Positions 1-45,892 of a DNA stretch of 45,892 nt are shown here, piece by piece; positions within the stretch are counted from its first letter, which is position 1, and every line of letters begins with the position of its first letter. The position numbers and the translations under genes were made by a program. The stretch lies in the NCBI GenBank assembly GCA_020692245.1, contig JAIMKT010000004.1:55279-101170 (forward strand), read 5' to 3'. The notes under the pieces are model-generated. The model made no database searches and was not told where the DNA came from. It saw nothing but the letters and a program-made list of their open reading frames with translations. Source of the DNA: Microcoleus sp. GA_180221_E-2-1-MAG-45_12. GTDB taxonomy: Bacteria > Cyanobacteriota > Cyanobacteriia > Cyanobacteriales > JAAUUE01.

Positions 1-169
1 CATGCCCTTGCTAGCTAGAAATTTAATCTAGTTAACTTGCACTCATTATCATAACCCAGATAGGGCAAATCTCCAAAATTTATTTCAGATGAGTAATGAA
101 TTAGCATCGTTTATACTTGTTTTGTGCGTCTTACCTACTAACTCAGCTTAAATTTTTTCAATAAAGTTA
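1..169. promoter_or_regulatory. Upstream region of the restriction-modification operon
   Basis: AT-rich non-coding DNA before the methyltransferase gene. It contains a short inverted repeat, CTAGA at 15-19 and TCTAG at 27-31 with a 7-base loop, which could be a control site, but there is no recognisable C-protein box and no controller gene nearby. No clear promoter or strong Shine-Dalgarno sequence is seen before the ATG at 170. Confidence 0.3.
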
Positions 170-913
170 ATGGCAAAGAAAATTATTAGTCTTTTCTCTG
201 GTGCTGGTGGCATGGATATTGGCTTCCACAACGCTGGTTTTGAAACTGCTGTCGCTGTGGAACAAGACTCCTCATGCTGCGCCACATTAAGACGAAATAT
301 GCCAAATGTTCATGTCATACAAGGAGACCTTACAAAAATATCAACGCCAGAAATTCTCAAAATTGGAGGGCTGAAACCTTTAGAATCGTCACTGGTCATC
401 GGTGGTCCTCCGTGCCAGAGTTTTAGCTTGGCTGGTAAGCGTATGGGCATGGGTGATCCCAGAGGCAAATTAGTATTGGAGTATCTCAGAGTAGTTCGAG
501 AAGCTTTACCAGTTGCCTTTGTAATGGAAAATGTCAAGGGGCTTGTGAATTGGGCAGAGGGTAAAGCACTAGAGGCTATATTGAGTGAGGCTGCACAGGA
601 AATTATTTATGATGGCAAAATTTATAAATACGAATTATCCTATAAAATCCTAAATGCTGTTGATTATGGCGTGCCACAATTTAGAGAAAGAATTATTATT
701 ATTGGCAATCGCCTAGGCAAGAAATTTAATTTTCCAAAGCCAACTCACACTTCTCCAGCCGAAGCACAAATGGATTTGTTTAAAAATTCCGAGAATAAAT
801 GGAAAACAGTCTGGGATGCCATTGGAGAATTACCCCCAGCCGTAGAACCTTCAGAGACGGCTTTGCGTGTTTCAGAAACAATTAAAGAAAGAATCGTCAA
901 TCATGGATATTAA
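170..913 (+). CDS. DNA (cytosine-5) methyltransferase, alpha part of a split enzyme (AquI-like)
   Basis: The N-terminal two thirds of a C5-cytosine methyltransferase (247 residues). Visible motifs are motif I (FSGAGGMDIGF, about 9-19), the catalytic PCQ of motif IV (Cys about 82), ENV of motif VI (about 120-122) and motif VIII QFRERI (about 170-175). Motifs IX and X and the target-recognition region are absent here and lie in the next, overlapping gene. M.AquI of Agmenellum quadruplicatum is, from memory, a natural two-gene enzyme of about 248 plus 139 codons, so this arrangement is probably functional and not a broken gene. The protein should bind S-adenosylmethionine and methylate cytosine only with the beta part. 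The two MTase genes and the endonuclease form a tight operon. Confidence 0.9.
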   Translation: MAKKIISLFSGAGGMDIGFHNAGFETAVAVEQDSSCCATLRRNMPNVHVIQGDLTKISTPEILKIGGLKPLESSLVIGGPPCQSFSLAGKRMGMGDPRGKLVLEYLRVVREALPVAFVMENVKGLVNWAEGKALEAILSEAAQEIIYDGKIYKYELSYKILNAVDYGVPQFRERIIIIGNRLGKKFNFPKPTHTSPAEAQMDLFKNSENKWKTVWDAIGELPPAVEPSETALRVSETIKERIVNHGY

Positions 914-1298
914 AAATCATCAAAGAACAGCCCATGCTCCCTCGACGATCGCTAAAATTCAAGCAGTGGGAATTGGCAATAAACTCAGCAATTTTTCTAA
1001 GTCTTTTGGCTCTACCTATAGAAGACTTGATCCTAACAAGCCATCACCTACGGTAACTAGAAGTGGTTATAGAGACTTTATTCATCCCTTCGAGAATAGA
1101 ATGCTTACAGTTAGAGAGTTAGCTTGTCTACAAACATTTCCGATCGATTGGGAATTTTTAGGGACAAGACTAGATTCTTATAGTAGTAAAAGAGTTGTGA
1201 CCATGACTCAATTTGGACAAGTTGGGAATGCCGTCCCACCTATTCTTGCTGAAGCCATAGCAGAGTCGATTATGGAACAGTTTTTTCAGGATGAGTAG
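903..1298 (+). CDS. DNA (cytosine-5) methyltransferase, beta part carrying the recognition region and motifs IX-X
   Basis: This is the C-terminal third of the methyltransferase, in the +1 frame relative to the alpha gene. It shows a recognition-type stretch with FGSTYRRLDPNKPSPTVTRS, motif IX (TVRELACLQTFP) and motif X (QFGQVGNAVPP). The ATG at 903 is chosen; it overlaps the alpha stop by 11 bp and would give 131 residues. A GTG at 867 would give 143 residues and a 47-bp overlap, so the start is not certain. No strong ribosome site is visible, so translation may depend on termination-reinitiation after alpha. The beta stop codon directly abuts the endonuclease ATG. The alternative reading, a frameshift in a single gene, is possible but less attractive given the AquI precedent. 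Confidence 0.85.
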   Translation: MDIKNHQRTAHAPSTIAKIQAVGIGNKLSNFSKSFGSTYRRLDPNKPSPTVTRSGYRDFIHPFENRMLTVRELACLQTFPIDWEFLGTRLDSYSSKRVVTMTQFGQVGNAVPPILAEAIAESIMEQFFQDE

Positions 1299-2246
1299 AT
1301 GAATAATTTACATGTCATATCTGCTGCTAGTTTAATTACCACACCTGAAGCAAGGAGAAGCGGGTTTCTTGAATATGCGTTGCGTAGGAATAAAGAAGCT
1401 ATTCCCTTTATTGATAAAGCAAAAGCTCTGAAAGCTACTCTCCAAGCTCATACAAATCAACCTGCTGATATCCTCAAAATTGATAAAATCAGAGAAAGCT
1501 TATTAGAATCTGCTGGCATATCCGTCAAAGCTAAAGCTCATCTATCTGATGTCGATAAAAGAAGATTATTAACGGATTTCATCGATAAAATTCTCATACC
1601 TTGTGGTCAAGAATATATTAACGAAATTATCTATCGATATCTTTTAACTTCAGGTGATGCCCTTGGTGGGAAAATGCGAAATATTGTGGGTTCAATTGCC
1701 AACGAAAAACTAAATCGCTTTGTGATTTCCCAACTGCAAATATGTCAAATTAATTTCTCTTTTGCTACCAACAGTGGCTTTTTTGTTTCTACAGAATATA
1801 GCCTAGATATGGCAGAAGCAATCAAAGCTATCCGATGGGAGACAAATAGTGGTGAGCAAAGGCTATTAATTTACAATGTTCATGTGCCTCAAGTGAGCAA
1901 AAATATTGATATTGTTTTACTGAACAAGTTCACGGAAACTGCCAAGGGAAAGAATCTTAAAGATATTTTGGGTGATGCAAAGAACTATTTAGCCATTGGT
2001 GAATTGAAGGGAGGGATTGATCCTGCTGGAGCAGATGAACATTGGAAAACGGCAAATACTGCATTAGGTCGGGTACGCATTGCTTTTAATGGTCAGTTAC
2101 CATTGATATTTATAGGTGCAGCTATTGAATCGGCTATGGCAGGAGAAATATTCGATCAATATCAGAATGGATATCTGGCTAATTGTGCTAATTTAACCAA
2201 TGATGATCAACTTGCCTCAGCCTGTGAATGGCTAGTGAATCTATAA
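1299..2246 (+). CDS. Type II restriction endonuclease, AvaI/BsoBI family (predicted C^YCGRG)
   Basis: A 315-residue protein of the AvaI/BsoBI (Endonuc-BsoBI) family, close to the usual length. Candidate active-site residues are Asp204 (KNIDIVLL), Glu235 and Lys237 in the GELKGG motif, and His248 in GADEHWKTA. The E-x-K and the His 13 residues after the Glu match my memory of the BsoBI catalytic set (Asp, Glu, Lys, His). Known members cut CYCGRG, and the split methyltransferase immediately upstream is the matching AquI-type partner, so this specificity is inferred for the pair. The ATG follows the beta stop codon with no gap and has GGATGAG just upstream. The gene reads through without damage, so an active system is likely. 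Confidence 0.92.
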   Translation: MNNLHVISAASLITTPEARRSGFLEYALRRNKEAIPFIDKAKALKATLQAHTNQPADILKIDKIRESLLESAGISVKAKAHLSDVDKRRLLTDFIDKILIPCGQEYINEIIYRYLLTSGDALGGKMRNIVGSIANEKLNRFVISQLQICQINFSFATNSGFFVSTEYSLDMAEAIKAIRWETNSGEQRLLIYNVHVPQVSKNIDIVLLNKFTETAKGKNLKDILGDAKNYLAIGELKGGIDPAGADEHWKTANTALGRVRIAFNGQLPLIFIGAAIESAMAGEIFDQYQNGYLANCANLTNDDQLASACEWLVNL

Positions 2247-2264
2247 AATTGGTCGATTCTCTAG

Positions 2265-2426
2265 GGAGAGGCTTGCACCAAAGACCAGATTGCCGCCCAA
2301 TTCAAAAACGGTAGCCGCAACAAAACCGCCATTGCCGAAAATCTCGATCGACTAGAATGGTTCAGCATCCTCATCTGCCAAGAAGAAAACCACATCAAAT
2401 ACTGGCAACACATCGACACCCCCTAA
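2265..2426 (+). pseudogene. C-terminal debris of an unidentified gene
   Basis: An open stretch without a start codon, bounded by an in-frame TAG at 2262 and TAA at 2424. It encodes a peptide containing DQIAAQFKNGSRNKTAIAEN and ending in WQHIDTP. The AAQFK...K..I.ENL.RLE pattern vaguely resembles the winged-helix-like tail of some large methyltransferase or helicase proteins of restriction systems, but this is a guess. A further tail-like peptide ending in NKNLLKIWED stops near 2518. The 2247-2513 interval contains no intact gene. It is probably the eroded end of a gene displaced when the restriction system inserted. Confidence 0.4.
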
Positions 2427-2513
2427 AATAAATCGGTATTTGAGTAAGAGCGTAAAAAACATCCTGAACTGGTCGATCGATCCCAACAAAAACTTACTGA
2501 AGATTTGGGAAGA

Positions 2514-3170
2514 TTAAGATGCGTCTGCCCTGTTCGAGATCAAAGTATTGGCAATTTTATCGGCAATTCCGGCGATCCATTGTTCATCTTGTTTAGTGTA
2601 GCTGCGGGGGGCATTAGCTCCCAGGATTAAAACCCCTTGGGAACCGATCGGCTGACAGATTACCCCTTGGGTATTGGGGGGGAGATAATCAAATTCGATT
2701 TTGCCGGGATAAATATTTAAATTGACTAAATACACAGGTTTTTGTTTATCGAAAACTCGTTGGAGAATCACACCGGGCTTCACTTGAGAGTTTTGGCTCA
2801 AAATTCCCCGCCGGAGCAAGACTCGATCGCCATAGAAAACCACTAGGGATTTAGTCACCGTATTAGTTAACAGCAAGTGAGAAGCCCACGCCAGTTCAAC
2901 TTTGACCACTTCTGGTAAATCTGGAGCCAGATCAAAACCCTCAGTGCCGATTAACTCCACCGCTTCCGGCGATCGAGCCTGTACCTGCTGCCACAATAAC
3001 CCCGATAGGATCAACACTGCCGCCAAAATTACTCCCAAAACGTCCGATCGAGCTTGGCTATTGGTTAACTCTGGAGTGACTAAACGATTAATTAATAATA
3101 AACTGCCCCCTAAACCACCAACAACCAAGGGTAATAACCGGAGGAGATAATTTTGATCCCGTTTGTTCAT
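2514..3170 (-). CDS. Cofactor assembly of complex C subunit B (CCB2/CCB4-like, DUF2930)
   Basis: A 218-residue membrane-anchored protein of the cyanobacterial CCB2/CCB4 family, which helps attach haem ci to cytochrome b6 of the b6f complex (complex C). Two N-terminal transmembrane segments are visible (about residues 9-27 and 44-62), followed by a soluble domain with NIYPGKIEFDYLPPNTQG and GVLILGANAPRSY. It overlaps the upstream chorismate lyase gene by 4 bp (ATGA), so the two are translationally coupled. Both serve photosynthetic electron transport, one through cytochrome b6f and one through plastoquinone. The family assignment comes from overall sequence pattern; mechanism is known mainly from Chlamydomonas homologues. 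Confidence 0.8.
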   Translation of the reverse strand: MNKRDQNYLLRLLPLVVGGLGGSLLLINRLVTPELTNSQARSDVLGVILAAVLILSGLLWQQVQARSPEAVELIGTEGFDLAPDLPEVVKVELAWASHLLLTNTVTKSLVVFYGDRVLLRRGILSQNSQVKPGVILQRVFDKQKPVYLVNLNIYPGKIEFDYLPPNTQGVICQPIGSQGVLILGANAPRSYTKQDEQWIAGIADKIANTLISNRADAS

Positions 3171-3763
3171 AGTTTATCGCTGCCCAGATATTTGCAGAGG
3201 TAGGGAGAAAATACTTCATAGATCAAAGTTAAGGGCTGTCCATGATGCCAAAATAAATAGTGCCTGCCCCAAAAGGCTCCCGGCTCTCCGAAGGCAATTT
3301 CTAGCTCTGGAGAATTTCCATAATAAATTCCTTGGACATCCCGGTATAACTCGGTGCGGAGTTTGGCGAGACTTGCCCAGATCGGCAGGCTACGGTTTTG
3401 TAAGTATTCATCTACGTGGCTGGCTTCCCACCAAGAAGTTGCATAAGCTAACCTTTGTCCAGAAGCAGTGCGCAGCCACACCTGTCGTCGGAGCCGGGGC
3501 CCTGGAATAGCCTCGATCGACTCTGGCGCATGATCTCTATCCATCTCGATCGCCGACATATCAATCACGTCTACTTCGGTGGGTTCCCCAGTCAGCAATT
3601 GCAAATGCCGAGTCGGTGAGCCATCCCCCAAAAGCATTAGCTGCCAAGCTGGAGAGAGTTGTTGATGGGGTAATCCCTGTTGAACGATGATTTCATTTCC
3701 CTGCCAGATAGGATCTAGGGCATACCAACTAAGTTTGGTGTCTGGGCTATCTACAATTTTCAA
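3167..3763 (-). CDS. Chorismate lyase (4-hydroxybenzoate synthase), cyanobacterial type
   Basis: A 198-residue protein of the UbiC/DUF98 family, similar to Synechocystis Sll1797. It is expected to split chorismate into 4-hydroxybenzoate and pyruvate, the entry step of plastoquinone-9 synthesis. Recognisable stretches are the basic RLRRQVWLRTASGQRLAYATSWW segment (shown here only as a landmark near residues 90-115), the NRSLPIWASLAK loop, and the C-terminal FWGRHYLFWHHGQPLTLIYE with the conserved Glu of the family. The stop codon overlaps the start of the complex C assembly gene by 4 bp. It lies downstream of a tRNA-Leu gene on the same strand but is probably transcribed separately. Confidence 0.8.
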   Translation of the reverse strand: MKIVDSPDTKLSWYALDPIWQGNEIIVQQGLPHQQLSPAWQLMLLGDGSPTRHLQLLTGEPTEVDVIDMSAIEMDRDHAPESIEAIPGPRLRRQVWLRTASGQRLAYATSWWEASHVDEYLQNRSLPIWASLAKLRTELYRDVQGIYYGNSPELEIAFGEPGAFWGRHYLFWHHGQPLTLIYEVFSPYLCKYLGSDKL

Positions 3764-3858
3764 GCGAAGATATCCTAAGCTAATAAAATAAACGTTTCGG
3801 GTAATATTTTGATATTTATCCTAGCAATTTATCTTAACAAAGTTTAACAATATTAAAT

Positions 3859-3939
3859 GCGGATGGCGAGACTCGAACTCGCACGGCTTGCGCCACTACC
3901 CCCTCAAGATAGCGTGTCTACCAATTCCACCACAACCGC
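3859..3939 (-). tRNA. tRNA-Leu (anticodon GAG)
   Basis: Read on the minus strand the gene starts GCGGTTGTGGTGGAATTGG and ends GAGTCTCGCCATCCGC. It has the leucine-type D-arm AATTGGTAGACAC, an anticodon stem CTATC/GGTAG enclosing TTGAGGG (anticodon GAG), a class II variable arm (GGCGCAAGCC) and a T-arm with GTTCGAG. CCA is not encoded. The acceptor stem has one U-U mismatch, position 5 against 68. Length is 81 nt, normal for a class II leucine tRNA. Confidence 0.93.
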
Positions 3940-4071
3940 AAAAAATGAAATTTAATCAATATCTAGTAGGTTTTACCCTAATTGCTGGTTTGCATTAGGT
4001 TGTTTAACTACCTTGATTAATTCCGCATTTTTAAGATTAACACTTTTCTGGCTTTTTGCTAACATTTTTTT

Positions 4072-4632
4072 ATGAATAAAGTAGATCTCCGGCGATCGCT
4101 CCTCAATCAGCGCCAAAACCTCAATCCCCAACAGTGGCGTGAGCAGAGTCAACAAATTTGTGATGCTCTCCAGCAAGATCGTAAATTTCAGGTGGCAAAG
4201 ACGATTCTTACCTACTTCAGCTTTCGTCAAGAACCAGACTTGATGGACTTAATTACTCAAAACCCAGAAAAATCTTGGGGTTTACCTCGATGTGTCGGGC
4301 AGGATTTGCAATGGCACTATTGGCAGCCGGGATGGACTGTCACCCAACATCGTTACGGCATGATCGAACCAGATGCAAATCTCCCCTTAGTAGCCGTAGA
4401 AAATGTGGATTTAATTCTTGTCCCCTGTGTGGCGATCGATCGAGCTGGTTATCGTTTGGGTTATGGTGGCGGCTATTACGATCGACTCCTGAGCCTCCCT
4501 GCTTGGCAAGATAAACCAACTCTAGGGATTATTTTTGCCTTTGCCTACCGAGAATCCTTACCCCGTGACCCTTGGGATTCCCGATTGCATGGGGTGGTGA
4601 CGGAGACGGGAATTATCCAGAATCTTGGTTAA
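4072..4632 (+). CDS. 5-formyltetrahydrofolate cyclo-ligase
   Basis: A 186-residue enzyme that converts 5-formyl-THF to 5,10-methenyl-THF with ATP, returning stored folate to the one-carbon pool. The N-terminal helix has KVDLRRSLLNQRQNL, the substrate region has LPRC, and the diagnostic C-terminal phosphate-binding motif RLGYGGGYYDRLL is intact at about residues 128-140. Length is normal. The gene converges on lspA with only 3 bp between the stop codons, so the two share a short transcription-end region. The ATG at 4072 follows a T-rich stretch without an obvious Shine-Dalgarno sequence. Confidence 0.92.
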   Translation: MNKVDLRRSLLNQRQNLNPQQWREQSQQICDALQQDRKFQVAKTILTYFSFRQEPDLMDLITQNPEKSWGLPRCVGQDLQWHYWQPGWTVTQHRYGMIEPDANLPLVAVENVDLILVPCVAIDRAGYRLGYGGGYYDRLLSLPAWQDKPTLGIIFAFAYRESLPRDPWDSRLHGVVTETGIIQNLG

Positions 4633-4635
4633 GTG

Positions 4636-5127
4636 TTAGGTTCGATCGTCCCTAGAAGAACTATCAGTACCAAAGAAAGCAGCAATTAGTAGGCAGATAA
4701 TCCCAAAATTGATGGAAATGTCGGCAATATTAAACACCGGGAAATTAATTAGGCGAAAATCTAGAAAATCGACCACATAACCCAACAGGAATCGATCGAC
4801 CCCATTCCCCATCGCTCCACCCAAAATAAACCCATAGCCCCACTGCTCCAAACGAGGCAACCTCGGACTCCAAATTGCCCAAGCCATTAACCCCAAACTC
4901 ACCAGCAGAGATAACCAGCGCAGCCACCAGCCGCCCCCGTTGGCAAATAAGCTAAAAGCCGCCCCTGTATTGCGAACATAGGTAAAGTGAAATATCCCAG
5001 AGAGGATGGGTATTGATTCGCCAAGTTCCATGGTTTGGATCACCGTTAATTTCGTAAGCTGGTCGATCGCCACGCTGATCCCTGCAATTACCCAAAACCA
5101 AAAATTCTTTACTCTCATAGCTACCAA
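4636..5127 (-). CDS. lspA: Lipoprotein signal peptidase (signal peptidase II)
   Basis: A 163-residue aspartyl membrane protease that removes signal peptides from prolipoproteins after lipidation. Four hydrophobic segments are visible. Family signatures are the N-terminal DQLTK, VRNTGAAFSL, and the two catalytic Asp boxes GNGVDRFLLGYVVDFLDF and FNIADISI, all intact. The C-terminus is short and polar. SsuA, encoded near 24 kb, carries a lipobox and is a likely substrate. The gene is convergent with the folate cyclo-ligase gene. Confidence 0.95.
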   Translation of the reverse strand: MVAMRVKNFWFWVIAGISVAIDQLTKLTVIQTMELGESIPILSGIFHFTYVRNTGAAFSLFANGGGWWLRWLSLLVSLGLMAWAIWSPRLPRLEQWGYGFILGGAMGNGVDRFLLGYVVDFLDFRLINFPVFNIADISINFGIICLLIAAFFGTDSSSRDDRT

Positions 5128-5284
5128 ATTGTGCGGACAGATGCGGTAAAAGGCAAAAATTCCCGCTAGACTTTTTCACTTTACCAGTTTTAAGGAAGTG
5201 TTAGAAATACTTTTGATCCCCATTAATCTCAACTCACGCTAGTTAATCTCAATTAATTGCACAGAGACAGCTCTAGTTTTGGTT

Positions 5285-7075
5285 TTAAGGATTGGTTGGT
5301 TCAGCTTTGAGGCGTTGTTGAGCCATTAGTCCCCATTGCAGTTCTTCCGGGGAAGGTCTACCGGGGTCAGATTCAATTCGCTCCCTCACCCGTTTGTCAC
5401 ACTCTGCCCAGGCTACTGGGTCGATCAAGCCTTGTTTTGCTTCCGTCACCTGAGCTATTAAACAATGGGTGGGGGTACTATTTTCATCCAACTCTAAGGC
5501 TGTCTGGAGAGATTTTTCTGCTTCGGCAAGTTGATTTTGCTGGAACTGCCACCAACCCAAATTTTTCCACAAGGTAGCCTTAATAGTCGAATTTTGGGTA
5601 TCTTCTAAACCTTGTCTGATCAATTTTTCATCAAAGGGATGTTGATAAAGAATCTGGAGTCTAGTTAAGCTACTCGCTGCTGCTGCCGCCGCCTCTGGAT
5701 TAGATTTTGGGTTAACTTCTTGGGAATTTTTATCTTGAGAATTAGTAAAGTCGAGGGCAAAACGATTGTTATTTTTAATAGTATTTTCGTAGCGTTCCTC
5801 TGCACATTCTATATCCTTGACTGCTTCACAAACCCGACCCAAACTATACTCAGAAGCTAGATTATCGGGATTGAAATATAGTGCTGCTTCATAGAGAAAT
5901 TTTGCCGAACTTAGTTGATTTTCGATAAATTTATCAGTGCCTAAATTTTGGAGCGATCGATCAATATTCCCCAAAGAAACCAAATTCAAGCCTCTAGCAA
6001 TAAAAGGAGAATAATTAATAAAAACTACTGCCCCGACAATCATTAACATCAAGACATTTACTTTACTTAGAGTTTCTTGGCGGAGAAGTTCTGGTAAGGT
6101 AATTAATTTTAGGCGGTGTTGAATAGCTAAAGTATTTTTGGGTCGTCTTCGGACATCTTCTGCCATTAGGTCATCAATGAGATTTCCGAGTAGAGGAGAA
6201 ATTCCATTAGTATATTTCCGCCACATTAATTTTTTAGTGATTTTATGGTAAGGAATATCGATCGGTGCTCTGCCAGTTAATAAATGCACAAAGGTTCGCC
6301 CCAATCCAAAAAAGTCTGAAGCTAATACTGCTTCTCCTGATAGCTGTTCTTGAGGAGCATAGCCCGGAGTTCCTACCGTAGTCCCCTGATCACCTTTGTC
6401 TTTGCCAACCGTACCAAAATCAATCAGGACAATTTGCCCTCTACGAAATTGTTGGTCATGAGTGTTTTTATCATAACGAACAATTAGATTAGAGGGTTTG
6501 ATATCCCGGTGAGGAAGACTTTTTCCATGTAACTCGTGCAAAATCTCAACTAACTGAGCTAGCCATTCCAAAGCAATTTTTTCATCAATTCTGCCATTAA
6601 TATCTACAAAATCTTGGAGATTGTCGCCTTCAATAAATTCCATCACAAAGCAAGAGAGACTCTGGGCAGGACGAGAAATATTGACCGTAAATAAACCTTC
6701 CTCATCTACTTTCGGGATACCGGGATGATCTAGCCAAGCCAGAGTTTTTACTTCTCGTTTGAATAGCCGGAGTAGGTCTTCGTTGTCGTTATACTTTAAG
6801 ACCTTCATCACCTTTTGCTTACCGTAGTCCTTCGATCGCAGCCCTTGATCTAACACCAAGAAAACATCAGTATAGGAGCTTGTTGTTAATTTCCGCAGAG
6901 GTTTAAGCAACTGGTAGCGATTATTCACTAAAAGTTTTGTACCGCAATTTTGGCACACCGTCGCCCCTTCTAGATTTTCTCGATGGGAACATTGGGAATT
7001 AATGCAGTAAACAGTTTGGGAATTTTGAGACGTAACTTCCGAAGGAGTTTCCGAGTTAAAACTAGAGTAAGTCAT
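5285..7075 (-). CDS. Serine/threonine protein kinase with N-terminal zinc ribbon and C-terminal TPR-like repeats
   Basis: A 596-residue cyanobacterial Hanks-type kinase. A four-cysteine zinc ribbon comes first (Cys 24, 29, 41, 44). The kinase domain runs from about 54 to 325: the glycine-rich loop is degenerate (RKLTTSSYTDVFLV), the ATP-binding Lys is about 91 (VMKVLK), the alpha-C Glu about 108, the catalytic HRDIKPSN about 189-196, DFGT about 219, and GTPGYAPQEQ follows. One transmembrane segment (about 342-358, LMLMIVGAVVFI) separates the cytoplasmic kinase from a C-terminal part with TPR-like helices such as LWKNLGWWQFQQNQLAEAEK. Catalytic residues are intact, so activity is expected despite the loop. 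Targets cannot be deduced. It is monocistronic by spacing. Confidence 0.9.
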   Translation of the reverse strand: MTYSSFNSETPSEVTSQNSQTVYCINSQCSHRENLEGATVCQNCGTKLLVNNRYQLLKPLRKLTTSSYTDVFLVLDQGLRSKDYGKQKVMKVLKYNDNEDLLRLFKREVKTLAWLDHPGIPKVDEEGLFTVNISRPAQSLSCFVMEFIEGDNLQDFVDINGRIDEKIALEWLAQLVEILHELHGKSLPHRDIKPSNLIVRYDKNTHDQQFRRGQIVLIDFGTVGKDKGDQGTTVGTPGYAPQEQLSGEAVLASDFFGLGRTFVHLLTGRAPIDIPYHKITKKLMWRKYTNGISPLLGNLIDDLMAEDVRRRPKNTLAIQHRLKLITLPELLRQETLSKVNVLMLMIVGAVVFINYSPFIARGLNLVSLGNIDRSLQNLGTDKFIENQLSSAKFLYEAALYFNPDNLASEYSLGRVCEAVKDIECAEERYENTIKNNNRFALDFTNSQDKNSQEVNPKSNPEAAAAAASSLTRLQILYQHPFDEKLIRQGLEDTQNSTIKATLWKNLGWWQFQQNQLAEAEKSLQTALELDENSTPTHCLIAQVTEAKQGLIDPVAWAECDKRVRERIESDPGRPSPEELQWGLMAQQRLKAEPTNP

Positions 7076-7260
7076 GGCTGCTAGGGAGTTTCACCGATAA
7101 ACTAGGGTATAGATTATGACGGCAAATGTTAGGGAAATCACAAAGTTAGAGGAATTTAATTGTAATATTACCCCTCAAGGAAGAGAATATACAAGATACT
7201 AGAACGTCTTTATAGTAATTGTCTAGTATTTAACTCTAACATATTTTTCATGTGAGATAA

Positions 7261-9039
7261 CTATTGTGGCACAGATTGATACAGCCACTGATTCACTCCT
7301 TCGGCGATCGCCCCCGCTAGTTTTTGCTGCGATTCAGGATTAGTAATCCATTCAAACTCTTCAGGATTGATCATAAACCCCAATTCTAACAAAACCGTAG
7401 GAGTGGCTTGGGGGCGAGTCAGGGCAAGGTTATTCCAATAAATACCGTAGGAGGGGCGATCGAGTTGCTGTGTTAGGTAATTGTGGAGGAAAACCGCTAA
7501 ACTGTGAGCTTGGGGGTGATACCAAAAGGCACTAATCCCTTGGGTATTCAGGGCATCGCCATCATCGGGCAGAGCGTTGTAATGGATCGAGAGGGCAAGG
7601 GCGAACTCCCCAGTGTTAATTTGTTGCATTCGTTCCGCTAGGGGAATTTCTCGATCGTCCTCCCGTGTCATGATCACCGTCGCTCCCTTGGCTTCTAGCT
7701 CCCGGCGCACTATCTGGGAAATCAACAAATTAATCTCTTTTTCAGGATAACCCGTTGGCCCCAAAGCTCCCAAATCAGTTTCACCGTGACCGGGATCTAA
7801 CAAGATTCTCACCCCAGCTAAAGATTGAGGATTACTAGCATTTCTACTCCTTAATGCGGGAGGATGACGTAACTTTAAAATTAAATTTGTGCCTTCATAG
7901 CGGAGAATATAGCCCCACTGCTGGTTATTCTTTAAACTAAAAGTATAGTTCACTCTTCCCGGTGCTGTTTGTTCCCAGTCAAGACGGGAAATAATGGGGT
8001 TATCATCAAGACGAATGGTATCAGTTTGGGCAGTGGTATTGAATAAAGTTAGGGTAAAAGTTCGATCGCCCTGCTGCACCGATAGAGGCACGGCAGTTTC
8101 TAGGGGAAAAATAATTTCTGTGGCTCCCGGCACTAAGCGAGAAGTAATCCCTCGAATCGTAGACGAAGGTAAGGCTGCATTAGGAATTACTGTTACTTCT
8201 GTCGATCGAATCCACGCCCCGTAATCTAACCGCACCCAATCTCCCTCTCTGCCTGTGACGATCGCCCTAGTTCCCCTCGGCAAGGGTGTTAGCCGGGAAA
8301 AATCCGTACTAGCTCCTGTGCGGGCGGCTCCCTGTTCATTGGTCACTTCCACCACTTCTAGGCTCTGGGGATCCAGAATCTCGATCGCCCCATTGCCTGC
8401 TTGACTGGTAGTTTGTCCATTAAGAGATAGTTGAAATTGCGGCTCGCCCAAATTTCCCGGTGCGTTGGCAACTAGGCAACCTTGGTGTTGATTCGGTAGG
8501 GCGGGGATCGGGTTCGTTAATCCTGTGAGGACAGCATAGTTTGGCGGTAACTGGGCATTACCGAGAACTGGATTCAGGGCAAGGGTTTGGTTATTTAATT
8601 GGACTGTCACCCTGCCACCGGGAGGAGCGATCGCCCCTAGACAAATTAATTCTCCGGGGAGGCGGGCTAGGGGACGGCTAGGGATCAAGTAATTTGCATC
8701 CAAAATCATTTCCCCAGTAGTAGTTGGCTGTTCTCTAGTCCTAGTAACAGTAACTGCCACTGTTCTATCCTGTTGTTGGAGAGTAAAAGTATTTTCTCCC
8801 AATGTTAGAGGCAGACTAGGGGCAAAATGTCCTTGGGGACTGCGTTGGTTGATAACTTGCCCATTGATAGTTACGGGAAATTCTGGGGCGGCAGTCCCAA
8901 TAAAGAAAATGCGATCGGCCGTGGTTTGGTGATCAGCCGGGGGATAAACTAACCTTAACCCAGTTTCCGCCGTCACAGGAACAGCAATTATGGAGACGAT
9001 CGGGATTAGGGCTGAGGCAATAATATAATTGTTTTTCAT
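7261..9039 (-). CDS. N-acetylmuramoyl-L-alanine amidase (Amidase_3, AmiC-like)
   Basis: A 592-residue exported peptidoglycan amidase that cuts the bond between N-acetylmuramic acid and the stem peptide. A signal peptide spans about 1-24 (ends VTAET). A region with beta-rich, binding-type sequence follows, including an SH3-like segment (about 236-286) and an AMIN-like segment (about 295-395). The catalytic domain is about 409-590, with zinc ligands His418 (LLDPGHGE), Glu433 (PEKE) and His486 (SIHYNA) and the catalytic Glu552 (LLELGFM). All are present. In cyanobacteria such enzymes work in septal wall splitting and, in filamentous forms, septal junction pores. Divergent from pyrG with about 150 bp between. 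Confidence 0.92.
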   Translation of the reverse strand: MKNNYIIASALIPIVSIIAVPVTAETGLRLVYPPADHQTTADRIFFIGTAAPEFPVTINGQVINQRSPQGHFAPSLPLTLGENTFTLQQQDRTVAVTVTRTREQPTTTGEMILDANYLIPSRPLARLPGELICLGAIAPPGGRVTVQLNNQTLALNPVLGNAQLPPNYAVLTGLTNPIPALPNQHQGCLVANAPGNLGEPQFQLSLNGQTTSQAGNGAIEILDPQSLEVVEVTNEQGAARTGASTDFSRLTPLPRGTRAIVTGREGDWVRLDYGAWIRSTEVTVIPNAALPSSTIRGITSRLVPGATEIIFPLETAVPLSVQQGDRTFTLTLFNTTAQTDTIRLDDNPIISRLDWEQTAPGRVNYTFSLKNNQQWGYILRYEGTNLILKLRHPPALRSRNASNPQSLAGVRILLDPGHGETDLGALGPTGYPEKEINLLISQIVRRELEAKGATVIMTREDDREIPLAERMQQINTGEFALALSIHYNALPDDGDALNTQGISAFWYHPQAHSLAVFLHNYLTQQLDRPSYGIYWNNLALTRPQATPTVLLELGFMINPEEFEWITNPESQQKLAGAIAEGVNQWLYQSVPQ

Positions 9040-9185
9040 AATTATTCTTGGTAATTACTCTCCAGAGGCGGGTATCTCTACAGAACAGACTATAATGGCA
9101 ATTGGCTGATAGTGGTCAATACTGGAAATTAATAGGAGTGCAAGGCTCTCCGCCCTAGACTAAAAAATAATGGTAATTGTAGTAG

Positions 9186-10943
<1,758 letters not shown>

Positions 10944-10965
10944 ATGTAAGGGGGGAAATTAGAAA

Positions 10966-11187
10966 ATGTCCACGGGTAACTGGCTGAGAATATCCTACGA
11001 TCGCAGTGATTACCTCATTGATCTCGATCGAATTAGTGCCTTTTGTCATTCCCCCAATGGCAAACTAACTTTTTGGCTCCCAGAAAGCTCAATCCCAGTG
11101 ATTATCAGTCCCCAAAGTGACCTAGAAAGCTACAACAGAGTCATGGACTTTATCAAGCAAAAAACTGGTCAATCTTTTCTGGACTAG
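10966..11187 (+). CDS. Small conserved hypothetical protein
   Basis: A 73-residue protein with no signal peptide or membrane segment. Its pattern of short beta strands (LRISYDRSDYLIDLDRISAF, KLTFWLPES, IPVIISP) followed by one helix (SYNRVMDFIKQKT) suggests a small beta-sheet plus helix fold. I do not recognise a named family, though the normal codon use and HIP1-type CGATCG sites fit a native gene. It begins 22 bp after pyrG and is probably cotranscribed. The start codon ATG follows GGGGGGAAAT about 10 bases upstream. Function unknown. Confidence 0.7.
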   Translation: MSTGNWLRISYDRSDYLIDLDRISAFCHSPNGKLTFWLPESSIPVIISPQSDLESYNRVMDFIKQKTGQSFLD

Positions 11188-11318
11188 CTTCATCGTCAAC
11201 CAATCTCACTATAACCTCTATAAATCCCCAAATCATCTCCAAACAAAAACCCTCCCTAGCCGCAATAGTTCAGGAGGATTAGATATTAAGATGCTGATTC
11301 TAAGATACGGATTCTGAC

Positions 11319-11834
11319 TTAGTAAGCATCTTGTAGCTCGTAGAAATCGGGGGAAATGTAATCTTTCCGGAGAGGGAAACCAACCCAATCTTCAGGCATG
11401 AGAATCCGCTTCAGGTTCGGATGACCTTCGTAGATAATCCCAAACATATCGTAGGACTCCCGCTCCTGCCAATCTGCCGCCTTCCAAATCCAGTACACCG
11501 AGGGAACTTTGGGGTTGTGCCGGGGTAGGAATACCTTAACTCTGATTTCTTCGGGTCGATCGGCATCATTCGTGACTTTAATGAGATGATAAAAACTTAC
11601 CAAATCACCACCGGGAGCTGTATCGTAGGCTCCTTGGCACTGGAGATAGTTAAAGCCGTAGGCGTAGAGAGCCGTAGCGATCGGCAGCAATACCTCGCCC
11701 TCGACCTTGATCATTTCTACCCCAGAGTGATCTTTACCTAGGGATTCATGCCCAAAGCCATTACTAGTCAGCCAAGTAGATATTTTACCTACTTCCGCAA
11801 TCGTTCCTGTTGTTGCTAGTTCTTCCTCTGCCAT
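11319..11834 (-). CDS. ndhJ: NAD(P)H-quinone oxidoreductase subunit J
   Basis: A 171-residue peripheral-arm subunit of the cyanobacterial NDH-1 complex, the homologue of NuoC/30-kDa subunit. The family signature [20 protein letters not shown] is at about 125-143, followed by the typical [15 protein letters not shown] end. NDH-1 oxidises ferredoxin and reduces plastoquinone, serving respiration, cyclic electron flow and CO2 uptake. It is the last gene of ndhC-ndhK-ndhJ, and its ATG directly follows the ndhK stop codon. Confidence 0.96.
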
Positions 11835-12557
11835 CTAAGCCTCCTGTTTTTGGGTTGCCATTAGTGCTGGAACCACGGGTAGCCCGATCGCCTCTTGGAG
11901 TTCCTTGGGCGGAGCTTGACGAGATGGAGCTTGTAAGTAGGTTCCCGTTAAAATTGGCTCTACAGGCTTCATTTTGTGGGCGACGGTGTGGAAGCGATGG
12001 GTTTGTCCCAGTTTGCTATACTCCTGCATCGACTCGTTCGCCATCTTTTTGCGGAGCTTAATAATCGCATCAAAGACAGCCTCTGGGCGGGGTGGGCAAC
12101 CCGGAATATAAATATCTACGGGAATTAGTTTGTCAACTCCTCGGACTGCGGTGGGGGAATCCACGCTGAACATGCCACCAGTGATCGTACAAGCTCCCAT
12201 AGCCATCACGTACTTGGGTTCGGGCATTTGCTCATAAAGACGGATCAGGGCTGGAGCCATTTTCATGGTGATTGTTCCTGCCGTAATTAATAAATCTGCT
12301 TGCCGGGGGCTGGCTCGAGGCACAAGACCGAAGCGATCGAAGTCAAAGCGGGAGCCAATCATCGCCGCAAACTCAATAAAGCAGCAAGCTGTGCCATACA
12401 TCATCGGCCACAAGCTAGATAACCTTGCCCAGTTGTAGAGATCATCAACGGTGGTGAGGATCACGTTCTCTGACAAGTCTTGAGTTACCTGAGGGCGCTC
12501 AAGGGGGTTCAAAATTCGTTCTTCGTTGGCTAGATTCAAAGTATTTGTATTTGTCAT
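11835..12557 (-). CDS. ndhK: NAD(P)H-quinone oxidoreductase subunit K
   Basis: A 240-residue subunit homologous to NuoB, carrying the N2 [4Fe-4S] cluster next to the quinone site. The cluster cysteines are visible in [11 protein letters not shown] (the tandem Cys pair), [11 protein letters not shown] and [11 protein letters not shown]. The ATG at 12557 is chosen because it forms a 4-bp ATGA overlap with ndhC. A GTG two codons upstream (12563) is also possible. A C-terminal extension of about 50 residues after the core is usual for cyanobacterial and plastid NdhK. Confidence 0.96.
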
Positions 12558-12916
12558 GACCACTCCAAAGCTCCTTTACGCCAAGCATAAGCTAGGGCAA
12601 TTACCAAAATAGCAATAAAAATCAGGGCTTCAATGAAAGCCAATAGCCCCAAACGGCTGAAAGCCACAGCCCAAGGGTATAAGAACACAGTTTCCACATC
12701 AAAGACGACGAAAACCAAGGCAAACATGTAGTAGCGAATATTGAATTGAATCCATGCGCCACCGATGGGTTCCATCCCAGACTCATAGGTAGTGAGCCGT
12801 TCTGGATAACCTCCCTTGGGGCGGAGCAGTTTTGAAGCTAGGAGGGCAGCAATAGGAACTAAGCTGCACAACAAGATGAAACCAAGGAAATATTCGTAAC
12901 CACTGAGGACAAACAC
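12554..12916 (-). CDS. ndhC: NAD(P)H-quinone oxidoreductase subunit 3
   Basis: A 120-residue membrane subunit homologous to NuoA, with three transmembrane segments (about 9-28, 62-82 and 88-110). The family motif [20 protein letters not shown] lies in the first loop at about 44-63, and [12 protein letters not shown] at about 73-84. It is the first gene of ndhC-ndhK-ndhJ, so the promoter must lie in the 121-bp interval upstream (12917-13037). Standard cyanobacterial order. Confidence 0.96.
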
Positions 12917-13037
12917 GATATTTATTTAGCGATTTTTATTAGACTTTTACATATTTTTACATACTTTGTAGATTTTGCCAGAAATGTTGCCTAGATATTT
13001 GTCTGGGATAACTATCGAGGATAACTATCCAATCGGT

Positions 13038-14786
13038 CTATTTGCTGTCAGATTCAGGTTTTTTTCCAGAATTGCGGACATTGATAAATTTATTTAGCAG
13101 TTCAAACCAAAAGGGCGCACCCATGGAAAAGGCGAGCGCACTGATCAACCAACCCGCCAGCCGAGAAACCCAGCCGAAGAGAGTCAATTCTAAATCCCTG
13201 GGAAATGTCCAACCAATGGGAAATACCGAGAGTTGATCCACCACAACATTAATATTTTCCTTGACAGGTTGGAGAACCTGATTTTTAGCTTGAGTACTGG
13301 TAGCGTTATTGAGGTTGTTAATAACTTGGAGATTATCTTCAGTAACTTGGTTAGCTAGTTGATTGACGCTATTAGAAATAGATTGATTCTTGTAGAGTCG
13401 ATCGACCATATTAATCGTATCCACATTGGCTAATATTGCCACCATTAAACCAATGGAAAAAGAAAACAATTTAGCATTACGCTTGTAAGCTCCTGAAGCC
13501 CTCGTCATGGATTGATCAAACCAATCACCAATACCCTGTTGAAACTCTAGCAATTTCACTTCTTTTTTGTCTACCTCTGTTTGCAAGCGTTGAGCTAGGG
13601 TAGATAAGTTGGTTAGAAAATAAATATCTGGATTGTTATCCATTTCTACTTCGCTAGGTTTGGAATCTATCGGAGTGGGGCGATCGCTAGTATTAATCCC
13701 TGTAGATAGATTTGTAGATGTATTTACAAATGAATTTGTGGAAACTTGCTGAGATATGGGGGCTGGGGAAACTAGGGGAGTAGTGTTAATTAAATTACTA
13801 ATTGCTGGTTCTAGGGGAAGTCCTAGAGTTGGTTCATAGCTATCAACGGGCAGATTTCCAATCAAATTATCAATCAAGGGATCGGGAGTATAAGCTGCTT
13901 CTAATCCGGGACTATTCCAACCCAAGGAAGCATAATCAGATGCAGTAGTTTCTAGGGAATTATCAAGGGAATTATCAAGGGAATTATCAAGGGAATTATC
14001 AAGGGAATTATCAGCCGTATTTGTAGCCGCAACTTCTGGTTCAGGATTTTGCCAACCAAGGGGCGGGGTATAAAAACTTGCCGCCGTACCAGACTCAGGA
14101 TTTTGCCAGCCTAGGTTAGCCCCATCAGTAGTTGCATCTTCTGTACTAGGCCGGGTTTCAGCATCCTGCCATCCCAAGGGCGGTGTATAAAAACTAGGAT
14201 CGTCCACAAATTCAGGATTTTGCCAACCGATCGGGGAGAGATGGGGATTTGGTTCTGGAGTATATAATTCTGGAAAATTATCAATGTAATTATCAGCGTA
14301 ATTATTAGAGTAATTATCAGCAAAACCATCAATAAGAGAGTCAGAAATAGTTGTCGTATCAGGGATGGGAGCCGGGTCGGGAATGCCTTGGTACTCGTGG
14401 AGTTTGTGGTCGATTTTTTGAGCAATGACATCAATATTGTCATGGTTATCAATGCTAATTTCGTATCTCGTTTTTAGCACTTCAATGAGAGCCGCAGAGA
14501 AGACTTCTTTGGGAATATAAGAAGGACCGATCGAGTTTTTCCGACCTTGGTTCATCGATTTCAAAAGGGAAGTGCTATACAAAGCTTTCATGATTTCAGC
14601 AGTTTCTGGATTATCATAGCTATTTTTACCATCTAACAAATTAATCAAGCTACTTCTTAGACCCGATGCTCTTAGTTCTAAAAAAGATGTAATACTTTCT
14701 TGAACTTCGGAAATTAATAAGCTCAAGATCATATAAATGAAAATGAGGCCGATCGCTACATTGAGATAAGTAAAAAAGGTTTCCAT
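13038..14786 (-). CDS. Membrane protein of unknown function with a repetitive central region
   Basis: A 582-residue protein with one N-terminal transmembrane segment (about 5-26) followed by the conserved-looking ISEVQESITSFLELRASGLR. Two C-terminal hydrophobic regions (about 437-455 and 540-565) flank a polar domain, and it ends FWFELLNKFINVRNSGKKP. The ends look like a family seen in several bacteria, but I cannot name it. The centre (about 185-295) is low complexity: six GWQ/GWN units, mostly GWQNPE or GWQDAE, some preceded by SFYTPPL, then five tandem NSLD units from a 12-bp DNA repeat. The repeats look like a variable spacer between two membrane-associated ends. Not obviously in an operon; glyS lies upstream on the same strand after 82 bp. 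Confidence 0.75.
   Translation of the reverse strand: METFFTYLNVAIGLIFIYMILSLLISEVQESITSFLELRASGLRSSLINLLDGKNSYDNPETAEIMKALYSTSLLKSMNQGRKNSIGPSYIPKEVFSAALIEVLKTRYEISIDNHDNIDVIAQKIDHKLHEYQGIPDPAPIPDTTTISDSLIDGFADNYSNNYADNYIDNFPELYTPEPNPHLSPIGWQNPEFVDDPSFYTPPLGWQDAETRPSTEDATTDGANLGWQNPESGTAASFYTPPLGWQNPEPEVAATNTADNSLDNSLDNSLDNSLDNSLETTASDYASLGWNSPGLEAAYTPDPLIDNLIGNLPVDSYEPTLGLPLEPAISNLINTTPLVSPAPISQQVSTNSFVNTSTNLSTGINTSDRPTPIDSKPSEVEMDNNPDIYFLTNLSTLAQRLQTEVDKKEVKLLEFQQGIGDWFDQSMTRASGAYKRNAKLFSFSIGLMVAILANVDTINMVDRLYKNQSISNSVNQLANQVTEDNLQVINNLNNATSTQAKNQVLQPVKENINVVVDQLSVFPIGWTFPRDLELTLFGWVSRLAGWLISALAFSMGAPFWFELLNKFINVRNSGKKPESDSK
13954..14013 (-). repeat. Five tandem 12-bp repeats inside a coding region
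   Basis: Five exact copies of AGGGAATTATCA (plus-strand reading) lie head to tail and encode (DNSL)5 on the minus strand. The 12-bp period keeps the reading frame whatever the copy number, so length can vary between strains without breaking the protein. Confidence 0.95.
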
Positions 14787-14845
14787 AATAAATAATCTAG
14801 TAAATAATTCCTGATATCAAGGGGGGTAAAAAGTCAGGTTTTTAT

Positions 14846-14880
14846 TTCTAACTTTTAACTTCTAACTTTTAACTTTTAAC
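14846..14880. repeat. Heptanucleotide short tandem repeat (TTYTAAC x5)
   Basis: Five consecutive heptamers TTCTAAC, TTTTAAC, TTCTAAC, TTTTAAC, TTTTAAC. Such heptameric STRR arrays are known in cyanobacteria. This one overlaps the 3' end of glyS: the last codons and the stop codon of glyS (14869-14871) are made of repeat units. Confidence 0.85.
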
Positions 14881-16977
14881 GATCGCCCCAAAGTCTCCCA
14901 AAACTCTGGCATGATTACGAAGTAAGCCCAAAAGATTGAGCCGATTTTCTTTAATTGCTGGGTCACTATCCATCACCAAGACGCTATCTTCCCCATCAAA
15001 GAAACTACTTACTTGGGGGGCAGCTTCAGCCAAGCCGTTGACTAATTGTTGATAATCTCTAGTTTTTTGAGCCAAAGTTGTCTGGGGTAATAACTTCTGG
15101 ATCGCCTCATAAACCGCCTGCTCTGATTTTTTCTGGAAAAGTTGGGGATTGACCAAACCCACGGGGTCTAGGTGATGGGTCGGTAGTTTGCCTTGGGCAG
15201 CGAGTCTGGTGGAACGATTTACGGTTTCATAAATTTGGGCTAATCCGCCATTGGATCGCAGAGATTGCAGGAATAAGGCTCGATCGCGCACATCCAACAA
15301 ATCTGTTAAAGCTCTGGCTTGATATTCTGGGTCATTTTCTCCCAAGACCGCATTTACCAAATCGTAGTCAATCCCCCGGTCTTCTTGAAGTTGAGTTCTA
15401 ATTCTTTGCAAGAAAAATTCCCCTAGGTTTGATCCAGCTCCCAAGGATTGCAGGAGTTCCGCCAGATTTAACCCCAGATTAAACGTCCAAGTAATATTCA
15501 CGATCGCATTAGCTGCTCTTCTCAAGGCAAAGGGATCCGAAGAACCCGTGGGTAGGAGATTGATGCTGAAAATACTCACGAGGGTATCGAGGCGATCGCT
15601 CAACCCCACCACCTGTCCAGCTAAGGATTGGGGCAGACTATCTTCGACATTCCGGGGCAGATAATGCTCAAAAATGGCTCTTGCTACCTCGGTCGTCTCC
15701 CCACTGGTGAGGGCGTACTTTTCCCCCATGATCCCTTGGAGTTCTGGGAATTCGTAGACCATTTGGGTCACCAGATCAGCTTTGCACAACAGGGCAGCCC
15801 GGGCGATCGACTCTTGCATTGCTGAGGATAGTTGTAATTGTTGACTGATTAAACCCGCAATTTTAACGACTCGATCGACCTTGGCTCGGACTGAACCCAG
15901 ATCCGCTTGGAAAGTTACCGTTTCTAATTTAGGCAGATAACTTTCTAAAGATTGGGTGCGATCGGCCTTGTAGAAATATTGTCCATCGGCTAACCTCGCC
16001 CGGATCACCCGTTCATTCCCGGCAGCAATAATCGCTGATTTTGTGGGATCACCATTACCGATGGTAATAAAGTAGGGCAGTAATTCTTGGTAAGTTTTAT
16101 CCTTATATATGGGGAAATAACGCTGCTGGGAAATCATGACCTCGGTGATCACTTCCGGGGGCAGTTCCAAAAACTCTTGATCAAAGTTGCCCACCACCGC
16201 CGTGGGAAATTCTACTAAGTCCACCACCTCTGTTAATAAATCAGCAATCAAGGGACTATCACCACCAACTTTCTTAGCTGCGGCTTGAATTTGGGTAGTA
16301 ATCAATTTCCGGCGCTCTTCTCCGTCCACCAGAACCGAGGCATTTTTGAGACTGGTTACGTAATCTTCTGCATGGGCAATACTTACAGGTTGGGGATGCA
16401 AAACCCGATGCCCGGCTGAGATGCGATCGCTCACTACCTTTCCTGAACCATTTACCAACTCCACTGGCAATACCTGCTCATTCCACAGTGCCACGAGCCA
16501 GCGCACCGGACGGGAAAACCGTAATTCCCCATCGCCCCACCGCATAAACCGCTTCCCTTCTAACTTATTAATCCACGCAGGAATTAAATCTTGGAGAACT
16601 TGAGTTGTAGCTAAACCGGGAGTTTTTTTATTAATAAAGACAAATTCCCCCTTATCCGTAGCTCGAACTTCTAGGGCAGATAAATCTACTCCTTGCTTCT
16701 TGGCAAAACCTTCCCCAGCTTTTGTGGGTTGACCATCCTTGAAGGCAGCACTGGCAGGGGGCCCTTTGATTTCTTCTTCTCGATCGGGCTGTTGCTCTGG
16801 GAGTCCAGCGATCACCACTGCTAACCGCCGGGGCGTGCCATAAACTTTGATGGCTGTGGTAGTCAGGGAAGCCTCTGCTAGGCTCTGGGGGATGAGGGTC
16901 TGCCATTGGGCGATCGCACTACCCACAAAGCTGGCGGGTAATTCTTCAGTCCCAACTTCAAGGAGAAAAGTTGCCAT
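14869..16977 (-). CDS. glyS: Glycyl-tRNA synthetase beta subunit
   Basis: A 702-residue beta subunit of the heterotetrameric (alpha2beta2) glycyl-tRNA synthetase. It starts with the diagnostic [18 protein letters not shown], and the [19 protein letters not shown] and HRVLHPQP segments of the family are intact. The C-terminal region includes [18 protein letters not shown] and the anticodon-binding-like tail. It binds tRNA-Gly while the alpha subunit (glyQ, not in this window) carries the aminoacylation site. Length is normal. The ATG has AGGAGG about 8 bases upstream on its strand. The stop codon falls within a heptamer repeat array. Confidence 0.97.
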
Positions 16978-17283
16978 AGGTAAGGAGGTTAATAATTTTA
17001 ATAGTTTGAATAGTTGGAAAAATTAATAGTTCTGAAAGCTAATCACAGAATCAGCATAGTTATCGATAATCTTGATTATTATACTTGCTCAGACAACCCT
17101 ACAATTTTTGCCATCAAATTCTTGGATGATTTTGCGTAAGTTAGTATGCATGTTTTAATTTTCTGAAGCGTTCTACAATAAAAACTAGACTATTAATACT
17201 TAGGCTTATCGAGAATTCTGTGCCATCAAGTCCGGCTATATCCTAAAATAGGGAAAGAAGTTATTTAATTTTGGGGAGAGCTT
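16978..17283. promoter_or_regulatory. Divergent promoter region between glyS and gshA
   Basis: A 306-bp AT-rich interval with no gene. It must hold both promoters. A possible -10 for gshA is TACAAT at 17174-17179, though no good -35 is paired with it. GGGGAGAG at about 17273-17280 is the Shine-Dalgarno sequence of gshA. No operator was recognised. Confidence 0.4.
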
Positions 17284-18420
17284 GTGTTGCTAAAAGGGTT
17301 TGAGATTGAAATCTATACTGGTACGCCCCAAGGGGAAATCGTCGGCATGTCCGATCGCATCGTTGCCAACCTTGATGGGTTTGTCCGGGAGCCAGATAAC
17401 CGGAATGTGGAATATACCACCGCTCCCCTAGCTAGTTACGATCGCCTCCTCTGCGCCCTTGTCCGTCCCCGCCAACAACTCCGGCATTACCTGAAAACCC
17501 TCGGTGACTATACCCTCATTCCCGGTAGCACCTTGTCTCTGGGAGGAGCCGATGAATTTTATCGTTCCGATCCCCAAAATCCTTACCATAGCTACATTGA
17601 ACAGACCTACCATACAAAAGTCGTCACTGCCAGTGTCCATATTAATATCGGCATTAGTGACCCAGAGCTTTTATTTCGAGCCTGTCGCCTTGTCCGAGTG
17701 GAAGCGCCCCTGTACCTAGCCATGAGTGCCTCTTCCCCTTTTCTCAATGGTCAAGTTACGGGCTACCATTCCACCCGTTGGGGAGTCTTCCCAAAAACCC
17801 CCGCCCACGTTCCCCTCTTCACCAGCCACGCCCATCATATTCAATGGACAGAGGAGCAACTAGCTAAGGGAACCATGCAGAATATTCGCCATTTATGGAC
17901 TTCGGTGCGTCCCAATGGAGATCATCGCCCCTACAATCTCAACCGTTTGGAATTACGAATTTGTGATCTAATCGTTGACCCGATCGCTCTCCTCGCGGTT
18001 ACAGCCCTGTTAGAAGCCCGGTTAGGACAATTAATCGCCGACCCCAATCTTGATCCCCTAGTTAGTAGTCAATTTACCCCAGAGGAACTAATCACCCTCA
18101 CCGATGCTAACGAAGCCGCAGCCTCTCGATCGAGCCTTGAGGCAACCCTCCAACACTGGCAAGACGGGAGAAGCATTACTGCCAAAGACTGGATTGGGGA
18201 ACTCCTCGAAACTGCCCACCCCACGGCTAAGCAAAATGGTTTTGGTTGCTTCCTCTTGCCAGTCAAAAAACTCCTCCGTACTGGAAATACCGCCCAGCAA
18301 TGGTTAGCAGAGTACGCTGTCAGTCAAGATACTACCCAAGTTGTCCAAAATGCCATTGTCTCGATCGAAGCCCAAGAACAGGAACTAGCTGAGAGCTTGT
18401 GTTATCCCATGGCTGCTTAA
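17284..18420 (+). CDS. gshA: Glutamate-cysteine ligase, cyanobacterial type
   Basis: A 378-residue enzyme of the cyanobacterial GshA family (TIGR02048 type), catalysing the first, ATP-dependent step of glutathione synthesis. Landmarks are LLKGFEIEIYTGTP at the N-terminus, REPDNRNVEYTTAPLASYD, the substrate-binding-like VHINIGISDPELLFRACRL, and RPYNLNRLELRICDL. Start is GTG at 17284, supported by a strong GGGGAGAG ribosome site a few bases before it; the common MLLKGFEIE start fits. Monocistronic by spacing. Glutathione is a main thiol buffer in cyanobacteria. Confidence 0.93.
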   Translation: MLLKGFEIEIYTGTPQGEIVGMSDRIVANLDGFVREPDNRNVEYTTAPLASYDRLLCALVRPRQQLRHYLKTLGDYTLIPGSTLSLGGADEFYRSDPQNPYHSYIEQTYHTKVVTASVHINIGISDPELLFRACRLVRVEAPLYLAMSASSPFLNGQVTGYHSTRWGVFPKTPAHVPLFTSHAHHIQWTEEQLAKGTMQNIRHLWTSVRPNGDHRPYNLNRLELRICDLIVDPIALLAVTALLEARLGQLIADPNLDPLVSSQFTPEELITLTDANEAAASRSSLEATLQHWQDGRSITAKDWIGELLETAHPTAKQNGFGCFLLPVKKLLRTGNTAQQWLAEYAVSQDTTQVVQNAIVSIEAQEQELAESLCYPMAA

Positions 18421-18736
18421 TTAGTCTCCTTGAATTGACTCGATAATTCTAGGTTGCGTGTTTTAAGTTTGTATTTTTAGGCTAAATTTGCGGCTTTAAT
18501 TGAAAAACTGAGTTTAATGACTGAGTTTAATAACTGAGAATTACTAGAGTCGATCGCCGATTTTTTTGCCAAATTTAGTTAATTCTTTAGAATTCATGAG
18601 GTAATTTTCGATGAAAATATCTTATGGTTCAGATTTGATGGGGTGATATCAGAAATATCTATCATTCACTGATCTCCCGCCCTGTCATGATCCCCCCCTT
18701 TATTTTGTTTTTGTCCTTTATTTATCCCTCTAAAAA
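18421..18736. other. Intergenic region between gshA and trmL
   Basis: No gene is seen in these 316 bp. There is a small direct repeat, ACTGAGTTTAAT at 18507-18518 and 18520-18531 with a partial third copy, and long T-rich runs before trmL. No convincing terminator or promoter was found. Confidence 0.4.
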
Positions 18737-19198
18737 TTGCCACAAGTTGTTTTAGTCCATCCCCAAATTCCCCCCAATACTGGGAACATTGCCCGGAGTT
18801 GTGCCGCCACCCAAACCGAGTTACATCTAGTTGCCCCCCTAGGTTTTGAGATTAGCGATCGATACCTAAAACGAGCCGGATTAGACTACTGGGGTTATGT
18901 CAACCTCCACTACCATCAGTCTTGGCAAGATTTTACAGCCCTCCAAAAAACTAGAGGTGGTAGGTGTATTAGCTTTAGTGCGAGGGGAAAGAGTAGTTAT
19001 ACTCAGTTTCAATTTCAGCCCACAGACTGGTTATTGTTTGGGAGTGAGACCGACGGCTTGCCCCCAGAAATTATTGCTAGCAGTGATGCTACTCTATATA
19101 TCCCGATGAAAGAAAAAGGAGTCCGTAGCCTGAATCTGTCTGTAAGTGCGGCGATCGGCTTATTTGAATCCCTCCGTCAACTAGGAACCCTAGAATAA
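18737..19198 (+). CDS. trmL: tRNA (cytidine/uridine-34-2'-O)-methyltransferase
   Basis: A 153-residue SPOUT-fold methyltransferase that methylates the ribose of the wobble base in tRNA-Leu isoacceptors. Motif 1 NTGNIARSCAAT, motif 2 LLFGSETDGLP and motif 3 IPMKEKGVRSLNLSVSAAIG, which together make the knot and SAM site, are all present. The start is TTG at 18737: an in-frame TAA lies at 18731 and no ATG or GTG follows before the conserved PQVVLVHPQIPPNTGN. No strong ribosome site is visible, so expression is probably low. Confidence 0.92.
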   Translation: MPQVVLVHPQIPPNTGNIARSCAATQTELHLVAPLGFEISDRYLKRAGLDYWGYVNLHYHQSWQDFTALQKTRGGRCISFSARGKSSYTQFQFQPTDWLLFGSETDGLPPEIIASSDATLYIPMKEKGVRSLNLSVSAAIGLFESLRQLGTLE

Positions 19199-19933
19199 TT
19201 TGCTTGATCATCCTTTATTAAAATTGCTTTCTATCCCGGTACCAATTCCTCTACTCAAAATTCTTTATTTATAGGAAATTCAGTTATCTGAGATACAAAC
19301 TAACAAAACTTCCATAAGAAATTCATATCAGATTTTTTTGTTAGCAACGGAGCTGAACACAACCCCAACAACAATGTCATTCGGCTTGTCCATACCCTGC
19401 AAAGTCTTTTTTGGCAATGATCTTAGACATTCTAGCCATTGCTAATGTCAAGGAGACAGGAATTGAGATTCAACAATAGGATCAGGACATCTACTGTTGT
19501 CATTTCTACCTAATGTGTCTTAAATTTCACAAGAGGGTTCCCACTACCGAGAGTAGCTCTTCAGCAACTAGAGTTAATTCCGGTATCTAAGACAATCCTA
19601 AAAATCCAGTTATAAATAGTCATCTGAATTTTCCAAGGTTTCCGAATCTAGCTACAGATTCCTGTATAGAGGAGTCAATAATGTAACTAGTTCACCACTT
19701 CCCTAAACAAGGCTTGAGTTCCCCAGTCATATAGGAAAGTTGGAATCGGAAATCCTAGTTAGAGAAATTTTTGAGTTGTGTAAAGTTGCATAACTTCAAG
19801 AATCAGGTTATTCTTACAAACATGCTTGCTGCATTGTGATCTTGATCACAGTGAGTAGTGATAAATATCATTACAGGGCAGGTTCTGTATTCAAAAAACC
19901 TGTTCGTCGCTCGTCACACTAAGGAGGTCTTTT
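19199..19933. promoter_or_regulatory. Long leader region upstream of the LysM/M23 hydrolase gene
   Basis: A 735-bp interval with no credible gene. The 3' end carries a CRP-type operator (19835-19850), a possible -10 TATCAT at 19866-19871, a small hairpin CAGGTT (19879-19884)/AACCTG (19897-19902), and AAGGAGGT just before the TTG start. The first 600 bp show no recognisable RNA family; I looked for a c-di-AMP (ydaO) riboswitch and did not find its conserved blocks. The length suggests a long 5' leader or an unannotated small RNA. Confidence 0.5.
19835..19850. promoter_or_regulatory. CRP/SyCRP1-type operator
   Basis: TGTGATCTTGATCACA is a 16-base perfect palindrome and an exact match to the cAMP-receptor-protein consensus TGTGA-N6-TCACA, also used by cyanobacterial SyCRP1. 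Its centre is about 26 bp before a candidate -10 (TATCAT, 19866), close to the position of an activator overlapping the -35. The start codon of the LysM/M23 gene is 84 bp downstream. Confidence 0.75.
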
Positions 19934-22696
19934 TTGAAACCAACACACACGGATAAAACCAATTACTTGCTTGGCGGTATAGCCGACACTGAAGGGCAAC
20001 TTCACCCATCATTGGAAGATAAAGCCAATAGCCCAGAAGTTAACCGCCGTGCCTATAAGTCAGCCGCCATGCTAGGTCTGGCTCTTTCCCTCGGAGCCTC
20101 CGGGGTATTTATCCCCAACCAAGGTGATGAAGCGATCGCTGTTGAGCCTTCGATCGTCAGCCCGACAGTAAATCCTGCTAATCCTGAGCAATCTAGTAGC
20201 AGTCCGGCAAATATCCAGACAAATATTCAGGGAAACAACCTAAATCCGTCAGCTAGTTCATTAAGTAACACGTCAGTAAATACATCAAATGTTCCCCTAG
20301 TTGGCTTGCAAGCTTCTACACAAATTTCTAATCAATCTCCAGCACAATCTAGTAATTCTCCAGAGCCAAGGGCGGCAGTACAGCCCCAACCTCCTGTGGT
20401 TATTACTCCCATATCATCGGCAATTTATCATCAGGTACAGTCTGGGGAAACCCTTTGGCAACTGGCTCAAAAATATCAGGTATCCTCTGAAGCCATTGCT
20501 CAAGCAAATAATCTCAATGTCAAGGCTACGATCGCCGTTGGTCAGACCCTAAAAATTCCTACCTCTGGTACTCACGAATTTCAGTTAGGTGAAACCGGAG
20601 ATAGTAATTCCCCCACCTACGTTGTCCCCAAAGCTCAAATCCAGAGAGTTGCAAGCTTTGCCTCTGGGGGGGTAAATGCAAATAACTCTACTTTTAATGA
20701 TAACTCTCAGCTCCAAAATAGGCAAAATGCTGCTCTCCAAAATCTACGGGGAGAACGGGATAGACTCAAGGAAACCCTAGGCGGTTGGCAATCAGAAAGC
20801 AATCCTTCCGTTAGTTCGGCAATTCCTACAGCCAGTCCGACAGTTAATCCAACCATTGATGCTTCATTACCCAGTAATATTTCGACAACAGCAAGCGTAA
20901 ATAGAAACTCTGGTTGGCTCACCAATTCTCAAGCAACGGAACGAGTAAACCTCCGCCTCGAAGCAAACTCAACATCAGGTTCAACTACAAATTCATCTAC
21001 AACATCTATAAATCCAGCTACAAATCAAACTTTTAATGTAAATTCTAGTCCTAGGACTGGAGTTGACAACAATAACGTTGCTAGTGGTGATCAAAATAAT
21101 CCTCAAGCACCAGATCAGCAAGTAAACATAACGAGTCAACCGACTAGACCGATCGTGGTGGCTTCGACAGCGGCGGCGGAACAATTGTCTGCTCGATACT
21201 CCCAAGGGAAATCTGCCATGATATCTGGGATCAATTCCCTAGCTACCACAGCGATGAGAACTATTCCTGCTACTGGTGCAGAGACCCTGAATAATATTAA
21301 TGCCAACGGTATCGATAATAGTGTTGTCGATCGCCCCCAACCAGAGAGCCTCAATGCTGTCCCTCCCGCCCCTGTAGTCGTTAATACTGGTGTGAATACT
21401 GGTGTTGGTGGTAGATGGTTGAATAGTCCCGCTAGCGAAGGTGGTGTCACCAGTGGGAATAAGCAATCTTCTGGTTGGTCAAGTAATGGTACTGACGGAC
21501 AAGAATCTTCGAGGGTCATAGCTTTCAACTCTTCTCCCGATTCTCAATCTATCTTGCCTTCTCCAGACCCAACTAATGAGCAACGGCGTGCTGAAGTTCA
21601 CCGCGTCCAACCCGGAGAAACTCTGGATGCGATCGCTCGGCGTTATGGCACTACCCGTCAAGAACTAATTGCTGCCAATAGATTAACTAATCCGAACCGC
21701 ATTTTAGTTGACCAAAGAATCACAATTCCCAACACTGCTAGTAGTGTTATTCCTGAAAACCTCTCCCCTGTTAGAGGCACTCGAGATAATAACTCCTTAG
21801 GAGTAACGCCCCCTTTACCCCTGCCCACGGCAACGGTGGCTTCCCTACCCCAAGCAACTCCTAGTAACTTCTTTGGCAGGGTCATGGAGGATTCTGTCCC
21901 CACTACCAATCAACTCAACCAAGATGAGCTAGTTATCCAAAGATTGCGGGATGATATTCGGAGAATGCGGGGAGAATACCAACAACAAAGAACAAATCAA
22001 CCTGTTCTGTCTAACCTCAACCAATCTCCCAGTCCGGTGTTGGAAAGAACTGTGGCTGCTAATCCTTCGATCGCAACTCCCCAAAGAACTGAGAGAGTTA
22101 ATCCAGAGTTTCAGCCTAGTGTGGGTGGGCAGTTCCCCCAAGCATCCCCCTCTTCCCCATCTCAGGTTACTGCTTCTCCACAAATTGTAGCGGCAGCACC
22201 GACTCAGGGGGCTAACTACAACCCGATGCTCCAAGTTCCGATCGGACAACTGGTCTCGCCAGAATTACCACCCCTAGCTCCCGCAGACAGCTATCTCCCC
22301 GATAGTCCAGCCCAATTTAATGGCTATATTTGGCCAGCCGAAGGTATTTTGACCTCTGGTTATGGGCAACGCTGGGGAAGAATGCACAGAGGTATTGATA
22401 TTGCAGCTCCTGTGGGCACTCCAATTGTGGCTGCGGCTCCCGGTGTGGTCATTACCGCAGGCTGGAATAGTGGTGGCTATGGTAATCTGGTGGAAATTGA
22501 GCATCCAGATGGCAGTGTCACTTTGTATGCTCACAATGACCGGGTATTAGTCCGGCAAGGGCAGGAAGTAGCTCAAGGTGAACAGGTAGCAGAGATGGGT
22601 AGTACTGGTTTTAGTACCGGGCCCCACCTCCATTTTGAAATTCATCCGACAGGAAGAGGCGCCGTTAACCCGATCGCCATGCTCCCAAGGGAATAA
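19934..22696 (+). CDS. LysM and M23 metallopeptidase domain protein (peptidoglycan endopeptidase, NlpD-like)
   Basis: A 920-residue envelope protein. A hydrophobic segment (about 44-62, AAMLGLALSLGASGVFI) follows a 40-residue cytoplasmic-looking leader, suggesting a membrane anchor or late signal peptide. Two LysM domains bind peptidoglycan: about 163-208 (YHQVQSGETLWQLAQKY) and about 553-600 (VHRVQPGETLDAIARRYG). Between them lie long Ser/Asn/Thr/Pro/Gln-rich linkers. The C-terminal M23 (LytM) domain (about 796-918) has the zinc site GRMHRGIDIA and HLHF, so it looks catalytically complete. Start is TTG at 19934 behind a perfect AAGGAGGT. Upstream is a CRP-type operator, so it may be controlled by cAMP. 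A terminator follows at 22743. Confidence 0.92.
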   Translation: MKPTHTDKTNYLLGGIADTEGQLHPSLEDKANSPEVNRRAYKSAAMLGLALSLGASGVFIPNQGDEAIAVEPSIVSPTVNPANPEQSSSSPANIQTNIQGNNLNPSASSLSNTSVNTSNVPLVGLQASTQISNQSPAQSSNSPEPRAAVQPQPPVVITPISSAIYHQVQSGETLWQLAQKYQVSSEAIAQANNLNVKATIAVGQTLKIPTSGTHEFQLGETGDSNSPTYVVPKAQIQRVASFASGGVNANNSTFNDNSQLQNRQNAALQNLRGERDRLKETLGGWQSESNPSVSSAIPTASPTVNPTIDASLPSNISTTASVNRNSGWLTNSQATERVNLRLEANSTSGSTTNSSTTSINPATNQTFNVNSSPRTGVDNNNVASGDQNNPQAPDQQVNITSQPTRPIVVASTAAAEQLSARYSQGKSAMISGINSLATTAMRTIPATGAETLNNINANGIDNSVVDRPQPESLNAVPPAPVVVNTGVNTGVGGRWLNSPASEGGVTSGNKQSSGWSSNGTDGQESSRVIAFNSSPDSQSILPSPDPTNEQRRAEVHRVQPGETLDAIARRYGTTRQELIAANRLTNPNRILVDQRITIPNTASSVIPENLSPVRGTRDNNSLGVTPPLPLPTATVASLPQATPSNFFGRVMEDSVPTTNQLNQDELVIQRLRDDIRRMRGEYQQQRTNQPVLSNLNQSPSPVLERTVAANPSIATPQRTERVNPEFQPSVGGQFPQASPSSPSQVTASPQIVAAAPTQGANYNPMLQVPIGQLVSPELPPLAPADSYLPDSPAQFNGYIWPAEGILTSGYGQRWGRMHRGIDIAAPVGTPIVAAAPGVVITAGWNSGGYGNLVEIEHPDGSVTLYAHNDRVLVRQGQEVAQGEQVAEMGSTGFSTGPHLHFEIHPTGRGAVNPIAMLPRE

Positions 22697-22742
22697 ACAG
22701 GGATTAGGTTATTTCAAAAAGTAATCCCAAGAAATTTAAGGG

Positions 22743-22771
22743 GAGTTCAGTTAATTCTGGACTCTTTTTTT
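22743..22771 (+). terminator. Rho-independent terminator after the LysM/M23 gene
   Basis: Stem GAGTTCAG (22743-22750) pairs with CTGGACTC (22757-22764) with one G-U pair, loop TTAATT, followed by a run of seven T. It lies about 47 bp after the stop codon. Confidence 0.85.
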
Positions 22772-22930
22772 ATCGAGCTTATCGAAAAATTTGGGATAAT
22801 ATATTTCCATCAATGTCTAGTCTACAATCAATGTTAATAGCCTCAAATGAACACTAAAAAATCTGAGACTAAAACAGAAAAATCGGTAATCAATCTCAGA
22901 TTATAGGGTTAGGTTTAGCTGATCTAGGAG

Positions 22931-24025
22931 TTAGGTTTTGGGAAGGAATTTAGCATACTCTTCTGGGGTAAGAATACTTTCTTTGATGTTGATCTTTTTC
23001 GGAATTAGCTTTAGTTCAAAAAAGGTATCGGCGATCGTCTGTTGAGTTTTTACTAGTTCATCAGTGATGGGTTCCAAAGTCCAACCCTGTCTTTTTACTA
23101 CTGTTTCTGTCACTGGAACGGGGATACCTAAATCAGGAGCCAAAAGGTCGGCAACTTCTCTCGGTTTACTGATTGCCCAAGCCTGCACCGTTTTCAGTTC
23201 TTCTAAAATTGTCTTGATGGCAGGAGCCTGAGTTTTGGCAAAATCCTGAGAAGCTAACATATAGGTGCGCCGCTTACCACTTTGCTTGAGAATCCGCACA
23301 TTCCCCGTAGATTCAGCCGCCGCTAAGAAAGGATCCCAAACGACCCAAACATCTACTTTACCCTGCTCAAAGGCAATCCGAGCATCCGCAGGGGGCAGGG
23401 GTGCTGCTTCGATATCATCGGGAGATAAATTGACTTCTTGAAGAGACTTGATTAGTTGATAATGGGCGCTGGAGCCTTTAACAAAAGCAACTTTTTTGCC
23501 CTTGAGATCGGTCACTTGCTGCAAGGGAGAATCTTTCGGGACAATGATTGCTTGAGTTTCGGGATTACGTTCAGTGCTAGCAACATAAGTTATTTTCGCA
23601 CCCGCCGCCTGAGCAAAAATGGGGGGCAAATCTCCTGTGCCACCAAAGTCTACATTGCCAGTGTTGAGAGCTTCGAGCAGAGGGGGACCTGCTTGAAATA
23701 AATTCCAAGTAACATTGTAACCTTCTTGATTCAGGCGTTTTTCTAGATCACCTCTAGATTTGAGAATTGCTAGCTCTGAAGATTTTTGGTAGCCGATGCG
23801 GACTGTTTGGGTTGTTGCAGAGGCTGTGGGACTAGTTGTGGGGCTGGGTGTGTTAGCGGTGGGTTGGCTACTGGTGCAGGCTGCGAGGTTGATTGTGAGA
23901 ACTAAACCGATACCAAACCAATAGAAAAAGGCACTACGAAAAATTTGTCGAGTTCCAGAAAACAAGGCACTAAATAGATTTTGCCAAGATTTTTGCCAAG
24001 ATTTTTGCTGAGACTGAGGAATCAT
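22931..24025 (-). CDS. ssuA: Aliphatic sulfonate ABC transporter, substrate-binding lipoprotein
   Basis: A 364-residue SsuA/NrtA-like binding protein for alkanesulfonates. The N-terminus has a long leader, a hydrophobic stretch and a lipobox LAAC with Cys about 50, so it should be lipidated and matured by LspA. The mature part has the family pattern VRIGYQKSSELAILKSRGDL, TGNVDFGGTGDLPPIFAQAA and VWVVWDPFLAAAE. It is the last gene of ssuD-C-B-A. The start ATG has AGGAGG eight bases upstream. A DNA repeat in the leader duplicates KSWQ (KSWQKSWQN). Confidence 0.9.
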   Translation of the reverse strand: MIPQSQQKSWQKSWQNLFSALFSGTRQIFRSAFFYWFGIGLVLTINLAACTSSQPTANTPSPTTSPTASATTQTVRIGYQKSSELAILKSRGDLEKRLNQEGYNVTWNLFQAGPPLLEALNTGNVDFGGTGDLPPIFAQAAGAKITYVASTERNPETQAIIVPKDSPLQQVTDLKGKKVAFVKGSSAHYQLIKSLQEVNLSPDDIEAAPLPPADARIAFEQGKVDVWVVWDPFLAAAESTGNVRILKQSGKRRTYMLASQDFAKTQAPAIKTILEELKTVQAWAISKPREVADLLAPDLGIPVPVTETVVKRQGWTLEPITDELVKTQQTIADTFFELKLIPKKINIKESILTPEEYAKFLPKT

Positions 24026-24067
24026 AGGTTTACCTCCTAAAAAGTTTATTCTGGATTAAAGGTGGTG

Positions 24068-24850
24068 CTAGGTAAAAGCCAGCTCTTGTCTGCTGTAAGA
24101 GGCTGGGGAGGATAGGGCTGGTTCTTTATGCATGACTTGGGCGAGGAGTTTTTCTCTGAGATCAGTAAATTCCGCAGTTTCTCGGGGACGAGGACGGGGC
24201 AGATCGACGGTGAGGTCTAGGGCGATCGAGCCTTCGGCAATCACAATGACTCGATCAGCCAGGGCGATGGCTTCTTCTACATCATGGGTAACAAGAAGGG
24301 CAGTAAATCCCTGCTCTTGCCAGAGATGTTCAATCAAACCCTGCATTTCTAGGCGAGTAAGAGCATCTAAAGCTCCTAGGGGTTCATCGAGGAGGAGTAA
24401 CCGGGGATTGCTGACTAAAGCCCTTGCTAGAGCTACCCGTTGGCGCTGTCCCCCAGAGAGAATTGATGGATATTCCTTTGACCGATGACCTAAACCCACC
24501 TGTTGCAAAGTCCAGTGCGCCTGCGATCGCCAGTTATTCCGTAAACCCAAACCCACATTTTCGATTATTCGTCGCCAAGGTAATAGCCGGGCATCTTGGA
24601 ACATTACTCGCACCCTTGAGCTTAGTTGAGCGATCGGTGATTCATCTAGCAACACTCCACCATCACTAGGAGTTTCCAATCCAGCTACCAAACGCAGGAG
24701 GGTACTTTTGCCGCAACCACTCCGCCCCACGATCGCCACAAATTCTCCAGCTTTAATTTCTAAATTCAGAGAATTAAGAACAGAAACCCCACCAAATTGT
24801 TTAGTTAAATTCCACGCTTGAACTTGAATCCCTCGTTGTTGATTAGTCAT
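24068..24850 (-). CDS. ssuB: Aliphatic sulfonate ABC transporter, ATP-binding protein
   Basis: A 260-residue ABC ATPase that powers sulfonate import. Walker [14 protein letters not shown] is at about 42-54, the Q-loop in [11 protein letters not shown], the signature [15 protein letters not shown] at about 136-150, Walker [13 protein letters not shown] at about 157-168, and the switch His in [25 protein letters not shown] is typical of the nitrate/sulfonate/taurine class. It sits between ssuC and ssuA on the same strand, 42 bp upstream of ssuA. Confidence 0.94.
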
Positions 24851-24976
24851 AGCTTTTTCCTTATTGATTAGTTTAGTTAAGTAGTTAATTGAGAGTTAAT
24901 TGAGCTTTAAGCCTTCATTAGTTTTAAGAATTAGCTCCAAGAATATCTGGCAATATTAGTAATGTTCCTAGGGAAG

Positions 24977-25828
24977 CTAGTTAGATACTTGATAATTAGG
25001 GTTCCAAGCTAACCACTTAGACTCTAAAAATTTAGCCACACTATCAGCTATTTTGCCTAATAAAGCATAGATAATAATACTCAAAACTACGACATCTGTT
25101 TGCAGAAACTCCCTAGCATTCATCGCCATATAACCAACTCCAGAATCTGCGGCGATCGTCTCGGCGACAATCAAAGTTAGCCACATAATTCCTAGGGAAA
25201 ACCGAATGCCAACCAAGATGGAAGATAAAGCTCCGGGAAAGACAATTTGCCAAAGTTGTTCCCATGAATTTAAGCCATAAACTTTGCCCATTTCAATTAA
25301 CCCCGGCTCTACAGAACGAATGCCATGAAAAGTATTGATATAAATCGGGAAAAATACGCCTAAAGCAACTAGAAATAAACGAGCCTCATCTCCAATTCCA
25401 AACCAGAGAATTACTAGAGGAATTAAGGCTAAGTGGGGGATATTACGAATCATTTGAATGGATGTATCAAGGATTTTCTCTGCAAAGGGAAATAATCCAT
25501 TTAATAGACCTAAACCTAAGCCAATAATGCCACCAATAATAAATCCTGTGATCGCTCTACCGCCGCTGATTACTACATGATTCAATAGCTCACCACTGGC
25601 TGTGAGACGAATTCCAGCTTCTACTACTGCTGTCGGGGCGGGGAGGACTCTGGTAGAGATAATATTAGCTTGTACTAAAATTTGCCAGATAATAATTAAG
25701 ACAATCGGGACTATCCAAGGGATAATCTGCCGAGAAATGATTTGCCTAAGAATAAATTGCTTAGAATCATTTGAACTAATTGAATTAGCTGATCGAGGAT
25801 TAGTTTGTTTTTGAGAATAACTATACAT
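24977..25828 (-). CDS. ssuC: Aliphatic sulfonate ABC transporter, permease
   Basis: A 283-residue inner-membrane permease of the SsuC/TauC class with about six transmembrane segments (first about 33-52, IVPIVLIIIWQILVQ). The EAA coupling loop is visible as YGLNSWEQLWQIVFPGALSSIL at about residues 184-205 (landmark only), followed by GIRFSLGIMWLTLIVAE. It partners with SsuB and SsuA. Located between ssuD and ssuB, all on the minus strand. Confidence 0.92.
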   Translation of the reverse strand: MYSYSQKQTNPRSANSISSNDSKQFILRQIISRQIIPWIVPIVLIIIWQILVQANIISTRVLPAPTAVVEAGIRLTASGELLNHVVISGGRAITGFIIGGIIGLGLGLLNGLFPFAEKILDTSIQMIRNIPHLALIPLVILWFGIGDEARLFLVALGVFFPIYINTFHGIRSVEPGLIEMGKVYGLNSWEQLWQIVFPGALSSILVGIRFSLGIMWLTLIVAETIAADSGVGYMAMNAREFLQTDVVVLSIIIYALLGKIADSVAKFLESKWLAWNPNYQVSN

Positions 25829-25911
25829 AGGTTCAGTTTCTCTATTAGATATTAATTACAAAATCCTGATTTACAAACTTAATTAGAGAACATAAAAGTC
25901 AAAATATTTCT

Positions 25912-27078
25912 CTAAGAAGCTGTAGTTAGATTTTCTACTTTGGGTTGAGGGAAACTTTGATTGCCAATAATTTCGCCGATGGGACTAAATACTGGACTAG
26001 GTGTATTTACTACAGGACTTTCTAGAGGTAGTTCTGGAAGTAATAACTCAGCAACACGATAGGCTTCTTCCAAGTGGGGATACCCAGAGAAAATAAAAGT
26101 TTCAATGCCTAATTTGTAATACTCCAACATGCGATCGACTACCTGCTGTACACTCCCAACTAAAGCAGTTCCGGCTCCGCCCCGGACTAAACCAATTCCT
26201 GCCCAGAGATTGGGGCTAATTTCTAATTGATCTTTATCTTTACTTCCGCCTTGGTGGAGTTGTACCATCCGTCTTTGCCCTTCGGAATCAGCATTAGCTA
26301 GAGCTTTTTGCGCCGCCGCGATCGTATCTTCATCAAGATATTTAATGAGATTATTAGCTGCATCCCAAGCCTCGCTCTCAGTTTCTCGGACAATCACATG
26401 GAGGCGAATCCCAAAACGAATAGTTCTTCCCTGAGCTGCTGCCAGTTCCCGCATTTTTTGAATCTTTTCTGATACCTGTTGAGGTGGTTCTCCCCAAGTT
26501 AAGTACACATCAATATGTTTTGCTGCCACATCCATCGCTGCCGGGGAAGAGCCACCAAACCATAGGGGCGGATGGGGTTGTTGCACCAGAGGAAAAACAA
26601 TTTTGCCATTTTTAATATCAAGATGTTCTCCTTGAAAATTGGCAACTTCTCCTGCTGTAATCTGCCGCCAAACTGTGAGAAATTCATTAGTTAATTCGTA
26701 GCGTCCATCGTGGCTGAGGTGAACCCCATCTCCGGCTAATTCGAGAGGATCGCCACCAGTAACTACGTTAATAATTAAACGTCCTTGGGAGAGGCGATCG
26801 AAGGTAGCGGTCATCCGAGCCGACAAGGTAGGAGAAATAATTCCCGGTCGAATTGCTACAAGAAATTTCATTTTTTTAGTGACGGCAATCAAGGAAGCAG
26901 CCACAATCCACGCATCTTCACACGATCGACCCGTAGGCAGTAAAGCTCCTGTATAACCCAAACTATCTACTGCTTGGGCAATCTGCTGGAGATAATCCAA
27001 GGTCATGCTTCGACCACCCTGTCTCGTACCTAAATATCTCCCATCACCATGGGTAGGAATAAACCAGAGAACTTGCAT
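25912..27078 (-). CDS. ssuD: FMNH2-dependent alkanesulfonate monooxygenase
   Basis: A 388-residue flavin monooxygenase of the luciferase-like TIM-barrel family that oxidises alkanesulfonates to aldehyde and sulfite, freeing sulfur. The sequence has the SsuD N-terminus [16 protein letters not shown], the [16 protein letters not shown] stretch, [18 protein letters not shown] and [15 protein letters not shown], and the [20 protein letters not shown] end. The FMN reductase SsuE is not in this window. First gene of the operon, with an AGGAGG site a few bases before the ATG; the promoter should lie in 27079-27746. Confidence 0.95.
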
Positions 27079-27746
27079 TAAAAACCTCCTAAAATTTCGC
27101 TTTGAACCTTATCTTGCTGAACCTGAATTAGTCTCAATACTGAATATCATTAGTTAATGGAAACAAAAGCTACTGGAAATAAAAGCTACTGGAGTTAATG
27201 GAAACAAAAGCTACTAGGCGGGAGTGCAGGGCAATAGTCTCTCAACAACTTTAGTCTCCTTAAGAGCCAAATTAGAAATAAATCTCCAGTAACTCGATCA
27301 GAATTGTGTACTTTGAAAAGAGTATTACACAAGTATTTATGAAATACAAGCAGTAAATATTATAAATATTGAAGTGATGTAGCTTTAATTACTGAAAATA
27401 GGTGTAATCAAATACCAAAAATGTTAATGGCTTAAGTTAATAGCTTAATTTCAGTTAATTCATTTATAAATTTGTTTAATCAATACCCAATATTAAATAA
27501 CTTCAATAATTACAGCGTTTTTCAGCTAGATGAAGACACACTTTCCCCATATAACTCTTGGCGGAAACTGGATAAATTGTCGACAGGGGTAGAGTGGTGC
27601 TTTAGACTAGTCATGGAGTGTTTGGGGTCAATTATTAGGACTTTCTAACCTATTTCCCTAAGATTTCCCTGAAACTTTACTGATGATTTGACCGACTCCT
27701 CTCGATCGAAAACCGATGTTAATCTGAAAGACTAATCTACTAATCT
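27079..27746. promoter_or_regulatory. Divergent control region between ssuD and plsC, with repeats
   Basis: A 668-bp AT-rich interval without a gene. It holds three tandem copies of a motif ending AAAAGCTACT: two long copies of GTTAATGGAAACAAAAGCTA at 27153 and 27194 (period 41 bp) and a shorter one at 27177-27192. A TATAAT-like -10 facing ssuD is near 27359-27364. A GTA-N8-TAC box lies at 27379-27392 but is not convincingly placed. The repeats are 75-136 bp before ssuD and could bind a sulfur-starvation regulator. Confidence 0.5.
27153..27215. repeat. Direct repeats upstream of ssuD
   Basis: GTTAATGGAAACAAAAGCTA followed by CT occurs at 27153 and again at 27194. In between, AAATAAAAGCTACTGG (27177-27192) is a shortened copy. 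Nothing is known to me about its role. Confidence 0.8.
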
Positions 27747-28385
27747 ATGGAACCAAGCCGTGAACCCTTTGCCAGCCTCCTGCTCTACTACCTCTTCAAA
27801 TGGTCAGTAGTTAGTCCTGCTCTGTATACCTATTTTCAAGGCAGGGTTTATGGAGCAGACCAGGTTCCCAATGAGGGAAAATTAGTCGTGGTGAGTAATC
27901 ATGCCAGTGTATTTGACCCGCCCCTCTTGGCTTGTGCGATGCGCCGTCCAGTCGCCTTTATGGCAAAGGAAGAGTTATTTCAGATTCCGGTGTTAAAACA
28001 GGGGATGAAATTGTATGGAGCTTATCCAGTGAAGCGGGGAGCCTCCGATCGAGCAGCCCTCAAATCAGCGATGAATTCTCTCAACCAAGGCTGGGCTACG
28101 GGAGTATTCTTGCAGGGGACTCGATCGATAGACGGCAAAATCACCGATCCCAAGCTAGGTGCTGCCCTCATTGCTGCCATGGCAAAAGCTCCCATCCTTC
28201 CCGTTAGTCTTTGGGGAACCGAGAAAATTCTCCAAAAAGGTTCATCCCTACCCCACCCAGTCCCTATCACCATCCGCATTGGCACAGTCATCCCCGCCCC
28301 CCCTTCCACCAACCGAGCCGACCTAGAAACCACCACCCAAGAATGTGCTAACGTAATCAATGAATTACACTCTCAAGGAAGATAA
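27747..28385 (+). CDS. plsC: 1-acyl-sn-glycerol-3-phosphate acyltransferase
   Basis: A 212-residue membrane-associated acyltransferase that makes phosphatidic acid from lysophosphatidate. Catalytic H-x4-D is in SNHASVFDPP (His52, Asp57). The second motif reads FLQGTRS in place of the common FPEGTRS; I recall this variant from cyanobacterial homologues. GAYPVKRGASDRAALKSA is the usual third block. Normal length for the short cyanobacterial forms. Start ATG at 27747, no clear ribosome site. An AI-2E-family gene and purH follow on the same strand, but with a 152-bp gap. Confidence 0.9.
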   Translation: MEPSREPFASLLLYYLFKWSVVSPALYTYFQGRVYGADQVPNEGKLVVVSNHASVFDPPLLACAMRRPVAFMAKEELFQIPVLKQGMKLYGAYPVKRGASDRAALKSAMNSLNQGWATGVFLQGTRSIDGKITDPKLGAALIAAMAKAPILPVSLWGTEKILQKGSSLPHPVPITIRIGTVIPAPPSTNRADLETTTQECANVINELHSQGR

Positions 28386-28537
28386 TTAAATCTGCCATTA
28401 AACCCTTTACTAAAATCTAAATTCTCAATCTAAATTCTCAATCTAAATTCAATAAGCCTTCCCATCCCTAATTTCTCTAAACTCTTATCTCCCTGTACCT
28501 CCCCTTACCTCCCTGTACCTCCTTTACCTCCTTCCCC
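28386..28537 (+). repeat. Intergenic simple repeats before the AI-2E family gene
   Basis: Two blocks: TCTAAATTCTCAA repeated with a 13-bp period from 28416 to about 28453 (2.7 copies), then a pyrimidine-rich run of TACCTCC/CTTACCTCC units from about 28487 to 28536. The second block abuts the TTG start and consists of anti-Shine-Dalgarno-like CCTCC, so it cannot serve as a ribosome site. Confidence 0.7.
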
Positions 28538-29569
28538 TTGAAACACTTCAGCAACTCAACCCTAATTCGGTTCCTTTTAATTTTTGCCTGTGGCTGGGCA
28601 ATTACTCAGCTGCTGGTTTATTTTGAAACCGTAGTTGTAATTTTTAGCATTTCCGCAGTAGCAGCTTTTTTGTTGAGCTATCCCGTCAATTGGCTAGGGC
28701 GATTTGTTCCCCGTCCCCTAGCGATCATGATTGTTTTTCTAACTAGTGGGTTATTCCTAACTAGCATTGGCATCACGATCGGGATTACAGTTATTTCTCA
28801 AGGGCAACAACTATCTACCCTCCTAGCAGATTTACTCTCAACAACCCAGCCAATTATCAAACAGTTACAAATACTTATCAATGAAAGAAATATTCAAGTT
28901 AATATTGGGCAGTTGGAGTCAGAAATTCGGACTCAATTCTTAGAATTATTACGATTACTCCTAGGGACTCTTCAAAGCTTGATTTCTAATTTATTTAATT
29001 TGGCTTTTGTGAGTATCGTTAGCTTTTTCATGATCCTAGATGATGGCAAGATTTGGCAACTAGTAATTCGGATTTTCCCGAAGGATTTACAGGCAAGGGT
29101 GACGGAGGCAGTCAGATATAATCTTTTGGCATTTTTCTGGGGAAGATTAATCCTTGCGGTATTTTTTAGTGTGACAACTTTCATTATTCTCTTAACTCTA
29201 CAAGTACCTTTTGCTCTATTTCTTTCAGTAGTAGCAGGGATTTTTGACTTTATTCCCGGAGTCGGCTCTAGTATTGGCATTGGCTTAATTTGCCTATTGA
29301 TTTTACCCCAAAGTTTAACTACGTCTTTACAAGTATTAGCTGCTTGTTTTATTATCAAACAAATTGAAGAAAATCTTTTATTACCCCATATTTTACGAAA
29401 TTCTATTAATATTAGTCCGGTAGTTATGTTTATTGCTTTATTTGTGGGAGCGAGAATCGCCGGATTATTGGGTGTTTTCCTCGCTATTCCTGTGGCAGGA
29501 GTGATTATGAGTTTCATGGAACCCCAAGAAGCAGATATAGAGAAAGTAGGAATTCAAGAGGAAAATTAA
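28538..29569 (+). CDS. AI-2E family transporter (PerM/UPF0118-like membrane protein)
   Basis: A 343-residue multi-spanning membrane protein with about eight hydrophobic segments: two near the N-terminus, one at about 66-86, and a cluster from about 150 to 325. The polar stretch about 88-140 between them, the late motif FIPGVGSSIGIGLICLL and the following QIEENLLLPHILRNSINISP identify the AI-2E/PerM family. Members export small molecules or act as Na+/H+ antiporters; the substrate here is unknown. The only available start is TTG at 28538, with no Shine-Dalgarno sequence. The stop codon is immediately followed by purH ATG, so the two are likely cotranscribed. Confidence 0.85.
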   Translation: MKHFSNSTLIRFLLIFACGWAITQLLVYFETVVVIFSISAVAAFLLSYPVNWLGRFVPRPLAIMIVFLTSGLFLTSIGITIGITVISQGQQLSTLLADLLSTTQPIIKQLQILINERNIQVNIGQLESEIRTQFLELLRLLLGTLQSLISNLFNLAFVSIVSFFMILDDGKIWQLVIRIFPKDLQARVTEAVRYNLLAFFWGRLILAVFFSVTTFIILLTLQVPFALFLSVVAGIFDFIPGVGSSIGIGLICLLILPQSLTTSLQVLAACFIIKQIEENLLLPHILRNSINISPVVMFIALFVGARIAGLLGVFLAIPVAGVIMSFMEPQEADIEKVGIQEEN

Positions 29570-31153
29570 ATGTCGAAATTAGCTTTGTTGAGTGTTTCTG
29601 ATAAGACTGGTTTAGTGGATTTTGCCAAGAGCTTAATTACAGAATTTGGGTGCCAAATTATTAGTAGTGGCGGCACGGCTCAAGCTCTTAAGGATGCGGG
29701 TTTGGCTGTAACTAAGGTGGCAGAATATACGGGTTCTCCAGAGATTTTGGGGGGGCGGGTGAAGACTTTGCATCCCCGGATTCATGGGGGAATTTTAGCC
29801 CGGCGGGATATCCCTGAAGATGCGGCAGATTTGGTGGCGAATAATATCCGATCGATCGACCTCGTGGTGGTGAATCTTTATCCTTTTCAAGCAACCATTG
29901 CTAAACCGGGAGTGACCCTAGAAGAAGCGATCGAGCAAATCGATATCGGGGGCCCTGCCATGCTCCGGGCTGCGGCTAAGAATCATGCTTACCTCACGGT
30001 GCTATGCAATCCTGCGAATTACCCAACCTATCTAGAACAACTCCGCCAAGGGGAACCCAGCTTAGAGTTTCGGCGAACCTGCGCTCAAGAAGTTTTTACC
30101 CACACCGCTACCTATGATCAGGCGATCGCTCAATATCTCACTGCCCAAACTCAAAATCTAGATCAAGCCCCAGATCAAGAAACCGCTAACCCTCTACCCC
30201 AAGAATTTTCCCTCCTAGGCAAAGAACTCCAAACCCTACGCTACGGCGAAAATCCTCACCAAGCCGCAAGTTGGTATCAAACCGGGGATCAACCTACGGG
30301 CTGGGCAGCAGCAACTAAACTCCAAGGGAAGGAATTAAGCTACAACAATTTAGTAGATTTGGAAGCTGCCAAGCAGTTGATTGTCGAGTTTACGGATACT
30401 CCCGCCGCCGCCATTATTAAGCACACTAATCCCTGCGGTGTTGCCACAGGTAGCACTTTGGTAGAGGCGTACGATCGAGCCTTTGCTGCGGATTCTGTTT
30501 CTGCCTTTGGGGGAATTGTCGCCCTAAATCGCCCTCTTGATTTGGCTACGGCGCAATCCCTGATTAAAACTTTCCTTGAATGTATTGTCGCCCCCGGCTG
30601 TGATCCAGAAGCCCAAGCTATTTTGGCAACGAAGCCGAATATCCGCCTCCTCATTACCCCAGATTTGCTGATTATCTCTAGCAATTCCCCAGAAGTTCCG
30701 CCCACAGTAAAAGTTATTGCGGGGGGGTTCCTTGTCCAAGAACCAGAGGAAGTATTTGCTTCTACTAAAAATTGGCAAGTTGTCACCACTCACCAGCCCA
30801 GTCCAGAGGAGTTACGAGAACTATTGTTTGCGTGGCAGGTTGTCAAGCATGTGAAATCTAATGCGATCGTGGTGTCTAAAAATCTCACTACTCTGGGGAT
30901 TGGGGCGGGACAGATGAATCGGGTCGGCTCGGTGAAAATTGCCCTCGAACAGGCGGGCGATCGATCCCAAGGAGGTTACTTGGCTAGTGATGGTTTCTTT
31001 CCCTTTGATGATTCGGTAAAAACTGCGGCAGCGGCAGGGATTCGGGCGATCGTCCAACCGGGGGGCAGTCTCAGGGACAAGGATTCTATTCAAGCTGCTA
31101 ATGATCTAGGTTTAATCATGGTTCTCACAGGCATCCGCCACTTTAGCCATTAG
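29570..31153 (+). CDS. purH: Bifunctional AICAR transformylase / IMP cyclohydrolase
   Basis: A 527-residue enzyme for the last two steps of IMP synthesis. The N-terminal cyclohydrolase (MGS-like) domain, about 1-145, contains LALLSVSDKTGL, IISSGGTAQAL, GGRVKTLHPRIHGGILARRD and the NLYPF motif. The C-terminal transformylase domain contains LRYGENPHQ, the catalytic KHTNPCGVATG and IGAGQMNRVGS, and ends DSVKTAAAAGIRAIVQPGGS...GIRHFSH (ends quoted in part). All key blocks are intact and length is normal. Starts at the base after the previous stop. Confidence 0.97.
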   Translation: MSKLALLSVSDKTGLVDFAKSLITEFGCQIISSGGTAQALKDAGLAVTKVAEYTGSPEILGGRVKTLHPRIHGGILARRDIPEDAADLVANNIRSIDLVVVNLYPFQATIAKPGVTLEEAIEQIDIGGPAMLRAAAKNHAYLTVLCNPANYPTYLEQLRQGEPSLEFRRTCAQEVFTHTATYDQAIAQYLTAQTQNLDQAPDQETANPLPQEFSLLGKELQTLRYGENPHQAASWYQTGDQPTGWAAATKLQGKELSYNNLVDLEAAKQLIVEFTDTPAAAIIKHTNPCGVATGSTLVEAYDRAFAADSVSAFGGIVALNRPLDLATAQSLIKTFLECIVAPGCDPEAQAILATKPNIRLLITPDLLIISSNSPEVPPTVKVIAGGFLVQEPEEVFASTKNWQVVTTHQPSPEELRELLFAWQVVKHVKSNAIVVSKNLTTLGIGAGQMNRVGSVKIALEQAGDRSQGGYLASDGFFPFDDSVKTAAAAGIRAIVQPGGSLRDKDSIQAANDLGLIMVLTGIRHFSH

Positions 31154-31198
31154 CCAAATTAGATAACATGCTTCATCCTAGACCCAAGCATAATTATT

Positions 31199-31462
31199 CT
31201 ATTTCATGCAGAAAGGCACATCATAAATCCTGTCAACTTCAAAACTAACAGAGGTTTCACCGTTTTCCCAAGTGAGTTTTCTGATGATGATATCTGCATG
31301 AGCAAACCAATTCTCATCTACAAGAGGAATCGGTACATCGATAGGAATGATCCGATAACCGCTCTTAGAGGCTTGATGATCAGCTCTTGGCACTAATTGA
31401 GCCGGATAGCCCTGTTGCTGACTTAACTTGAGAATATTATTCACTTCACAAGGCATACCCAT
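31199..31462 (-). CDS. DUF2584 family protein
   Basis: An 87-residue conserved cyanobacterial protein of unknown function. It has the family-typical start MGMPCEVNNILKLSQQQGYP, a HQASKSGYRIIPIDVPIPLV core and the WFAHADIIIRKLTWENGET segment. No signal peptide or membrane segment. Convergent with purH, 45 bp apart. It is the last apparently native gene before the accessory island. Confidence 0.8.
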   Translation of the reverse strand: MGMPCEVNNILKLSQQQGYPAQLVPRADHQASKSGYRIIPIDVPIPLVDENWFAHADIIIRKLTWENGETSVSFEVDRIYDVPFCMK

Positions 31463-31510
31463 ACATAAAAGCCCCTTTTGGTTGCAAGTTAACTTTTCTG
31501 TCAGAAGTTC

Positions 31511-31547
31511 TCATTTTAGAACGTACCAACTAAAAAATGATACTAAA
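31511..31547 (+). repeat. Left copy of a 37-bp direct repeat flanking the TIR-STAND module
   Basis: This segment (TCATTTTAGAACGTACCAAC and onwards) matches 35017-35053 at 31 of 37 positions in the same orientation. It lies 82 bp before the first gene of the module. The copies are 3.5 kb apart and bracket exactly two genes. Confidence 0.75.
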
Positions 31548-31584
31548 TTTGACACCCTTGATTCCTATCAAAGGCTGTAAGCGA

Positions 31585-31590
31585 TAGAAT
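31585..31590 (+). promoter_or_regulatory. Possible -10 element TAGAAT
   Basis: TAGAAT lies 38 bp before the chosen ATG (31629) of the small convergent gene. No well-spaced -35 is visible; a TTGACA at 31549 is too far away (30 bp). Confidence 0.3.
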
Positions 31591-31628
31591 AGGTAAAAGT
31601 GAACAAGGGAATGGAGGAAGTAAGAATT

Positions 31629-32123
31629 ATGGCTCGTAAAGATCCCGCTGTTTTGAGAAAAGTATCAGTCAGCCTTCCGTTTGGAATTGGCTCAGCTGAG
31701 TGGCAAGCTGATCCCACGGAGCGTAGAGCAGCGTGGTCGTTATATATTGAACTTGTTACGCGAGTAGCTGTACAACCATTAGAAACTGATCAAGGACTTT
31801 TAGGGGAATCACTAACATCACTCTATAGCCTTTTTGGAACAACTCGAGAAATTCTCAAGGATGCGGGACCGGATGTTGGAGCTTCTCATAATTCCGTAGG
31901 AGGTATTGCTATTGCTGTGCTGAACAATGGTTTGCGTCCTTTCCTTGCAAAATGGCATCCAAAGTTGCAAGCTTGGGAAGCGCAGAAACCTGCGGGACTT
32001 AGTTTTAAGGAGCATGAGAAGAATTGGTCTGAAGAAAGTACTCTTTACTCAGAATTAGATACTCTTAGACAAGAGTTGGAGCAGTACGCTAAAGCTCTTG
32101 CTGTAATTGCTGGGGTTGATTAA
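31629..32123 (+). CDS. Conserved protein of unknown function, convergent partner of the TIR-STAND gene
   Basis: A 164-residue soluble protein, mostly helical by appearance, with no membrane segment. It contains WQADPTERRAAWSLYIELVT, LGESLTSLYSLFGTTREIL, VGGIAIAVLNNGLRPFLAKW and a C-terminal coiled-coil-like LDTLRQELEQYAKAL. It looks like a conserved domain I have seen only as hypothetical; I cannot name a function. The ATG at 31629 is chosen because GGAGGAAG lies 9 bases before it. GTG 31599 and ATG 31611 are in frame but have poorer sites. Its stop is 3 bp from the stop of the TIR-STAND gene, and both sit between direct repeats, so a joint role such as regulator, sensor or antidote is plausible but unproven. 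Confidence 0.8.
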   Translation: MARKDPAVLRKVSVSLPFGIGSAEWQADPTERRAAWSLYIELVTRVAVQPLETDQGLLGESLTSLYSLFGTTREILKDAGPDVGASHNSVGGIAIAVLNNGLRPFLAKWHPKLQAWEAQKPAGLSFKEHEKNWSEESTLYSELDTLRQELEQYAKALAVIAGVD

Positions 32124-32126
32124 CTC

Positions 32127-34703
32127 TTAATCAAGATAAAAATAACTATCAATATCAGGTGTTAATTCAGCTTCGTTAATAGTTGCTAAATCAACCCTTA
32201 ATTTTTTTAGCTCCATATCAAGTTTAATCCGTTCGCTATCAGATAAGACGCAGGTGCTTAAGTATCCTTGTAAAACATCTCGTCTAATACCTTTGTAAGA
32301 TGTACTTGCCTTATCTTTAATATCGTTACTGAGATAAAAAGCATCTTCATACCGTTTACGAGCAATTGCAAGTCTTGTTCGTAATCCTTTACGGATATCC
32401 AAATAAATATTTACAAACTTTTGATCTATCTCATCCAATATACTCTCTGCTTCATCTACTTTTCCATTTACAATTTTACATAATGCTAGGTGAGATAAAG
32501 TCTGAAATCTAGGATTGCTATTCTCGGATTTAGCTTTCTCAGCATATTGTTCTGCTACATACTTATCTCCTAGTAAAAACTCAAATCTTGATTTCCGGTA
32601 ATAGTATGCAGACGTATCAATAGGTTGCAGTTGATCAATAGATGTTCTTGCAAGATTTTCATCCCCTAGTGCTATAGCTATTTGAGCCTGTAAATCTAAG
32701 GCATAAAAATTAACACGTTTTCTATTTTGCTGACTCTGTAATACCTTTTTAACACACTCATTTGCCTTTTCATAATCCCTAACAAAGAAATAGCACTGTC
32801 CAAGTTCTCGATTGAGGGCTTCATCATTCCTTCCACTGCTGCGTGACTTTAAGTAAGAATTAATAGCATCCTGATTTTTTCGCTGCTTTCGATTTAGAAA
32901 GCCTTCTAAATAATAGACATTTCGTAATGGAGCATATTCTCTCAATCTTTGTATTTCTTGTTCTGCTTCCTGCCATTTTTCTTGATGGATAAATGCCTTA
33001 GCCCTATATGATATGACTGTTTCGTAGTCAGATTTACTGTTACACTTGTTTAGTGCCACTTCGGTAGCTTCAATAACTTTAGAATAATTCCTTTCGTGAT
33101 CATATAAGGTTTTAATAGTCTTAATTAGGTCATTAAACAAAAAGATAATTCTACTCTCAAGATTCCTATCTTTGAGATACCAAGATGCTCTATAAAGAAT
33201 ACGGTGCAGGTCAAGACGTTGTTCCTCATAATCGCGATTATCAATTAGTTCAAGTATGGATTTAACTAGAATTTTCATCACTTCAACACTTGGCAATCCA
33301 AAAGCATTAATTGCAGCATCTTCAATCGGATCAGATACTCGATATAGTTTATCCTCCACAACAACAAAGGATAGATCAATTAGGCGTGACAAACTCTTAC
33401 CAGCACTCCCTATTTCCTGTGAAATGGCTGATGCAATAATTTTTAACGGCAAAGGACTATAACTAGCAAGCAAACAAAGAATATTCTTTTCACTTTCAGA
33501 TAAGCTTTCCTTTGAAAAATGTTTAAGAAATTGATCGATTCTCAGTTCTACAAATTTAGTTTTGTCTGCTAACACAATGTCAATACCATCTTCTTCTACT
33601 AATTCCATTGCAGCATAGGCTGAAGGTGGGTAGCCAGCAGTATAGTCTGCAAGTTCAGATATTTCATTAGGTTTCAAAGGCTCTTGTCTTGAGCTATTAG
33701 CCCTCATATACTTCCTATCTAAGGTTCTAATAAGTAACTTCTGATCTTCTGTTTTAAGAGGATGAAGGCGGATTTTTGCAATAAGCTCATTGACATTAAA
33801 TGGTCTACGATTAGATACAAAAGCTATATATGCTTCATCATTTGGCGAAAGTTTTTTGATTATTGACTGGATGGGTTCGGAAATATTTCCATCACTATCG
33901 AATAATCCACCTTCATCTAAAAAAATCGGAAGCTCACCATTACTTGTCATTCTACGAAGATTCAAGAGCGTTCTATCTAATGCATTCTCTTTAGAGAGTG
34001 CTTGAATCTCCTTCATGATTTCCTGAAAGTGTATATCTGTATTGTATGGCTCAGTTAAATCAGCGACAGAGATACAAATATCTTGAATGCTAAACCCCTC
34101 CCCAAGACGAAAAGGTCTCTTTAAAGGTTTCAGACCAAGACTACTTTCTACGACTTGTTGAATGAGTGACCTACGTCCTATTCCTGGTAATCCAGTCACA
34201 AATAAGATATGTGGAGGAAATGCAACATCTGCTGGGGTCAAAGCTTCTTGTAGAGCCTGAATATCATCAGTTCGTCCAACAAAAGGATTTTTTCGCTCTT
34301 CAGTCAACCGATCAAGATGAGCGCGAATTCCCCTCGCAACACTTTTCGCCACATTCTCACGCTGGACTTTGGCGCGTCTTAGCCAAAGCGGAAGCTGCTC
34401 TATATCAACTGAGTCGGTAATGATATAAACGAGAGATTTTTGTAAATTCCCCTCAAGCTTTCTATACCATGCTTCTTCTACTTCAACTTTTACCCAGTCT
34501 GATAATAAAGAATTATTACTAGCAAAAAGGACAAATATTGAAGAGGAGTCTAATCCATTTTGAATTGACTGCTTAAATTCATTGCCTGTTTCAAACGCCT
34601 GCTCGTCAAAAATACAGTGCTGGCGACCCAGCTCTTGTGCAACAACCCTAACAAACTCCTTATCTTTGGATGAATGGGACAAAAACGCTCTGGCGATGGA
34701 CAT
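32127..34703 (-). CDS. TIR-STAND NTPase-TPR protein (candidate antiphage immune receptor)
   Basis: An 858-residue protein. The N-terminal TIR domain (about 4-130) begins ARAFLSHSSKDKEF and has SDWVKVEVEEA, where Glu74 sits four residues after Trp70, the position of the catalytic Glu in NAD-cleaving TIRs. FVGRTDDIQALQEAL (141-155) introduces a STAND NTPase: P-loop GLPGIGRRSL (171-180, with Arg where Lys is usual) and Walker B PIFLDEGG (259-266). A winged-helix-like part and about 300 residues of TPR-like helices follow. TIR-STAND proteins sense phage and deplete NAD+; that role is inferred here. No CGATCG octamer core was found in the gene, unlike its neighbours, so transfer is likely. Stop codons of this and the small convergent gene are 3 bp apart. 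Confidence 0.88.
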   Translation of the reverse strand: MSIARAFLSHSSKDKEFVRVVAQELGRQHCIFDEQAFETGNEFKQSIQNGLDSSSIFVLFASNNSLLSDWVKVEVEEAWYRKLEGNLQKSLVYIITDSVDIEQLPLWLRRAKVQRENVAKSVARGIRAHLDRLTEERKNPFVGRTDDIQALQEALTPADVAFPPHILFVTGLPGIGRRSLIQQVVESSLGLKPLKRPFRLGEGFSIQDICISVADLTEPYNTDIHFQEIMKEIQALSKENALDRTLLNLRRMTSNGELPIFLDEGGLFDSDGNISEPIQSIIKKLSPNDEAYIAFVSNRRPFNVNELIAKIRLHPLKTEDQKLLIRTLDRKYMRANSSRQEPLKPNEISELADYTAGYPPSAYAAMELVEEDGIDIVLADKTKFVELRIDQFLKHFSKESLSESEKNILCLLASYSPLPLKIIASAISQEIGSAGKSLSRLIDLSFVVVEDKLYRVSDPIEDAAINAFGLPSVEVMKILVKSILELIDNRDYEEQRLDLHRILYRASWYLKDRNLESRIIFLFNDLIKTIKTLYDHERNYSKVIEATEVALNKCNSKSDYETVISYRAKAFIHQEKWQEAEQEIQRLREYAPLRNVYYLEGFLNRKQRKNQDAINSYLKSRSSGRNDEALNRELGQCYFFVRDYEKANECVKKVLQSQQNRKRVNFYALDLQAQIAIALGDENLARTSIDQLQPIDTSAYYYRKSRFEFLLGDKYVAEQYAEKAKSENSNPRFQTLSHLALCKIVNGKVDEAESILDEIDQKFVNIYLDIRKGLRTRLAIARKRYEDAFYLSNDIKDKASTSYKGIRRDVLQGYLSTCVLSDSERIKLDMELKKLRVDLATINEAELTPDIDSYFYLD

Positions 34704-35016
34704 TTTCGCTTACCTTAATATTGTTACTCTCGGTTTGTACTATCATAACTAGAATTTTAGAGATAGTGATTGAAATATGTGCTAGCAGCACAACACATTG
34801 CTGGTGTGTATGGAATGGAGTTTATTGATAGGTGTTTGAGGTTATCTGCTGCTGTACAACTTCACCGCTATGTAGTGTGATCGCTAATTGCTACTCACAT
34901 GTAACGGACGCAAGCTAATACCTACCATCCATGCACACCAACCACCGAGAGTTTATCGGCTATGATGCAAAGGCTATCTGCGACGAGTGATGAGCAACGG
35001 TGAAAACCAACAATCC

Positions 35017-35053
35017 TCATTTTAGAATGTATGAACTAAAAAATGGTATCAAA
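35017..35053 (+). repeat. Right copy of the 37-bp direct repeat flanking the TIR-STAND module
   Basis: TCATTTTAGAATGTATGAAC and onwards, 31 of 37 identical with 31511-31547. It lies 313 bp upstream of the TIR-STAND start codon. CGATCG sites reappear just beyond it (35080, 35107). Confidence 0.75.
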
Positions 35054-35132
35054 AAGGCTTTTTTCTCTAAGTTGGTGAACGATCGGATAGGGTTTCTAGT
35101 TTTTGTCGATCGAGCAGTTTTGCCATAACTAA

Positions 35133-35267
35133 GAATTGCTGATTGTTGGATATGGAGACAGGACTATTGCCAATATAGATAATATTACGATAACTTTGCG
35201 TGACAGTTCTAGAGGAAACTCAGTACGAATCACTTATTTGCGAATGAGTGATGTGGGTGTATTCTAA
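35133..35267 (+). pseudogene. C-terminal fragment of an unidentified gene
   Basis: An open stretch of 44 codons after a TAA at 35130, with no start codon and ending at TAA 35265. It reads like the end of a beta-rich protein (DNITITLRDSSRGNSVRITY, then LRMSDVGVF). I do not recognise the family. Probably the relic of a gene interrupted when the neighbouring elements came in. Confidence 0.35.
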
Positions 35268-35353
35268 CATCAGATAGTAACAATTAATTCAGGTTCTCTT
35301 AGTGTTAGGATGATACCCATCTAACTTCAGACATCTCAACTATAAGTACAGCC

Positions 35354-35378
35354 TAACAAGCCTGTTGGAGCGGACTAG
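35354..35378 (+). repeat. attC-like left half site
   Basis: GCCTAACAAGCCTGTTGGAG followed by CGGAC fits the left half of an integron attC site: R box GCCTAAC (RYYYAAC) and an L-type GGAGCGGAC. No matching right half (GTTRRRY) follows before the acyltransferase gene, so it is at best a truncated site. Confidence 0.4.
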
Positions 35379-35459
35379 TAAGAGATTTTGGGAATGATGT
35401 AAAGGTTATAGACAGCTGATCAATAGGGAAATTATATGTACAAAATGGAGTAAATCCAA

Positions 35460-36536
35460 ATGACAATTGACAGTGTATCATCTGAAAGACTTAGTACAAT
35501 ACATTTCCCCCTAATAATCGGAGTAGTTTTTATTCATGCGTATCACACGGAAGTCGTCTTATCAAACGATACTATTGGAGTGGCGAATACAGGGTACTGG
35601 GTCGATTTTTGTCGTGATCTTATTTCCCAAGGTTTAGCTCGAATAGCGGTGCCTCTTTTTTTTCTCATATCTGGATATTTTTTCTTTTTAGGATTTACCT
35701 TTTCTGTAGAGAATTACAGAAAAAAGATATGTTCTCGTGTAAAAACACTTCTTATTCCATTTTTATTCTGGAACATCACAACGCTCTTATTGCTGAGCTT
35801 AGCTCAATACATTCCTGCAACACAAGTATTTTTTTCAGGGAGAAATGCACCAATAGCTACCTTTGGAATATTTGACTATTTTAATGCAATATTTGGGATT
35901 AATAAATTACCAATTTCATATCAGTTTTGGTTCATCAGAGATTTAATGGTGATGGTTTTATTTACACCAGCGATTTATCTATTTCTTAGTAAAGCACCAA
36001 AGGTATTACTCTTGGTATTTTTTTCAATATGGTTTCTTAATATCTGGCCGATTTATATCCCATCTGCACCTGCATTCGTATTTTTCTATGCCGGGGCTTA
36101 CTTTGCACATTCAAACACTAATTTATTTTCACTGGATCGGTTCGGGTCTTTAATTTTGCCCGTGTACTTAGTTACTCTTTTGATTGACACAGTAACCAAG
36201 GATTACATATTTAATAGCTATATACACAGCATCGGTATACTCCTTGGAATTAGCTCAACTTTATATATTACAAAAGCAATAGTAGAAACGACTTATTTGA
36301 AAAAGTTTTTGTTGTGGGCTAGTGGTTGTAGCTTCTTTGTGTTTGCTGTTCATGAACCTCTACTGACAGTGGCAAGAAAAATAAGCTATGAGGTTCTTCA
36401 GCCAATCAATGACATGTCTGTTTTGTCTTTATACTTTTTGACTCCAACTTTTGTAATTGTTTTTTCTGTAATTTTTTATATGTGTATGAAATCAATCATG
36501 CCTAATTTTTTGAGTGTAATATCAGGCGGAAGATGA
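35460..36536 (+). CDS. Acyltransferase family 3 membrane protein
   Basis: A 358-residue integral membrane protein with about ten transmembrane segments. The N-terminal IHFPLIIGVVFIHAYHT has the family's early His in the first helix, and IAVPLFFLISGYFFFLG, LIPFLFWNITTLLLL and the QFWFIRDLMVM segment match the Acyl_transf_3 pattern. Such proteins transfer acetyl or other acyl groups to surface sugars or lipids; the substrate is not known. The gene is AT-rich and has no CGATCG site, unlike flanking core genes. An attC-like element starts right after its stop, so it may be a captured cassette. Confidence 0.85.
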   Translation: MTIDSVSSERLSTIHFPLIIGVVFIHAYHTEVVLSNDTIGVANTGYWVDFCRDLISQGLARIAVPLFFLISGYFFFLGFTFSVENYRKKICSRVKTLLIPFLFWNITTLLLLSLAQYIPATQVFFSGRNAPIATFGIFDYFNAIFGINKLPISYQFWFIRDLMVMVLFTPAIYLFLSKAPKVLLLVFFSIWFLNIWPIYIPSAPAFVFFYAGAYFAHSNTNLFSLDRFGSLILPVYLVTLLIDTVTKDYIFNSYIHSIGILLGISSTLYITKAIVETTYLKKFLLWASGCSFFVFAVHEPLLTVARKISYEVLQPINDMSVLSLYFLTPTFVIVFSVIFYMCMKSIMPNFLSVISGGR

Positions 36537-36609
36537 GATATAACAAGATGCAGCACTGGATGGAAATTCTGCTACACTTCATTGCTGTCGGTGAGCTTTA
36601 ATGTTAGAT
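36537..36609 (+). repeat. attC-like element after the acyltransferase gene
   Basis: Immediately after the TGA, ATATAAC (36538-36544) and GTTAGAT (36603-36609) match as complementary R boxes at 6 of 7 positions. GTGAGCTTTAAT before the right box is like the right arm of chromosomal-integron attC sites, and GCAGCACTGG lies in the left arm. The arms pair only partly, so the call is tentative. Confidence 0.4.
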
Positions 36610-36730
36610 ATAGCAATCTTAAATGATGTAAGAACAAGGTGAGTGGCGTTCTAAAAGAAAGTTATTCATGAGAGTCAGTTTAAGGATACATAACTAATCA
36701 TTCATTCTAAGTCTATTTAGGATTGCTATA
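36609..36730. mobile_element. 122-bp MITE with 16-bp terminal inverted repeats
   Basis: TATAGCAATCTTAAAT at 36609-36624 and ATTTAGGATTGCTATA at 36715-36730 are inverted repeats with one mismatch. The element codes for nothing and is bounded by TA, the target duplicated by IS630/Tc1-type elements, so it is probably a miniature element mobilised by such a transposase. No transposase of that type is in the window. Confidence 0.7.
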
Positions 36731-36877
36731 GATGACTCTCTGATTGAATAAAATGATGAGGAGAGAGAAGATATTATTATAGATTATGATATTCAAGGTA
36801 AATTGGTAGGCATAGAAGTTCTTGATGCTTCAAAACAGGTTGATAATCCCTTTGTGATGAATTATTCAGTTTCTTAA
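36731..36877 (+). pseudogene. Broken DUF2283 family gene
   Basis: The reading frame gives DDSLIE, a stop (TAA at 36749), then NDEEREDIIIDYDIQGKLVG and IEVLDASKQ, ending at TAA 36875. The second part is the characteristic core of DUF2283 proteins (IIDYD..G..VGIEVLDAS). The N-terminal strand of the domain is missing, cut off by the MITE, and the stop interrupts what remains. DUF2283 genes are small proteins often found near toxin-antitoxin loci; this one is not functional. Confidence 0.7.
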
Positions 36878-36932
36878 AGTGCTTAAAATATAAAATCCCT
36901 GATTATAACTCCCCCAACTTTGTGACGACATA

Positions 36933-38138
36933 ATGGCAGTAAATCAATGGCAGCAATATTGGGGACTCGATCCTCAAATTACTTTTTTAAATCATGGTTC
37001 CCACGGAGCTTGTCCCTTACCTGTTTTGGCTGTGCAACAGCAACTGAGAACCCAGCTAGAGCAGGAACCTGTGAGATTTTTCATGCGGGAATTTGAGGGA
37101 TTATTAGATCAGGCTCGATCGCACCTCAGCCAATATGTCCATGCCGATCCTGCCGATCTAGTTTTTGTCCCCAACGCCACCACCGGGGTTAATACAGTTT
37201 TGAATTCCCTTGCTGTCACCGGAAATCTTGACCAAAATAGCGAACTCCTGACCACAGATCATGAATACAACGCCTGTCGCAATGCCCTAAATTATCTGGC
37301 TGATCGCACTGGGGCAAAAATTGTTGTGGTGAAAATTCCCTTTCCCTTGCAAGATGCTGCTGAAATTAATCAAGCGATCATCGCTGCCATCACCCCGAAA
37401 ACGAAACTAGTCCTGATCGATCACGTTACCAGCCAGACAGCTTTGATCATGCCTATTCAGGAATTAATTGCCCATCTTAACCAATTGGGGATTCCGAGCC
37501 TAGTGGATGGCGCCCATGCTCCGGGGATGGTGGAGTTGAACTTAAGAGAATTAGGAGCCACTTACTACACAGGAAACTGTCACAAATGGCTGTGTACTCC
37601 CAAGGGAGCGGCTTTTTTGTATGTGCAGCGAGAGTTTCAAGCCACCCTCCGTCCCCTCGTGATTAGCCACGGAGCGAATTCCCCCAGAATCGATCGATCC
37701 CGCTTTCATCTGGAATTTGATTGGATGGGGACTGGGGATCCTACCGCTTATTTTTGTATTCCTGAAGCGATCGACTTCCTCGAAAAAATCTATGGTTGGG
37801 AGAAAATTCGCCAAGATAATCGATCGCAAGTCCTCGCAGCCAGAAAAATGCTTGCAGAATCCCTAGAAGTAGATTTACCCTGTCCAGAATCCATGATCGG
37901 CTCCATGGCGGTGATTCCCCTGCCGGATAGTTTCCCCACCCCAGCTCCGGGGCAGTTAATTCCCCCAGTCCAAGAAAAATTATTTCACGAGTATGCGATC
38001 GAAGTCCCCATTATTCCTTGGCAAAGCAACTCCCCACAACCTCAACAACTAGTTAGAATCTCTGCCCAAATCTACAACACCCCAGAGCAGTATCAATACC
38101 TAGCCACCGCCCTCCAAAATCTGCTTTCTAAAGTTTGA
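36933..38138 (+). CDS. Class V aminotransferase, isopenicillin-N-epimerase-like
   Basis: A 401-residue PLP enzyme. Landmarks are the N-terminal TFLNHGSHGACPLPV, the phosphate-binding FVPNATTGVNTVLNSL, DGAHAPGMV with the Asp that contacts the PLP ring nitrogen, and the Schiff-base Lys at about 218 in TGNCHKWLCTPKG. This combination is typical of isopenicillin N epimerase and cysteine desulfurase-like proteins; without context the reaction (epimerase, desulfurase or lyase) cannot be set. Intact, native codon use with HIP1-type sites. It stands alone, 171 bp before the GH57 gene, with CGATCCCC repeats following its stop. Confidence 0.88.
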   Translation: MAVNQWQQYWGLDPQITFLNHGSHGACPLPVLAVQQQLRTQLEQEPVRFFMREFEGLLDQARSHLSQYVHADPADLVFVPNATTGVNTVLNSLAVTGNLDQNSELLTTDHEYNACRNALNYLADRTGAKIVVVKIPFPLQDAAEINQAIIAAITPKTKLVLIDHVTSQTALIMPIQELIAHLNQLGIPSLVDGAHAPGMVELNLRELGATYYTGNCHKWLCTPKGAAFLYVQREFQATLRPLVISHGANSPRIDRSRFHLEFDWMGTGDPTAYFCIPEAIDFLEKIYGWEKIRQDNRSQVLAARKMLAESLEVDLPCPESMIGSMAVIPLPDSFPTPAPGQLIPPVQEKLFHEYAIEVPIIPWQSNSPQPQQLVRISAQIYNTPEQYQYLATALQNLLSKV

Positions 38139-38187
38139 TCCCCCATGATCCCCAGTTGATCCCCACTCGATCCCCCATTGATCCCCT
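38136..38187 (+). repeat. Tandem GATCCCC repeats
   Basis: Five copies of (T/C)GATCCCC, spaced by 2-4 bases, lie at the end of the aminotransferase gene and just beyond it. Role unknown. Confidence 0.75.
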
Positions 38188-38309
38188 ACGGCTCTCCCCC
38201 TTAAATCTCAGAGTTTGATCCCAAATTAAAAATGATAAATAAATGTAATAAATAATAGTTACTGTTTTGACTTAAAATCTGAAGATAATCTAGATTGTGT
38301 GGATAAGAT

Positions 38310-39905
38310 ATGGCGATCGGTTACGTTGCGATGGTGCTTCATGCTCACTTACCCTTTGTAAGACATCCTGAAAGCGACTATGTATTAGAAGAAGAATGGC
38401 TGTTTGAAGCAATTACAGAAACCTATATTCCCCTAATTCAAGTATTTGAGGGGTTAAAGCGGGATGGGATTGATTTTAAGATCACCATGAGCATGACCCC
38501 GCCCTTGATCTCTATGCTCAAGGATCCTCTCCTTCAAGAGCATTATGAACAGCATTTTGCCCAACTTGAAGAACTGATTGCCAAGGAAATTGACCACAAC
38601 CAGCACAACGGGCATTTGCGCTACCTAGCAGAATATTACCAAAAAGAATTTACCAATATCCGCAAAACTTGGGAGCAGTACCAAGGGGATTTGGTTAACG
38701 CCTTTAAGCAATTTTTAGACTCTGGCAATCTTGAGATTATTACCTGTGGAGCCACCCACGGTTATCTGCCCCTGATGAAAATGTATCCCCAGGCGGTGTG
38801 GGCGCAGATCAAAGTAGCCTGTGAACACTACGAAGCCACCTTTGGTAGACCACCGAAGGGTATTTGGCTCCCCGAATGTGCTTACTACGAAGGGGTGGAA
38901 CGGATGCTTGCCGATGCAGGGTTGCGTTATTTCCTCACCGATGGTCACGGAATTCTCTACGCCCGTCCCCGTCCCCGTTATGGCAGCTATGCCCCAATTT
39001 TCACGGAATCTGGGGTGGCAGCCTTTGGGCGAGATCATGAATCTTCTCAACAGGTGTGGTCTTCGGAGGTGGGTTATCCCGGAGCTTCGGAATACCGAGA
39101 ATTTTATAAGGATTTGGGCTGGGAAGCTGAATACGAATACATCAAGCCCTACATCATGCCCAACGGACAACGCAAAAATACAGGGATCAAGTACCACAAG
39201 ATCACCGGGCGGGGTTTAGGTTTGTCGGATAAAGCTCTTTACGATCCTTACTGGGCAAAGGAGAAAGCAGCAGAACACGCAGCCAATTTCATGTTTAATC
39301 GGGAGCAGCAAACCCAGCATCTCTACGATATTATGAAGCGCCCGCCGATTATTGTGTCTCCCTACGATGCGGAGTTATTTGGTCACTGGTGGTATGAAGG
39401 TCCTTGGTTTATTGATTACCTGTTCCGCAAGTCTTGGTACGATCAAGGCACTTACGAGATGACCCATCTAGCCGACTATCTCCGGGGGAATCCGACCCAG
39501 CAGGTGTGTAAACCTTCCCAATCTAGTTGGGGTTATAAGGGCTTCCATGAGTATTGGCTGAATGAAACTAATGCTTGGGTCTATCCCCATCTCCACAAGG
39601 CAGCAGAGCGAATGATCCATCTCAGTCATCACCAACCAGAGGATGAATTACAAGTTCGAGCTTTGAATCAGGCTGCACGGGAGTTGCTCTTGGCGCAATC
39701 TTCTGACTGGGCTTTTATTATGCGGACGGGGACAATGGTTCCCTATGCGGTACGCCGGACTCGATCGCACCTCCAAAGGTTTAATAAGCTCTATGAAGAC
39801 CTGAATGCGGGTAAAGTAGATAGCGGTTGGCTCACCAAGGTTGAACTCATTGATAATATTTTCCCAGACATTGATTACCAAGTTTATCGCCCCCTTGGTA
39901 GTTAG
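38310..39905 (+). CDS. 1,4-alpha-glucan branching enzyme, glycoside hydrolase family 57
   Basis: A 531-residue GH57 enzyme (DUF1957-type tail) that builds alpha-1,6 branches in glycogen. The first block is GYVAMVLHAHLPFVRHP. The catalytic nucleophile Glu is about 189 in LPECAYYEG and the acid/base Asp about 353 in SPYDAELFGHWWYEGP; their places agree with archaeal GH57 branching enzymes. The C-terminal helical domain (LNQAARELLLAQSSDWAFIM) is the region typical of branching enzymes over amylases. Start ATG 38310; native HIP1-containing sequence. Probably part of glycogen metabolism, though no other glycogen gene is nearby. Confidence 0.9.
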   Translation: MAIGYVAMVLHAHLPFVRHPESDYVLEEEWLFEAITETYIPLIQVFEGLKRDGIDFKITMSMTPPLISMLKDPLLQEHYEQHFAQLEELIAKEIDHNQHNGHLRYLAEYYQKEFTNIRKTWEQYQGDLVNAFKQFLDSGNLEIITCGATHGYLPLMKMYPQAVWAQIKVACEHYEATFGRPPKGIWLPECAYYEGVERMLADAGLRYFLTDGHGILYARPRPRYGSYAPIFTESGVAAFGRDHESSQQVWSSEVGYPGASEYREFYKDLGWEAEYEYIKPYIMPNGQRKNTGIKYHKITGRGLGLSDKALYDPYWAKEKAAEHAANFMFNREQQTQHLYDIMKRPPIIVSPYDAELFGHWWYEGPWFIDYLFRKSWYDQGTYEMTHLADYLRGNPTQQVCKPSQSSWGYKGFHEYWLNETNAWVYPHLHKAAERMIHLSHHQPEDELQVRALNQAARELLLAQSSDWAFIMRTGTMVPYAVRRTRSHLQRFNKLYEDLNAGKVDSGWLTKVELIDNIFPDIDYQVYRPLGS

Positions 39906-40201
39906 ATTGGTGGCTGGGTTCAGGGTCGGCTTGATGGTTGAGTGGGTCGGGAAAATTAGATGATGGCGCCGATGATTAGGCTGATAGATAAATAAGCTGA
40001 GAGTTAGAGGAGTCTGATCCTTAAGAAAATAAATTTTCTAGCCAAATACCCTAGACAATTATTCTTAAAGCAATTAGATTAAGGCTCTTAGCACTTTTTT
40101 GTGATAACTTCTTTTTGAGAGATTTTAATTATGTGTTGATTATTGAGATTAATACCGATCGAGTGAACTGACCATAGTTAAACTCAAACTGATGATGCGT
40201 A
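39906..40201. other. Intergenic region between the GH57 and PEP-synthase-like genes
   Basis: No gene, clear terminator or operator is seen in these 296 bp. A G-rich stretch follows the GH57 stop, then AT-rich sequence before the GTG at 40202. Confidence 0.4.
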
Positions 40202-42652
40202 GTGGATAATTTGTACTGGCTAGATCAATCCTTGGGAGAAAATTTTCCCTACCGAGATCAAGCATTTTATTTAAGTCAACTCCACCACCACGGCTATCCA
40301 GTGGTGAACGGTTTTGTGTTGCCGGGGGATGTGCTGTGGCAATACATAGAAGTTTTGGGAGAATCAGAGGTGCTACTGGCAGATCTCCATGATTCCGATT
40401 TGCATTTAGATGTGCATCAACCTCGACAGTTAAGGGATGTAGCCCAAAGACTCCGCCGCCGCATTCTCCAAGGCAGTCCCCCAGCTTTCTGGTTAGAGGC
40501 TCTCACGGAGCAGTTGCAAAAAATCTCTACGCCCTTGGTGATCTTGCAGCCCTTTTTACAGCATGAAAGGTTGCCATCTCCCGCAGAAATATTAGAGACA
40601 GTGGTTTGTCCGGCGCAGTCTGAGGCAATGATGGCGGGGTTGAAGCAGGTCTGGGGGCAACTATTTCGTGCGCACCATTTGTTTTGTTGGCGGCAGACGG
40701 GTTTAAAACTATCTCAGGTAAATCTGGCGGTGTTGGTGCAACCTCTGGGAGAGGCGATCGCTTCAGGGACGGTGGTAGCGCAGCCAGAACAATTATTTAT
40801 TGAGTCAACCTGGGGATTTCCCTTTACTATCGATCGAGGAGAAGTCCTGCCCGATCGCTACACCATTCATCCCCAGACAGGGCTTATTCTCAAACAACAA
40901 CTAGGCTCAAAAAACCGGGGCTACCGCCTGAATTTACCCAGCCGAGAATCCAGTCCCCTCGAATGCTTAACTCCCTATCTCCTCAGCCCTAGCCAACAAC
41001 AAAGCTACAGCCTCACCAAGGAGGATCTGGCTCTTTTGAGCCAAATTTGTAAGCAACTCCAAAAAATGATCATGCCTCACTTTGGCTTGACTTGGCAGAT
41101 TTCACCATCCGGTAATTCCCATGTCCCCCATCTCGCCATTACTAATTTTACACCCCAAGTTTCCCAAGGCAGAGTCCTCAATTCCCTAGTCCCCTTGAGA
41201 GGAGTAGGAGTAGCTAGGGGCGAAGCAAGGGGAGTTGCTCAGGTGATGGTTGCGGGGGTGCCTTCCTCTGCTGGGTCTTTGTGGGGAGGGTCTGATCATG
41301 GCAGAGCTGCCGAAAATGCCGAAACTGAAGGAACAGAATCGCTACACTTGACCCAGAGACCTACCCAACCTCTAAGTTTATCGGGAAAGATTTTGGTGGC
41401 GGAGATTGTGTTGCCAGAATGGTTGCCTTTCCTCCGGCAGGCGGCGGGGATTATCACCGAACAGGGGGGAATGACCAGTCATGGAGCCATTATTGCCCGG
41501 GAGTTGGGGATTCCGGCGGTGGTGGGAGTGGCGGCGGCAACCCAGTTAATCCAAACGGGGGAAGATTTAACCCTCGATGGAGATCAGGGGATTATTTATC
41601 GGCAGTCGGGAAATGTGTTGGAGAGATTGCCCAAAAAATTAGTACCCCTGACAGAAAATCTCCTCCCCCCAGAGATATCTCCCGCCCCCAAAGAGCCTTG
41701 GAAAAGTCTAATCAATGGGACTAAGTTGATGGTGAATTTGAGTCAACCCCAAAAAGTCGGGACGGCGGCTCAGTTGCCCATTGATGGCGTGGGATTGTTG
41801 CGATCGGAACTCATTCTGTCGGAGATTCTCCACAACAACCACTTAGATAGCTTTCAAGAAATTAACCGTTTGGGTTTCATCGCCAACCAGACCAATCAGC
41901 TGCCTCTGGTCGCCCAAAAAGTGATTAATAACCTTGCAGATCAAATTACAGAATTTACCGCAGCATTTGCACCCCGCCCCGTGTTTTATCGATCGGCGGA
42001 CTGGCGATCGGCTGAGTTTCCCACCCTCTACACCCAAGAACCCCCAGAAGCAAATCCTGTCCTCGGTAGGCGAGGAACCCTCCGCTACACCCTCGATCCC
42101 CAGCTATTTGATTGGGAATTGGCAGCCCTGCGAGAAGTCCAACAACGGGGCTATAACAATATTTCCCTGCTCCTGCCCTTTGTGCGGACGGTGGAGGAAT
42201 TTAGCTTTTGTCGCCAGCGGGTTCAAGCCGTGGGGTTATCAGCCCAGCCCCAGTTTCAGCTTTGGATTATGGCGGAAGTGCCTTCGGTGGTTTTTCTCTT
42301 GGAGGATTATGTGAAAGCTGGAGTTCAGGGGATTTCCATTGGCAGCAACGACCTGACTCAGTTAATTTTGGGGATCGATCGAGACTTGGGCGGAGTGGAT
42401 CTGCTTAATGCCATCCATCCAGCCATGGTGGCGGTCATGCAACAATTGGTAACCACAGCGAAAAAATTAGATATTCCCTGTTCCATCTGTGGTCAAGCTC
42501 CGGTAAACTATCCTGAGTTGGTTGAGCAACTGGTGCTGTGGGGAATTACTTCCATTTCTGTAGATGTCCCCGCCCTAGAACAAGTGCAGCGATCGATCAA
42601 TCAAGCTGAACAAAAGCTGTTATTAAATCTAGCCCGTGACCTGAATTTATGA
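40202..42652 (+). CDS. PEP synthase / pyruvate phosphate dikinase-like protein with divergent ATP-grasp half
   Basis: An 816-residue protein of the PEP-utilising family. The C-terminal half is canonical: phosphohistidine domain TEQGGMTSHGAIIARE (His about 427), then the PEP/pyruvate barrel with GVGLLRSELILSE, NPVLGRRGTLRYTL, SIGSNDLTQLILGIDRD and the proton-donor Cys about 763 in SICGQAP. The N-terminal half lacks the usual ATP-grasp opening (K-G-x-N) and the SGVMFT/GLGE blocks; equivalents such as LVQPLGEAIASGTVV are only weakly similar. A low-complexity insert lies around residues 355-380. It may be a real PEP synthase variant or an enzyme using another phosphoryl donor. Start GTG at 40202. 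Overlaps ridA by 4 bp. Confidence 0.8.
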   Translation: MDNLYWLDQSLGENFPYRDQAFYLSQLHHHGYPVVNGFVLPGDVLWQYIEVLGESEVLLADLHDSDLHLDVHQPRQLRDVAQRLRRRILQGSPPAFWLEALTEQLQKISTPLVILQPFLQHERLPSPAEILETVVCPAQSEAMMAGLKQVWGQLFRAHHLFCWRQTGLKLSQVNLAVLVQPLGEAIASGTVVAQPEQLFIESTWGFPFTIDRGEVLPDRYTIHPQTGLILKQQLGSKNRGYRLNLPSRESSPLECLTPYLLSPSQQQSYSLTKEDLALLSQICKQLQKMIMPHFGLTWQISPSGNSHVPHLAITNFTPQVSQGRVLNSLVPLRGVGVARGEARGVAQVMVAGVPSSAGSLWGGSDHGRAAENAETEGTESLHLTQRPTQPLSLSGKILVAEIVLPEWLPFLRQAAGIITEQGGMTSHGAIIARELGIPAVVGVAAATQLIQTGEDLTLDGDQGIIYRQSGNVLERLPKKLVPLTENLLPPEISPAPKEPWKSLINGTKLMVNLSQPQKVGTAAQLPIDGVGLLRSELILSEILHNNHLDSFQEINRLGFIANQTNQLPLVAQKVINNLADQITEFTAAFAPRPVFYRSADWRSAEFPTLYTQEPPEANPVLGRRGTLRYTLDPQLFDWELAALREVQQRGYNNISLLLPFVRTVEEFSFCRQRVQAVGLSAQPQFQLWIMAEVPSVVFLLEDYVKAGVQGISIGSNDLTQLILGIDRDLGGVDLLNAIHPAMVAVMQQLVTTAKKLDIPCSICGQAPVNYPELVEQLVLWGITSISVDVPALEQVQRSINQAEQKLLLNLARDLNL

Positions 42653-43041
42653 CGAAACAAATTGTCCGTACTGACCAAGCCCCCGCCCCCGTAGGTCCCT
42701 ACAATCAAGCCATTATTTCCACAGGCAAGCTCCTCTTTGCCGCCGGACAGATTCCCCTCGATCCCCTGAGTGGCGAAATTATTGGCACGGGAGATGTTGC
42801 CAAGCAAACGGAGCAAGTAATGCACAATCTCACGGCGGTACTCAAAGCTGGTGGCACTAGTTGGCAAGAAGTGGTGAAAACTACGGTGTTTCTCAAAAAT
42901 ATGGAAGATTTCCCCGCCATGAACGCCGTCTATGCTCTTTATTTCACCGAAGGACAAGCCCCCGCCAGAGCCACCGTAGAAGTAGCTCGCCTACCCAAGG
43001 ATGTCTTAGTAGAAATCGAGTGTATTGCTGTTGTTCCCTAA
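42649..43041 (+). CDS. ridA: RidA family protein (enamine/imine deaminase)
   Basis: A 130-residue YjgF/YER057c/UK114 family protein. It has the conserved APVGPYNQAI, GQIPLDPLSGEIIGTGDV and, near the C-terminus, PARATVEVARLPKDVLVEIE, where the conserved Arg and Glu form the active site. RidA hydrolyses 2-aminoacrylate-type imines released by PLP enzymes. ATG overlaps the stop of the PEP-synthase-like gene (ATGA), indicating translational coupling. A PLP aminotransferase gene is 5 kb away, but a link is speculative. Confidence 0.93.
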   Translation: MTKQIVRTDQAPAPVGPYNQAIISTGKLLFAAGQIPLDPLSGEIIGTGDVAKQTEQVMHNLTAVLKAGGTSWQEVVKTTVFLKNMEDFPAMNAVYALYFTEGQAPARATVEVARLPKDVLVEIECIAVVP

Positions 43042-43076
43042 GAGAATGTCTGAAAAGTCGATAATTGGAGAGCTTG

Positions 43077-43090
43077 GCGACTAAAGTCGC
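43077..43090. repeat. Palindromic GCGACTAAAGTCGC interspersed repeat
   Basis: GCGACT-AA-AGTCGC is a perfect hairpin between two convergent genes, followed by AACTACAA. I recall this as a dispersed palindrome in cyanobacterial genomes. It may also end transcription, but there is no T-run. Confidence 0.55.
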
Positions 43091-43118
43091 AACTACAAGA
43101 ACCAGAAACTTTTAAAAC

Positions 43119-43916
43119 TTACCCGTTAGGAAATATTTCTTCTGGCTCGGCGTTGTAAATATAGTCGTAGTCAAAGACTAAAAATCTGGTGTTGCGAATT
43201 AAGGAAAATCCGAGGTTAATGACTACCTTCGTGGTAAAAGTTGCCATGATTAATTCCAAGGTTTTTCTGGGGGTTAGTTCTGGTTTTTGGATATAGTAAT
43301 CCCGACGGGCAAAAAACATTTTTTCATTCTTGGGGACAATAATGCCATTCACCTTGTGGGTGTATTGAATCGGCTTGATGTAGCTATGAAAAAACTCCTC
43401 TTGATTCTTCTGGACTCGGTATAGGCGCTCCTGCTCTAGCCAACTCATTTGGAAAATTATCTTGAGGACTTCAAAACCCAGAATATAATTAAAAACATCG
43501 TAGCGTTCCTCAGATTTACCCACGAGGCGGAGGGCAGATTCAAGATAAATTTCTGGTTGCACCCGGACATCTTGGGCAGAATGGATATAAAACTGGCGGA
43601 TATAATCTCGCAAAACTGTTTCTGCGAGGGGAGTAGTAACTTGGAGATTTTGTAAATAGGTTCTAACTTTATCTAGAGTATCCGAATCTGCTAACATTCT
43701 GGATACTAAGCCATCGGCAGTATATTCATCAAGAAATCTCGCCTGGGCTTCAGGGCTGGAACCGCTCATTAGATAGCAGATCGAAAGGAGATAACGACGT
43801 TCATTCCAAGATAAATTTTCTGCCCAAACCCTTGCCTCCCTAGGCATTGTGTCTAGGAGACTATCCCTCGGTGGTATGAGCGGTTTCTTTTTTTTAGGCT
43901 TACCAGGATTAACCAT
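43119..43916 (-). CDS. Conserved cyanobacterial hypothetical protein
   Basis: A protein of 265 residues if it starts at ATG 43916 (MVNPGKPKKKKPLIPPRDSL). The open frame extends 33 codons further to a TTG at 44015, giving 298; neither start has a clear ribosome site, and ATG is chosen for its codon. The protein is soluble, mostly helical in its middle (WAENLSWNERRYLLSICYLM, YIRQFYIHSAQ), with an aromatic-rich C-terminus. I do not recognise a domain. It diverges from the DUF2252 gene with 17 bp between the longest frames, so the shorter form leaves room for a promoter. Confidence 0.65.
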   Translation of the reverse strand: MVNPGKPKKKKPLIPPRDSLLDTMPREARVWAENLSWNERRYLLSICYLMSGSSPEAQARFLDEYTADGLVSRMLADSDTLDKVRTYLQNLQVTTPLAETVLRDYIRQFYIHSAQDVRVQPEIYLESALRLVGKSEERYDVFNYILGFEVLKIIFQMSWLEQERLYRVQKNQEEFFHSYIKPIQYTHKVNGIIVPKNEKMFFARRDYYIQKPELTPRKTLELIMATFTTKVVINLGFSLIRNTRFLVFDYDYIYNAEPEEIFPNG

Positions 43917-44032
43917 AACTTTAATTATGGCATCAGAAACGATCGCCTTTGTATTACCAGATTCATAATCGCCAGATTCATAATTCTTAGCATCAATTCC
44001 CCAATTCTCACCCAATTTCTAGCAGAAAATCT

Positions 44033-45424
44033 ATGTCTATCCCTACCAATCCCCTCAATTCTCTAATCCCGCAGCCTTCTTCCCAACTTTTAGAGAAATT
44101 AGCTCTGGGGAAAGCCCTGAGAAAAGCTACGCCTCGATCGAGCCAAGGATTATGGCAACCCGCCACCGATCGACCAGACCCCGTTGAGCTACTGGAGCGG
44201 TCTAACGAAGGCAGACTGACTAATCTCTTACCAATTCGCTATGGTCGCATGGCAAAATCACCCTTTGCTTTTCTGCGGGGTGGTGCTTTGTTGATGGCGC
44301 AGGATTTGGCAACTACCCCAACTACGGGTTTGGAAGTCCAAGGGGTGGGAGATTGCCACTTGCTGAATTTTGGGGCCTTTGCCACCCCAGAGCGGAACTT
44401 GATTTTTGATCTCAATGACTTTGATGAAACCTTGCCTGCGCCTTGGGAATGGGATGTGAAGCGCTTGGGGGCGAGTGTGTTGGTGGCGGGGCAGGAAATC
44501 CAGTGTAGTGAGCAGGAATGTCGATCGGCGGTGATGGCGACGGTGCGGAGTTATCGGCAGCGGATGGCAGAGTTTGCCGAGATGACAGCTTTGCAAGTCT
44601 GGTATTCCCGGTTGACCGTCGAGAAAATTATGGAGTTGAGCGGTGGAGAAAACAAAAAGCCGCTTCTGAAAAATAAAGCCGTCAATCACCATGCTGCCAG
44701 TGCGCTCCTGCCCAAATTTACCCAAATGGTAGATGGAAAGCCCCGGATTATTGATAACCCCCCTTTGGTCTACCACCCAGAAGAGCATGATCAAACCTTG
44801 GAAGAAATGAAAGCCGCTTTGCCCCAGTATCGATCGAGTCTCCGGGATGATGTGCGGGTGTTGTTCGATCGCTACCAGTTGGTCGATATGGCGATCAAAG
44901 TTGTGGGGGTGGGCAGTGTGGGAACCCGGAGTGCCATTGCCCTATTTATGGCGGGGGATCAGGATCCATTATTCCTACAAATCAAAGAGGCGAGGCGATC
45001 GGTACTAGAACCCTATACCCGCAAAAGTGTCTATGAGTACCAAGGGCGACGGGTAGTCACCGGGCAACGTCTCCTCCAAGCATCTAGTGATATTTTCTTG
45101 GGCTGGATGCAGAGTGAGGCTGGGCATCATTTCTATGTGCGGCAGTTACGGGATATGAAAAGCTCGGTAGATTTGGATACCTTGACTCCGGCTAGTTTTC
45201 AAGAGTATGGAGAATTTTGCGGTTGGGCGTTGGCTCGGGCCCATGCTCGATCGGGGGATGCTGCCCAGATTGCTGGATATTTGGGACAAAGTGAAACCTT
45301 TGAGACAGCGATCGCTGATTTTGCCACTGCCTATGCTCAACAAAATAACCAAGACTATGAAGCCTTAGTCCAAGCCATCAAATCTGGAAAAGTTGTCGCT
45401 GCGGAAGCTGAGACCACAGATTAA
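44033..45424 (+). CDS. DUF2252 domain protein
   Basis: A 463-residue protein of the DUF2252 family, with protein-kinase-like-fold features. Landmarks are RYGRMAKSPFAFLRGGALLM, GDCHLLNFGAFATPERNLIF, DLNDFDETLPAPWEWDVKRL and GVGSVGTRSAIALFM. The GDCHLLNFG and DLNDFDE motifs are like the catalytic loop and metal-binding Asp of kinase-like folds. Biochemical function is unproven. Intact, with native HIP1-type sites. Start ATG 44033. Divergent from the hypothetical gene to the left. Confidence 0.85.
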   Translation: MSIPTNPLNSLIPQPSSQLLEKLALGKALRKATPRSSQGLWQPATDRPDPVELLERSNEGRLTNLLPIRYGRMAKSPFAFLRGGALLMAQDLATTPTTGLEVQGVGDCHLLNFGAFATPERNLIFDLNDFDETLPAPWEWDVKRLGASVLVAGQEIQCSEQECRSAVMATVRSYRQRMAEFAEMTALQVWYSRLTVEKIMELSGGENKKPLLKNKAVNHHAASALLPKFTQMVDGKPRIIDNPPLVYHPEEHDQTLEEMKAALPQYRSSLRDDVRVLFDRYQLVDMAIKVVGVGSVGTRSAIALFMAGDQDPLFLQIKEARRSVLEPYTRKSVYEYQGRRVVTGQRLLQASSDIFLGWMQSEAGHHFYVRQLRDMKSSVDLDTLTPASFQEYGEFCGWALARAHARSGDAAQIAGYLGQSETFETAIADFATAYAQQNNQDYEALVQAIKSGKVVAAEAETTD

Positions 45425-45449
45425 TTACTATTTTAACGTGAGTTCGATG

Positions 45450-45892
45450 CTAGAAAATAGCAGGAGGCAGTGAAGCTAAGCCCTTGTACTCCAAATCTAA
45501 AGAAGGCTTCTTGGGATGACAAGAATAAGCGATCAATCCAGAAATAAGATTAACTAGAAAGTTAAATCGACTGTGATGGCGGGAATGCTCCACCTGACAG
45601 ATATTCTTAAGCTGGTCATTAACCAATTTAATAATCGCTCGTTAAAGTACAATAGAGCCATTAAACTCCAAGGCATAAGCTCGATAAATCTCGTGTAGCT
45701 CACCAAATTGGGGAAGGCTTGTCGCCAGTGGGGTAATACTTGCAAGGTATAGAAATCTTTGAAGGTAAGGAATCCTGAACCATGAAAGGCGATGACCATG
45801 GTCATGACTTCGCTAATACTCAACTTTGATTGGTACTATTTAGCTTTGCCCTCATAAGGTAGTTGAGGCAAGAACTCTACATATCTTTCCCA
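45450..45892 (-). pseudogene. IS982 family transposase remnant, internally deleted and frameshifted, running off the window
   Basis: Minus-strand translation gives an IS982-like N-terminal part (SISEVMTMVIAFHGSGFLTF, then VLPHWRQAFPNLVSYTRFIE) with an in-frame TAG just upstream of it. In another frame it gives the IS982 C-terminus ([20 protein letters not shown], then [19 protein letters not shown]) ending at TAG 45450. The central part with the DDE residues is missing, and the two ends are joined out of frame near 45635. The element continues past the right edge of the window. It cannot make an active transposase. Confidence 0.8.

What the first reader, a model, noticed from the sequence alone, without database searches (positions are those of the whole stretch)
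31511..35053. Two-gene TIR-STAND module bracketed by direct repeats
A TIR-STAND-TPR gene and a 164-residue gene of unknown function face each other with 3 bp between stop codons. They lie between 37-bp near-identical direct repeats, and I find no CGATCG core in between although flanking genes are full of them. This is the pattern of a mobile defence module; the pair itself may be an undescribed system.
Basis: partly seen in the sequence, partly recalled or inferred. Interest (0 to 1): 0.75.

Follow-up and report, generated by a model that had tools for sequence, protein, structure and literature searches.

The report
TIR-STAND defence gene with dedicated partner
A likely virus-defence gene in a cyanobacterium sits beside a small unnamed gene whose relatives, in several bacterial phyla, nearly always lie next to genes of the same TIR enzyme class, so it is probably an overlooked component of TIR-based immunity; the repeats around the pair are ordinary scattered mini-transposons, not its ends.

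Summary
The two genes are real: a 164-residue ORF (31629-32123 +) and an 858-residue TIR-STAND-TPR gene (32127-34703 -), convergent with 3 bp between stops. The large protein belongs to the TIR-NLR group (PADLOC 3e-33; solved relative 9m0n 3e-34), which includes a tested anti-phage member. The small protein matches no Pfam, NCBIfam, PADLOC or PHROG family. Its relatives follow TIR domains rather than this particular protein: 62 of 83 copies from GTDB genomes have a TIR gene within 150 bp. Outside cyanobacteria the same holds for most plasmid and viral-contig copies, including a Photobacterium copy 13 bp from a genuine TIR-NLR. In this genome the only TIR_2 hit and the only small gene are neighbours. 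Partner architectures vary (GUN4, WD40, FGE, methyltransferase, STAND-TPR), but the TIR catalytic Glu is kept in 62/62. In three rhizobia the small domain is fused to a patatin-like lipase. I read it as a general TIR partner (adaptor or reader of TIR output); the mechanism is inferred. The 'near-identical direct repeats' are 84% alike: one full and one truncated copy of a dispersed ~145-bp MITE-like repeat. Mobility is supported separately: the same convergent pair lies beside different upstream genes in Phormidium FACHB-1136.

The parts
31629..32123 (+). small partner gene, 164 aa (GTG alternative at 31599); predicted helix bundle, no named family
   Evidence: no Pfam/PADLOC/NCBIfam/PHROG family; fold
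32127..34703 (-). TIR-STAND-TPR gene, 858 aa, TIR-NLR group
   Evidence: PADLOC TIR-NLR 2.8e-33; PDB 9m0n 3.1e-34 over residues 5-659
34401..34685 (-). TIR domain, residues 7-101
   Evidence: Pfam TIR_2 5e-15
34482..34484 (-). putative catalytic Glu74 (WVKVE motif) of the TIR NADase
   Evidence: column invariant in 62/62 TIR partners aligned; catalytic role from knowledge of TIR NADases
34164..34193 (-). P-loop GLPGIGRRSL with Arg in place of the Walker A Lys
   Evidence: the same GRR in L070, L181 and L190, and GR at the same place in L191
32424..33086 (-). TPR region, about residues 540-760
   Evidence: Pfam TPR_19, TPR_2 and others
31510..31547 (+). truncated copy of the dispersed MITE-like repeat (left 'direct repeat')
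35007..35149 (+). full copy of the dispersed MITE-like repeat (right 'direct repeat' is its 5' part)
   Evidence: inverted repeat I7; family
34785..34870 (.). decayed attC-like site (lead only)
   Evidence: 75-79% identical to sites in L133, L135, L136; L136 keeps ACCTAAC...GTTAGGT
34929..35000 (.). second decayed attC-like site (lead only)
   Evidence: 80-86% identical to sites in L129-L132 and L134

Best explanation
The two genes form one TIR-based defence unit. Inferred steps: the TPR part senses an invader-derived or infection cue; the STAND NTPase oligomerises the protein; the clustered TIR domains, which keep the catalytic Glu, cleave NAD+ and make ADP-ribose-type products. The small helical protein is a dedicated but generic TIR partner. 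It acts at the level of the TIR output, either by binding the TIR-made nucleotide or by docking on the TIR assembly, and passes it on. It is not a cognate antitoxin specific to one TIR protein. In rhizobia the same domain is fused to a patatin-like lipase, and in Streptomyces and Aureispira it is preceded by hydrophobic, membrane-helix-like segments, which suits an adaptor that positions or triggers an effector. Shown: genetic linkage to TIR across phyla, conservation of the TIR catalytic residue, interchange of TIR partners, and TIR-NLR membership of the large protein. Inferred: every biochemical step.
For: Of 83 full-length small ORFs from GTDB loci, 62 have a TIR gene within 150 bp (50 same strand downstream, 10 same strand upstream, 2 opposite). 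In a 245-genome sample not chosen for linkage, 14 of 16 full-length copies (window excluded) have an adjacent TIR gene. TIR genes are rare: 1-9 TIR_2 hits in each of nine genomes checked, and exactly one in the window's genome, next to its only small gene. Linkage recurs on plasmids of Photobacterium (TIR-NLR 13 bp away), Streptomyces, Aureispira, Vibrio and rhizobia, and in viral contigs L192-L194. Catalytic Glu kept in 62/62 partners. Small pairwise identity median 73% against 37% for partner TIRs, no positive correlation (Mantel rho -0.18, p 0.985). In Nostoc sp. LPT (L081) three tandem small + TIR-GUN4 units have smalls 98-99% identical and TIR domains 25-47% identical. At least 7 architecture changes on the small tree. 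In Nostoc NMS7 (L070) the orthologous TIR-STAND (80% identical) has lost the convergent small gene, with a remnant of about 75 bp left, and has another small gene upstream. Patatin fusions in three rhizobia.
Against: No functional data. About a quarter of small genes lack a TIR within 150 bp, and some (Nodosilinea-type genomes, L113/L114/L118/L120) have none within the fetched flanks. TIR-NLR relatives without a detected small neighbour exist (L191 and L190). The high small identity is biased by the pattern-based scan and the best-80 cut-off.
Confidence: 0.5

Rival explanations
1. The small protein is an antitoxin or inhibitor that keeps the neighbouring TIR enzyme silent until infection.
For: Small gene first, TIR second on the same strand in 50 of 83 copies, the usual antitoxin-first order; small size; orphan small genes occur.
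Against: Smalls up to 99% identical sit next to TIRs only 14-47% identical, with no positive distance correlation, whereas cognate inhibitors usually co-diverge; fusion to patatin does not fit an inhibitor; orientation varies.
Confidence: 0.22
2. The large gene is a single-gene TIR-NLR system; the small gene is a frequent neighbour with a separate job, for example another defence gene of the same islands, or a homogenised gene that serves as a recombination anchor for shuffling TIR genes.
For: The E. coli TIR-NLR system was tested as a defence system in PMC9122126, and it is one model in PADLOC (its single-gene status is from my knowledge of the system); near-identical smalls with diverged TIRs in tandem (L081) would suit a recombination anchor.
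Against: Gaps of 1-17 bp or overlap in most cases and recurrence in unrelated phyla; neighbour genes other than TIR change from locus to locus; the single TIR and single small of this genome are adjacent; small gene replaced rather than lost in L070.
Confidence: 0.2
3. A composite mobile element whose ends are the two direct repeats.
For: Two repeat copies in direct orientation 3.5 kb apart; homology with FACHB-1136 starts 4 bp after the left copy.
Against: The repeats belong to a dispersed MITE-like family with copies across the genome and in G022; the left copy is truncated, the right complete; the two genes between them are not a transposase or integrase; no repeat at the purH site of G022.
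Confidence: 0.04

Closest known systems
TIR-NLR (Rst_TIR-NLR; Rousset et al. 2022, PMC9122126)
   Same: TIR-STAND-TPR layout and sequence similarity (PADLOC 2.8e-33; PDB 9m0n 3.1e-34 over residues 5-659); the Arg-substituted P-loop is shared with the Photobacterium relative L181, which matches 9m0n at 6e-254
   Different: A small helical partner gene lies next to it; TIR-NLR is treated as a single-gene system
Thoeris (ThsA/ThsB)
   Same: A TIR protein paired with a second gene; one relative (L193) pairs the small gene with a ThsB-type TIR
   Different: No ThsA model matched in the window pair or its two neighbours; the small partner has no match to any library family
Effector-associated domains and bacterial Death-like adaptors (Kaur et al. 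2020, PMC7159879; PMC8195603)
   Same: Small helical domain associated with varied effectors (TIR proteins with GUN4 or FGE parts); fusion to an effector in rhizobia
   Different: No Pfam match; whether it is one of their numbered EADs, or has a homotypic second copy on the partner, could not be settled here
MITEs / small dispersed repeats of cyanobacteria
   Same: ~145 bp, terminal inverted repeats, several copies
   Different: Not linked to the function of the pair

Membership tests
TIR-NLR | N-terminal TIR domain with catalytic Glu | tested here: met
   TIR_2 5e-15; Glu74 in the invariant column
TIR-NLR | STAND-type NTPase with P-loop | tested here: inconclusive
   AAA_16 1.3e-4, below the Pfam cut-off; P-loop GIGRRS with Arg for Lys, shared with relatives; the PADLOC full-length model covers it
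TIR-NLR | C-terminal TPR repeats | tested here: met
   TPR_19 1.7e-8
TIR-NLR | Sequence similarity to the TIR-NLR model and solved member | tested here: met
   PADLOC 2.8e-33; 9m0n 3.1e-34
TIR-NLR | Anti-phage activity | not testable with these tools
   needs phage challenge
Thoeris | ThsA effector encoded with the TIR gene | tested here: not met
   the pair and its two neighbours (DUF2584 and acyltransferase) match no ThsA model
Toxin-antitoxin pair | Cognate partners co-diverge | tested here: not met
   Mantel rho -0.18, p 0.985, with scan bias noted
Toxin-antitoxin pair | Small gene neutralises toxicity | not testable with these tools
   needs expression assay
Composite transposon / direct-repeat-bounded module | Repeats are element ends found only with the module | tested here: not met
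   repeat family dispersed elsewhere in the genome and in G022
[quoted passage not shown]
   no dedicated search of partner proteins for a second copy was run; the Pfam tally of 62 partners does not address it

The most novel reading that the evidence does not exclude
The small protein founds an unnamed family that is a general component of bacterial TIR immunity: it reads the nucleotide made by many different TIR sensors, while TIR genes are swapped next to a nearly constant small gene. TIR-NLR and several TIR-GUN4 or TIR-WD40 proteins would then be two-component signalling systems rather than single-gene NAD+ destroyers.
Probability: 0.3. Interest if true: 0.8.

Novelty: new variant of a known kind. 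Interest (0 to 1): 0.6.

Why it matters
TIR enzymes are central to immunity in bacteria, plants and animals, and how bacterial TIR proteins are controlled is only partly known. A small family that accompanies TIR genes of many architectures in several phyla, yet is absent from the Pfam, NCBIfam, PADLOC and PHROG libraries searched, is a concrete and testable candidate for a shared regulator or downstream reader. It also adds a partner to a protein class (TIR-NLR) treated as working alone.

Tried and rejected
Direct repeats as element ends: rejected. Clean empty site in G022: not found; after purH that genome has different genes and a transposase-like ORF at the contig end, and the aminotransferase side lies on another contig. 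Rfam scan of the region: no family. Fold search of the small protein: only weak four-helix-bundle (FAT-like) matches, none significant. AlphaFold model of the large protein: pTM 0.31 from 4 sequences, not used. PDB sequence search with the small family: nothing significant. Phage records: no small homologue. Orthologues of the STAND-TPR part in 386 cyanobacterial genomes: only the window's own. Paper searches for 'TIR-STAND' and '9M0N' returned none; no paper naming the small family came up in the other searches.

Full report
Observation. The window holds two convergent genes with 3 bp between stop codons: a 164-residue ORF from ATG 31629 to 32123 (+) and an 858-residue ORF 32127-34703 (-). 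The large protein has a TIR domain (TIR_2, 5e-15), a weak P-loop NTPase match (AAA_16, below the curated cut-off) and TPR repeats. It matches the PADLOC TIR-NLR model at 2.8e-33 and, over residues 5-659, the solved 824-residue protein of PDB entries 9m0n and 9umd at 3.1e-34. The small protein has no match in Pfam, PADLOC, NCBIfam or PHROGs.

Repeats. The two direct repeats (31510-31547 and 35016-35053) are 84% identical, not near-identical. Under a strict pattern they are the only two copies in the genome, but a nucleotide search with the right flank finds about ten further full or partial copies in the same genome and seven in the same-genus genome G022. The alignment shows a ~145-bp element with terminal inverted repeats CAGCAATTCTCA and TGAGAATTGCTG. 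The right copy in the window is complete (35007-35149) and the left is a truncated 5' end. The repeats are therefore MITE-like dispersed elements and do not define the module. The absence of CGATCG is real: a 4033-bp gap, the largest in the window, with 0 seen against about 11.6 expected in 31155-35005 at the local rate. It extends over the DUF2584 gene as well, and base composition alone would give only 0.5. GC is 0.36 in the TIR-STAND gene and 0.44 in the small gene, against 0.50 in purH, which fits acquired DNA.

Site comparison. In G022, homology continues through purH to about window 31166 and then stops; other genes follow and no module or repeat copy is present there. In Phormidium sp. 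FACHB-1136 (L048) the small gene (92% identical) and the C-terminal part of the convergent TIR-STAND gene occur together beside different upstream genes. Homology starts at window 31552, just after the left repeat remnant, and the gene is broken near the contig end by unrelated, probably insertion-sequence, DNA. The pair has thus moved as a unit, by a route that is not known.

The small family follows TIR genes. In 245 genomes of the same order, sampled without regard to linkage, 21 have a match to the small protein. Of 16 full-length copies other than the window's, 14 have a TIR gene directly beside them, usually downstream on the same strand. A GTDB scan gave 79 loci. Of 83 full-length small ORFs in them, 62 have a TIR gene within 150 bp: 50 downstream on the same strand, 10 upstream on the same strand and 2 on the opposite strand. 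TIR genes are scarce in these genomes (1-9 TIR_2 hits in each of nine checked), and in the window's own genome the single TIR_2 hit and the single small gene are neighbours. The family reaches beyond cyanobacteria. On plasmids it occurs at about 27-41% identity in Photobacterium, Streptomyces, Ruegeria, Aureispira, Vibrio and three rhizobia, mostly with TIR genes adjacent or within a few kilobases; Ruegeria is an exception. The Photobacterium copy lies 13 bp from a TIR-STAND gene that matches 9m0n at 6e-254; among the 62 partner proteins, of which it is one, the best TIR-NLR model score is 9e-277. In viral contigs the small gene is next to a ThsB-type TIR (L193), a plain TIR (L194) and a protein with a C-terminal TIR (L192).

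What is constant and what varies. Sixty-two TIR proteins were aligned: the window's, those beside small genes in the GTDB loci, and two from plasmids. TIR_2 is found in 61. The rest of the protein varies: GUN4 in 32, WD40 repeats in 7, and in others FGE-sulfatase, methyltransferase or STAND-TPR. The column of the putative catalytic glutamate is Glu in 62 of 62, which argues that enzymatic activity is kept. Small proteins are much more alike than their TIR partners (median pairwise identity 73% against 37%), without positive correlation (Mantel rho -0.18, p 0.985). The high small identity is partly due to the scan, which requires conserved peptides and keeps the best 80 loci, so only the lack of correlation and the extreme cases carry weight. 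The clearest case is Nostoc sp. LPT (L081), with three tandem small + TIR-GUN4 units whose smalls are 98-99% identical while their TIR domains are 25-47% identical. The small tree needs at least 7 changes of partner architecture. In Nostoc NMS7 (L070) an 80% identical TIR-STAND-TPR gene keeps only a remnant (about 75 bp) of the convergent small gene and has a different small gene upstream on the same strand: the partner was replaced, not simply lost.

Mechanism. Shown by sequence: linkage, TIR catalytic residue, TIR-NLR membership, partner interchange, fusion of the small domain to a patatin-like lipase in Sinorhizobium, Mesorhizobium and Rhizobium, and hydrophobic, membrane-helix-like N-terminal segments in the Streptomyces and Aureispira copies (seen by eye). 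The predicted fold is a helix bundle with pLDDT around 90 over residues 58-161 and no significant structural match. Invariant or nearly invariant polar residues in the diverse alignment A5 include Glu41, Arg45, Arg73, Arg103, Trp109, His110 and Glu142, compatible with a ligand or docking surface, though their positions in space were not examined. Inferred: the STAND-TPR part senses infection and assembles the protein, the TIR domains cleave NAD+, and the small protein reads or transmits TIR output. A cognate inhibitor is the main rival; partner interchange and the patatin fusions speak against it but do not exclude it.

Novelty. TIR-NLR is a known defence class (PMC9122126). The association of a small, unnamed family with TIR genes of many kinds, including TIR-NLR, was not found in the libraries or papers searched, which cover open-licence PMC papers only. 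I therefore call it a new variant of a known kind rather than a categorically new system.

Noticed in passing
window 34785-34870 and 34929-35000: Two decayed sequences resembling integron attC sites upstream of the TIR-STAND gene; relatives in other cyanobacterial genomes (e.g. L136, ACCTAAC...GTTAGGT with palindromic fold) look more intact. No integrase was sought.
   Followed up: partly
L081 3073-11352: Three tandem small + TIR-GUN4 units in Nostoc sp. LPT with nearly identical small genes and strongly diverged TIR domains, suggesting gene conversion of the small gene.
   Followed up: partly
window 34164-34193: Walker A lysine replaced by arginine (GIGRRS), also in the TIR-STAND relatives L070, L181 and L190, and apparently L191.
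   Followed up: partly
L187 4902-7526, L188 4902-7478, L189 4905-7577: In three rhizobial plasmids the small domain is fused to the N-terminus of a patatin-like lipase protein; L187 and L188 have several TIR genes around it, L189 a weak TIR hit just downstream.
   Followed up: partly
L113, L114, L118, L120: Nodosilinea-type genomes carry an orphan small gene at a conserved site without a nearby TIR gene; the two checked have 17-21 TIR_2 hits genome-wide, so it might act in trans.
   Followed up: partly
L048 about 7460-7617: The TIR-STAND gene of Phormidium FACHB-1136 is interrupted near the contig end by unrelated, probably insertion-sequence, DNA.
   Followed up: no
window 31199-31462: A DUF2584 gene between purH and the pair lies inside the same CGATCG-free stretch and is missing after purH in G022.
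   Followed up: no
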